Origin: Sipunculus nudus
Taxonomy: Eukaryota > Annelida > Sipuncula > Golfingiida > Sipunculidae
Direction: 5' to 3'
Assembly (NCBI GenBank): GCA_026874595.1
Contig: CM049317.1
Coordinates: forward strand, 14,870,882 to 14,934,881
Length of the DNA: 64,000 bases
In this document: in pieces, positions 1 to 64,000 of the stretch
Numbering within the stretch: the first letter of the stretch is position 1
Layout of the letters: the number at the start of each line of letters is the position of its first letter
Notes under the pieces: generated by a model
The model's input: the letters and a program-made list of their open reading frames with translations, nothing else
Told to the model about the DNA's origin: nothing
The model's database searches: none
Translations under genes and position numbers: made by a program

Positions 1-1750
1 TTGATCTACTCGATATATATATATATATATATATGTATGACACATGAACTGTTATTTAGCCTGGTGTCTCATTAAAGCAGCTTGGTGATAATATGAATAT
101 GTACGAGTGGCATATCATGAATAAACATGAACTAAACATGTTAAGCATCACCACACCCTACCAAAACCTGGCCTGCCCCACACATGTAGCCTATGCCTAA
201 TAAGCAATATTCAGCAATATACACAATAAAGTTCCCAAACAAACTATAGCTATTTATTTTACTGTAAAGTTCCAAAATGGGATACCTTCACATCTCAACT
301 AAATAAGAATAAATATTTTATTTATGAATCTGTCCCAAATCAAGCAAACACTATAGTGCTCTTTAATATGTACGAGTGAAATTAATATTAACACAAATGA
401 CACATATTGTTCCAAAATGATAAATTATGATTTTAATTATCTTGTGATTAAGCAGACAGAATGGGACTGGGAGTATGAAATTTAAAGATATAAACATCTT
501 CTTAGCATCCAGCCACTCTTAACCTTAACCTGCATGTGACTTCCAAATAAATCATAAACCATATATAAAACAAAATCAATACACAGCTGTGAAGTCACTG
601 GCACGGGTTACATATAATGGATGCCTTGACAATCATTATTCATGGATGATCACAAATGTGAAATTCTATCTATATTATAAAATAAAATAGTCACACCAAA
701 GAGATTAAATAATCACCCAAACTCATCCACAAATCTGGCATCAATTCTAAATTGGAAAAGAATATGATGATAACTACATTGATATATCATAAAACTCCAT
801 ATTTAATTCATATGCTGTGAAAGTAATGAAACAGTAGCAGCGTGTATGAATAATATATATTTTACACTTATTTATATCCCATGACAAGTATTGGCACAAG
901 GTGAGACAGTGAAAATTTCACAAACGCATCAATGATTACAACCAGCATCACTGATAACAACCAACCTCCATAAAAGAGTGCACATATATCACTTTATCAG
1001 TTTCATATGCATTTAAACAATGCTTTCTGGTCAGTCTCAAAGCAAAGTCTTGTGGCATTTTGTGGTTTAAATAAATTCCTACAGTAACCACATTTTCTCA
1101 TATCTACATAACCAAATTAATTCAATATAAGTGAAATTTCAATTTCAACTATTCAGATCAGCCCACTGACACCCCTAAGAAAGTAGTTCACAAGGTCACC
1201 TCTAGGTGGCTCTTGTGTAGTTTTTATTCATCAACATACCCCTTTGTAGAAAGAACAGTTGTAGAGATATATATATTTGGCACACAAAATCAGCAATCAT
1301 TAGGATAGGAATGATCAGTGAAACCAACCATCCTTGAATTAAAATTTCTTGTTCAACATTAGAAATACTTTGCCAGATGCCTAAGTGCTCATCAGCTGTT
1401 TCAATTGAACTGGTTTGGCTCTTCAATCTGGCACTGTAAAATGACCATGATATCCATCTTAATGAGTTTCATACTTGAGATATTTCACATTCACCTTATT
1501 TCTATACACAGTCCCAACCTGTAATCATTATTGATAGTTCTGCAGGTGACCACCAGATGGTAGCATTGTATAATTATAAATCCATTATTTACATGAGAAT
1601 AATATCCATCCAACTCGTTGATGTGCTTTTGAGTGGACTTTTTTACTGGCCGAGTATTTAGCAGACACTGGCGACCCCTGCAGGTTTCAGCTGTCAACAG
1701 TCTGGGTCAGTGGTCTGCTTCCTGGATATGCCATGATGTGGACCTCATGT
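1..1750 (-). other. 3' UTR and downstream flank of KMT2C/D
   Basis: AT-rich, no supported ORF. Begins (low end) with an (AT)n microsatellite at about 13-34. Transcription of the gene runs toward low coordinates, so the 3' UTR starts at 1750. The UTR end is not fixed by sequence; see the poly(A) candidate at 1223-1228. Confidence 0.7.
1223..1228 (-). terminator. Candidate poly(A) signal AATAAA
   Basis: The first canonical AATAAA on the minus strand after the stop codon, about 520 nt downstream of it. It is followed by ACTACACAAG (possible cleavage site) and a GU-rich stretch GGTGACCTTGTG about 30 nt on, as expected for a downstream element. Other AATAAA copies exist further down. Confidence 0.4.
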
Positions 1751-1843
1751 TTAATTCATGAACTTACGACAATGAGGTGCCCCACACAAACACGGGATCT
1801 TTTTCTGATCATCTTCATAGTCAAACTTGTAATCATAGGTCAG
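1751..1843 (-). CDS. KMT2C/D: KMT2C/D terminal exon: end of SET and post-SET
   Basis: Phase-0 exon of 31 codons after acceptor TTAACAG, ending in TAA at 1751-1753. It encodes [20 protein letters not shown] and then [10 protein letters not shown]. The YDY tyrosines belong to the SET active site, and C-x-C-x4-C is the post-SET zinc site that closes the fold. Vertebrate KMT2C/D end in CRKWMN; here the tryptophan is phenylalanine. Confidence 0.96.
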
Positions 1844-4800
1844 CTGTTAATGGAAAAATTTAAAATATTTATTAAGTAACAGAAATATCATGTCTATGGT
1901 ATCTGAACATTCACACCACAGAATGTTATCTTGACTAGTGTTTGCCGGATGTGTAAGAGTCATAAATGCAAAGAATACAAAATCACTCAAGCCTGAGTGG
2001 TTTACAATTATACTCACAGAATCAGAGTTATTTGATAAATAAGTCTTAAACTGGTGAACATGGCCATTCACTACCGAATTCTAGATCTTGCATACAAGGA
2101 AATACGTGCATTTTTAAAACACTTGTAACTTAAAAAAATTTTATTTTGACATTTTTACTTTCAGAGCCCGAAAGGTTTAATAAATATACACTATGACAAG
2201 TATAAAAGTTTTATTAACAGTTAATCAAAAACAAATTTGTAGCAAGAGATAAACACCTACCTCCTCTCCACGAGCGATCCTTCGCTTAGCGATGATAATG
2301 ATCTTACTCTCTTTTTCAAATGCGACAACCTCAGCCACGCAGTTTGGCTGACATGAGTGGTTGATATAACGGGCGGGACCGCCGCACATGGTGGCGTCAA
2401 CCACAATCTGGTCGTCAATACGGAACATATACACACCACGGTTCTGTCAAGCAAACAACAAAGAATTCAGTGATAACATCTGTACGAAAGGCAAATTCAT
2501 GTGAAACATCAAAGCTTGTTCATAAATGGCTGGTGTTAACAACAATGATGTAAAATTGAAGAACCAATAGTTGGGATGGCTTGGAATGATTGACAATACA
2601 TTAGACATGCCAGGAACATCAGGACAAATTGGAGGTATCAGAAAATTTCCGGAAACACTGGTGTTACATCAAGAAATATTGGCATGAGGTCTGGAAATGA
2701 AATATATCTATATTAATATTATCTGTGTTGAGAAATAGCTTTTATAAGAAGAAAAGTTCTTATTTTCAGTTTCATCAACAAGAAGGATTAACTTGACTTA
2801 AAACTAAACTAAAACTTTCACAAATATGACTATCCCAAATTAGGTCTACTTTGGTTAGTCCCCATGGTGGTTGTAATGGTGGTGTTCCACTGTGTTTTCT
2901 CTCATAAAGTGATTTGCAAACAAAGAACTGTAATACTTGTGGTACTGTAAAACCCTATATGGTTACATCCCTGGCATACAACTATATTTGATTCTAACCA
3001 TGTGTTGATTTTGGATAAATGAATTATTCTCTATAAACTGAGCAGCAATATGGACTAAATATAATTCCACTGCTGTTGGTGACCACATACCTGTTGTTCA
3101 TATGCTTTCTCTCTGGTTTCAGCGACCTCGTTCCTGATCAATTCCCCGATGTACTCTATCACCATGGTGTGCTTCTCAAGGTCTCGAGCGGCAAACAGAC
3201 CCAGGCCCTGCAATATATAAAGAACAGCAAAGCTCTCAAACTGACATATCTATAGCATTCTGTTCAACCATAAGTTTGGCTGCCTGAAAAATTTAAAAAT
3301 CAGCTGACTGTTTGCAAATATAGGAAAGTGTTCACTGTATTACTACAGTTTTAAATACTTAACAGTTGAATATAATTTACAGATACTTTATTTAATACTC
3401 ATATCAACTAGAGCACTGAAAATGGTGCATAATATGCCGTCTCATACCTGGCGACCTCTGACCTTTTTAAATAATTGTGAATTCTGTTGAGAATGTAATA
3501 CAGGTGAGAAACTGTATTGGTTAATATTCATCATGAGTTTCATGAGAATCCTTAAGATTTTTGTTAAGTCTGATGACCTCTGACCTCATTAAATATGCAT
3601 GGGATTTGCTGGAAATCAAACCTAGGCAAGATATTATATTGATTAATATTTCTGCTGATTTTGATCAAAATCCATCACATTCATGGTAAGTTATCACGGT
3701 GACAACACAAAGTAGCCTAGCGACTTCTGACCTTCAAATGTGAGTGGATTTTGACCCAAATCAAACTCGGGAGGGATAATCTATTGGTCAGTAGTAACGG
3801 TGAGTTTTGGACCACGGGTATACCATAATACGTCTCATCATAGACCGGCCTATAAAAAGTCTCAATTTTATATAAGTCTCAGAGTCAAACCTGCAATGTG
3901 ACGGGCAGAGCAGCAAAGGTCTCACAATGAATTCAGACTTGTATTTACCTGTACATTGGAGCGTCTGAGGTAGACATTGTTACGCCACTCCGTCTTCAGA
4001 CGACGGTACTGTTGGGACTTGGAGTGTACAAACTGTTTGTTGTACGGTGAGTTGATGTCTCCTGTGAATCCTGTGACGGTGGAGGGGAGGGAGCGAGAAG
4101 AACCACTGGTTTGTAGTGTGTGTGGCCTGCAACAAAATAATAACAAAACAAATGTTAAACTTCTTAAGATTAAACTATGAAAACTGACAGATAGACTGAG
4201 CATTTTCAACTATTTTCTAGTGCTGAATTTGTATTATGAAAGTTAATGCCTGAGGTCTTGTTTCAATTACGTCTAATGTACATTCTTTAACCATTTTCTA
4301 ATATCAAATATTCCTGATTTAACTCATTCATGATATGATGATTACTTTTCGAAAATAGCTTTTCAAGAGTTTATATAACTTTAGTTTTACACTATAGTTT
4401 ACATAACTGCAAAAAAAAAAAAAAAACAAAAACTGAAAATATTAATATATTAGTCAAACTTTTAAAATATTTTCTTCTAATGCTCAAAACAAACTTTTCA
4501 CAACTTAATTCTTAATTTCTCTTGACAGCTTTTCCCAAATAATTTATAAATTGACAGAAATAATTGACGGATTAATTTTCAAAAGTAAATGAAAACCTTG
4601 CCAAGCTTACTAGACAAATAGACGTTTCAGTATTTTAAAATATAAATAATAACAAGATAATGTATAATTAAAAGAAACCAAAAATCCTGGCTTACTTTTT
4701 GAAGTGAGTCCGCAGCTTGGGTTCTGACCTTGCACAGCCTGTAGGGTTGATTGTCAGCGGAAGCTCAATCAGCAAGGAGCGGCCGTAACGGAAATGATAG

Positions 4801-7800
4801 TCAGGGATCAACTCCACTCCAGGCAGCTACAACAGTAAAGATATTACAAGAAGCTCGATCAGCAAGGAGCTGCCGTAACAGAAGTGATAGTCAGGGATCA
4901 ACTCCACTCCAGGCAGCTACAACAGTAAAGATAAAACAGTCCAGTCTCAGCAAGGAGAGACTGTAATAGAAATGATAACTGGAGATCAACTCCACTCCAG
5001 GCAGCTACAACAGTAAAGATATAACAGTCCAGTCTCAGCAAGGAGAGACCGTAATAGAAATGATAACTGGAGATCAACTCCACTCCAGGCAGCTACAACA
5101 GTAAAGATATAACAGTCCAGTCTAAGCAAGGAGAGACCGTAATAGAAATGATAACTGGAGATCAACTCCACTCCAGGCAGCTACAACAGTTAAGATATTA
5201 CAGTCCAGTCTCAGCAAGGAGAGACCGTAATAGAAATGATAACTGGAGATCAACTCCACTCCAGGCAGCTACAACAGTAAAGATAAAACAGTCCAGTCTC
5301 AGCAAGGAGAGACCGTAATAGAAATGATAACTGGAGATCAACTCCACTCCAGGCAGCTACAACAGTAAAGATATAACAGTCCAGTCTCAGCAAGGAGAGA
5401 CCGTAATAGAAATGATAACTGGAGATCAACTCCACTCCAGGCAGCTACAACAGTAAAGATATAACAGTCCAGTCTCAGCAAGGAGAGACCGTAATAGAAA
5501 TGATAACTGGAGATCAACTCCACTCCAGGCAGCTACAACAGTTAAGATATTACAGTCCAGTCTCAGCAAGGAGAGACCGTAATAGAAATGATAACTGGAG
5601 ATCAACTCCACTCCAGGCAACTACAACAGTAAAGATATAACAGTCCAGTCTCAGCAAGGAGAGACTGTAATAGAAATGATAACTGGAGATCAACTCCACT
5701 CCAGGCAGCTACAACAGTTAAGATATTACAGTCCAGTCTCAGCAAGGAGCGACCATAATGGAAATGATAATTGGAGATCAACTCCACTCCAGGCAGCTAC
5801 AATAGTTAAGATAATACAGTCCAGTCTCAGTAAACACAGCAGTGAAGATTCTACTTTTCAATGAAGATAAAGAAGTGGACACAATAGAAATTTCAGAAAC
5901 TGAGTATGGATAAAGACATTTTCAAGTTTTATGTATGCAAGAATCAGAGCAAGGTCATATAAATCCCTTGTATACCTGGACTGGAAATACTAAATTTCAA
6001 GAAATCCACAAATTTTGTGGATTTCTGAAAACTGCTGCCTATCTGTGTATCAGTTGGTTCAGCATTTTCTGAACATGAGGGTCCTTAACAACCTTTTCAA
6101 CAGTAATTAGAATATATGCAAATTGTGTATTAAATATAACCTTGGAAGAAAATACTATGTCATGAAATTGATACCAAATCATGGAATGCCCAGGTTTCAT
6201 TGCATTGTTTTACACAACTGCCCAGGTTAAACCTCTGGGGAAGCATATAACTGACCACAGTTGTCTTTCAGTTTGATAACAGTGGTGGCAATGAGGCATC
6301 TTCTATCAGTAAAACACCCTGTTTGAAGTTATATAAAGAATTTAAATGACAGTTCTACTCACAGATTCAATGATGCGGATCACACAGGGGTCAGTGAGTC
6401 CGTACAAGTCCTCTCCACTCATGAAGGGGGGGAACATCTTGACCAGGTCACAGTTCCTCCTCAGTTTCTCCAGGGGTTCCAGAACTTGCAGCCAAGCCTC
6501 TGTAAATATACACATATCCTTACTGATTAAATGAAAGACCACTATTATATTTTAGTACTGATGATCAATATGAATATAAATACAGTTTATAAGAGACAGT
6601 TACAGAACACAAAGCTGGATGCTGTAATATTAACACCATGAATCATATATTGGCCACTATTACTACCTACTTTTCAACAAATGTGAAAGTAAAACAGTTA
6701 AACACATTAGTGACCATATATTTAGTTACCATGGTTATATAAAACATTTTTAACTAGATATTTCTTCGCACCGCAGGTGCCATAGTATCCCCAGACAATT
6801 AATCCCCCCCCCCTTTAAGAATAGGCCCCCCCATCTTCAGCAACAATTAATATCAGACCACACTTAAGAAAAGGTCATTCTCATAGAAAAGGTCATGATC
6901 CAAATTTCAATATACATCATCCCCTAACCCATGTCTATGTATATGCAAGAAATCTGTCCATTAGTTTTTGACTTATAATGCTCACAATACTGTTAAGTGG
7001 CAATGATGGGGTATTAAACGGCACGAAAACAAGTAAAAGAATAACAGGTGGCACCAACGGTGGCCCGTACATGACAATACTTTCCAAGATCTTCGTTCAA
7101 GTTGATTTTTGGACCAATGCATGCATCCCTTATTGAGAAATTAATGATTTTGTGTGATTTTCACCATATATGGCAATATTCAAGGTCAAGGCCACTCATT
7201 GGAAAGGTCATGACCCCTATTCAAATAAACATTATTCTATAACCCATGTCTATGTATATGCATAATATGAAAGAAATTTGTCCATTAGTTTTTGACTTAT
7301 AATGCTCACAGGTTATAAATGTACTGTTAAGTGGCAATGATGGGGTATTAAACGGCACGAAAACAAGTAAAAGAATAACAGGTGGCGCCACCTGTTTCCG
7401 GTACATGACATTACTATCCAAGATCTTCGGTCAAGTTGATTTTTGGACCAATGCATGCATCCCTTATTGAGAAATTAATGATTTTGTGTGATTTTCACCA
7501 TATATGGCAATATTCAAGGTCAAGGCCACTCTCATAGGAAAGGTCATGACCCCAATTTAAATAAACATCATCCCATAACCCATATCTATGTATTTGCATA
7601 ATATGAAAGAAATCTGTCCATTAGTTTTTGACTTATAATGCTCACAGTACTGTCGAGTAGCAATTTTGGGGATATTAAACGGCATGAAAACAAGTAAAGA
7701 ATAATAGGTGGCGCCACCAGTTTCTGGAACATGACAACCCTATCCATGATCTTCGATCAACTTGATTTTGGGATCAATCCATGCAAGTTTTCTTGAGATA

Positions 7801-10800
7801 TTTAAGAATTTGTGTGATTTTCCCCAAAATTGGACATATTCAAGGTCAAGGTCTCTCTCCTAGTTGAGGTCATGACCTCATTTTAAATAGGCGTCGTCCT
7901 CTCACCCATATCTATACATATACCAAGTTTGGTAAAGATCTGTGAAATATTTTTTGAGTTATTGTGTCGAAAAGAAATCTCTGCGGCGGCGGCGGCGGCG
8001 CGACCGTGCCTAAACCATAGTATCTCCAGACTATGTCTGGCGATACAATTAATTTTCCCACAAGGAAAACCAGGGACACTACAGATTCTGGTATGAATTT
8101 GTAGATGCTGCAAAATTTGAGCTAGAATTTTCTACGGAGAAGTATTCTGGTGTCTGAAAATTCTTCCCCTACCTTTGGGTGTGTTTCCCTTGAACTCAAG
8201 GTCTTTAAATCCCTGCTCTATCACATTAAGACAAAACAGGGGCCTGCCTTCCAACTCCATGATGCTGGACACGTAGCGGCAACGCTTGTTTACCCGACGG
8301 AAGCTCCAGTAGTAGCGACTGCTCTTAAAGCCGATCTGTGCAAACAGACAAGAAGAAACAAAGTAAAAATTCAATTGATGATGCTGAGAAATGGGAACTT
8401 GAGTACATGCACCGTAGAACTCTGGTACTACAACCTTATCTACACAAAGATGATTAAGTTTCAACTGATGATGCTGAGAAATGGGAACTTGGAGTACATG
8501 CACTGTAGAACCCTGGTACTACAACCTTATCTACACAAAGATGATTAAGTTTTTGTGGATAGGAAACAGAAAGGCCATTTTAAGGCTTTCAATAGGATGA
8601 AAAATTTGAGTTTGGAATGTTCAGGCCGGGGGGGGGGGGGGGGATTCAACTGAGATGTTCGAGCATCCCAAGGACAGGGGATTATGTGTCAAAATTTAGT
8701 GGGTTATGTAAATTATTATTTTGTATTTTACTTCATTATCTTACCATTTTAAGGGTTATATATTGTGTCAACTGATAGTCTTGTTAAAGTGAAAAGTAAG
8801 GGTCAGCTGTCAGTGCAGTTTCTGATTGTTTTCTGAGATAGCTGCCAGTGACTAGAGACAGCTGCAGGAGATTCTTTTAGTTCTACAGTGCATTCCAATG
8901 CTCAGACACCCAGAACTTCCAAAAAGAGATTTTGAGTATCACAGATGCTTAACCTGGTGTACCTGAAAGCCTAGCATTTACAATACATTATGAGCATTCA
9001 ATGATCCATACAACCAGATGAGAGACAGACAGAATACACAAGGCTGGTTTGTGTTCCAGCCCAGATATGTGACGCTCATGGCTTACCGGGTAGATGTGGT
9101 CCCTGGTGTGGAACTTCCCTGTCTGGATCTGATGTGGCAGTAGCTGTCCGATGTGGTGGAAGATCACCGCCCCGACACGCACCGTGAACTTCTTGTCCTC
9201 CTGGTGGATGATACTGGAACCAAGAGAAAAGTCTTTGTAGTTTATTGCTACAGGGCACAGTAGAATATTTTTAAATGTTATCTGTTACCTCTATTGTCCA
9301 AACCATCAACAAACTGATTCAGGACTTAATGTCTGTGAAAGAAGAAACATATTAAAAAACATATATTTGTTCCATGTTAAATGCACATGAACAGTTTTCA
9401 AATGAAAAATAACCCTTAATAAATCCATAATTATTTTCAGTATCTATCTTCCCTTTAAAATTTACAAGAAGCTTGGGTGCTCAAATAATTTTATCTAAAT
9501 ACTTGTGAAATATATAAAAAAATCTCGTTAGAGTGAGATTTCCCCATGTTCACCCAGGGATAGAATGATTAAGCCAAAGGCAAACATGATATTTAACAAT
9601 TTCAGTAATCCAATGCCCCAGTTATTTCAGATGTATGTACTTAAACACAATGCACAGAGATGCAACAAAACTAAGGTAAGATTATTATTTCCTTGAGAAT
9701 TATTTTTTTGACATTCTGACTCACCATGCAACCTGTCTGTTCTCGTCGCGGTTAACATAGACTCGTCTGAATACTGTCAAGTCCAGTAGCTCATTCTCCC
9801 CCGCAATCTTGGGTTTGTGTAATGGACACAGGATAGTCTGAAAAGGAAATACAGCACCATGAAATACACTTTTAAATGTCATATAATGAAAGTAAACCTC
9901 TTAACCTGGAAAATTCATAATAAGTTGCATGTCCATAACAGCTCATTTTACAAACCAAATTATTTACCTATTTAGGCTGTACTTGTGTAGAACAGTGCCA
10001 TATTTGAGTGTAAACTGTAATTGTAAAATGCACATTTGCAACCACTATTCTATAATTTGAGGATATAGGCATGCACCCCCTTGCCCTTATTGAACACTAA
10101 CAGGTGTATTTCTCCAAGTTTCTTAAAACTGCTCAAGGTGGCTGACATTTTGTGTACACACTGTAACCTGGACTTCACAGGTTGGATGTCAAAATTTTGG
10201 GTACACCACTAGTTTAAATAATTTATTATTTTTTAAGATCCTTTTCGTTTCAAAATTACAAATTTTATTGGAGGGGGGGGGGAGGGAAAGGCTGCAGATT
10301 GTTAAACTTTAAAGTATGTTTACATAAAAGAAATGACAAGTGTAATGATACAAATTAATAGGCATAAATAACCCATCCCTACCTTGTCTTGGAAGAACAT
10401 GGCACCATCCTTGCGGGCGCAGTCAACATGGTAGATGAAATTGCAGCGCAGTTTGAAGCAGCCTACAGTCGCCCCAACCTTTTTACAGAAGGCACACTCG
10501 AGCATGAGACCTCGCTTGTAAGCTTGGTCAACATGCATCAGTGCTCCGTTCATTGTCTCGTAAACCTCATAGGACCACAATGCACAGTTCAGGTGTACCC
10601 ACTTCCCCGCATCCATGTTCAGCAACCTGTTATAATACAAAAAGTAAATATATCATAACCACACAAATTATATTAAAGATTTCCATGGAGTCTCACTGTG
10701 GTGATGAGCAAAAAATATCTCAAGCACAGAAGTTAACAAAATCCACATGATGTATTAAGTTACATGCATGATTTTTAATGAGTCATGTATATCAGCTTTT

Positions 10801-13800
10801 AAATGAGCATTAAGCACTCATCTATTTAACATCTGTTATGATTTTTAAGCACCTTTGGCTATTACAGTATAAAAGTGCTCTGTAGAAAGTGATAATTGTA
10901 ATTGTAATCAAGCCTTATACACAAAATAATACCTGTGAAGGAATTTCTACCAAAATACCATGATGTTGTGTAATACTGTTAATTAGTATTAATTTTCATA
11001 TATTTTTTGTTCACTCATGTTTGTGACAGGGCTCCATGGATATCAATTCAAGACACAAAGACCATACTTATGAAATCTATGCAATGATGAAGCCAAAAAA
11101 AAAAAAATTAACAGAATGACAGCAATAAATACAATGCTATTAACTCTTCTGCAATCATGTGGTCTGCAAGAAAAACAAATGTGCAGACTACATGTCCTGT
11201 ATGAGCCCCTAATTTCTCAACTTTTTCTTTCATCTTGTCCATTTGGATTTTGCACTGTGTGAATTACTCTGAGGTAACACTGACCTTCCTGGTCCATCAG
11301 TCTCAGCATCCCCAGCCACCTGACAGAACAGACAGGTGCGTGTATCTTTTACAGGTGGGCTGCTGGTCAGAGTGGTTCCCAGGCTCGTCATAAGCTGTAA
11401 GGGAAGAGATGTATGTAAGACCTAGCACAATCATGCCACAATTCTTATGATTTGTAATGATTCATTATTATCATGTACATGATACTTATGAACAAATGTA
11501 CTATGTGTTTTCATTTTCAGCATTATATTATCAAAAGTGTATACAAAACATAAGAAAACTACTTAATGTGTATAACATTCTTTTTGAGTGTGGTCACTGA
11601 CACATCTACAGTGTATCAGTGTTATGCTTTGTTTGGCATATAAGTTACTTATGGTACAAAAATGCAGGTAAGGAAAAAAACAGCGAACCCCTACCTGACG
11701 GCCACCACATTTATATTACCAACCAAAACATAATTACCACATTTTTTTGGTCCAGCCCAAGTTACTTATCATGAATGTGTAACACTACAACCTTAGGTCA
11801 CAAAGTTGTCAATTTATAGAGAGGATTTACAATATCCTTGATCTGTGAGGGTTCACATTATATCTTAGTCTTTCTACTGATTGTTTTTGCATCATTTTAC
11901 TCACATCATTCAGCTGATCCTCTGTTGCTGGCATGATAATCTTCTTCACCTTGACTTCAAGAGTCTCCCACTTGCGGTAGCGTATACCTCTCCACTTCTT
12001 AACCTATTACAAAATGAGCTAACATTACACTGAATAAAATATGACTTCAAAGTGTAGTACAACTGGTGCAATTACATGTTTTTTTGAGACAAAACCTCAA
12101 AATGAGACACTGATCAAACACTGCATTAGTTAGTGAAACTGTAAGTGGTTATATTGTCTACCATTTTAACCATAATTTGGACCGGGGGGGGGGGGGGGGG
12201 GGGGGGGTTAAGTGTCCTTGACCTAAAATCTTTAAAAATAATTTAGACTTCAGAGCAAACTTGGTAACAGAATTTCAGATTTTGGGGGATACAAGTGGTT
12301 TTAGGTTTTCATCATGTCAATGTAAAACCTCTCCAGATGAGCACCTCTGTAGTATGTGCCCCTCCAAATTACTTTCTAGACCCCTGAGGCAGTCCTGTGA
12401 AATAGACTGTGGTCTAGAAACCTCTCTTACAAAGGATTCTCTCTAAATGAACAAAGCCCAAGGTAATAAAAGTGGCATTTTCATAATCATGTCTTGGCAA
12501 AAGATGAACATAAAATGATTGCCATGGATTTTTCAAATACACTCACTTTGGCAGGAGGTGATTCAGGCTGACGACTTGGGCTTCGTTTGATCTTGGCCTC
12601 GTCTTTCTTGGAGGGTGACACTTCCGAGCTGTTTGGTGACATAGACACCGCCGTATCATCAAGGATAACAGGTTTCTTGTCCACGGACTCTGCCGCTGCC
12701 AGAATGTCAGCCTCCTTTGCTGCTGCCACTGCTGCCTCCTGCTGGTAGGAAAGAAAATAAATAAATCACTAGTGGTAGGAATTGGTTGTATAGTCATGTC
12801 CGATAATTGAAAGGTATTAACTGATTTTATCCTGCAGCTGTATTTACGTGAAATTACCTGTACACAGTGGTATTCACAAAAAAGACTCCATATATGATAT
12901 TATTACAGACATTACAAGTATTGAGGCGTCTTCTGTGTTGTACGGTAAATATGACAAACCATAAAAGAATGCATTTTTACAGTACAGAGTTATGACCAGG
13001 TTGTTGACACTTCTCTGTTGCTCACATTTTACACTCTGTGCAACACTCTCTTCATATTTCGGACAGGACTGGAACATTTTTCTTCTGAATAATATATCTT
13101 CCTTACTTGTGTCCTTTGTGATCATTTATTAAAAATATGCAACCTATTTTATGCAACCTATCATGAAAGAAAATGGTACAAATAATAATGGAAAATTAAA
13201 GTTCTCAATGATGCATATACTATGACCAACCTGCTCTTCATGAAGTGACATCCTGTGGGTGACAAACTGACTGCAACAGTTGACGCTACAGAACGTCATG
13301 GCCTCCTCTGTCGAATCCTAAAACCACATCAAAATTAACATCATGGTGGGGGTCACAAAGACAGCACAGCAGTACAATACTCAGCATACAATTCAAAGTA
13401 ATAACAAGAACATCTGTTCATACTTAAAGTCAAAGTGGATTATGAAGTTTTGACTTCTTCGTTCTAAAACATCAGGTTATAATCTGCATAATAGACCCTG
13501 TCCTCTATCTGAAGGTGAAGGTAGCCATATGATAACAAAATAAAACTTAAAACCATGGACAAGGGATGATCCATGAGTGCCATATTAACCCTTGGTGTCT
13601 TCACTGGAACATTATTTCAATGGTAAATATGTAGATGCTGAAAAAAGTCTGAAAAGATATGAAATACTATAATCTAGTTTAATAACTTAGTTCAACCATG
13701 ATATTACAATATAATTTCAAAACTTCCACTTCAACTCACCCTGTAGTCTGTGCTGGTTCTAATTTTGTCTTAATATTTGTTTTTGTTTCTGCTGTTTAAT

Positions 13801-16800
13801 GCTTTACCTACAGTGTTAATTATTAACTTATATAAGAACAGTTTCTGAAGAATGGTAACGAGCTCTGGAGGAGTGATGACAATTACTGCGTACCTGTTCA
13901 TCCTGCGTCAGGAAAGGAAGCTCACATTTGTTCTTCTTGACCCCGGCTTTAAGCACCACAACGTCACACTGACGACAGTACTTGGGTTTGGATTTGATCA
14001 GATTCTGTATGTGAACTGCCTCTTCTTTGTCTGAATATCAAATTAAATGTACATATAATTAATGTATTAATTAATGTATTTATGATTAATTGTATAACTA
14101 TTAATATACAATTAATTGCATCATTAATATAAAGAGAGTTAAACAGAACCAGGGCAAAAACCCAACATTATTTCTAGACCATGCAGGGCATTTCTGGGAT
14201 GGAAATAAATGTGATAAAATGCAGAGTATGAAAAATATTAGTGCATAAAACTAACACACTAAGAAATGGTTTGACAGGTAAACAGCATATAAGGTCATTC
14301 CATACCAAATAGACAAAAGGAGGTTGCACTACCATCAGGGATTGTCTTCTCTTTTTGTCATTACTGAGAAGGGCAAAAATGATAGAGAAACCCAAAGCAT
14401 TATTCTAAAAGTTGTTTTAATTTGTGGTGCCTAGCTGGTTTACTATCATCAGTCATGGCAGATATTTAGCTTTTCTTTTTCTTGCAGAATTTCTTTTTTA
14501 TTTGAAGAGAGTGGGGCCTGTTAGGAACATGAAAAGCAAAACTTAAAATCTCCTACTTTCTTTATGTTGTACTCAAACATATTCGAATTGTTTATTTTCA
14601 ACATTTTCATTTAGTGAAGTTTGTAAATACCACCTGCTTGCTTTTGCTGTTAATTATGAGTATTCCATTCCTCAAAAGCTTTATAATACTGATGGTATAG
14701 ATAATGTTTTTTTTTTAGGATAAAAAAGAAGGTACACTCACGCTGGAAGCCCATACGCATCCCCATACCCATCTCCACCGGCGAGGGACTGCGACTGATC
14801 TCATATGAAGGAGGTACAGCTATCCTCAACAGGTCAGCGATGGCAGAGATGACGCCTCCTATGTCTTCTGCTGCTGAACCTGACAAGGTCAAGGTCACTG
14901 ATACCTGAAAAAGACAAGGTTACCAAATCATGAACATAAAGTCATTAAAATCATTCAAATTTCTATCAAATGATAATTTATCTATCATATATAAGTTAAA
15001 ATTGAAGTACATTATTTCACTGGATCACATGGAAATAAAATTGTTTTGAATAAGCAGGTATAGTTTCTCTCCCCCCCCCCCCCCCCCCCCCCACTAACTG
15101 CACTTACTTTTTTAAAATGATTTCTCAAAAGATAATCGTTTTAAGTAATGCAAATTTTTTATGTAATAATCAGAATGCCTCATAATGGTTATTTTCTGCC
15201 TACATCCATGCGATGGTATACACATCTTATTTCCTACTATTTTTCTTTGTATTTAATATTTCCAATGATTAAGTCATGCCATTCTGATCTATATATCTCA
15301 TGAATCCATTCATTTCAAAAATAAAATCAAAGTTTCAAAGACTAGAATTTCAACAAAACAAACACTAAACCTGCCCTACCTGATCCTGGCGCTCTCTAAG
15401 TGGCTGTGACAGCGCTGACGACAGAGCAGACATCTTGGAGTGCAGTCCCTCTGGTTCATGCATCAGGTTTTCTTTATGCAGCTGTGGGGAACATCCAACA
15501 GAGACTTAAGATGCTGGGCTAAATCATGGGGTAAATAAACTGCTCCCTATAATAACCTGGAGACTATTTTCACATCCATTTTCTACTAGATGACAGAAAA
15601 TGGAAAGTTAACATTTTATTTTCAACTAAATGTTTTTTTGCTGTAAACAATATATAAACACATCTGAAATATATAGGCTCAGTATAACAAATTGCTCAAT
15701 TTAAATACTCCATGTGTCTAAACTGTATGCTGCACGCCCTTGTAAAATTTACTGACAATATCACCAAGTAAAACATGCTAGTGTTCAATATCACATGTTA
15801 ATGTTGTCTGTCATTTACAAATATAGGTTTGAATTTTGTATATTAATATTCACTTATTTAGTTTATGATATGGATAATGTAGCAAATACTTTGGGGCTAC
15901 ATTAGCCAGATTTCAGACGGAGGCTAAACCTACTGTCAGTACCTTCTTCTCATGTTCCAAAAGGTCGAATTTGGTGTCCAGCACCTCTTGTTTAATCTTC
16001 AGTGGTGAAGCTGTAAGGGGAAAGGTAAAAAGTAAGTTACCCAAACCGGCATTACGTCATTTTATAAACGAATGAAGGTTGCAAGAATTTGGTAAATGTA
16101 ACATGTTAAGTGTAAAATATGATGAGGTAATTCAATGAGTTATATTGCTATTATCTGAATTGTGGCCTGAAGTTGACATCACTTAATTCATATGGATGAG
16201 GGTTACCATTTATAATAGGTATGTTTAACAGAAGATGATCCTTTCATAAGGAGAAAGTTCCGAAGAAGCCATGGGAATTACACATTTACACAACAGACAT
16301 AGTGTTAAATTAGATTTTACATTGCATTTGTACTTAGTGAAACCAGCCAAAAAAGAACAGACCAGGCCAATGAAAAAAAAAATAATTAAATCTTTATGTA
16401 TGACTGTAGTAAAGTTATTAATTTATATATGAAGATAAAGCTCATACTCAAGTATGTGCTATAACATACCTTTAACAGGCACAGGGCATATGACAGGAAT
16501 GTCCGGAGTCAGTCTCTCCTTGTCAATCATAGCCTGTTCCTCCTCCTTGATTATTGGGATCAGTGCTGGGTATTTGTCCAACGTGTACAGTGGCTCCCCC
16601 TCCTGGAGCTCAGGAGAGGATGACGAAATAATGGTGTCTGGTGTGGCACTGGCCCTGCAGGAAAAATGGAACACAAAATTGCATCCACAAGAAAGAGAAT
16701 AATACCTTTCTGGTAACCTTGGATGAATTAAAATACGTAACTATGATAGAAAATTAGTTTCATTATGTCTTAGGAAAAATAAACACCCTGTAAGATTTAG

Positions 16801-19800
16801 CTAAGAGATAATATACACCCTGTAAAATTAATGGAAATGGAAACTGGTTGGGCAATAATTTAATTTTACACAAAGGCTACACAAAACAAGGGGGAGAAAG
16901 CCTTTTCCCATGGGCGGGGGGTTATGAGAATAACTGTACACCTGTCACAGTGGGGGATCTCCCCCAGTGACCCATTACAATCAGGTACCCGGCATAGCTT
17001 ACCTCCAGTGAACAGAAGTGGACAAAGTAAATGAATACAATAGAGCCTAAAAATAAAATTCAATAACAAGCCTAATTTTTCAGCTTTTAATTTCAAATTT
17101 CAGATTTTAAAAGATTATAGACTTTCAATATGTGCAAATTAAATCAACAGTACAGACAGGAAAAAACATGCCCTGGTCAAAGTTGGGCAAAATTTTATTT
17201 TTATGCTGATAAAAATTTAAAACAAGGGACCCATGGGTCACGGCGCTCAGCTGATCGTGATTGGACTATAAATGTTTCTCCACTGTGATACTATATCGAG
17301 TCGATAAAGCTTATGAATATCATGTACATGTTAGGCTATTATAAAGGAATGTTATGTAATATGTGAGTAAATGATAAATGAAATTACCTGACTGATGGAT
17401 TAATAGAGTCAAATAAAGTGGTTTATTTTTTATTTATTTAGGAGGGGTTGAAAATTGTGATATATTTGAGCAAATATGAATGCAATGACAGCAGTAATAA
17501 GCAGTAGTAGAATGATGATAAGGCTATTTGTTGAAGGATCTAAAGTGTATGGTAGTCTGCAAGCGTTCAATTTGACAGATATGATGTTATGATTAACTAT
17601 GCTGATGAAGTGATTTATGAATATGTGACTGTATGACACAATATCTCTTTAGTCTTGACAAGGTACATTATTGTGATGCCCACTATGTCTACATATTACA
17701 CAATATTGACATAATTTCTGGCATGTACATAGGTACCAATGGACGAATAGTTATACAAAATATTAAAGTATGAATATATCTGATTCATCTTGTTCTTGCT
17801 TACTGAGGCTGACTTTTGGATGGGGTTCGGAGAAGGGAAAAGTGAGGGCAGCACAAAGGTGGATGTAGAAATATTCTATTGTAATGTTTTTCATTTATAT
17901 AAGAATATGAAAAGCTAAGAGGAAAGGGGCCCTCCTACTTGGTTATAGTAAAGTTCTAAATATATGATTGCAAACTAATACTCTGACAAGACTGTCATGA
18001 AGAAAAACAGTAAAAGTTTTGAGATACTGTGTTGCATATGAAAATTTATAGTTGGACAGGCAAGTGGACAGAATGGACTAATACCTTTATTTCACTTTCA
18101 AGAGAATAATGCATTTAAGTTTAAATATAATCCTTTTTTTTTAAGCAGATCCACTTTTTCCATAAGGAAGTTTTTATCTGAATCATTTTTTTTATTTACA
18201 GGTTTATAAGTTTTTAATTAAAAAACCTGAAAATAAAAGTTAAAATATTAGAATTGTTGCAAAAGTTGCAATCATTATATATACATAGTAAAAAACATTG
18301 GGTCATATTATGCATACACATATATTTTATTATTTTTAAATCATAATTGTTTAAACTGATTTTAAAAGAAAATAATGCCACAATATGGCATCTACAAGAA
18401 TATTCCTTGAATCACTATCAAAAAGTTTTGCACATTGGAGTTTTCAGGACATGCTTAATTTTATTCACCAAATTAAAATAAAAGTAAATTTGATAAAATA
18501 AAACATCTTTTCAAATAAAGTATACACACTGTTGGTTGAATGAGGGACAAACAATATCATTGTGCTAATTACTATCCCAGTTTTAATTAATTACTGGAAT
18601 TAATAGTCAATTTCACACCTGGTGAAGTTTTTACTCTTCTGAAGTAAGGAATTACTTATCTCATGAACATCCACATTTTCACAGCAATACACCACTTTGT
18701 GGACACAATTAAATGTACACTTTAATCATTGTAACCCTGGTGGTACAATACAAAATCTAAAATGTAGCATGTCCAAGAATAAAATTAAAATACAGAAAAA
18801 TTATAACATTCATCTAGTTTATGCACCAGCGGGGGGGGGGGGGGGGGGGGATAAGTGCAGGGCAAAGGGGAAGCCTGCTAGTAGTGGCCAAGCTGGGCCA
18901 AGGTAAGCTGCCTGGGGTGGGTTACATAATGCAAGTGAAGGCTGTACTACTAGGTGGGCTAGATGTAAACAACACTTGACATGGTGTATGAAAACATGAA
19001 TAAAAGCTTTATATTCCAATCAATTTCTTTTGAATGTTCAGATTTTAAAAGATTAAATCCTTATGCATATATGCTGGGAAAATTAAATCAACAGTGCCAA
19101 AGTTGGACAAAATTTAAGGTATTGATTTTTTATTTATGCTAATAACTTGAAAAATTTGCAAAATTCAGATCTAATTTTGGGTAAACAATTGAATCTTGAA
19201 TAAATAAAGTTATATTCCTGAAAAAAAAGTCTCTAGGTTCAGCAATTCTCATGTTAGGTGAGTAAATATATTTCCTGATTTTTTAAAAAATTGCATTATG
19301 TTTTGGCCCATAACTTCAAAATAATACCCAATACTGACCTAATTTTTGGTATGTTCATAGAAAATGTATAAAAGAATGTGATTACTAAATACGATCAAAA
19401 ACAGATCAGTGGTTTTGATATTAGGCAGCCTTGAAGTGTAACAATGGCTTTTTTTTATGGAAAACAGAGTTTTTTTCCTTAATATCTCGAAGGAACAAAG
19501 TCCTAATGACCCAATTTTCGGTATGGTAGGAGATTTTGGGGACATCTAAAATTATGTCAACAGCCTGGGGAGCATAGAGATGTGCACTGAATGACCTACA
19601 GTCATCAAAGTGGACTGCCTGACAATGTAAGGGAATACAACAAGAGCCTCCAAAAAAATTCAATAACTAGCCTAATTTTGCAGCTTTTATTTTCAAATTT
19701 CAGATTTTTACAGATTAAATCCTTATGTATACATGGTGTGAAAATCAAACCCACAGTACTTACAGGAAAAAAACCTGCCATGGCCAAAGTTGGGCAAAAT

Positions 19801-22800
19801 TTAAGGTACCAATTTTATATTTTTGCCAATATTTAAAAAAATTTAACAAATTTTGATCTAATTTTTGGTATACAATTAAATTTTTATTAATTAAAGTTGT
19901 ATTACTGAAAAAAAGTCCCTACCTTTAACACCTATTGACCCAATTTTTGGCATGGTAGGAGATTATTGGGACATCTAACTGTATGCCGAAATTCAGATTC
20001 GTAGGTCCAACGGTGTCGAAACGTGCCAGTCTTACGGACGGACATCCAGACGGACGGACGGACGGACAGACAGACGGACGGACGGACGATGGACCATGAC
20101 TATAGCTCAGATGACTTATAGTCAGCTGAGCTAAAAATCCCCTTCTAATTTTGGGTGTACAACTGAATCTTGATCAAACAACGTTACCTGGATCAAAAAA
20201 GACTCTAGCTTCAATAATTATCATGTTAAGTAATAATCTTTCCTGATTTTTTACAAAGTGCATTATGTTTGGACCCATAAATTCAAGGAATTACACAACA
20301 CAACTTAATTTCTGGCATGTATATAGGAAAAATATAGGAGAATATTTATGGTAACTATTAAAGAAAACAAATAAGTGATTTTGAAATAAGGCAGTTCTGT
20401 GGTGTGATGATAGGTTTTTAATAGAAAGTTTAGGTTTTTCCTTAATTTCTTGAAGGAAAAAAGTCGCAGTAACCCAGTTTTTGGTTTGGTAGGACATCTA
20501 ACAGTATGCCAAAATTTTAGATTCGTAGATGTAACGGTTTCAAAATGAGCCAGTCTAACAGATGGAAAGACGAATTGACAACAGGCAATAACTACAGCTC
20601 AGATGACTTATAGTCAGCTGAGCTAAAAATCCCAAAATGACCTCTTTGGAAGACTATCCAAGCAAAATGTTTGTTGTGTGTATAAATCACAAATCATAGT
20701 GACAACTGAGCTAAAAATTGTACTGCCTTTGCCATATTTAAAATTTTCAAATAGACTGGTCAATGCTTAAATTAAGAAAAAAAAAAACATAGCTTTTAAC
20801 TGGCAACATAAGGGAAACTGGCTGAAATTAATCTATGCTGATTAAGGAGTTAAAAATTATCAGTGTTTGACCCTGCTGACCTTGAGGGCACCCTTAGCTT
20901 GGACTCCATGATGGGTGGAGAGGGAAGGACTGGTGTGACTGTCGGCTTGGTGCGGATGAACGTCCTCTGTTCAAGCGGTAGCTCACGGGAGATGTCGCCA
21001 CTTGAGGTGCCTTCTCCGTGCATCAAGCGGTACCTCTGCTGCTCTGGTGGTGGCCCTGTGTATTCCAACAATAATACAATATCAATCGTGTGAAATTGTT
21101 GACCAATCACAGAAAAGCTTAAACTAACCCTGGGAGCAGTCAGATATGGGAAAGTTCTGTATATTATAACCACTTTAACCAATGCACCACTCAGTTCAAA
21201 GGATCAAGATATGTTTGGGTATGCACCTGTCCACATGACTGTTTATGTCATAACACAACTTAAGCAACAACAATATTAGTGCTCAATGTAGCTTTCCAAA
21301 TTTGAAGTTTATTGCTACATATTTCGCAAGAAATGATTTAAACCCACATCAAAGAGGAGATAACTACAGTTTATTCTATGTAATAACAGATACATTTTAA
21401 AATAATCTGCTTAATACAAATTTGGGTGTCAGTACAACATTTAAACAACTCTCTTCCAGTAAATTATGCTCCAAGTATAATCAGAACACATTTAATTATC
21501 TATGCATAGAAATATTGCTATTCAACCAGCAGGAAAATAACTCACCTGTTGTTGCTGGCGTTTCGTGCAGCAGTCTTCGTCGTGATGCAAAGTCGCTCAT
21601 CATCCCGCTGAAAGGGCGGTTACGATCTCCTGGGCTGCCCTGAAGGTTGGGGCGTGCCGTGTACGGTACCTGAGAGTAGAAATCTGGCATCCCCTCGAGC
21701 TCTGCTCGACCTAGTGACCCTCTCATTGGTGGAACATCTGAACAATATACAACACAGTGCATTAAGAAGACTGTTAAATATATATCTGTTGAAGGTTCAT
21801 TATTTTGCTTTGGCTTTTCTATCAGTAACATACACACTGGAGTACACAAGGTGGGCGTAATTCTGTAAAGTTTCTGGCTTTTTGGTAAAACTGGTCTTGT
21901 AAGTATATACATTTGTGAATCATGACATGACTGCTATGTATATTAAAAAAAAATTTTAATAACCATACATTGTAAAACAAAATATTATTTTGTTTGAATA
22001 ACCAGATAGTGTGCAAGTCAATAATTTGTTGCTGGTCACTGCTGGGAAAATTTTTCCCAAGCTCTGTGAACTGGCATGTTATCAGAGGGTTAGTCCGTGT
22101 AAAGCTGCAATGCATTTCTTACAATGGTGCGTGTCAAACAATCATCCAGCTTACAGATGATACATTGCAGCAATACAGTTTCAAACCATTCATTCAAACT
22201 TATACAGAAAATCAAACAACCAGCAAAAACATCTGAAACTAATAAAAGGCAGCTGTATTAATGGACTTACTTTCTTCAATACCACAGCCTGGTACAGGAC
22301 ACATGGTATGACACACGGCAACAATAGGTTCCTGAAGTGGCACCAGGGGGAGTGCCCGTAGCTCCTGTACGAGCTGTTCAAGATTCAGTTCACTCCCTTG
22401 TTCCTCCACAGGGGGCGGTACTGGAGGTGGCTGGGCAGTCGCTGGAGCGCTGTTTTTCCGCGGCCTCTTCCTGACCGGTCCCGTCTCCTTTCCGTCAGCA
22501 TCTTTCTTTTTGCGTTGTCTTTGCCGGGGAGCTTTCTTCTTTGGTATTTCTTCCATTTCCTGGCGGGTCTTCTCCATAAAGCCATGCTTTCTTGCTTCTT
22601 AAAAATACAGAAATGTAATCAAATGTTGATAATTCCATACCTAACACGAGCTTTCCTCCCCTGACACAAGAGTCTGTCAAGATGTCCATTAGGAGAACTT
22701 GTCATATCAAAAGGGAATCTGGATGAGGCAATAAATATTTTTTTGTCATTTTTGATAACACATAAAAGCCTTAACAAGGCCTCAAGGCCTAATGCAAATC

Positions 22801-25800
22801 TGTGCAAAGTTTGGGAGGATGAATGGAGGATTATTTTTAAAATTTAATATTGATCCTCTTATGTCCTGCATATCGACCTTAGTATTTTGATTTCAGCATA
22901 ATGAACGTTTTGGACCTGCAAGTTCCAGACTAGGATATTTTAAAACTAGGATGTATCAGTCAGGATATTTCGGATATGTTCTTTTTACCCAAGAGGATTA
23001 TTGGGACAGATGAACAGACAGTTTGGCAGCATGGTTTCGGAGAAGAACATTTTAAAATGTTTTTAGCCTTTACCCTATAAAATTTTAGAAAATGCAGTTA
23101 GCCAAGAAATAAGCAATATTTGATAGAATTTTTTAGATGACTAATTTTTTGCAAAAAATTTGGTGATGCTGGCTCCTGCCCTTATTGAGATAGTTATGAC
23201 ACACAACGGACAATGCCACACCATCACATAAGCCCACAAATTCACTAAAAATGCAAACTAAGTTTTTTCAAACAGTTGAAAGATATGGTTCCACTAGTTC
23301 TAATCTTGGCATTCTGCGTCTAGACTATGTGTCTAGATGTTGACGATGTGTCTAGACGTCTAGACATATCATCTTGACACCAGGCAGAGCCAGGTCAGTT
23401 GCCATGGTGATGTCTGGACTACACCTATGTGCACTAAGTGACCTCTTGACTTGGCATGATGAAACTTGGCATGTTGTCTTATCTGTTTTCAACCACTGAA
23501 AGCCTTATTCAACTGGCTACACTGCTTTTTTAAAGCTGCATTTACCCAATCTATTCTTATAAAACTGGCACAGAATAATTCTTGTAAAGTTTAAACCAAT
23601 CAGCTTAACAGTTTCATCTAAATCAGTGTATAAGCTAGAAGAGTCTAATATTACATTTTTGCTTGTAAAAAACGATCAATGTAGGTGGCGCCACCAATAC
23701 CTCATTTTCAGATATGACTTAAGTGACAAACACTGGCATAAAATTTGGTGATGGTGTCTCAAGCCGTTTCTGAGATTTTAATTTTAGTGTGATTTTTTGG
23801 ACAGATGACTTAGTTCAACTTCCTATAACTCACCCAAAAATCAACTAGAACCATTCAAACAAACTTGAGAAAGATAATTTCTGGGATTATTTCTGGCTGG
23901 TCGGTTTCGGAGAAGACGATTTTTAAAGGTTTTTAAGCTTTTTCCCTATAAAATCTTAATTAATGCAGATACCAAATAATAAGCTCTAGGGCACCAAATT
24001 TAACATGTGCCTAATTCTTACATGTAATTTGGAGCTGTTGGCTCGGATGGTTTCTGACTTACAGCTATGGACTGCGGACAGCCAGTCATGGACGGCGGAT
24101 GGACGCCACCGTGAAATCACATGAGCTCACAGGTTCGCTAATGAAAAGAACACAGTCACTTGGACTAAACCAGAACCACTGTTAATTATATATATTTTAA
24201 TTTCAAATGACATCCATTATATGAGAATATTTTTTGTTACTTTTTTCTCAAATGTGATAAATTATATAAGGTGATTAGTAATATAAGCCATGATATCTAA
24301 CAAATGACTAAGGGGAGCAATTTGGTCTATACATTATAACAGCTAATTGGTGACAAATATGGTAAGCTAACACAGTATGGCAGATCTGGTGATATGGTCA
24401 TCTGAACAATGATGGCTAACCTGCTAATGTCCAACGCACTGTCTGGTCTGATTGCCAAAACAATATACAGATGTTTAATCTTCTCAGGCATCAATGTGAG
24501 ACTATAGTAATAGACCTTGAGAACTTGTCTTGTTAGCTGTAACAGCAATTCGACAATGATAGATATTTAAAGATTTGTTTCACAAATACACAGTATTATT
24601 TTCATTTACCAAGCTTTTTCATCTTGTTGGCCTCATATTGAATGAATCCTGGCCTACAACGACAGCCACAGAACATTTGGTTTCTTAAGCTTCCACAGCT
24701 GATCTTTAATTTTAAGGTTTAGTAATATTCAACATGGGAGTCAACTGACCTATAATGAGTTTCTGTTCCTCCAGGGTTTTCTTGCTCCACTCCTCTGGGG
24801 GTATATCCATATCGATGGTGAGAGGCATGCTCTCGATCATCGCCAACTTTTTCTCCTGCTCCGGGGTTAATGTGATCTGTTCATCATCAGGCTGAAAGAT
24901 AGGCAATACTTATATATTCATCTTAAAATTAGTTTATAAAGTAAGTGAAAAACTGGAAATTTCATCTGTCTGTGAACAACTGCGCAACAACTGATGTTGT
25001 TATTTATGATGTATGTTGTATTTATTACTAAACCAGGGGATTTCTCCCAACAGGTGCTTATATATTATGAAAATCTTTCTCCAACAGAAACTCGAGGTTG
25101 TTCTATAAAATGTACAATTTCCAATTTTGTGACCTCTCTAGTATGAGCAATTCTCAATAAAAGACAGACAAACTCCCTAGTCCCACTACTGTCCATCACT
25201 GATAGTTTCCTCTATAACTGGCTGGTTTCACATTGGGAAGGTTGAAATTTTGCAATATTTCTTTTTCTGGCCTTTCACAAGATTACCAGAAACTAAGACG
25301 ACATATTCATATATATGAACCTTATCTTTTCCCTTCCATGTAACCTGTTCTCACTAATGAACCAAGACACTTTGGACAGTAATAAAGAAGACTGCTGATG
25401 AATGGATGGTGAATAATTTACAGATCACGAAAGATGGAATAATAAAGATGGTCAATATAGAAATGACGGCTCCACTCTGCTTACGGGGCGTCTTATTCAC
25501 AAAGGTTTCCTTTTAACTATTTTAACTCTTACATGAATATCAGGCAACAGACACTCAAGAAAATGAAGACAATCACAGCACTTTCATACATTTTTTTATT
25601 GTAATAAAAACAACATATTGGAGAAGTAAAAGTTCCAAACTCACCCTCTGTTGACCTACCTCTGTAGGTGCTGACGGAGGGCCAACTGACAGATGCTGCT
25701 GCTGCTGTTGCTGCAGCTGCTGTTGTTGCTGCTGCATATGTTGCTGTATATGTTGTTGTATTTGCTGCTGTTGCTGCTGAAACTGCTGCTGTTGTAGGTG

Positions 25801-28800
25801 TTGTTGCTGCTGTTCCAGCAACCCCAGCTGGTCCAGCTGCAGCCCCTGGTCTTGCTGCTGCTGCTGCTGTTTAGGTGTAGCCAGCAGCTTTTTCAGCAGG
25901 ATGTTCTGGTTGATGGTCTTTGGGTCCATGTCCAGTGGGAAGTTCTTCCCCTCACCATCTTGAAAATAAGATATTAAGATTTCATATGTTCCCATTTAAA
26001 AGTTTACTTATGTTGCAATACTACTGAAGCAATAACAAGACAAAGCACCATGCTCTGTCTTCACCAATGCCATTGATATGTTTTTGCACCAGCGCACCAG
26101 GTCATAACCTGCTCTGTGCATATGAAGTGACCAGCAGCTAGTCAGCTCTACTCTTTATACAGCTCTTTAAGAACAACACTGTAAAACAGCTTGACTAAGA
26201 GCTGAACTGTTGGCTCAGGAATGTATTTTTTTTATTTCTGGGGCAACAATCTTGTATGACCAAGATATTTAGTTCACCCTTGTGGTGCAACCCAGCAAAC
26301 CCTGCTTAAACAAACAACCTTTACAAGAACATAGTGTTGATAAAGCACTGTGTATACATTCAGCAAAGGTTTTAAATCACATGTACATGTTACTTTGAGG
26401 CTACCACTGACCTACCTGGTTTTTCAATCTTTATTGGACTTTGTCCATGATTTGGGCCTGGTTGCGGCCCCTGTGCAGCCTGACCATCCATCTGGTCACC
26501 GAGTTGATTCTCCACATCATCAGGCATCAGCTCCGTCAACCCCTCTGGGGGACCTTGACCCAAATGCTGATGAGCTTGAGGAAGACCTTGACCTGGCATG
26601 CCCATTGGCCTTTGATCCATGGAGGTCACAGGCATTCTGGGCTGGACCCGCTGAAGCTGGGCCTGCATGGCACTCATTGGTCCACCGGGACTGTGCTGAG
26701 TGGGCATTTGGATTTGGCTTGGTGCTGTTAACTGCTGCTGTATGGCTGATGGTAAGCCCTGTGGTGACTGCATACCTGGGGGATGCTGGGGCATCATCTG
26801 TCCTGGCACGGGCGGTCTCCACCCTCGTGGAAGCATCATCTGGGGTGGCATGGGGCCTCGTTGCTGCATCGCAGCGGGCTGCATCTTACGAACCATGGTC
26901 ATCGTCTGCATACTAGCAGGTGGCCTTAGAGGTCCGCTGTCTGATAACGCAAGTGAAGGTGGGAATGGAGGTTGTATATTGACGAGTTTCTGCAGCTCAG
27001 ATACACTGCCTGTTGACTGTGGAGGGCGAAACATGGCACCGGAAACGCTCGGGATTGGCTGCGGACCTGTTATTAAGTGCTGCCCCGGTTGTGATCCTGC
27101 TAGTGGTCCCATCGGCAGCCCAGGGATCATCTCTTGGCTTGTGGCGGGACCGGTCGGTGTAGGAATTCCAGGCGGTGTCGGTATACCAGGCATCATGCCA
27201 GACTGAGACCCGGGTATATCGGGATGCATGCCTCCTATTAACATACAACAAAATATGTAAACTGGTCATCACTTCAATGTACAAAATCTTACCTGGTTAT
27301 TATTTAGGCAGAGTCAATTGCATTACTGATAATTTTTCCAATGAGGTCAGTTGTGGGTGAAACATGAACATGCTTGAAGGATATGGATCAATTTGCAGTG
27401 CTGGTGTGTTTATTTCCATATTCCACCATTATTAACTAATGACATCCTTACAGCATGTGTACATAAACATACACTTTAAATATCTATGAGAACAAAAAAT
27501 TTCAAATGAGTAACCCTACTGATAGACTGAATAACGATTTCATATTAGTTTAATTTAACATTCCTGACAAAAATGCATTCAATCAATATCATCCAAAAAG
27601 TCATTAACAACTGACATTAAACCCAAAAAGTATATACCATTTTAAACCTGGTGTAGTGTTCTATTTGTATTTATGAATTGAACATTCGTTTTAATATAAA
27701 ATTTGAATATTTTCAACAATTGTAATTTTTAATAGTTCATGATTTTAAGCAATTTCTTTCTTGTTCTAAAATGAAATTGATTTTTTTTCTACTAAATTAG
27801 CATTTTAAAATTCAATTTTAAATTTGAAAGAAACAGCACTACAGCAATATGGACATTTAAAAAAAAAATCAGCATAAAATAAGCTTTCCTGTTTGAATTT
27901 CAGTAAATAATTTATTAATTTATAATATATGAAAGACATACACTTATTCAGTTATATCACCTTCTTACTGCTACCAGCACATTTTAAAATTTTTTGATCC
28001 CACTGCAACTTTTCACTGCTTTAATCTTTATTTATTTTTTTTTTGTATATCATGATAGTTACTGATACAGCTATTCTTGAAATTGAGAAAACCTGCATGC
28101 ATCAAAACAACCACACACAAGCTATAATGTATATATCTTGAATTCTCTGAAAGCTTGAAGTTAACAGTCCATGCAATACACCATGTCTAGGTAAATCTCT
28201 CATGTAACTTTTTAATATTCATGTCTGGTAAAACCCTAATTTCAATTCTATAAATCAAATTTAAACAAGGGACCTATGGGTCACTGTGCTTAGCTGACGT
28301 TAACCTTGAAGGTAAAAATCTAAAATAATATCTAATGGAGATAAAGTGTAAGAGGAAGAGGTAATAAAGGCCATGGTTGGTTTATATGATTGGTTTGTAT
28401 TGATGAGCAAGAAATTGTTGCAAAAAATATTTTGTGACCTGACCATGTGTTTCCTAATGTTGAAACTAAAGCATGTGAGCAGTTTGTGAACAAATGATCT
28501 GTACTATTACCATGATCATTAGTTGGTTTTTCGATTAACTGTTGACATTTCAGTAGTTTACACATTTGTTCAATTGCATCTATTTTTTTTTGTATAATAT
28601 ATATTATTAAATATATATGTATTTTTTTATGAAATGTATACAGTTGAAATATAGCTAATTAACAACATAAAACAGGGCAAACAAAGCCTGATCTCAAATT
28701 CTGCTGAGGCAGGAAAATAATGAACAAATGTTTGTATCAAATCCTGATTTTTTTATCACATCAATTATTTTCTAATTTAAGTTTATATTTCTATACATTT

Positions 28801-29258
28801 CCAATTTAACATATATATCTGAATTTAAAAGTTGATTCATAATTCTCAATTGCATCATCATAAATCTCAATCTTGTCAGATAACACCACATCATGCATAC
28901 AAATGTTTATTTATTTTTTACCACAAAAATATATCTTTTAAATCTGCAAAACAATAAATATCTAAAAATAATACATGATTTAGATTTCACAATTTTTAAT
29001 TGTGTCTTTATTTATCCATAATGTGCTTCATATTTTATAATAATTTAAGCATACTGATGGGTTCATTTATATTTGTTAAAATCATTTAAAAGAAAATTGA
29101 TTTCTTTAAAAATGCTACATTACACAACATTGCATCTTCTGGATTACACCCTGAATTATTTTTTCAAGGAAAGATTTTGCATATTGGATGCATTACAATT
29201 AAGGAGATACAGTGAAAACAATAACAATTACTGCATAACACTTGGTGGGTTGGGTTAG

Positions 29259-29298
<40 letters not shown>

Positions 29299-32200
29299 GA
29301 TTGGGGTGGTGATATGAGAATAACTGTACACCTGTCACAGCAGGGGATCTCCCCCAGTGACTGTAACAAATCAGAAACCCTGGCATAGCTGACTTCCAGT
29401 GACCTGGAGTGGGACCCTGCATCTGTAATCAAAGCAAGTGACTACAGAAAAAAAAAACAATAACTAGCTTAATTTTCAAGCTTTTATTTTCAAATTTCAG
29501 ATTTAGACAAACTAAATATTTATGTTTACATGCTGTGAAAATTAAATCAATGGTGCTTACAGGAAAAAAACGTGCCATGGTCAAAGTTGGGCAAAATTTA
29601 AGGTACTGATTTTTTTTATGCTAATAACTTAAAAAATTTACAAAATTCAGATCTAATTTTGGGTAAACAATTGAATCTTAATTAAACATAGTTATATACT
29701 TGAGGAAATAGACTCTAGTTTCAAAATTTTTCATGTTAAGTGAGTTATTATTTTTCCTGATTTTTTACAAAGTCCATTATGTTTGGGCCCATAACTTAAA
29801 GAATTTATACTTTACAGACTTAATTTCTTGCATGTACATAGGAACTATATAGAGGAATATTTATGGTAAATATAAGGAAAAACAGATGAGTCATTTTGAT
29901 ATTAGGCAGTCCTGAAGTGTGAAAATAGGATTTTAATAAAAAATTGAGGTTTTTCCTTAATTTCTCAAAGGAACGAAGTCGCAAAGACCCAGTTTTCGGC
30001 TTGGTAGGAGATCTTGGGGACATCTAACATTATGCTGAATTTTGGATTCCTAGGTCTTACGGTTTCAAAACGTGCCACATCTACAGACGGACGGACGGAC
30101 GGACAGACGGACGGGCGACGGACAATGGACCACGACTATAGCTCAGATGACTTATAGTCAGCTGAGCTAAAAAAGAAAACCTTTCAACTTTAGTGTATGA
30201 AATATTTATCTGCTTAAGATATTAACGCACAGGAATAGCTTGATTAAAACTTCTTGAGTATAATCATTACTCTCACTTAAGTAGAAGTCTATCAGAATTC
30301 CTACTAAAGTATTAGTCTATCAGAATTCCTACTAAAGTATAAGTCTATCAGAATTCCTACTTAAGTATAAGTCCATCAGAAGAAAGTTGAAAGACAATAG
30401 TGTGACTATCATTAAGTGACAAACACTGTTAGTTCAAGGAAAATCTGGGAAAACAGCCAAAGCCCTGCAAGAGCTGTTTGGAGAAACATGCACATCTAAA
30501 GCTGGCACAAAGAACTCTGGCACCAGCAAAACATTGTCTTAGCACTGTAGTCTTCATTGCCAGCAGGCCACGATTCAAATGCCAAGTCCATCATACGAAC
30601 ATGATACACGAGGCAAACAGACCAATCAGCAGGCCATAAATGGGCTATGGAAAGGACTGTCAACCTGGCATCTAAATGAAGGACTCCACAGAACAATAAC
30701 TCAGGTATTAAGATGATAGTTTGATACAGAAGTTAGTACTACCCACAAGTGAACTATGACTTTCTATGTATAATACAATAAAAGTAACAATGACTAGTTT
30801 CATCCTAATTTAGCATGTGTCTATATTCATGTTGTAATGCAGCTTAAATTTTAGGACTTAATGTACAAATTACTGAAATAATTTGTCAAATGAAAATTTA
30901 TTTTATAATTGGTTTACATGAGGTCTTGAAACACTGTTTACCAAGTCATATTTCCAGTTATTACATTGATGACATGTAACAAATACATATAACAACACTA
31001 AATTAACATGAATACACATATTATGAATAGAATTCCAGCATCTTAATTTCACAGCTACAGGTACCAAATATGATGTTACAAAACCAACAATACAGACAAC
31101 TGACTTCATACCATGTCAACAAACATTTAGCTCAGAATACGGACTCGTTCACCTTTCCCTTGCAGTGCCAAATGAAACACACCCACCAAACTGTATGCTT
31201 ACCTGGTTGTATTCATAATATTTTTTTATAAGTATATACATATTATAAAGTACTATTGGTAAAAATTTTAACATGCATATAAATGCAAAGAAGGTTACAC
31301 ATTTGAGACAAGTGCAGAAAATGGAAATCAACCTTGTGAGATGAAAAAGTGACCACTAGGAGGCGCTACATCACACTCGTGCGATGATGTGCAGCATGAC
31401 TGTTAGTACAACTATCAAAGGCAATCACATGGTTACATGATACATGACAGCTGTCATGTGACAAGTCATGTGACACACTACAGCATACACAAAGGCAGCC
31501 AGTACAAATACTGGGGTAGAGTGGCGACAGGTTATCATGTGACGAATCACAGCACAGGATGCAGTCACATGACAGGTTCAAGCACAGAAGTGACAAGTCA
31601 TGTGACAGGGAAGCAGCAGGTGCGGTAAATGATCAGCCAATCACTGTAAGGACCAACCTAGTGGTGGCCCCTGGGGTTCGGGCAGGGGGGTGTTGGTGGC
31701 GGTGCTGGGTGATGATTTGGGGTCTGTCTCCCCCTTCTTTTTGCGTTTCCTGCGCCTCTTGGGTTTAGCAGGAGGTAAGGTTTCCTCTGCTGGGCCCGTG
31801 GGCAGCCCGGGCAGATTCGCGGGAAAATTCAGTGGCAGGCCTGCACCCAAACATGCACATCTTATTATGAAGAATTAACACAACGTCCATTTCGTATCCT
31901 AAATGTTAAATCTGCATTAATGTGGCTACCTCTCACCTGTATGTATATGTTATGTAATATTCTGAATGTATATACCACAAGCCACTGATCCTGAACACAT
32001 GCACATCTAGTGTCTACCATTTATCAAATAAATCATACATCAATCAAGAAGTGCTTAATAATGGTGCCTTCACATTATACACATATTACTTCAAAAATAG
32101 ACAATTTATAAACCACACTAAAGAGCTGTGGCTAAATTTTCAGAACTACTCATTACTCATGTGTCAAATCTGAAGTTTCCCCATTCTCAAATGTATTGTT

Positions 32201-35200
32201 CTTGCATGTTATAGGACTTTTGAAAATACAATTTTTTAGGGGTTATCTTGGCATGAATTAAGTACTTTAAACCCTAATCAAAATATCTGAAACATTTTGG
32301 CGCCTCATCCATCTCAACTTAAAAAGCCAGAGGAGGTTTCATGGTTTACTTGTACTTGCATGTTCCCTGTTCTTACACAGTTCATAGAGTTTCTGATAGA
32401 TGGTGCCATGATAGCCCCTTTTGAGTAATGATGTCACGTCTCAGGATTTAGGTGAAAAATATGGGGAATGAAAAGCATTTCTGAGGCGTTGCCACAACAA
32501 TTGAGTGCATGACGACCATTGAGTCGCACCACCATTATTTACTGATTATATAGATAATTTGACATATGATAATATCTAACAAAGTCTATGTCAGATTGTT
32601 CATTACATATTGGTGGAAAAATTCAGATCTGAAACAACAGAAGGACAGTATTTACTCAAGTATGATTTGTGCTGATTAAGAGAAGTACTTTTTATCTGTG
32701 GGTGTAAAAATCTTGGTGGATGCCATAAACCAAAATGATTGTGGTGAAGTAGATAAATATATCAAATATCCTAAAACTACAGCTATAGTGTAGCATCATG
32801 CATTAACATAATCATGTGCCATCGTTCCTGTTGCTATTCAATATTGGTGATTGTACAAGAACCCTGCAGAGATTTGCTTTCTCCATTTTGCGCTACTGAC
32901 CTTTCTGCTGCTGCTGGTCTTTTGCCTGCGGTGGGGCTCCTGGGTGTTGTGGACTGGGGCCACCAGGGGGCGTGGCTGCAGGACCTGAGGTTGCTACCAT
33001 TTGTTGTTGAGCTTGCTGGCTCGGGGAGGCACTAGGAGTGACCCCTGGTGTAGGAGGCTGCATTGAGCCTGGTTTCGTTGGAGTTTGTGGTTGAGGTGGT
33101 GGCTGTGGGGATGGCTGGGGTCCTCCCTGAGGCATCATCATCCCTGGCTGATGTCTCACAGCACCCCCTGTTGATTATTTTTTATACTATTCAGTTTACT
33201 GTCATAGAGGATATGTTAACAGGCTAAATAAAATTAAAATCAAATTATACATGATTAGGCTGTAGGATGCCATTATTTGTTTCTTACCAGTGCAATTTCA
33301 CTTTTGATGTCTTACAGGGGAGAGTATTTTAACTGTTAGTCAGATGTCACTCCTCATCAGAAGATCAAATATCATCAAAGTATCAATACAGGAGCATCTG
33401 ACGATACTAATCAATATTTTACTTTGTATCACGATGTATTGATGCACTGGTAAATCTCTACAGCCAGAATCTCACATATCCTTATTCTCATGAAGCTGCA
33501 AAACATTCCTACACTTTTTCTGTGGGTGCAAGGGGGGGGGGGGGGGGAAGGGGTTGCATGTTACTGTCCTTACCAGGTTCCTGGTTGGTTTTGAGTTTCT
33601 CCAGATGCTTCTGCATTTGAATGCGTTGCTGTTCCTGCTCGTGTAATTTGGAAACTTGCTCCCTTTTTTGGTATGACTCACTGAAGGGGTTGTTTTCATC
33701 CTGTAAAACCCATTCGCTCAATTATCATAATATATACAACTGACTTTTCATCAATGTAATCAACTGCTGTTTATGTTCACAAGCATTCAGTTTCTTTGAA
33801 ATAAACCAGTTTGTGTGCAAATATCACCATCTGATATGCACTGTTTTATCAATAAGTCAAAGTTATGATAAAATTCATTTTGATTACGGAAATATATTAA
33901 TGCTTATCACAGTTAATCTTGTGTTTATTTCCTTGTACACATGTATGAATTTTTAAGATACATGTGTATGAACATATGAAATTTTACCCCTTTTTGAGAA
34001 AATACATTCTTTAAATATTATGAAATGAACAACAAAAATTTCTGGTAAAACTTTGCATTTGTTCAAACATAATAATGAGGAGTAAAATGATAATCCTCAT
34101 ATTAGTCGTATTTACAGATCCAAAGGAAAACATGAACTTTCTTCATTAACATCTGCTTCAGAGACCAGAAATCTACTGAAACTATACAGAATATGCTTTA
34201 CTTATAAAAAACAAATTTTTTTTTTGTTCTGCTACCTTCAAAAACAACTTTGTACCATTTGACAATATACGTAAATCTTATCCGTCGAGTTAATGAACGA
34301 AGTGATACAATTTTTGTTAAAAATTCAAGATGGGTACAACAGATCAACTGATTATGATCTGCACCTCAGACTTGAGGGCTGTTCCACAGAAATTAAACAA
34401 GTGAGCTTCTTACTCTTAAATTTTGAGTGTTTTATGTTATTTGTGGTTATTTAGTATTACTAATCATACACGGATGTCAACACACATAGTTCACAAATTT
34501 GCCAATTTAATCTACTTAAAATTAAATAAATTTTTCTTCTTGCAAAATGTTTGACAATGTTCACTTTCCATGACAAATAGGAAGCTATTCATAATGAATA
34601 ATATTTTTGAACCATAACTAAACTGGCTCTTACTACTTTTAAGTGAAAGGAAATCAATCACTTGATATTTTCCCTTTCTTTTTTAGAGTTTAAATAAAAT
34701 TCCTTCTTGTTTGTCTGTGTGTCATCATTACCCAGGGATCTATCACTTCATTAAGAACGAAAGTGAAATTAGATGCAAAGAATGTACCTCAGTAATCTTT
34801 GTATCACAGAAAAATTTAGAATCATTAATCACTGAAATACTATTTAGTATTAATTACAACTCTTTTACTCAGAATCAATCAAATCTTAATGACTGAAAGA
34901 GAAGCATGAGATGCAGCTTATCTGCACATATATGATTTTAAACAAATATGGTTATCGTAAAATTCACTATACACATAAACATGCTGCACTGAAACAAAAT
35001 CATAACCATGCCAGGTTATATAACATGAAATGAAAATCACGATAAAGATAATGAAGAACATATTATATCCAACTACCCATTAACTAACACCAACAACATA
35101 TCCATGCATTGCTGTCTACCTCTGTAATACATGTACACGGCCATATATTACAGTGTAGCTCTACACAGCTTAAACGACATATATACGGTGGTATCTTATT

Positions 35201-38200
35201 ACTGACGTTCATCTCTACTTGTCAATGGTCTCCATGAGAACCATTTAATGAGATGTGCTATTCAGAACACCTTTGACAAGTCAAGAAACAACCAGCTGGT
35301 ACAACATTTACAATAAGGATAACCTTTGAAGAGAAAAGGTCAAGGTCATATGAGCAGAGGTTAAGGTTACATGAGTTATCATTAGTCAGGACCAAGGTTA
35401 AATAATTCCAATATTGACTAGAACACTGTTATGACTGTTGGAGCTGGTGAATAATTGATTCAGTCAAAATAAATCTGGGCAAATAATTTATCTGATAACA
35501 ACACTGTTATGTGTTATGATTTCTTCTATTGTGAACAACTTTTAACAATGGGGCACTTCAAAATGATATAATTATTATCAGTAATTCCTAAACTGATTGT
35601 CAGCACCATGTAGTGTTATTTTATGAACTAAGTAATCTGAGAGATATATTTCTGCTGCAAATTCTTTTTCATCTCCCCAAAATAAAAGAACAGATGAATT
35701 AAAAAAACATGGATGGTTAGAGCATGCAACATCCCATCATGAAAGGCAATTTGTAAACAAGATTCCACATAATATTCAGTAGTTTCTCATATGACCATGA
35801 GATGGCGCTGACAAGCAATGAAGGTATAACTGTACATAATAACTGAAAGAGATTTTAAAGTGCCCCATTCACATTCAACAGACAACATCAGTTTATTGAC
35901 CAGCCCCAGGATTCTACAGCCCGGTTATAAACAAATAAAAGAAGCGACTCTTAGGGTAAATACTACAGTCACTACATCTTCTGACCTGGCTAATAATGAC
36001 AGTAGATACCGGCTGCGGGCCTTCCACTTTTCTCTCTGTCTGTGAGCCACAGAAGTACAAACTACATTACATTACTGTCCTTTAACATAGTGAGTGCCAT
36101 TACTGACGATGGTCTGACTGCTGATCTACTAAAACTGACTTTGTAGATGATGAAGCTCAAGTTGTGTTGCTCTAGAATCAGACGCCTAATTAAATAGTAT
36201 GTGGTTCAATGAAACCAAAATTACAACTACCAATGGGACCTCCATAAAGTGGTGGTTTAGGTGGTTTTCTCAGCTAGATCTGATATAAAGAGACAAAAAA
36301 ATTAGGACCATGAAACAAAGGTCATTACTTTGAGGTGGTCACTAAACCTAGTGGTTGTTAAGCAAGGTTTTACAGTATAACATTAAACTGAAAGGATATG
36401 GTTCAAAGCAGGAAACTTAGATGCAGAGGGAGTTCACAGGAACTGATCACCACTAAAATGTTCATGAAAGAATAATTTTTGTGGTATCAATCTTTTGGAA
36501 AAATTTGAAAGCTTCCTAAACAACTTGGACAAAGACTTTTCTTTCTTCCAGGACTTAAGTGATGAGGTTCCAAGTAATTAAATGTTAAAAATATGCAGAA
36601 TTATGTTCTGGATTACACACAAAACAGATTTAAAATGTTTAAAGATAAGTTAATTATAAAATGGTAATTTCAGCAAAAGAAGCAAAGGCTGCTAACCAGA
36701 TTCTTGTTGAACATACAGCTCTATTGTATAAAAACTGCTGTTGTTATACTTTTCCCATTAATATGTCATTATTTTAGAACCTCCTGATTCTTGGGGGTAT
36801 GTGGGAAAATCTGTTAAAACCTCTTGGATAAACTAGGGATTATCACTGTAGCACTGATAAAAGACTTGAGTGATTTGTGAAAACCTAGGCCCAAACAGTC
36901 CTAAGAAAATTTGCTATTATGCATCATACTTCCTGGTCAAAAGAAATCAAAAGAAAAACTAGCGATCTGCCAGAAAATTGTAAAACAGTCAAAAGCATTG
37001 AAACTTGAGCAGGTCTATGTGAGCTTTGGACAATGATGCTATATTACTGGCCATGCTAAGCTGATGAATGTATTCAGCGATTATACAGAGTGGTGCACTT
37101 TGGGTGATTTAGTATAATATTTGTTGAAGGGAGTGCTTGGAGCTTAAAGGATACAGGCCGGCCATAGAATATGATAAGAACTTCACAATAATATACATGT
37201 GTATTTGTCTGCTGTGAACAGAGAAAACAGATGGTCCTTCCATAGTCCCACCAAAGGTGCCCACTGATTTAAGAGACATTTACTTAATAAAGCAGTTAAT
37301 TTTTAAAAATTATCTGTCAATAACTGAACCAGGTAGTCTGGCACTTAGGAGAATGCCAACGATCATACTTTGCAAAGAATTCAAAGTGAAGCAATTAACA
37401 TCAGGGAAGATATTATTTTTGTCAAGACAAGGTCACCTTTACCTGGATGATGTAACCACTTGCTACTATAAAATATAAATACATAATCTGCTAAAAAAAA
37501 TCATAAAGGGTTGTCATTCATGAAGTTCTAAGCATCTTACAAGTAACAAGAAATACAAGGAATACATTTGAATAAAACATTTCATTCTTTGCTGCCACTA
37601 TACTTGGTCACTGTAACATACTGAACAAACATTTGTATCACAAAACATAACCAGAAACGGATGGGCACCCCCGGTGGAACAAACTAGAAGTCCCTTCCTT
37701 GGTTTCTATGGACAGCGGACAAATGATAATTATGTTGTGACTGAAGCAAAGAAGCAACGAAGAACAATACGACTGAAGCGTACGCAGGCTTATGTTAAAA
37801 CAGTAGAACCAACAGTGACATACTTGAGGCTGGAGGTCAGGGCCTCTGAAGTTCATGAGGTCAGGAGGGTGAAGGTCAGACATCTGATGGTCAGAAGGAT
37901 ATATAAATATATATCATTTGTTATGAAGAAAAGATTTCCTTTTCAATGACTCAAACTGTATATCCAGATTATTTCTAATATGACATGTGAAGTAAAATAC
38001 TTATTTATGGCACCAAAAAAAAGCACGACTGCTTCACTGTAATGCAGATGCACCATTTTATTAAGCATTTTAAATTTATGTCACCATGAAATTATGTTAA
38101 CCCTCATGTGGATGTGAACACTGAACAGATGCAAGGGGAATAGAATGTATATTATGAGTGATCATACCACACAGATATAAGAACAATACCTGACACTCTG

Positions 38201-41200
38201 TTTTCCCTTTCTGTTTTCAAAATAATCCAATTATGGTAGACTATGCCAAGCCAAGATGTCTCCCCAGTACATCACAAAGAATTCCAGCGGACATTAAATT
38301 AATCCTCCTCATTTCATACAAATACATACACGAGAAGGATTCACATTCAGTTATATGGTGCAGTTTATACCAAACTTGTAAGCCATGAATATCACTGAAA
38401 ATTTCTGTTCTGTCTGTGTCAAGATTTCATGATGGACTTTGTTTCATAGATAATAAAAAAAAAAAACAAGGGACCCATGGGTCACGGCGCTCAGCTGAAG
38501 TATGAAATTTTTGCAAATGCAAAATATTCTATTGTAATGTTTTTCATTTATATAAGAATATTAGAAGCTAAAAGGAAAGGGGCCCTCCTACTTGGTTATA
38601 GTAAAGTTCTAAATATATGATTGCAAACTATAAATACTCTGACATGACTGTCATGAAGAAAAACAGTAACAGTTTTGAGATACTGTGAGGCATATGAAAA
38701 TTTACAGATGGACAGGCAAGTGGACAGAATGGACTAATACCTTTATTTCACTTTCAAGGGAATAATGCATTTAAGTTTATATATAAGCCTATTTTTTTAG
38801 CATATCCACTTTTTCCATTAAAAGTTTTTATCTGAATCATTTTTTTATTTATTTTATAAAGTTTTATAAATTTTTAAGAAAAAAACTGAAAATATAAGTT
38901 AAAATATTAGAGTTGTTGCTAAAGTGGCAATCATTATATATCATGAGTAAAAAAACTGAAATATAAGTTAAAATATTAGAATTGTTGCAATCATTATATA
39001 TCCAGGGTGTAGCTCATATTGGGTCATATTATGCATACACATATATTTTATTATTTTTAAATCATAAATGTAAAAACAGAATTTAAAAGAAAATAATGCC
39101 ACAACATGGGATCTACAAGATTATTCCTTGAATCAGTATTAAAAAGTTTTGCGCATTGTAGTTTTCAGTACATGCTTATTTTATTCACTGAAATAAAATA
39201 AAAGATTCAGTAAATTTGATAAAATAAAACATCTTTTCAAATAAAGTATACACACTCTTGGTTGAATGAGGGACAAACAATATCACTGTGCTAATTATCT
39301 CAGCTTTAATTCATTACTGGAATTAATAGTCAATATCACACGTGGTGAAGTTTTTACTCTTCTGAAGTAAGGAATTACTTATCTGATGAACATCCACACT
39401 TTCATAGCAATACACCACTTTGTGGACACAATTAAATGTATACTTTAATCATTGTAACCCTGGTGGTACAATACAAAATTTAAAATGTAGCTGAGCCTAG
39501 AATAAAAATGAATCAAATACAGAAAATAATAACATATTAACAATAATCATCTTGTTTATGTACCATCTGGTGTGGGGGGGGGGGGGGGGGAGTGCAGGGC
39601 AGAGGGGAAGCCTGCTGGTAGTGGCCAAGCTAAGCCAAGGGCAGGCAAGCTGCCTGGGGTGGGTTACATAATGCAAGTGAAGGCTGTACTACCAGTTGGG
39701 CTAGATGTAAACAACACTTGACATGGTGTATGAAAACTTGAATAAAAGCTACCCTTTTCGACCAATTCCTTTGAAATTTCAGGTTTTAAAAGATTAAAAC
39801 CTTATGTATATATGCTGTGAAAATTAAATCAACAGTGCTTACAGGGAAAAAACGTGCCATTGCCAAAGTTGGACAAAATTTAAGGTATTGATTTTTTATT
39901 TATGCTAATAACTTGAAAAATTTGCGAAATTCAGATCAAATTTTGGGTAAACAATTGAATCTTTATTAAATAAAGTTTTGTTCCTGAAAAAAAGTCTCTA
40001 GCTTCAGCAATTCTCATGTTAGGTGAGTAAATATATTTCCTGATTTTTTAAAAATTGCATTATATTTTGGCCCATAACTTTAAAATAAGACCCAACACTG
40101 ACCTAGTTTTTTGTATTTTCATAGAAAATGTATGGAAGAATATGAATATTAAATATTATCAAAAACAGATCAGTGGTTTTGATATTAGGCTGCCTTGAAG
40201 TGTAACAATGGCTTTTTCATGGAAAACGGAGGTTTTTCTTTAATATCTTGAAGGAACGAAGTCCTAATGACCCAGTTTTCGGTATGGCAGGAGATTTTGG
40301 GGACATCTAATGGTTTGCAAAATTTTGGAATCGTAGGTCCAACGGTTTTAAAATGTGCCCTGTTAACGGCCGGCCGGCCGGACGACGGACAAAGGACCAC
40401 GACTATAGCTCAGATGACTTATAGTCAGCTGAGCTAACGATCTAAATAAAACATTTACTTTATACATTTTTATAAATTATAAGACTGTATAAAAGGCAGA
40501 TAATATTACCCAAGATACTCCAGACTAAATAACAGACGGCCAAACAATACAAGTTGGCTTGGCAGCATAATAGGTTTCATTTAATGGCTGTCAGTCAAAT
40601 ACATTCAAAAACCAGTTGATTGACTTGTATCATGAAGTACTTGTCAATTGAATATATTAAACTATAAATTGATTGGCAGCCCTCAATCATATTTATGACC
40701 AATCACAACAGAAATTGGAGGATGTGTGAACTGTGTGACTGGGACAGGTAGTGAGTTAAAATTTCCCCGATTAAACACATCACTGGATGGACTGGTACAA
40801 TAGAAATATAGGTCATGTGCCCGCTAGCTACAATCAATCGCTAACTAGGGGTGTCAGGAATTCATTCTCTCACTCAAATAATGTTTAACTCCCTCTGGGA
40901 TTGACAGGAAAGCACCAGATTGGCAAGAACATTCATACTTATTTAATTGCATATTTGCTGACTTATGGAAGCCTGACAAGAATTCACAATTTGTATATAA
41001 TTCTGGGTCTGACCGCAATAGTTTCCTTGTCTGCCTACCGGGGGGTAGGTCAATCAGTAAAATTTTACAATAATATGAGAAAAGTTTACATTTAATAGCA
41101 GTAATTTTTTTATATAATTATCATACATGATAAACAAATAACTCTTCAAGGAAATCATGAGACTTTAAATTTAAAGACACTCTGTAGCATTATTCAAACA

Positions 41201-44200
41201 GGTTGCCAGCTGTATAAATGGTCCAAAATGGAATGTTTCCATTCTGTATCTATTTTTTTTATATATTTAATTCACAGAGGACTGAATAAGTAATAAAAAG
41301 TCAGTGACTAAAGCCTGGTATGGTAAAGGCCTGCTACTGTTATTTTACTTCAGAGCACTGTACAAGGTTATACAATATAAGACCTCTACAGTATATCATT
41401 ATATATACACAATATAATTTTGCTACAGTTAAATCATACATATCTCCTATGTATCATTAAACTATGTGCCCTGTGTACACTGATTTAAGCAGAATCTTAC
41501 ACAATTATACAGATACATTTTTTTAACTGGATAAAATAAGCAGAAGAGAGGAGAAAGAGATAATCAAATAATATACATAGGACTCTCTAAAGACATGAAA
41601 TGCAGCATAATACTATTATTTTATGTATATATAATAGTGTTAGGTAGATATATAATTATGTTATGTATTATAAGAATAAAAGTGAGGATTCTCAAAGACT
41701 GACAGAACTATGATGCAGAATCATAAACCTGATCAGAATATTACATATAATCAAACTGTAAGAAAAGAGCTGTATTTAACACAAACCATAAATATTCCAA
41801 TGCTGTTGTGACAGTTTCAAACACCATGGCAACATCAATAAAGCCATAGCAACATCAAATGTCACGGTTACATTTCTTACAGCAATGGCAACATCAAATG
41901 CCAGAGAGCCAATAAAGGTTGGTCAACTTTTTTACAATCTTAGTTAGGAATACATCAATAAAGAAACAAATTTATAGATATTTTCTGTCTAAAGATCACA
42001 CATTCATACTGCATATCATTTAATTCAGAAGTTCAGAAGAGTTGCTGCAGGAGTGAGAGGTTACGGCAGCGGTGAAGTTCAAAGGCACAATGCAAGCCCC
42101 TGCACCAGGGTTGACCTCATGACCCCTCGCGCCAAGGCAACCCATCTCATACCCTACACTCCTTACGTAGAGTGGTCATGATACATTTGTTCTGTTATTC
42201 ATTCCATTTAACCACTGATTGGAGTGGCTGGCCTAGCTGTACACAGCATCAGGGTCATCCAGCACTATTTGTGCTGTGCAAAAAATGTTCACAACTGGGA
42301 CCTAGCAATGAGCAAACATATTTTTAAAACAATTGATATTCAGGTAATATTTTCATAATCTGTTTGGAACTTAAATCATACCACCTTTCCTTTAGGCAAA
42401 AACAAGGTGTCAACAGCTGCTTATTGGTGGTATTTTTTCCAGCCATCATTTCTCCAGACTGACCTATCTTATCAGAAAGAGGCCTGAAGAAATTCAGGGA
42501 AGCCACCATACTGCTCTTATGATTCATACTGATCATAACAACCAGTGAGGATGAATCAGTAGTCACTGACACACATCTAGAATACCCCTCTCTCATTGGT
42601 GGGAACATTCTTTTCCTTGTGCCTGTACTCTGGAGAGACTTGTACAACAAAGCCAGCTCTTGCAAGCAGTGGGGAAAATGAAAACAGAACCAATGCATCA
42701 CAACCACTGCAAGAGTAGTTCTCGTACCCTACACCAGGCATTCAAGGCAAGATACAAAATGCAGTGTGTATTAAACAGTCCCTGGGCCACGCTTTTTAGA
42801 AGTTTAATGCATTGTATCAAACAGTTTTTAAACAAATACTCACCCCTGACACAAGCGTTAAGGGTCTGGCTTGGTTTAACATGCGGATGCGGTTTTGCAT
42901 GTACGTTTCATATTCCTGTCTCACGGCTTGTGGTAGCCTCATTGGCTGAGATTGGCCTGGCATTCTGGGAGGAGCTGGTCCTGATGGACCCGGCTGTACG
43001 AGGCCTGCTGGCTGCTGAGCGCCACCTGGTGGCATCTGTGACTGCACAGGACCTCCCCATGGCTGCCCAAATCTCTCCTGATTTACCAGGAACGGAAAAA
43101 TATATCATGTAGTATTAGTACGGAAGTATAAGGCTCTGTAAACATATCATTGATTTAATTTCAAGCCAGATATCCTGTATCTTGACAGTAAACACTAAGA
43201 CAGGAGGTCATGACCAGGACTAAAGGGTGAAATAACAAGGAATTTTTTTTTCTCCCACATTACATGGCCAAGTGAAACATCATTGGTGAAGAATGACTTT
43301 AACAACATCTGCTCAAGTTGTGATATCATATTATGATCAAGGTATCCGAGGCTGAATCTAATCTGTAATACACTTTATATGCAACATATCATGTAAGTCA
43401 TATTGTGATCTAAGTATCTGGCTTGAAGTTTAAACTGTAATATACTTTAAATGCATCAAACTCAGTAAATCATATCGTGATCAATGTATTACAATCCATG
43501 CAGTATTACAAGTTAATACCTGATACTTCAGACGGTAGTCCTGCAGGAACTGGTCGTGCTGTTTCTTGGCTTTACGGGCTGCTTCCAGCTGTTTCTGCAG
43601 CGTCTGGACCTCAGTCTGAACCTGTTCCAGCTGCTGGGCCTCGGCTGGAGGGAGCTCCTGTCCAATCTTCTTGGCCTGAAGACAACACCATAACCAGATC
43701 AACAAGTGATAACATGTCTACTGGTTTAATAAGCCATAGATATTATACATATGATATGTATATAGAAGTCATTTGGGGTCTGTTGCAATAAGATGACATA
43801 AGTCATGGATGTTCATGACTTCAGCTTTGGGCCATATAGTATATGTGTCACTATGGTAACCATTACAATGTCACAATAATAACAATAATATTTAAGCCAG
43901 TTACTGGGCTTAAGTCCGATAAAATGTTATAGCGACAGACCCCTGTATTCAAACCCGATCTTTCCTGTTTAGGGGAACTGGTATGATCTGATGCATTTGT
44001 GCTTTTAACACCATCTTAAACCGGCTGCCATTAACTTGCAGGTTCATTCAAAATTATGATAATACCATAAATTCCTTTCTGGTGAAAGTAGATCCTTGGC
44101 AGTTCATTTTACATAAAGGCATATGCAATATTAAATCTGTAGAAAAGCACGGTTCAGTTTTGTGTTTTCAAGTATTTATTCTACAGAAGTCAAACCAACT

Positions 44201-47200
44201 ACAGATTCTGTATTGAGAAACTATTTAGCAAGCGAAGTCAATCCCAGGGATAACCTCCAGGGCATGTTCTCTGATACAAGGACTCATAATAATTGTTACA
44301 AACCGTTGATCACTACAGTGTGCTATATAAAACCATATATATGACAGATATTTTACAGAACAGATCATTTAGATATGTCCAACAACGATGGCTGTATTTT
44401 TTTTTTAGACAGGTAGGTTACCATTACAGACCATCTTGAACATCTGAAGCATGACTTTTTCATTTATATTAAAATTCAGCATTAATAAACGTGATGTAAC
44501 ACAAAAAAGTAACAGTTATAAAGCTGTAAAACAGAACTGCAAATGAGGAACAGCGCAGGTATAACCTTTTGCCTGTTGCAGTCATCAGACAGTTGCTCTC
44601 TGGAATCAAGTGCTAAATCCTGGTAAAGAAAATAACGTGCAAGTATGTATATATCTAATTTGGAAGCCTCTATTTATGGGTCCCGCTGTTTAACAGGCAC
44701 CCCAAAATGACAGAAAGTCTGGTCCATAATTGTCAACTTGAGGGTGAGTAGCCTTCCTAATTCCAGCATCCCTTTACTTCAAACAAAAGCTGATCACCAA
44801 CTGGTATAGCCTATACCATGAATGGGACATATATATCCTGGAATAAATTAAAATGAGATGTCACTTTATGCAGGAACCTGAAGAGTACGTACATGTCACT
44901 GAATTTCTAAAGGCAATATTTAACACCTTTTTATTGAGAGGCAGCATATAAAATTTCATTTTTAAGAAGATCCAAAACTATAAATGTACTTAAATTTTTG
45001 GCTAAGCATCCTAGACCCCTGAAATACATGGTCCACTGAAGTCTAAATTTATAATTTATTTTAATAAAAAGCTCACAAAAAGTACTAGCCTACCTGTCTC
45101 TGCTTAGCTCCCAAGGACTTCTTAATCTTCCTTTGTTTGTTGATCTTCTGTTCCACGAAGCCAAGCTGAGTGTTGACAATCCTCGCTTGCTGCATCAGCC
45201 AGTCCTCATACTGCAAGTGCTGACGACGTTCCTCCTCTGTCAATGGCTGACCAGGTACCCCTTTTAACAGCAGAGTTAGCATCTTATCATCAGTGACATT
45301 CTCAAGCTGTCAGAACATTGTCCAAAGACTTAAATTCCTCATGCGTTAATATCTGTCCTTTGACTGCTATGTTGTGAAAATCATCAACAATCAGCTTTAT
45401 TCAATGAACCTTTTGCAGCAAATTTTATTTTTAATTAAGTTTCACTGAAGTAAATGCCTCAATAATAATGTTCCTAATATTATCAAACTGTCACTGAAGA
45501 GGTTCTCTACATGGACTCTAGTCGAGAAGCTAGCACTGCAACTCCATGTCAGAGTATGCATCAGATGGCCCCCTGGGCCGGCCAACCATGGTTTAAGCAC
45601 AGCCTGGTTTCTCAGGGAGAGAATGGCTATGCTTATCTAAAACCCTGCCATCTCCAGTTAACCATAGACCATATACTGTTCAACTCTTTCAGGTCCACTT
45701 GGAAACAAAGTAAAAACTGTGACACTTTGATATGGTTATCTTTCAACTCAATTTACGAAGGTAAAAAGGCATTGACAAAACAAATAATATTCAACTTTAG
45801 GTAATTCTCCACTTGAAATATCACACTGATCTGAAGAACAAATGATGCACTGTTTTATCTTTATGTGCTTTGATTAATCTAGTCCTACCATTACCATTTA
45901 CTGACCAGCATCTGTGTTTACACTCCTGGACATGTATTAAAATGCATTAAACATAGCAAGTGACAAGTATACATCTATGGTTATATATGAAATATATTGA
46001 GGGCACCCACAAACTCATGCCTGTCTACTATTGTAACCACCATCCAGTGCTTTTGCTATCACTACTGGGAAGTGCAAGGACTAACATGAACTTTAGTATT
46101 AAATCCACAAACACAAAGTAAAGACTCCAACTGCTCAACTTATGAAATATTGTATAACAATTATGAGGATAGGCAATTATGATATGATCTAGGAAAAACT
46201 ACACCATCACCCAAAAGCACATGGCTGGGAACAGGGACTTTCATTATACAAATACTTTACCAACACCTGGTTGTGGAACACAAACACATACATACACACA
46301 CACATACTCACCTGGTGGTGGGAGTGGCGGTCTGGGGGGCGGGACAGGCAGCGTGGGAGACTGCGTGGCAGGACTGGGTGCATGGGGACCCACGCCCTGG
46401 GGAGACTGGCTTGGGAACGGAGAAGGGGTGCGGGGGCTCAGCTGGGGGCCAGGAGGGCGCGGTCCAAAAGGCATACCCTGAGGTGACATGGCGTCTGGTC
46501 GGGGGCCTGGGGTAGTTCCTGGCCCCGTCCAGCCCTGCTCAGGAGGATGTTGCAGCCTGAAATGTAAGCCAAGATGTTCCAGTATTATTACAAAGACACA
46601 TCTCTTTACTCGAGCTATTGCTAAAACATATAAAGCCAGAGGAACAGCATCATTTCCTGGAGTTCCCCTTTTGCTGAAAGTTGAAGGTGCCACAGCTCAG
46701 TTTTGGAGCTCCTCTGAAATGCCTTGGGTAAAAAGGGTAAATGTGAAAAATTTACCTTTTGTATTTTATGAATTTCTTAGATTGTATTGGTAACACACTG
46801 GTAACAGGTATTAGTAATAACTTTTGTCATTTTATCAAGCTGATATTTTCTTTGTTCGATTTTTTGGTGAATGTTGGCTGTTCTGAAGTACTATCCGTAA
46901 TGTTGCTTTTGTTATTGTTCATGCAAATGATGAAGAAATGGTCATTTAAACCTAAGTTTAATCATTAAGCAAAACTGAAACTCTTCTGTCCTGGCCATGC
47001 ATATAATAACTCATTGAAATATAATAATCATAGCAATAAAAATAATACAACTCTCAAGTAGTTATAACACTTAAAGAAATGGAAAATTTTCATAAAATAC
47101 ATATTTATATGAAAGCAAGACTCCTTATGCCACGTTTCATGCAGTGTTATTACTGTACAAGCAGTGCTTGATTTAAATGTTCAGTACGAGTGCAATTAAT

Positions 47201-50200
47201 GCATTGAATCAATTAAAAGAGTGCATTTAATTGGTTTCTCAATACACAAATCCAAAGTTGCAAAGTGATGGCCTAAAAGTGTGACTAACATATCAATTAA
47301 TATATTTCCATAGGCACAATTTCATTAATATATACAAATCATTTCCATGTTTGGTGGTTAGTGTTTCTTTTAGCAAGATCACTCAAGTTCTCAACCAACT
47401 AAAAATGGTTGAGAAACAGGTCCTTGTAAAGAAGGAAATCTGCACCTGTGGAAATATGCATAATGCCACTTGTAACAGATGGTAAAACAAAATCACTCAT
47501 TTGTCAATTCATGCTATACTGAACACTAATTTTCTATGAATAAAAATGCAGATGTGTACTAATTGATGTATTTCATACTAAGTGTTTATCTCTACTGCTA
47601 AATGTTCTGGTAATTTGGTCATATCATGCATGATACATTATTACAATCAACAAAAACATAAAATAAGTGCTTACTTTATAAAAGCATTGCACTTATTCAA
47701 TTTAATTCAGTGTGTTTTTCAATCCTAAACGTGATCAAAAAGCCATCTCAGGATCACAGGTCCTTCTTTTATTTAATATTCATAATGTCAAGTGACAACT
47801 CTTACCATGGTACCTCTGGCTGGCACCTGTTAAAGTCACAGACAGCACAACAAACTGCAGACTTTGGCTTTCTGCATATTTAGAATATTCTTTTTTTTTT
47901 CAAATCAATAGTGAATCAGGCACCTTTTCTAATTTTTGGTTTGACAGTGAGTGAGTTTAACTGTGATTAAAAGCCCATGTAATATAATCATCTCTTAAAA
48001 AGAAGAGTAGTGTAACCAGGGGATTAAAACTTTTTTTTTTTTTTTTTTATAAATGGGGGGCCTCAACAGTTACCTGTTAAAATTGCAATAAATTTGCAAT
48101 TTGTAATAAATATGTTTAAACTTTATTAAGTTTTTTTACAGTTGTTACATAAAAGTGTCAACAGGACCCACATGAACTTGAGATGAACACAATATACATG
48201 AAGTGCAGCACATAACGTTTTTTACCTGCTGATGAGCGTCCGCATGGATGGACGTTCAGCGTGACTTACCTCGGGGGCTGCTGGTCCACAATCATGGTCT
48301 GCTCGGCCTGTCTTTTCTGCTCTTGTTTCTCCTGAGGAGCCAACAATCAAAACCATGAAGAAAATACATACATCATCAGCGGAACTAGGCCACACAATGA
48401 TAAACACTGCTGTCTTCATATCAACTCTTCTCTATCCCTTTTTAATTACAGTAGAGCTTCGTTTATCCGAAAAGCTCGGGAGGAAGGGTTTTTGTTCAGA
48501 GAAACTATCGTTCAGATTACCCAACTAGATATTATCAGATACTGAAAGACTCAAATAGACCTTAACAACAACATTTCTGTAAAGTTTTCCATCAATTTAA
48601 TCAATGCAGAATATAAAATACATTGAAAGCATTGCATATTGGTCCTGGAATATAAATTTGCATTCCTTTTGATTGCCATATTTTCCCCCCCAAACTTTCC
48701 AAATTTTTGTTCATTGGTCAGATTTAGGATAAATGATCAAAGAAATGGTACCATTCAAAAATGTTCCTGTTGTGTACATCTTTGAAAGTCGCTATGTGCC
48801 CCCCTGCCCCTGGACCATAACAAGCTTTGCTTTATGGAGGATTCCAATCTGGTGTTTAATGGATCATATATCAGTTTCATGTGGCATAGGAATAAACAGC
48901 AATGGAATCCAGCATAGGAAAACTACACCAACTCGGATTATACAAGTTAGACATACGGCACAGGTGCAAGGGGTCAGCTCTAGGAGTCATGATCCCCTTA
49001 GTTTCAAATTGTGCAAGATACTGAACGTAAATATATCCACACAGTTGCTTTGATAACGATGCCACATGGTTATCCCTGGGGGTGTACACCAGCTACCTGA
49101 TTGGTTAACTTGCCTCATTCATATTCAGGAAGTTGGCCGCTCTCTGATAGAAGTTATTTAAATGCATGAGCAACCGCTCTCTTTGTGTGTGATAAAGAAG
49201 TACTCTGTTCCACCAGAACTGTCCATATGTTTTGTAAGACTTTTCTAATTTATTATGATAGGACTAAAATTCAGATGCCATTACAGGAAGTAGCATGGGA
49301 ATTTAGGATAATCTCAGTAGGAATGAACTAAATGTATTTACTTTGTAATGGCATTCATAACAACACTAATACATCTATTATATTTTAAACTTGATCAAAA
49401 TTGTATGTTTAGTCAGAAATAATATTATGAGCAATACCCTAATTAACAGGACCTAGGTAATAACTGTGTTTATAAAGGTATACCTAATGTTTGTGTGTTT
49501 ATAGAATCAAAAGAAAGCTACCTGCTCAACCAAGTCCTGCAGAAGTAGGGGCTGCTCGTCCAACAACAGGGTGCGCTGTTGTCTGCCAGGCTGCTGAGCC
49601 TTCTGCTGGTACGGAGGAGGAGGCATCCTGGGTCCCAGGCCTGGTCCCGATATCGGTGGATGAGCCATTCTCTCCTGTGCTGCACCAGGTTGTTGTGGGG
49701 GTCTCTGGGCCTGGCTGGAGGGAGGCATGGCTCCGGGTACAGGAGGGAAGCGTGCCCCTGGTGGCATCTGCTGTTGCTGGGATACTGGCTGCCCCTGGAG
49801 CCCCATATGGTGTTGCTGGTTCTGAGGCATCCCTGGTATGTGCGGGCGAGGCATGGGCTGGCCCGGTATCTGCTGCAAAGGCTGGCCAGGCACTTGAGAC
49901 ATCGGGATTTGTGATATTGCTGGCCCAGGAGGTCGCTGGGGCATTGGTTGACCTTGAACTTGTGTCATTGGTTGACCTTGCATCTGAGGCACAGCCTGAC
50001 TTTGCTGCATCTGTTGACCTTGAACTTGTTGCATAGGCTGACCTGGCTGCATGGGCTGACCTTGAACTTGTTGCATGGGCTGACCTGGCTGCATGGGCTG
50101 ACCTTGAACTTGCTGCATGGGCTGACCTGGTTGCATGGGCTGACTTTGAACTTGCTGCATGGGCTGCCCTGGCTGCATGGGTTGACCTTGTGACATCGGC

Positions 50201-53200
50201 TGCCCCGGGTGCCACGGGCGGGTGGTGTTTGGCATGCCTTCCATTTGTCCAGGCATCATGACCTGGTGACCTCCAGGGAATCGTTGAATGTGCTGAGAAA
50301 AGCCCGGCCTCATCTGCATGTGCCCTGGTGGCATCCCTCTCTGAATAAACTGGCCGTGCTGTGGCATCATGCCAGGGCGCTGTCCAGGCATCATACCACC
50401 TTGTGTTGATACAATATGAGGTCCAGAAACTCCACCTTGCCCTTGCATTGATACCATAAAACGCTGCATCTCATGACCTTGTAAGTGCACCATCTGACCT
50501 TGACTCGTTACCATCTGCTGTATGGACGCTGGATGGTGACCCATGTGCGGTGGCTGTGGCGTACCAGATGGAGTTGGCGTTGATGTTGGCGTTCTTGGCG
50601 GGACACCCATGGGGACCTGCTGGTTACTCATGGGACCCCCTCTGGGAGACAACTGCGGAGTCTCTGATCTGGAGTGTGGATGAGGAGACGACCCAGAGAG
50701 TGGAGAGCTGATACCAACCAGCCTCGGTGATGGCTGAGAACCAAAGGAGGGTGGTCCAGATCGATGCTGTACTTTGGGGCTTGGTGGTACGCTCCCTGGA
50801 CTGATAACGCTTGGTGTGCTGGGCTGGCTGCCACCAGCAGGAGAAGCCTGTGGCGTCTGAGATTCTGTAGAAGGCTGCTGTGACTGGACTAGTACTGCAT
50901 GAGGCGTTGATGGAAGCTGGACTGGTATATTTTGGTTCACTATCATTCCCGTCGCAGGACTCCCACTGGAATTTCCCGTCATTGTCACCGGGGAATTAGT
51001 ACTGGAGGAGCTGGCAGAGGTCGCAGTCTGATCACCAGGGCAGTTGTGGCCATCTGTGCAAACAGAAACTGATGCTGACTGTGTGCTATTCGGGGGTTGT
51101 TGTGAGGCTGGTGAGCCATCATTTTCTCCACAATGAATCCCGTCAGCACATACATTCTGATTTCCCGAAGTATTTGGCAGGTTGTCATTTTCACCGCAGT
51201 GAATCCCATCAGAACAAGCATTTTGGGAACCAGAACTCTGGGGCTGGTTATTATCATTTTCACCACAATGAATGCCATCAGAACACCCATTCCCTGAATT
51301 GGTATTTTGTGGATTATCATTTTCACCACAATGTTTGCCATCTGTACAGGTGTTACCAGATGGTTGTTGATTATCATTTTCACCACAATGTATGCCATCT
51401 GTGCAAGTGTTACCAGATGGTTGTTGATTATCATTTTCACCACAATGTATGCCATCTGTGCAGGTGTTACCAGATGGTTGTTGATTATCATTTTCACCAC
51501 AATGTATGCCATCTGTGCAGGTGTTACCAGATGGTTGCTGATTATCATTTTCACCACAATGTATGCCATCTGTGCAGGTCTTACCAGATTGTTGCTGATT
51601 ATCATTTTCACCACAATGTATGCCATCTGTGCAGGTGTTACCAGATGATTGTTGATTATCATTTTCACCACAATGTATGCCATCTGTACAGGTGTTACCA
51701 GATGGTTGCTGATCATTTTCACCACAATGAATGCCATCTGTGCAGGTGTTACCAGATGGTTGTTGATTATCATTTTCACCACAATGTATGCCATCTGTAC
51801 AGGTGTTACCAGATGGTTGCTGATCGTTTTCACCACAATGTATGCCATCTGTGCAGGTGTTACCAGATTGTTGCTGATTATCATTTTCACCACAATGTAT
51901 GCCATCTGTGCAGGTGTTAACAGATGGTTGCTGATTATCATTTTCACCACAATGTATGCCATCTGTACAGGTGTTACCAGATGGTTGCTGATTATCATTT
52001 TCACCACAATGTATGCCATCTGTGCAGGTGTTACCAGATGTTTGCTGATCATTTTCACCACAATGTATGCCATCTGTACAGGTGTTACCAGATGGTTGCC
52101 GATCATTTTCACCACAATGTATGCCATCTGTGCAGGTGTTTCCAGATGCTTGCTGATTATCATTTTCACCACAATGCATGCCATCTGTGCAGGTGTTACC
52201 AGATGGTTGCTTATTATCATTTTCACCACAATGTATGCCATCTGTGCAGGTGTTACCAGATGGTTGCTGATTATCATTTTCACCACAATGTATTCCATCT
52301 GTGCAGGTGTTTCCAGATGTTTGCTGTTCATTTTCACCACAATGTATGCCATCTGTGCAGGTGTTACCAGATGGTTGCTGATTATCATTTTCACCACAAT
52401 GTATGCCATCTGTGCAGGTGTTACCAGATTGTTGCTGATTATCATTTTCACCACAATGTATGCCATCTGTGCAGGTGTTACCAGATGATTGTTGATTATC
52501 ATTTTCACAACAATGTATGCCATCTGTACAGGTGTTACCAGATGGTTGCTGATCATTTTCACCACAATGTATGCCATCTGTGCAGGTGTTACCAGATGAT
52601 TGTTGATTATCATTTTCACCACAATGTATGCCATCTGTACAGGTGTTACCAGATGGTTGCTGATCATTTTCACCACAATGAATGCCATCTGTGCAGGTGT
52701 TACCAGATGGTTGCTGATTATCATTTTCACCACAATGTATGCCATCCGTGCATGTATTATTAGATGGTTGCTGATCGTTTTCACCACAATGTATGCCATC
52801 TGTGCAGGTGTTACCAGATGGTTGCTGATTATCATTTTCACCACAATGTATGCCATCTGTGCAGGTGTTACCAGATGGTTGCCGAACATTTTCACCACAC
52901 TGTATGCCATCTGAACAAACATTTGAATTATTTGGTTTATTTCCCTCCTCCCCACAGTGCACACCATCGGTGCATGACCCAGATGGAATGTTTCTATTGT
53001 CACCACAATGGAGCCCATCAGGGCAAGTCCTGCCTGAGTTTGTATCTTTTGGCACATCGTTGTTTTCACCACAGTGTAAGCCGTCAGAACATGCAGTCCC
53101 CCCACTGTCATCACAGTGTAAACCATCTGAGCATTTTACCTGTGCTGCAGACTGGTAATTTTGAGTACTCCTACCATTACCAGTGTTTTTATCCTCCCCA

Positions 53201-56200
53201 CAATGCAACCCATCTGTGCATATATTCCCTGAGTGACTAGAACTGGATTGCTGCTGCCTTGTATCACCCTCCCCACAATGTCTGCCATCACTACAACCCC
53301 CCTCGTTATTTGATGGGGTATACCCCTTGTTTTCCCCACAATGTTTCCCATCTGAACACATCTGCTGCCTATTTTCTTCTTCACCACAATGTTTACCATC
53401 TGTACACTGACTTTGACCTTCACTTTCACCACAATGTTTACCATCTGTACATTGACCTTGACCTTCATTTTCACCACAATGTACTCCATCTGTGCATTGC
53501 TGACTTTGACCTTCGTTTTCACCACAATGTTTACCATCTGTACACTGACCTTGACCTTCATTTTCCCCACAATGTTTACCATCTGTACAATGACCTTGAC
53601 CTTCATTTTCACCACAATGTACTCCATCTGTACATAGACCTTGACCTTCATTTTCACCACAATGTTTACCATCTGTACATTGACCCTGACCTTTTTCACC
53701 ACAGTGTACTCCATCAGTACAAGACTCGCTCTTCCCACTATCCTCTTCTCCGCAATGCTTACCACTGTCAGAGTCGGGAGCACTGACAGATGAGGTGGTA
53801 CTGTCACTAATAGCAGCCGGAGGAGTTTGTGACCACACTTGTTCTGCTGGATCTGTTGTGACTGGAGACGGACCCTTCTGAGCACCCTGTGGTGGGCTGG
53901 TAGACGCCGTTGCCGGTCCAGGTGGTGAAGGACTGGTTCCTGTTGCAGGCTGAACACTTGGTATACTCTGAAACACAACAGGGGTAGGTTCAGCCTGTGA
54001 CTGTGCAGCTGGTGATTTCTGCGAGACGCTCCCTGTTGGTGTACCTGGTAAGGAGCCACTGGTTGGAGTTCCGGGCAATGCGGTGGCCGTGGGGGTACCT
54101 GGCGGTAAGCTACCAGTTGGTGTACCTTGACGACTTGAAGCTGATGGTGAGGGCTTCATACCTTCCTGAGGAAGTTTACTGCAGCTTGTAAAAGAGCTCT
54201 TGGAGTCCCCATCTTCTGATTTAACACTAGGGGTAGGACTGCCATTCCCCACACTATCTCTTGGTGTCCCTGGCTGTGAGGACTGCAAGGACACTGGAGG
54301 TGTGACAGAGTTCGAGCGCGACCGCATACTGCCAACAGTTGCAGCAACCCTACTATCAGTATCAAAGCTCTGCTTTTTACTGAATTCCAGAAACTGTGCC
54401 TGGAAGTCTGATTGCGCTCTGGACAAGGCGGCCTGGGCTACAGGTTGGAACTGTGGTGATGTCGCTTGCTGCTGTTTTACAGGACCAGCGGAGCCACCTG
54501 GCGATGGTAAGGGACCTGGGGACTTCTGCACAGGGCTTGCCACATGTGGTGATGGGACTGGATGCGAAAGAGCAGAAACTGGTGTACGTTTTCCTGAACT
54601 TGATGGACTCCTTTTACCAGAGCTTGCAGGACTGCTAACAGATGCAGGACTAGCCTTTTCTTGCGTCTTTGCTTGGTCCATTTGCCTTAAGGCACCTGGT
54701 ATATGTGGACCTCGGATCATTTCTGTTCCATCAGGTTTCTTCAGACCAAGGTGCTCGTCAAACATTGTTTTGTCATATTCCTCAGCCAGCATGCTCTGCA
54801 GCTCAGGATCAGCATAATCCATCATCGGGAAAGTCTCTCCTGAAACAAAATAACTCTGTTAGTTCTATGACTCTATATCCATGTTCACATTAACGGGCTT
54901 CATCGATTATCAAAATGCTTCTAACATGATACAAGCACTGACTTTACAGAAGACAGGATCACTGTTTATGATCAGAATAGGTACAAGAAATGGCAATATG
55001 AACAAAGAATATTTTATCTCAAATACAGTTTATTATCTTTTGCCCTTTTTTAAGGCTGTATCTGTGATTGGTCACACCAGCACAGCATTTGCATATCAAT
55101 AATTCTGCAACTTAAAACATATGGACAATCAAAACACCTACCTATCAGATCTTCCAACTGTTCAATGGGTTTTTCCGGATGCGGTTTGCCATCAGGGCCT
55201 GTGGCTGTGAGTTGCGTGGCAGGGTGTGATGTCACAGGGACAACTGAAGATACAGGCTGACCAAGACTGGGTGTTGTGGTGGTCCCGACCTGCCCAGGCA
55301 TTCTCTGCATCATAGCTGCACCTTGAGGACTCTGTGGACAAATCAACACCATATACTATATAGTCTGAACAAGATAATATGGTCAATACAAGATGTCACA
55401 ATCAAAACCAGATGTTATGTCAAAGCTGGATATTTATGGTCATTCTAGCAACAAAGTGCATTAAAAATTTAATATCCCTCACCTATGTGGAATTAGAAAT
55501 ATTAAATTATCAAGTATATGGTTCTGCATCTAACTGCAATGGAAAACTATTCAGCTTATTGAGTTCAAATCAGAAAACTTCAGTCACCACCTCAGTATTT
55601 TTAAAGGCTGGCCGAGGCCAGTTTCTCAATTTAGTAGTTTCTGGCAAAATAGTTCAATTGGGTTCTTCAGTTTTCTATCTTGCCTTCAGTGTTGGGGTTA
55701 AGATTAATGGTCTTAATTGAAGATGTTTTTACACATTGACTGGGCTTTTGATACTAGCTCTAGATTATCAATTAGAGCAGTTATACTTCTCACATGATGC
55801 TACTTGAGAATACATGAGGATAAAACCACACATGCTTGAAAAAATCTAATTGTGTTGAAACTCTGCCACTAACTTTTTTTTTAAAGATATGTCAATGGCC
55901 GGCTTGTGGCAATGTCAATACGGAATATCACTCACACTGATACTCTTGTGTGTGGAGGCAGTAAACGACTGCCTGCTTGAAAAACAACAGGCAAACACCA
56001 AGTGCCCCTAGTGTCAAACCTGACTAGCCCATTCATTCAACACAGCCATGTGTGTACTGGGCAGTGTTTTTTATTAGCGATCATTATGATACTTATAAAT
56101 TATCATTTTTATTATGCTGTGTTAAAAAATATTACAAAAACATGTAAAAACAGGAGAAATTGCTGCATTCGACATAGATTTTGATCTTGTCTCAACTGCC

Positions 56201-59200
56201 TTGTAGGATGATATAAGAGAAACGTACACAGGGTCTTTCAGTCATTGATAAACGTACGTCAAGATTTGCAAACTTATTTCCTTGAATGTGTTGATCATTC
56301 TAGTATGCAACTACGGTAATTAATTAGGCTCCATAGCGTATTAAACCTAACAAATCGGGGAAAGTCAGTTTGGTCCATGCTAATAAGTGTCAGGCTGAAT
56401 TACACCTGCTTGCTCAAACAGGCTTCCGGCTGCACTAGCCAGTCTTTTAGCTCCTCCATCTACACAAAAAGCTGCATAAGTGATATCCCTCACTGACCGA
56501 GGATGAAGCGATCCATATCAGGTTATTTTTAATCCTTTCGGATGTCAGATTTTATATGCAAAGGAACAGGAATGTTATTGGAAGTCCTAACCAGTGCTTA
56601 ACACATTTGAGCCAATAATTGGGGTTTGAGCCAAGTTTCACCATTTTTCCTCTATCGGCTCTCGCTGGGAGAGTCATCCAGGGTTGTTCAACCATTAAAT
56701 ATAACAGGTTCATCACTAGAGTATACTTCTCTGCATACTTACTCTGACTTGTGGATGAGGCCCGGGGCCTCGCTGCACACCCATCGGCCTCATCCCAGGA
56801 TGAGGCAATCTCTGAGGCATCGGTGACCTCACCCCCGGTGCCATCGGGTGGCCTGGTTGACCAGTCGGGGAAACCATTTGCATTCCAGGCATGCGAGGCA
56901 TCCCAGCATGCTCTTGTTGCTGCTGGGCTGCTGCGGCAAGACGGAGACGTTCTCCAAACATCTGTGGAAATGGTGGTCTCAGTCTTTCCATTGACGCCAT
57001 GTCCTGAATCATAATAAAGTGCACAGCAAATTATAAACAAAATACTCAAACACAAGAGTAGTGAACCATGGCCCTGGTGAACAAGTGTGCCTGGAATGCC
57101 AGATAACAGTGCTACACACAAATTCTGACAATTTTTTAAGTATTAAGCTTAATTTGATTAAATCTTTTCAAAATTTTTTAAGGAAGGACAAAGGGGCACC
57201 CCGCCCTCCCCCACCCCCCACCCCAAGTCAACTCCAGACATATGAATACAAATAAATGAGGGATACATTCCTTTAAAATCCCAGAGATTCCATGCAGATG
57301 TCAGGGAAAACCACTGATTTGTCAATGTGGAATATTATTTTCCTAATTTGATGTACAAAGAAGTATTAATAACAGCTGACTAACACAGAACTTTCTAATT
57401 TTACTGAGCACAGGTTGCTTTGAAAAGTTAAGGTGGATATGGAGACTGCAATTCCAACATGACTCAATCTGGAGCTATTTAACAGTACACTCACCCTTCC
57501 TTGAGGTCTGGGAGGGAACTGTCCAGGTACGCCAGGTCTGTGGGGACCTGGGAACTGTCCCTGTGGAGGCATGCCCATTGGCCCCGCCCCTGGGTCACCC
57601 TGTTGCTGCATGCCTGGGGGTCTCATTCCCCTGGGATGTCCCGGGAACCCTGGCTGCATTCCTACCTCCCCAAATGGACCACGTGGACCTGAGACCTCAC
57701 CTTCTGAAACAAAACGTACTTCATTAACAACTCACGTCACTGGCTGCCTCCACCAAAGGAGCTGCTCCAAGGTTGAACTATAACCCATTAGTCTCTCTAT
57801 GCTTGTTTGTTTGTTCACTTGGATACAATTTACAAATGGATATCAAATTTTTTGGAGAGGATTTGAGTGAAGGAATATTATATAAATTTTGCCTTAGATC
57901 CTGAGGAGTGTCATTTTCTGTATATTCACCACTTTGTGGAGACATTTGATATTATCAATAAAGCTGAGGCTAGGCAACAAAGAATGATTTAAGGGTGTAC
58001 CCAGATCCTGGTATATTGGTAAATTTGTCTCAAAGCAACTACCACCGGTGCCATCTGGTGGAGGTACTGTATACTATTAAAACAGAAAGGTCTTGAATGA
58101 AGGAATATTGATGATCAAATAAATGGAGAAGATACAAAGAAAATCTGGTGTTTCTGGAGAATGACTTTTGTGTTCTTACAAGTTCTGAAGGCAAGTTATG
58201 ATCATCAAATCCACTCACTCCAACAACTTCTTTTCTTATGATGTGTTTTTGGTTTGGGCACTTTCCATACAATGGCACCATTTCACAAGACTAATAATTT
58301 TGAGGCATTGATGTGATACCAGATTATGTTTAAATCATGGTGAGGCAATGTTTCAACCAGCATTTGATTTATGATTTAAATCAATGTAACACTCCTTGTA
58401 AATAAATGGAAAAGGTGTCACTTAATGAGAGATTATACACAAATTGTTTTCAAAGTATTTGCTCCCTGCATATGATCAGTGCACAGGTAAAATAAAACGA
58501 GCTGACCTGGACGACCTTGACCTGGCTGTGGAGGTCGGATCATCTGCTGTTCGTGCCAGCGCTCCATTGGGTTCGGTCCACGAGGGCTGGTGGGAGTGCC
58601 GGGGTAGCCTGGAGGAGGAGGCCTCTCTTGATCAGGCATAGGGAAACGAGCCTGGCCACCTGCAGGAAACAGACAGAGTTATCACATCTGACAAAGTAGA
58701 ATACAATGACTTTGATAAAAATCAGGGATTTTATCACAGAATCATCTTTACTACTGATTATAAATTAAGTTCCTAAATCCAGAAATATGATTATGAAAGT
58801 AATATCAACTTTCTATTAAATGGCGATTACAATAATCATTTGATGATGCAGTAAACATTTCATTTCAGTGTTCTGGATGCCTTGCCTTTGGGTATGATAA
58901 CAATCCAAACTTGAAAGGTAAGGCTTAAAATGTGAAATATATGCCATTGTTTCAACCCATTCTGCCTGCAAGGGTGCCTGAACATGGGACTTCCAAAGCA
59001 CAGGCACTTGTTTTCAGCACTAATTGTGTTTATGGTTTCTAGGCTATTTTAGTGCTGGAAACGAGTGTCTGTGTTCCAGAGCTCTGATGAGTCATGTCAC
59101 ATTTATATACTTTTTTCTACTTATAAAAGGCAAAACTAAAAGTACACGTCATGGCCCTCATGGTCACATGATTTTCATGTATGGTGGGGACAATTTATCA

Positions 59201-59508
59201 ATTTATTTACAGGCTGTCAGATGCAGGTAAACTAATATTATGATTGAAAGCCTGTAAAAGTGCTGTTTCAAATTATTTTATCAATTATAAAAGCAAACAT
59301 CTGATAATGGATATATACATTTTGTTTTCTTACTTTGTGGTTGTGGTGCCCCTGTTTCTGGCCAGTGACGTAGAGGGATCTGTCCCTGCTCCCTGACGAT
59401 CCTTTCTTGTTCCTCCATTTGTTTCTTGCGGTTCACTCGCTGCTGGCTGTGCCTCGCAAGCAGTTCAATGACCTGCTGACGCTGAATGTTGTCCTTGTCT
59501 CCATCACC
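1751..59508 (-). CDS. KMT2C/D: KMT2C/KMT2D (MLL3/MLL4) histone H3K4 methyltransferase, 5'-partial, 39 exons
   Basis: Joined exons give about 4,115 residues ending in a genuine stop. Family role: nuclear catalytic subunit of the MLL3/4 COMPASS-like complex, which monomethylates H3K4 at enhancers with WDR5, RBBP5, ASH2L, DPY30, UTX and nuclear-receptor partners. Seen in order (window residue numbers): coiled coil 1-50; DPEL motif about 336; Cys/His repeat array about 690-1600; [11 protein letters not shown] motif about 2095; coiled coil 2210-2310; NNPFSES motif about 2393; LXXLL box about 2875; Cys cluster 3425-3475; extended PHD 3603-3710; FYRN/FYRC 3745-3900; Win motif GCARSEP about 3910; SET 3965-4100; post-SET to 4115. 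Vertebrates have two paralogs and Drosophila a split gene (trr plus Lpt); this looks like the unsplit single ancestral type. All 39 exons keep phase across GT-AG junctions. The N-terminal half lies beyond 64000. Short introns not listed separately hold nothing I recognise. Confidence 0.97.
2261..2443 (-). CDS. KMT2C/D: KMT2C/D exon: SET core with NHSC motif
   Basis: 61 codons, phase 0 at both ends (acceptor TTGACAG, donor GTAGGT). Begins [12 protein letters not shown], contains [15 protein letters not shown] and ends [15 protein letters not shown] is the SAM- and substrate-binding pseudoknot of SET domains. The residue after NHSC is Q where human KMT2C/D have A. The catalytic motif is intact, so an active enzyme is expected. 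Confidence 0.97.
3091..3207 (-). CDS. KMT2C/D: KMT2C/D exon: SET N-terminal SAM-binding part
   Basis: 39 codons, phase 0, acceptor ATTGCAG and donor GTATGT. Encodes [20 protein letters not shown] and then [19 protein letters not shown]. GxGLFAARD and EYIGE are the first SET motifs that contact S-adenosylmethionine. Nearly collinear with human KMT2C ([20 protein letters not shown]). Confidence 0.97.
3440..3850. repeat. Diverged tandem repeat, about 130-bp unit, three copies
   Basis: Intronic. Units begin with a GCGACCTCTGACCTT-like sequence at about 3450, 3580 and 3718 and share ATATTGATTAATATT and GTGAGTTTTGA-like stretches. Strongly diverged, so old. No coding capacity seen. Confidence 0.5.
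3949..4126 (-). CDS. KMT2C/D: KMT2C/D exon: linker between Win motif and SET (SET-N)
   Basis: 178 bp, entering after two bases of a split codon and leaving in phase 0 at donor GTAAAT. Encodes [12 protein letters not shown], then [20 protein letters not shown] and [12 protein letters not shown]. Matches the vertebrate order [37 protein letters not shown] that runs straight into the SET domain. Confidence 0.96.
4696..4826 (-). CDS. KMT2C/D: KMT2C/D exon: end of FYRC and WDR5-interacting Win motif
   Basis: 131 bp, acceptor CTGTTGTAG, donor GTAAGC, leaving two bases of a split codon. Encodes [20 protein letters not shown], then [17 protein letters not shown] and LRTHFKK. LPGVE..YxFRYGR closes FYRC; GCARSEP is the Win motif whose arginine inserts into WDR5 in MLL proteins. 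The first ~65 bp plus its acceptor are the source of the 88-bp tandem array that fills the upstream intron (4827-5840). Confidence 0.96.
4740..5840 (-). repeat. 88-bp tandem array built from a KMT2C/D splice acceptor plus exon start, 12 copies
   Basis: The motif ACTCCACTCCAGGCAGCTAC recurs at 4811, 4901, 4989, 5077, 5165, 5253, 5341, 5429, 5517, 5605 (one base different), 5693 and 5781. Spacing is 90 once, then 88. On the minus strand each copy carries TTTACTGTTGTAG, the 3' splice site of the exon at 4696-4826, followed by its first ~65 coding bases. Copy 1 is the functional exon; copy 2 still resembles it (IPD and IEL codons), while copies 3-12 share ISS and RLDC changes and are nearly identical. 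The unit is not a multiple of three and has no good donor, so read-through from any copy meets a stop within about three units. Confidence 0.93.
5841..6362. other. Rest of intron upstream of the 88-bp array
   Basis: AT-rich unique sequence between the array and the FYRC exon at 6363. A short inverted stretch AATCCACAAATTTTGTGGATT occurs near 6003-6024. Nothing else recognised. Confidence 0.6.
6363..6499 (-). CDS. KMT2C/D: KMT2C/D exon: FYRC middle
   Basis: 137 bp, completing a split codon at its start and ending in phase 0 at donor GTGAGT. Encodes [20 protein letters not shown], then [20 protein letters not shown] and IRIIES. Human KMT2C has VWDKILEPVACVRKKSEML, FPAYLKGEDLFGLT and IAES at the same place. 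Confidence 0.96.
6770..8045. repeat. Dispersed element with about 330-bp tandem internal units
   Basis: Starts near GCACCGCAGGTGCCATAGTATC (6768) and ends near ACCATAGTATCTCCAGACTA (8016), so the ends share a motif. Inside, TCCATTAGTTTTTGACTTAT recurs at 6957, 7281 and 7617, with TTCAAGGTCAAGG and GGTGGCGCCACC in each unit. A (GCG)n run sits at 7982-8001. No ORF; probably a non-autonomous transposable element of a kind common in molluscs. Confidence 0.65.
8173..8335 (-). CDS. KMT2C/D: KMT2C/D exon: FYRN end and FYRC start
   Basis: 163 bp, phase 0 in, one base out (donor GTAGGG). Encodes [20 protein letters not shown], then [20 protein letters not shown] and [27 protein letters not shown] is the hallmark of the FYRN/FYRC module, a heterotypic domain found in MLL-family proteins. 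The flanking intron (8336-9086) carries a 90-bp duplication and a poly-G tract. Confidence 0.96.
8371..8550. repeat. 90-bp tandem duplication, two copies
   Basis: Copies at 8371-8460 and 8461-8550 share GATGATGCTGAGAAATGGGA and the run TACAACCTTATCTACACAAA. Only a few differences, so fairly recent. Intronic, directly upstream (in transcript sense) of the FYRN/FYRC exon. Confidence 0.85.
8628..8643 (+). repeat. Poly-G tract, 16 bases
   Basis: Uninterrupted G run in an intron; a C tract in the pre-mRNA. One of several in this window. Confidence 0.9.
9087..9213 (-). CDS. KMT2C/D: KMT2C/D exon: FYRN
   Basis: 127 bp, completing a split codon, ending in phase 0 at donor GTAAGC. Encodes [20 protein letters not shown], then [20 protein letters not shown] and YP. 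Corresponds to human FRVGSLIFHTIGQLLPQQM with LFPVGYEASRLYWS following. Confidence 0.95.
9725..9837 (-). CDS. KMT2C/D: KMT2C/D exon: end of extended PHD, start of post-PHD segment
   Basis: 113 bp, phase 0 in, two bases out (donor GTGAGT). Encodes [20 protein letters not shown] and [17 protein letters not shown]. The CPLH pair supplies the last zinc ligands of the extended PHD finger. FRRVYVxRDE is invariant in vertebrate KMT2C/D. Confidence 0.95.
10383..10626 (-). CDS. KMT2C/D: KMT2C/D exon: extended PHD finger (ePHD) core
   Basis: 244 bp, donor GTAGGG. Encodes [20 protein letters not shown], then [40 protein letters not shown] and [20 protein letters not shown]. Shows HLNC, CAFC, the following Cys pair and HVDC; with C-x2-C from the preceding exon and CPLH from the next, the C2HC plus PHD zinc set is complete. 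In KMT2C/D this finger sits directly before FYRN and helps chromatin engagement. Confidence 0.97.
11285..11394 (-). CDS. KMT2C/D: KMT2C/D exon: start of extended PHD
   Basis: 110 bp, phase 0 in, two bases out, donor GTCAGT. Encodes [20 protein letters not shown] and [16 protein letters not shown]. Aligns with human FLKKLGTSLKPDPVPKD, then CCFCHEEGDGLTDGPARLLN. The CLFC pair opens the zinc finger. Confidence 0.95.
11905..12003 (-). CDS. KMT2C/D: KMT2C/D exon: basic KWRG segment before ePHD
   Basis: 33 codons, phase 0 both ends, donor GTGAGT. Encodes [20 protein letters not shown] and [13 protein letters not shown]. Corresponds to human LNKKWRGMKWKKWSIHIVIP. Strongly basic; function of this stretch not known to me. 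Confidence 0.94.
12184..12207 (+). repeat. Poly-G tract, 24 bases
   Basis: Uninterrupted G run in the intron between 12004 and 12546. Length in the assembly may not be exact. Confidence 0.9.
12547..12741 (-). CDS. KMT2C/D: KMT2C/D exon: Ala/Ser/Pro-rich linker with NAGNAG acceptor
   Basis: 65 codons, phase 0, donor GTGAGT. Encodes [20 protein letters not shown], then [20 protein letters not shown] and a basic SPSR-rich tail ending PPAK. The acceptor reads CAGCAG, so the exon may start at 12741 or 12738, with or without one glutamine. Low conservation, as expected for a linker; kept because phase, splice sites and coding bias agree. Confidence 0.88.
13231..13317 (-). CDS. KMT2C/D: KMT2C/D exon: second half of FCS-like cysteine cluster
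   Basis: 29 codons, phase 0, donor GTTGGT. Encodes [20 protein letters not shown] and HRMSLHEEQ. FCSxNC matches human KMT2C DIVFCSNNCFILY, where it pairs with an upstream C-x2-C to form a small treble-clef-like zinc site. Confidence 0.92.
13894..14030 (-). CDS. KMT2C/D: KMT2C/D exon: first half of cysteine cluster
   Basis: 137 bp, completing a split codon, ending in phase 0 at donor GTACGC. Encodes [20 protein letters not shown], then [20 protein letters not shown] and [21 protein letters not shown] corresponds to human KMT2C WCCHCKVVILGSGVRK. From memory the human KMT2D copy lacks this element, so the invertebrate gene looks KMT2C-like here. Confidence 0.93.
14742..14904 (-). CDS. KMT2C/D: KMT2C/D exon: conserved hydrophobic SVTLTLS..ADLL element
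   Basis: 163 bp, phase 0 in, one base out, donor GTGAGT. Encodes [20 protein letters not shown], then [20 protein letters not shown] and [14 protein letters not shown]. Matches human KMT2C ISVAITLHPTAAENISSVVA, then AFSDLLHVRIPNSYEVS: a small conserved fold of unknown function in both paralogs. Confidence 0.95.
15071..15092 (+). repeat. Poly-C tract, 22 bases
   Basis: The only long homopolymer of this type in the window with C on the plus strand, hence G in the pre-mRNA of the KMT2C/D gene. Confidence 0.9.
15380..15481 (-). CDS. KMT2C/D: KMT2C/D exon: linker
   Basis: 34 codons, phase 0, acceptor CCCACAG, donor GTAGGG. Encodes [20 protein letters not shown] and [14 protein letters not shown]. 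No clear vertebrate match; accepted on phase, splice sites and position. Confidence 0.85.
15943..16010 (-). CDS. KMT2C/D: KMT2C/D small exon: charged linker
   Basis: 68 bp, completing a split codon, ending in phase 0 at donor GTACTG. Encodes [20 protein letters not shown] and KK. Includes an LKIKQE stretch that fits a sumoylation consensus (psi-K-x-E). Accepted on phase and splice sites. Confidence 0.85.
16470..16654 (-). CDS. KMT2C/D: KMT2C/D exon: SSSPE / IIPIIKEE linker
   Basis: 185 bp, one base in, one base out, donor GTATGT. Encodes [20 protein letters not shown], then [20 protein letters not shown] and [20 protein letters not shown]. Vertebrate counterparts carry DTPDSFVPSSSPESVVG, then SPIIPILP at this position, so the T/SPD-x-I/V-SSSPE signature is conserved. 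Confidence 0.93.
17222..20133 (+). mobile_element. Dispersed element copy A (composite), 5' GGGACCCATGGGTCAC, 3' hairpin
   Basis: Starts ACAAGGGACCCATGGGTCAC with GCTCAGCTGA just inside and ends with a GACG/GGAC tetranucleotide run (20036-20090) plus a hairpin at 20103-20133 (arms TAGCTCAG and CTGAGCTA). From 17866 it matches copy C for most of its length. Relative to C it has about 600 extra bases near its 5' end and a second copy of the 3' half from about 19640. A poly-G run of 20 lies at 18831-18850. No transposase ORF. The end hairpin and lack of long terminal inverted repeats suggest a Helitron-like non-autonomous element; this is inference. Confidence 0.65.
20136..20630 (+). mobile_element. 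Extra 3'-end copy of the same dispersed element
   Basis: Directly follows copy A and repeats its 3' half, including the TTCTTGAAGGAA..AAGTCGCAGTAACCCAG segment, and ends in the same hairpin (20596-20624). Two termini in tandem suggest end duplication or insertion next to an older copy. Confidence 0.6.
20881..21055 (-). CDS. KMT2C/D: KMT2C/D exon: linker with [11 protein letters not shown]
   Basis: 175 bp, two bases in and two out, donor GTCAGC. Encodes [20 protein letters not shown], then [20 protein letters not shown] and [17 protein letters not shown]. Its split codon joins exactly to the next exon over a 4.2-kb intron that holds dispersed elements. Confidence 0.9.
21546..21737 (-). CDS. 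KMT2C/D: KMT2C/D exon: MPDFYSQ segment
   Basis: 192 bp, donor GTGAGT. Encodes [20 protein letters not shown], then [20 protein letters not shown] and [20 protein letters not shown]. MRGSxGxxxL..PDFYSQ aligns with human KMT2D LRGAFGSGALPTGPDYYSQL, a conserved island in otherwise disordered sequence. Confidence 0.93.
22271..22597 (-). CDS. KMT2C/D: KMT2C/D exon: basic region and [13 protein letters not shown]
   Basis: 327 bp, donor GTAAGT. Encodes [20 protein letters not shown], a polybasic run rich in [11 protein letters not shown] and RKRPRK (likely nuclear localisation), a proline-rich spacer, then [20 protein letters not shown] and [17 protein letters not shown]. Human KMT2D has LLKQLKQELSLLPLTEPAIT and GSGCPVNG, so order and motifs agree. 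The acceptor is taken at 22597, not 22594, because only that keeps phase. Confidence 0.94.
22598..24749. other. 2.2-kb intron with a degenerate repeat at about 22860-24140
   Basis: The phrase GGTTTCGGAGAAGAACATTTT at about 23033 recurs as GGTTTCGGAGAAGACGATTTT at about 23905, followed both times by TTTTTA(A/G)(C/G)CTTT and CCCTATAAAAT. The palindrome GGTGGCGCCACC lies at 23684-23695. The block ends near GGACGGCGGATGGACGCCAC (24090-24109). No ORF. Confidence 0.55.
24750..24891 (-). CDS. KMT2C/D: KMT2C/D exon: acidic [12 protein letters not shown] segment
   Basis: 142 bp, phase 0 in, one base out, donor GTCAGT. Encodes [20 protein letters not shown], then [20 protein letters not shown] and EEQKLII. 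No domain assigned; charged and probably helical. Confidence 0.92.
25645..25958 (-). CDS. KMT2C/D: KMT2C/D exon: LXXLL box and polyglutamine tract, two possible donors
   Basis: Begins (after a split codon) [20 protein letters not shown], then [11 protein letters not shown] and a ~70-residue Gln-rich tract with Leu/His breaks. [10 protein letters not shown] aligns with the LXXLL nuclear-receptor box of vertebrate KMT2D (LLLQKLLRAKN) and KMT2C (ELLKHLLKNKK). The Gln tract is mixed CAG/CAA, encoded at about 25690-25875. Two in-frame donors exist: GTGAGT ending the exon at 25645 and GTAGGT ending it at 25660; they differ by VGQQR. Confidence 0.93.
26416..27234 (-). CDS. KMT2C/D: KMT2C/D exon: Pro/Met/Gln-rich disordered region
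   Basis: 819 bp, 272 full codons, acceptor TTAATAG, donor GTAGGT. Starts [20 protein letters not shown] and ends [10 protein letters not shown]. Low-complexity P/M/Q/G sequence of the kind thought to support coactivator condensates in KMT2C/D. IKIEKP is a possible sumoylation site. GC-rich compared with its introns. Antisense open frames over this exon are shadows. Confidence 0.94.
28264..30172 (+). mobile_element. Dispersed element copy B
   Basis: Starts AACAAGGGACCTATGGGTCA (diverged from copies A and C) and ends with a GGAC tetranucleotide run (30085-30105) and hairpin 30139-30169. It includes a 38-base poly-G tract at 29260-29297, the longest in the window, and a CTGTACACCTGTCACAG palindrome-like block shared with the fragment at about 16930. 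Confidence 0.6.
29260..29297 (+). repeat. Poly-G tract, 38 bases
   Basis: Longest homopolymer of the window, inside dispersed element copy B. At the corresponding site copies A and C have tracts of 20 (18831) and 17 (39574), so the tract belongs to the element and expands. Confidence 0.9.
30286..30380. repeat. 28-bp tandem repeat, about 3.4 copies
   Basis: Unit AGTCTATCAGAATTCCTACT plus AAAGTATA, repeated with few changes. Intronic, no known function. Confidence 0.85.
31425..31610. promoter_or_regulatory. Cluster of CATGTGAC / GTCACATG E-boxes in intron
   Basis: At least five TCATGTGAC-type motifs (about 31454, 31465, 31534, 31562 and 31596), with a TGACAGCTGTCA palindrome nearby. TCATGTGAC fits the M-box/CLEAR type bound by MITF/TFE and USF bHLH-zip factors. 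It sits within 240 bp of the donor of the exon at 31658. Regulatory role is inferred from clustering alone; it could also be a degenerate simple repeat. Confidence 0.35.
31658..31840 (-). CDS. KMT2C/D: KMT2C/D exon: KRRRKRKKK basic segment
   Basis: 183 bp, donor GTTGGT. Encodes [20 protein letters not shown], then [20 protein letters not shown] and [20 protein letters not shown]. Matches human KMT2C EEKGKKKRTRKKKRDDDAES, then TKAPSTPHSDITAPPTPG. Likely nuclear localisation or DNA/RNA contact. Confidence 0.94.
32901..33167 (-). CDS. KMT2C/D: KMT2C/D exon: Pro/Gln-rich disordered region
   Basis: 267 bp, acceptor ATCAACAG, donor GTCAGT. Encodes [20 protein letters not shown] through a [14 protein letters not shown] stretch to [10 protein letters not shown]. 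No fold expected. Confidence 0.92.
33532..33547 (+). repeat. Poly-G tract, 16 bases, next to a splice donor
   Basis: Lies 26 bp past the donor of the exon at 33574, in the intron. In the pre-mRNA this is a C tract. Confidence 0.9.
33574..33700 (-). CDS. KMT2C/D: KMT2C/D exon: NNPFSES coiled-coil element
   Basis: 127 bp, phase 0 in, donor GTAAGG. Encodes [20 protein letters not shown], then [20 protein letters not shown] and EP. Human KMT2C has DDNNPFSESFQERERKERLR, then EQQERQRIQLMQEVDR: one of the best conserved islands of the central region. It follows a 9.1-kb intron, the longest in the window. Confidence 0.96.
33701..42843. other. 9.1-kb intron, longest in the window
   Basis: 33701-37650: AT-rich, nothing recognised except a possible pogo-like terminus near 36360. 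37674-37949: open frame and AGGTCA half-sites. 38466-40437: dispersed element copy C. 40440-42320: AT-rich with short CAACATCAA-type repeats at about 41825-41900. 42324-42707: an unexplained 127-codon open frame on the minus strand. Flanking exons are both phase 0, so a missed exon is possible. Confidence 0.7.
38466..40437 (+). mobile_element. Dispersed element copy C (most compact full copy)
   Basis: Starts ACAAGGGACCCATGGGTCAC with GCTCAGCTGA, and ends GGCCGGCCGGCCGG, GACGACGGAC and hairpin 40406-40436. About 1.97 kb. High similarity to copy A shows that both moved fairly recently. Poly-G of 17 at 39574. No ORF of note. Confidence 0.65.
42844..43077 (-). CDS. KMT2C/D: KMT2C/D exon: Pro-rich segment with [11 protein letters not shown] helix
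   Basis: 78 codons, phase 0 both ends, donor GTGAGT. Encodes [20 protein letters not shown], a P/G-rich middle, then [20 protein letters not shown] and [11 protein letters not shown]. Because both ends are phase 0, an undetected exon in the following 9.1-kb intron cannot be excluded. Confidence 0.9.
43520..43675 (-). CDS. KMT2C/D: KMT2C/D exon: coiled coil (second half)
   Basis: 52 codons, phase 0, donor GTATTA. Encodes [20 protein letters not shown], then [20 protein letters not shown] and [12 protein letters not shown]. Human KMT2C: AKKAGREFPEEDAEQLKHVT, then EQQSMVQKQLEQIRKQQKEH and AELIEDYRIKQQ. Confidence 0.96.
43676..45093. other. 1.4-kb intron, nothing recognised
   Basis: AT-rich, no repeat or ORF that I can support. 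Confidence 0.6.
45094..45260 (-). CDS. KMT2C/D: KMT2C/D exon: coiled coil (first half)
   Basis: 167 bp, donor GTAGGC. Encodes [20 protein letters not shown], then [20 protein letters not shown] and [15 protein letters not shown]. Human KMT2C: LTPEERLRQKQMEYENWLIQ, QSRILEVQQKYLEEQIGAHR and KSKKALSAKQRTAKK. I place the acceptor at 45260 because it keeps phase and has a good branch-point-like TGCTAAC just upstream; an open frame continues back to about 45300 but is out of phase with the previous exon. Confidence 0.9.
46312..46556 (-). CDS. KMT2C/D: KMT2C/D exon: Pro-rich segment
   Basis: 245 bp, one base in, one base out, acceptor CATTTCAG, donor GTGAGT. Encodes [20 protein letters not shown], then [20 protein letters not shown] and further [13 protein letters not shown] sequence. 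The donor lies next to a (CA)n stretch at 46285-46304. Confidence 0.92.
46557..48269. other. 1.7-kb intron, nothing recognised
   Basis: AT-rich sequence. A T-tract of 20 lies at about 48030-48049. An open frame next to the exon at 46556 is read-through past the acceptor. Confidence 0.6.
48270..48331 (-). CDS. KMT2C/D: KMT2C/D small exon: [11 protein letters not shown]
   Basis: 62 bp, phase 0 in, two bases out, acceptor CTCCTCAG, donor GTAAGT. Encodes [20 protein letters not shown]. Continues the LLLQDLVEQ end of the giant exon; human KMT2D reads [20 protein letters not shown] across the same point. Confidence 0.93.
48332..49521. other. 1.2-kb intron with a pogo-like terminal sequence
   Basis: At 48448-48480 the sequence CAGTAGAGCTTCGTTTATCC resembles termini of pogo/Tigger-type Tc1-mariner elements (CAGTARAACCTCG..ATCCG). 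I cannot find its inverted partner, so this may be a fragment. Confidence 0.35.
49522..54839 (-). CDS. KMT2C/D: KMT2C/D giant exon (5.3 kb): DPEL motif, Cys/His repeat array, Pro/Gln/Met-rich region
   Basis: 5,318 bp with 1,772 uninterrupted codons, acceptor TTTGTTTCAG, donor GTAGCT. The N-terminal part reads [20 protein letters not shown] and then [12 protein letters not shown], matching human KMT2D AYTDPELDTGDKKDIFNEHL. Next come S/T/P-rich sequence with four PGTPT-type repeats (about 54025-54135), about 48 Cys/His repeats (51031-53771), S/P-rich sequence, P/M/Q/G-rich sequence with four 14-residue [14 protein letters not shown] repeats (about 50030-50200), and a conserved end [16 protein letters not shown]. 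The ends are typical KMT2C/D; the Cys/His array is an insertion I do not recognise from other members. Open frames in other frames and on the plus strand arise because the repeat units are multiples of three bases. Confidence 0.95.
50030..50200 (-). repeat. Coding tandem repeat of 14 residues, [14 protein letters not shown], four copies
   Basis: Four 42-bp units alternating GACCTGGCTGCATGGGCTG and GACCTTGAACTTG(T/C)TGCAT on the plus strand, read as [11 protein letters not shown](G/S)QP. Near-identical at DNA level, so a recent expansion inside the disordered part of the giant exon. Confidence 0.85.
51031..53771 (-). repeat. Protein-coding tandem array: about 48 units of C-[TSAP]-D-G-x-H-C-G-E
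   Basis: Each unit has C-x4-H-C, an acidic GEN(D/E) tail and a polar spacer. Three zones are visible in transcript order. A 5' zone (about 53380-53720) has 14-16-residue units with GENEGQGQ spacers. A middle zone (about 52905-53380) is diverged with long, unique spacers. A homogeneous core (about 51330-52905) has 18- or 19-residue units ending QQPSGNT, nearly identical at DNA level with 54/57-bp spacing; a few diverged units follow to 51031. Exceptions to the motif: one unit has Q for H, one has an extra Cys after the second Cys, one reads HCDDS, and the last reads HNCPGD. Regular Cys/His spacing suggests metal binding, which is inference. Copy number may be wrong if the assembly collapsed the array. 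Confidence 0.9.
55142..55331 (-). CDS. KMT2C/D: KMT2C/D exon: linker ending PIEQLEDLI
   Basis: 190 bp, phase 0 in, one base out, acceptor TCCACAG, donor GTAGGT. Encodes [20 protein letters not shown], then [20 protein letters not shown] and a tail [17 protein letters not shown] that leads into the DPEL segment of the next exon. Confidence 0.92.
55332..56742. other. 1.4-kb intron, nothing recognised
   Basis: AT-rich. The open frame that ends near 56552 is the exon at 56743 read past its donor in another frame. Confidence 0.6.
56743..57003 (-). CDS. KMT2C/D: KMT2C/D exon: Arg/Pro/Met-rich region
   Basis: 87 codons, phase 0, acceptor TGATTCAG, donor GTAAGT. Encodes [20 protein letters not shown], then [20 protein letters not shown] and a P/M/G/R-rich tail. 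Disordered; no domain. Confidence 0.92.
57495..57703 (-). CDS. KMT2C/D: KMT2C/D exon: Pro/Gly-rich region
   Basis: 209 bp, acceptor TTGTTTCAG, donor GTGAGT, ending in phase 0. Encodes [20 protein letters not shown], then [20 protein letters not shown] and [20 protein letters not shown]. Disordered. Confidence 0.92.
58507..58659 (-). CDS. KMT2C/D: KMT2C/D exon: [15 protein letters not shown] segment
   Basis: 153 bp, acceptor TTCCTGCAG, donor GTCAGC. Encodes [20 protein letters not shown], then [20 protein letters not shown] and [10 protein letters not shown]. Resembles human KMT2D SARFPSTPGPEL in the same position. Confidence 0.92.
59334..59508 (-). CDS. KMT2C/D: KMT2C/D most 5' confident exon: RQQVIELL coiled coil
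   Basis: 175 bp, phase 0 in, one base out, donor GTAAGA. Encodes [20 protein letters not shown], then [20 protein letters not shown] and [18 protein letters not shown]. Human KMT2D reads LEKQRQRQRLRELLIRQQIQ and RNTLRQEKE here. The acceptor is ambiguous: TGTGTCAG at 59509 (phase 0) or a weaker AG giving a start at 59498, which would suit an upstream exon ending with one base. Confidence 0.92.
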
Positions 59509-59722
59509 CTGACACAGCAAGTAACTTACTGAACATACTAATTCAACCTGATCATGAGGCAATTATTTCTATTTGAAAAATAAAATAAATCCCTGAAGAT
59601 TTTAATTTTTAAATCAAAATATCATGGTATATGTCTGAGAAATGTTCACTGAGATCTTTATAATGACATCAAGCAACTAGACTGTCTTCTGAAAGAAAAT
59701 CTAAAATTTTCATTTATATATA

Positions 59723-59807
59723 CAGTTGAGCCCGCTTATTGTCATGTCAGTGGTACAAGCTTATATTATGATAATAACTGGGATGTGACATTATGCGGGC
59801 TTCAACA
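59723..59807. mobile_element. Short inverted-repeat element (MITE-like), 85 bp
   Basis: Arms GTTGAGCCCGCTTATTGTCA (59725-59744) and its near reverse complement ending GCGGGCTTCAAC (59807) enclose about 40 bp. It begins with TACAGTTGAGCCC, like pogo-type termini. Non-coding. Confidence 0.5.
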
Positions 59808-60119
59808 TCGATGTCATTTTGAGTCATAGAATAAGCGTAATGTCTCACATGAAATTAAATAAATAGTCAATAAAAAGGGAACAGAAATGTTAATTTATGT
59901 TTTGTTTGCACAATGGCATATCAACAATGGCACCTGACAATTTACTTCCTGTAATTTTTGTGCTGCATGTAACAATAACTGACTAAAATCCAATTTGCAG
60001 ACAGAAAGTGACGTAGTGTCAGGGTCACTAGGTCAAATGTCTGGAAATATGTGGCACAGTTATAACGTTATGCATAGGCTAATTATTTTACTAGATAATT
60101 CTTGCTCTTTCCCCGACTC

Positions 60120-60350
60120 TTGCATCTTATTTCCGGATGTTTTATAAATGACCGAAACTTCCATGATCGTCTTTATGAAAGGACTGCATGCTGAAGTTCG
60201 GGCAGCGGGCATCATCAAACGATTGTCAAGTTTCATGGCGATTGAGGTTTTGGATCGGGTATCGCTTCCAGTGCTTCCAGTGCTTTTGCAAAGACATATC
60301 TTTTATAGGAATTACAAGTTTGGAGCCACTAAGTTTTCTTGTAAATAGAA
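60120..60350 (+). other. CpG-rich island with a 66-codon open frame
   Basis: Within AT-rich intron, this segment has many CpGs and an ATG-initiated frame (60148-60348) starting MTETSMIVFMKGLHAEVRAA. An ETS-like TTTCCGGATG lies 20 bp upstream and a TGACGTAG half-CRE near 60010. I do not recognise the peptide. It may be a promoter, an alternative first exon or chance. Confidence 0.25.
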
Positions 60351-61283
60351 AAGGAGCAGGACTGATTAAATAAAATGTTTACACATGAAAGTATTCCAAA
60401 ATACTGATATCTGAGTTTGTTTGGTTTAAATATTTAAACTGTCTTTTTGTCATCTTTCTTAATTACCAGACAGTAGTTCAGATTATCATCATAACAGACC
60501 CTGGCAAAAATTACAATTGCCTAAACAAATACCTGAACAATGAAATCTGAATCCTTTCATCCTAACTCAGCAAAGTTGACAGAAATAACATTGATATGAT
60601 CATGACTTAATACCACTGGTCATGACTGGATGCAAAGGCTAAGAAATTAAATTGTGTTATGGAATTTTCCAGTTTCCATATTTATAACAATATAGTGAGC
60701 ATGTACATCTACTGACTGGAAGTAAGAACATTAAACATATACAGCTCTGCCACATCAATGTCACTTAAGCGAACACCAAAACAAAGTAAGCCCAAATAAA
60801 ACAGTTTAGTAAGAAAGATGATAATTAGAACTCTGGGTATGAGAGAGTGTGAAAGGTGAAAGGTCACAGTGCAAGAGGTCAAACAAAATTCAGCCTGATT
60901 GTGAAAACAGAGGGCTTTCAATAACAGCTTTTGTTTAATTTGTTCCAAAACCAGGAACATAATAAATGATATGAAATGGTAAATGGTAAGAGCAACAATA
61001 TATGTATATACATACATACATAATATACATACTGCCAAACACTTTGAAAGTCAATTAATCAAAACAACTGCTCAAACAATTTTATTTTTCTTCTTCACAC
61101 TTCAGTGGAATACAAAATCAGCCTTGATTCTTCCTCGCCATCCATCATAATATGAAAACAACATATTTATTCTTTTGACAGTAAAAGAGTGCCCAGTTTG
61201 TGACCTCAGACCTCATGGCACTGCTACCATAGCTAATCACTGGTTCACACTCCTCCAAGGTAGGGTAAGACAGAAGCACTCAC

Positions 61284-61352
61284 CCCCAAGAGGAATTGTG
61301 ACATTTGGGTCCAAGGTAGATGAGGACGGCGGGATCCTGACACTGGACCGGC
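61284..61352 (-). CDS. Candidate additional 69-bp KMT2C/D exon
   Basis: A GC-rich island in AT-rich DNA flanked by a good donor (GTGAGT) and an acceptor CCTGTAG. One frame reads RSSVRIPPSSSTLDPNVTIP and then LG, plausible as KMT2C/D linker; it would end with one base and fit the weaker acceptor at 59498. The phase-0 alternative frame looks less protein-like. No homolog recalled, so this may be chance. Confidence 0.35.
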
Positions 61353-61559
61353 CTACAGGGCCGCACAACAGCAAATAAATAAAATATCAGCACACAAGCC
61401 AAACAGCCACAACATGCAAGCTTCTGGTTCAACTTCTTTAACCTGAATCTGTATAACTGCAGTTTTCAGGATCCATTTATCATCAAAGTATATATATAAG
61501 AGATCTTATTAAATCAGCATCACATCAAATTTTCCAAGCTTTTAAGTCATTTTCAAAAC

Positions 61560-61744
61560 TGAGTAAAATAAAATCTCATCTAATGACCAGCTCAGTTTAG
61601 CGACAACCTCAAAATAACGACAAATTTTTCACAATGCCGAATTTTTTGTGCTCTGTACATCAGACGTCACTTAGACAACCTCTTCAAAAATGCCCCCACT
61701 TAATCGAGATTCCGTTCTTGGTTTTAATTCCGAGGTTTTACTGC
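61560..61744. mobile_element. Probable pogo-like MITE, about 185 bp
   Basis: The high end reads CGAGGTTTTACTG, the reverse complement of CAGTAAAACCTCG, a typical pogo-type terminus. The low end (GAGTAAAATAAAATCTCATC) is a diverged inverted partner. Non-coding. Confidence 0.4.
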
Positions 61745-62749
61745 ATAAAGTTTTCACTTCAGACTAAAGTTAAGGCTTTCTCTTGAAACATTTTCTACCA
61801 TGTATACAGAAATGCCAATTTCTTTTACAAGCATCCATATTCTTGGGTGTAGTATATTTCACCGGAGTTTTCTACACATTCAATATTAATAATCAACAAT
61901 TAACAAAGCAGCAACATCACAAAACTTGTGCCGCAAACCACAACTAATTCCAGCAATTCAAACATGCCACATGGAGCAATCAATTATATTCATCCTTCTT
62001 ACCCATCCCACAAAACCACTTACTCTAACAGTGATAGACACTGCAAGATATAGTCCTTATTACAGCAAAGGTCAGCATTTAATGACTTAAGAAAGCGCAT
62101 TCTCAAAAGCAGAAACAAATTTTCAGTATGTAAGGCTTTTAGCAGGATTGAGATTAGATTTAAGTTCCTAAATAACTTGTTCATAGGATAACATTAAAAC
62201 CTGTCTGGCTCGGATTTCAAGAATAAAAGCTTATTGTATTGTGCCCAAGTGAGCAAAAAATCCTGTTCTGGTTAAAAGCTTATCTTAATCCCACATCTGG
62301 TATTTTTATTTCTGTAACTGTGCCAAAATAATATATCACTGTTTTCATTGCCTCTCTGCTAACTTAAGACTAGAACAAAGCAACAGTTCACAGCTGATTT
62401 CAATCAAACAATGGCAAAATATTCTATCACAATTTCATCTAAAAAAGTTAGTTTGCCTGTCAAGACAACAATCAGATCACTGACATGAACACTGAAGTTT
62501 CATTTTTCCAATTTATCAGGATATTATATATAAAATATACCCAGAAGCTGTGCATGTTGTTTATGAAAGTAAACAATATCTACAAAGTATAAAATGTTAC
62601 ACCCATATTCCAATAAAGTTTCAGTTATTCATAAATATCTGATAAACAATGTTAAATAACCACAACAAAACACAGTCCCAAGATATCCCAAAGTTAGTAC
62701 CATGCTAGCGTAAAGCCATGCTGTTAGTCACTTGAAGGCAAAACTACAG

Positions 62750-64000
62750 AAAACTAGATGTGTCAGAATGACAAGAATGCCCCCGCCTGGGGCAAATTAG
62801 AAACATTTGTTAAATTTTGTAAACATTTTTTAAGTTCAGGAGGTGTCATATGGTCAAAAGTAGGTCAACAAGGGCAAAATGCAAACTTGATCTGTAACGG
62901 GTCATTATCAAGCAACACACCAAAAATCAGGCCAGTATCTGCAGGCATTGTGAAAAAAAGTCCATACGTGCATTTTCATAAAAATTTCTGTCTTTCATGA
63001 AATTTTCTATGTTCAGGATCTGTCATATGGTCAAAAATAAGTCAACTGGGGCGAAACGCGAACTTGATCTGAAAGTGGTCATTATGCGCCAACAGACCAA
63101 ACATTAGGCTAATATCTGTAAGCATTGCATTGCAAAACTAGAATATTAGCAAAAGTTGATAATCAGTTATACTTTTAAATTGGAGAGGTATGTACCATGT
63201 TTCATAACAATCCACCAAATGCTTCCTGAGAAATAAGCTCCTAAGTTTTTTTCTATACTAAGCTCTGTGACCTTGAAAAGTAGGTCAAGATCACTTATCT
63301 TTGAACTTGACCAAAATTTTGTAAATATCATGCATTAGCACTGAAGAAATTAAGTTCCTGTGTTGAATACCTTTGGAGATATCCTGCACAAAAGGCCAAA
63401 ATTGAAAAATCTGATTAAAAATTCATTAAAAAATCAGAAATTGTATGTGGTGCCACCAAAATAGTGCAGCACTCACAGACCATCATTCCAAATGATCATA
63501 GTAACTTTAGTGAAAATCCACACAATGGTTCCTGAGATATAAGCTTCTGAGTGTTTTTGTATAATCAGCTCTAAAACAAAGAAAAATAGGTCAAGGTCAC
63601 CCATCTTTGCACTTGACCAAGATTTTGTTGATATACATCTTCACTGATGAAATAAAATTCCAACGGTGAATCCTTTTAGAGATATCCCGCTCACAAGGCC
63701 AAAATTGAAAAATCCGAATAAAAATTGATTAAAAAATCAGAAATTGCAGATGGCGCCACCAAAATTGTGCAGCACATACAGACAACCAGTCCAAATGATC
63801 ATAGTAAGTTTTGTGAAAATCCACACAATGGTTCCTGAGATATAAGCTTCTGAGTATTTTTCTATAATCAGCTCTAAAATGTAGAAAAATGGGTCAAGGT
63901 CACCCATCTTCGAACTTGACCGAGATTTTATCGATATACATCTTCACTGATGAAATAAAATTCCAACAGTGAATCCTTTTAGAGATATCCCACTCATAAG
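62750..64000. repeat. Dispersed element with about 305-bp tandem units, continuing past the window
   Basis: The phrase TTCCTGAGA(A/T)ATAAGCT recurs at 63223, 63530 and 63832, each followed by AGGTCAAG(G/A)TCAC and CTTGACC(A/G). Gene-like open frames are absent except a chance 80-codon frame at 62758. The TGGCGCCACCAAAA motif links it to the element at 6770-8045. Confidence 0.65.

Follow-up and report, generated by a model that had tools for sequence, protein, structure and literature searches.

The window, by which we mean the whole 64,000-nucleotide stretch of Sipunculus nudus DNA analysed here, carries on its minus strand a gene that is supported by its sequence as a KMT2C/D (MLL3/MLL4) methyltransferase, and within that gene a long tandem array of short units rich in cysteine and histidine. 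The following open frames and domains, all on the minus strand, bear on the identity of the gene:

2228 to 2446, minus strand: open frame covering part of a SET domain, closest among solved structures to KMT2D and KMT2C
6345 to 6551, minus strand: open frame with FYRC (profile match, 1.8e-11)
8255 to 8335, minus strand: second half of FYRN
8991 to 9284, minus strand: open frame in which the first half of FYRN scores 23.8 bits, 0.2 below the 24-bit cut-off
10386 to 10595, minus strand: extended PHD (ePHD, zf-HC5HC2H; zf-HC5HC2H_2 profile 1.3e-13; best solved relative KMT2D, 1.4e-23)
43484 to 43717, minus strand: open frame (not exon bounds), a charged segment downstream of the array, with no KMT2 match in the PDB
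45088 to 45309, minus strand: open frame (not exon bounds) resembling the human KMT2D stretch ...EEWLF...CAKQR

Against solved structures, the SET segment (62 residues) scores best with KMT2D (1e-27) and KMT2C (6.3e-26), followed by KMT2A (1.9e-18), and FYRN and FYRC sit between the ePHD and SET on one strand. Among the 150 of 1146 candidates that were scored, at least three PHD matches were found on the minus strand of contig C12, at 14954235, 14961570 and 14962313; the cluster that they form lies some 29-37 kb upstream of the exon with the array and, sharing its strand, may belong to the same transcript. The locus resembles KMT2C and KMT2D in the order of its domains on one strand (SET, FYRC, FYRN, ePHD and, farther upstream, the PHD cluster), and these domains uphold the host gene that a sequence-only reading of this DNA had proposed. 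Two ePHDs are expected for KMT2C/D. Of eight PF13771 matches, one falls on C12 and is the C-terminal ePHD, and exon splitting may hide another; none of 32 PF00505 (HMG box) matches falls on C12, where weak or exon-split matches can escape.

The array and the exons around it, again on the minus strand, are arranged as follows:

48270 to 48331, minus strand: following exon, 62 bp, joined to the array exon in phase 0
49522 to 54839, minus strand: single array exon, 5318 bp, with acceptor TTTGTTTCAG and donor GTAGCT (splice sites read from the sequence)
51034 to 53772, minus strand: the array, with 48 units of the form C-[TSAP]-D-G-x-H-C-G-E and a further, decayed one
51349 to 52863, minus strand: homogenised core, units 17-43, with a unit length of 54 or 57 bp
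53746 to 53772, minus strand: decayed unit 0, SDSGKHCGE, preceding unit 1
55142 to 55331, minus strand: preceding exon, 190 bp, joined to the array exon in phase 1

The array exon lies in a minus-strand stop-to-stop frame (49507-54858) that is open for 1783 codons, and joining it to its two neighbours, whose phases both fit, yields 1856 codons with no stop. The array is in frame within one open exon, as had been suggested. A second tandem repeat lies in the same exon at 49996-50190. Neither the start of the array exon nor two open frames downstream of it found a KMT2 chain in the PDB; the hits of one of these searches were repetitive chains named Scone and Cake. What ties the exon to the gene is therefore its strand, the order of the domains, the splice phase and a comparison with stretches of human KMT2D. 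In that comparison, 0, 1 and 0 of 2000 shuffles reached the alignment score. One human segment is resembled by the start of the array exon (0 of 2000 shuffles as good), and a second by the end of the array exon together with the next exon (1 of 2000). We take these two human segments (TDPEL...FNEHL and LPLLIEDLLEHE) to flank a linker that is about 240 residues long and contains one cysteine. If that holds, the array would be an enlargement of a pre-existing disordered linker, which in S. nudus has about 49 units and occupies most of a 5.3-kb exon.

The strict pattern C.DG..C matches 48 times in the 49507-54858 frame. A looser rule, requiring at least four of the seven constant residues of C.DG.HCGE, finds 49 nine-mers in the array-exon protein, 48 of which keep at least five; in 200 shuffled versions of this protein, nine-mers with at least five numbered 0.035 on average and 2 at most. 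The estimate of some 48 tandem units made from sequence inspection is confirmed, and since unit 0 starts at 53772 and unit 48 stops at 51034, the coordinates given with it were off by no more than a few bases. The composition had been put at about 95 Cys and 46 His; between unit 1 and unit 48, a stretch of 896 residues, there are 97 Cys and 49 His, and the rest of the frame contains two Cys, one of them inside the decayed unit. The array is acidic, with a net charge of -118. The nine-residue motif is followed by spacers of 5 to 21 residues (units 1-47) rich in N, Q, S, G and P, whose length in units 1-16 and 44-48 differs from that in the core. Over the 49 units, C7 and G4 are retained in all, C1 and D3 in 48 and H6 in 47; the exceptions at H6 are Q and N, and three units each depart at G8 and at E9. 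The unit number is likely sound, because the HiFi reads reported in the S. nudus assembly paper (PMC10212961; N50 14 kb) far exceed the 2.7-kb array.

Core units share 91-96% DNA identity and also repeat at longer periods, of 111 and 279 bp, which span several units. Since their DNA is so alike, the constancy of units 17-43 is by itself little proof of selection, and the evidence for selection was drawn from units 0-16 and 44-48. This division into 22 diverged and 27 core units was chosen after the units had been seen. The strict rule forces the residues that it names, a bias most of which is removed by the loose rule. Across the 22 diverged units, pN/pS is 0.018 for the two Cys codons (bootstrap 0.000-0.064), 0.081 for the seven constant positions (0.021-0.146), 0.153 for H6, G8 and E9, which the strict rule does not require (0.016-0.358), and 0.847 for positions 2 and 5 (0.70-1.09); the bootstrap assumes independent units, which these are not. 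When seven similar units (2-8) are left out, the remaining 15 of 22 still separate the seven constant positions (0.102), and C1 and C7 among them (0.022), from positions 2 and 5 (0.79). Equality of synonymous and nonsynonymous change at the Cys and His codons, named beforehand as contrary to selection, was not found (C1 0.030, C7 0.000, H6 0.058). It should be kept in mind that pS can exceed 1 with two-fold codons and transition bias (1.14 at C1, 1.17 at H6), which biases these ratios low. Comparing pN between positions of one motif is independent of that bias, and here pN is 0.000 at G4 and C7, 0.034 at C1, 0.068 at D3 and H6, 0.112 at E9 and 0.140 at G8, compared with 0.398 and 0.573 at the less constrained positions 2 and 5. 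In the 21 strict diverged units, moreover, the true frame gives 0.195 over nine codons and the five wrong frames 0.385 to 3.2. Within the limits noted here, the case that selection on the protein maintains the motif residues is strong.

The core adds less. Its variants show the direction that had been claimed, a motif more constant than its spacers, but the difference is not significant, either with all variants (nonsynonymous to synonymous 2:10 in the motif versus 15:14 in the spacer, Fisher p = 0.079) or with each variant type counted once (2:4 versus 10:6, p = 0.35). In the wrong-frame control on the 27 core units, the antisense +1 frame is also low, at 0.18.

Two explanations that would deprive the array of a general function can be weighed at this point. 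According to the first, it is a coding minisatellite that grew by unequal exchange in a tolerant linker, where nothing but the need for an open frame kept it in frame and the motif has no function. The near-identity of the core DNA and its periods of 111 and 279 bp are what such growth would leave, positions 2 and 5 are nearly free to change, and a further tandem repeat is present in the same exon. It is nevertheless strongly opposed by the contrast between constant and free positions in the diverged units (pN/pS 0.081 versus 0.85) and by the excess of the wrong frames over the true one, and we regard it as very unlikely. A satellite that simply drifts is ruled out by the position-wise substitution rates of the diverged units, in agreement with the earlier view that selection rather than drift has shaped the motif. 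According to the second, the array is missing from most mature mRNA, being an exonic intron or part of a rare isoform, and plays a role only in an isoform particular to some tissue. Selection that acts in frame, splice sites phase-matched to both neighbours and a reading through 1856 codons free of stops all speak against this, and we consider it very improbable.

Searched in full, the array exon matched no Pfam family with an E of 1 or less, zinc-finger and zinc-knuckle profiles included, and no NCBIfam family at 0.1; pieces of the array had no sequence match among PDB chains at E up to 10. In the 1.43 Gb S. nudus assembly, a DNA pattern for the motif matched 44 times, every time in the array exon, and its reversed control matched nowhere; the remaining four of the 48 strict units deviate where the DNA pattern is fixed. 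A protein query of the same genome found 70 matches with an E of 1 or less, of which 11 lie in the array and the other 59, as raw hits, have 21-41% identity and E of 3.3e-5 or weaker. Viral contigs gave two pattern matches, neither confirmed. Prokaryote genomes gave nine, of which one was confirmed, a two-unit stretch in an HNH-domain protein; by rough arithmetic chance would produce about nine matches there, and we take this stretch to be a coincidence. The sequence-only reading had placed its comparisons in a molluscan setting, which does not hold, as the source is Sipunculus nudus and not a mollusc. A search of the genome for hemerythrin, meant to point to the phylum, gave 3 matches, all of them on two small contigs, and was of no use for that purpose. 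Literature searches on KMT2C/KMT2D in Lophotrochozoa, on KMT2D in Sipuncula, on KMT2D together with tandem-repeat, cysteine-rich or disorder topics, and on invertebrate histone methyltransferases with zinc-binding cysteine-rich repeats found nothing. A kmt2c/d ortholog has been reported in annelids, with no repeat mentioned in the portion of that paper available to us (PMC12153100), and the main text of a study of cadmium stress in S. nudus, as far as accessible, names neither KMT2 nor a methyltransferase (PMC13359629).

Several known systems offer partial likenesses. Metallothioneins also bind soft metals through Cys motifs that recur along the chain, and the domains of snail metallothioneins grow in tandem; the S. 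nudus array differs in that each unit, 14-30 residues long, has two Cys and one His, and in that it lies within a very large enzyme. The CCHC zinc knuckle, CX2CX4HX4C, shares the order of a Cys, four residues and a His, but the array unit is without the first CX2C, its second Cys directly follows the His, and it has no Pfam match.

The reading that we favour, tentatively and at somewhat less than even confidence, is that autonomous metal-binding loops have been multiplied in a disordered linker of KMT2C/D, and that the array is a translated and selected part of the S. nudus protein. We infer the expression of the array, its metal binding and its effect on the methyltransferase. In the proposed mechanism, a nine-residue motif would have been multiplied to about 49 copies in the disordered linker that separates the PHD fingers at the N-terminal side from the ePHD-FYR-SET module at the C-terminal side. 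Each motif alone would form a short loop around one soft metal ion, probably zinc, with C1, H6, C7 and perhaps D3 or E9 as putative ligands and the nearly invariant D-G as a turn. Some 49 such loops would make a multivalent, acidic, metal-loaded tether, through which metal supply could change how compact the methyltransferase is at enhancers, or how far it associates with itself. In favour of metal-binding loops are the constraint on the potential ligands and the D-G turn (pN 0.000-0.068, versus 0.40 and 0.57) and the acidic, Cys- and His-rich nature of the array. In addition, with spacers varying from 5 to 21 residues, the units look autonomous rather than like cooperating parts of one fold. 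Against such loops are the lack of any profile or solved-chain match, the occasional replacement of H6, G8 and E9, and the fact that the data come from a single species.

AlphaFold, given a four-unit piece and an alignment made of 43 other four-unit windows of the array, predicted no fold (mean pLDDT 40.9, pTM 0.14). The lack of a predicted fold in the absence of a ligand would fit order that depends on metal, and would equally fit a short linear docking motif, repeated for multivalent recruitment of a partner, whose thiols need not bind metal. We consider docking rather unlikely as the explanation, even though a short constant core, variable disordered spacers and many copies are what it would predict, and repeated motifs of this kind are found in other disordered transcription proteins, by analogy with which the array could be understood. 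Two nearly fixed Cys and a His in every unit would presumably be a costly and unusual way to build a docking site, and the motif is not known to have a partner.

The cysteines could instead form a thiol redox or condensate module, in which CX5C disulfides within or between chains would set the self-association of the enzyme according to redox state. This too would make use of the 97 Cys in 896 residues and of the low pN/pS of C1 and C7 (0.018). On the other hand, it leaves the constraint on D3, G4 and H6 unexplained, and the nucleus is a reducing environment; overall we find it improbable. Disordered regions of vertebrate MLL4 have been described as drivers of condensates (PMC10423695), and the condensate-forming region, which serves as a scaffold in MLL4, resembles the array in being large, disordered and part of this enzyme; the likeness is one of description. 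The passages of that source do not call the region Cys-rich.

To return to metal-binding loops, a bolder version of that reading, which we hold to be quite doubtful, makes the array a built-in metal sensor, in which the occupancy of about 49 zinc- or copper-binding loops would set the compaction or clustering of KMT2C/D. If this were true, metal supply would act directly on enhancer marking in S. nudus. The array is also a coding minisatellite whose own units reveal selection residue by residue. Little is understood of the large disordered linkers of KMT2C/D, and about 49 constrained copies of a Cys/His motif in one of them provide a clean test case for whether such a linker binds metal, recruits a partner or clusters.

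Two tandem repeats lie within the minus-strand KMT2C/D gene (window positions):

4769-5830, tandem repeat with an 88-bp period, within the KMT2C/D gene
49996-50190, second coding tandem repeat with a 42-bp period and 91% matches, in the same exon as the Cys/His array

A stretch resembling a splice acceptor, CTTTACTGTTGTAG, recurs 12 times in the 88-bp repeat. Each time it precedes LPGVELI..YHF..., a sequence that resembles the part of KMT2 where the FYRC region ends. In the lowest copy (first base 4826), the reading continues into 16 further residues and then reaches a GTAAGC donor. Judged from the sequence, this copy looks like the true exon; the remaining 11 copies, which lie upstream of this putative exon, resemble repeats of an acceptor together with the start of an exon.

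Outside the KMT2C/D gene, the best matches of the array protein in the S. nudus assembly (G000) fall in G000:C9:47807944-47809539, with 26-27% identity and E-values of 3.3e-5 and 2.0e-4. A 22-residue stretch with two units of the array motif also occurs in a Krumholzibacteriia HNH-domain protein (positions 2001-2108 of the prokaryote stretch L013), probably by coincidence.

Separately, COX1 matches were observed at 1231-2964 of L010, a stretch of contig C60 of the assembly, and on contigs C61, C62, C66, C72, C74, C75, C89 and C123. For ten of the 11 matches the standard code gives a stop-free open frame of 489-578 aa; nine of these ten matches have nearly equal scores, and the one match read, that of L010, is placed inside a bacterial-type cox operon. 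Some unplaced contigs of the assembly look bacterial.

The 42-bp coding repeat (49996-50190) has a 14-residue type of unit, and the presence of this second coding tandem repeat indicates that the array exon tolerates in-frame expansion.
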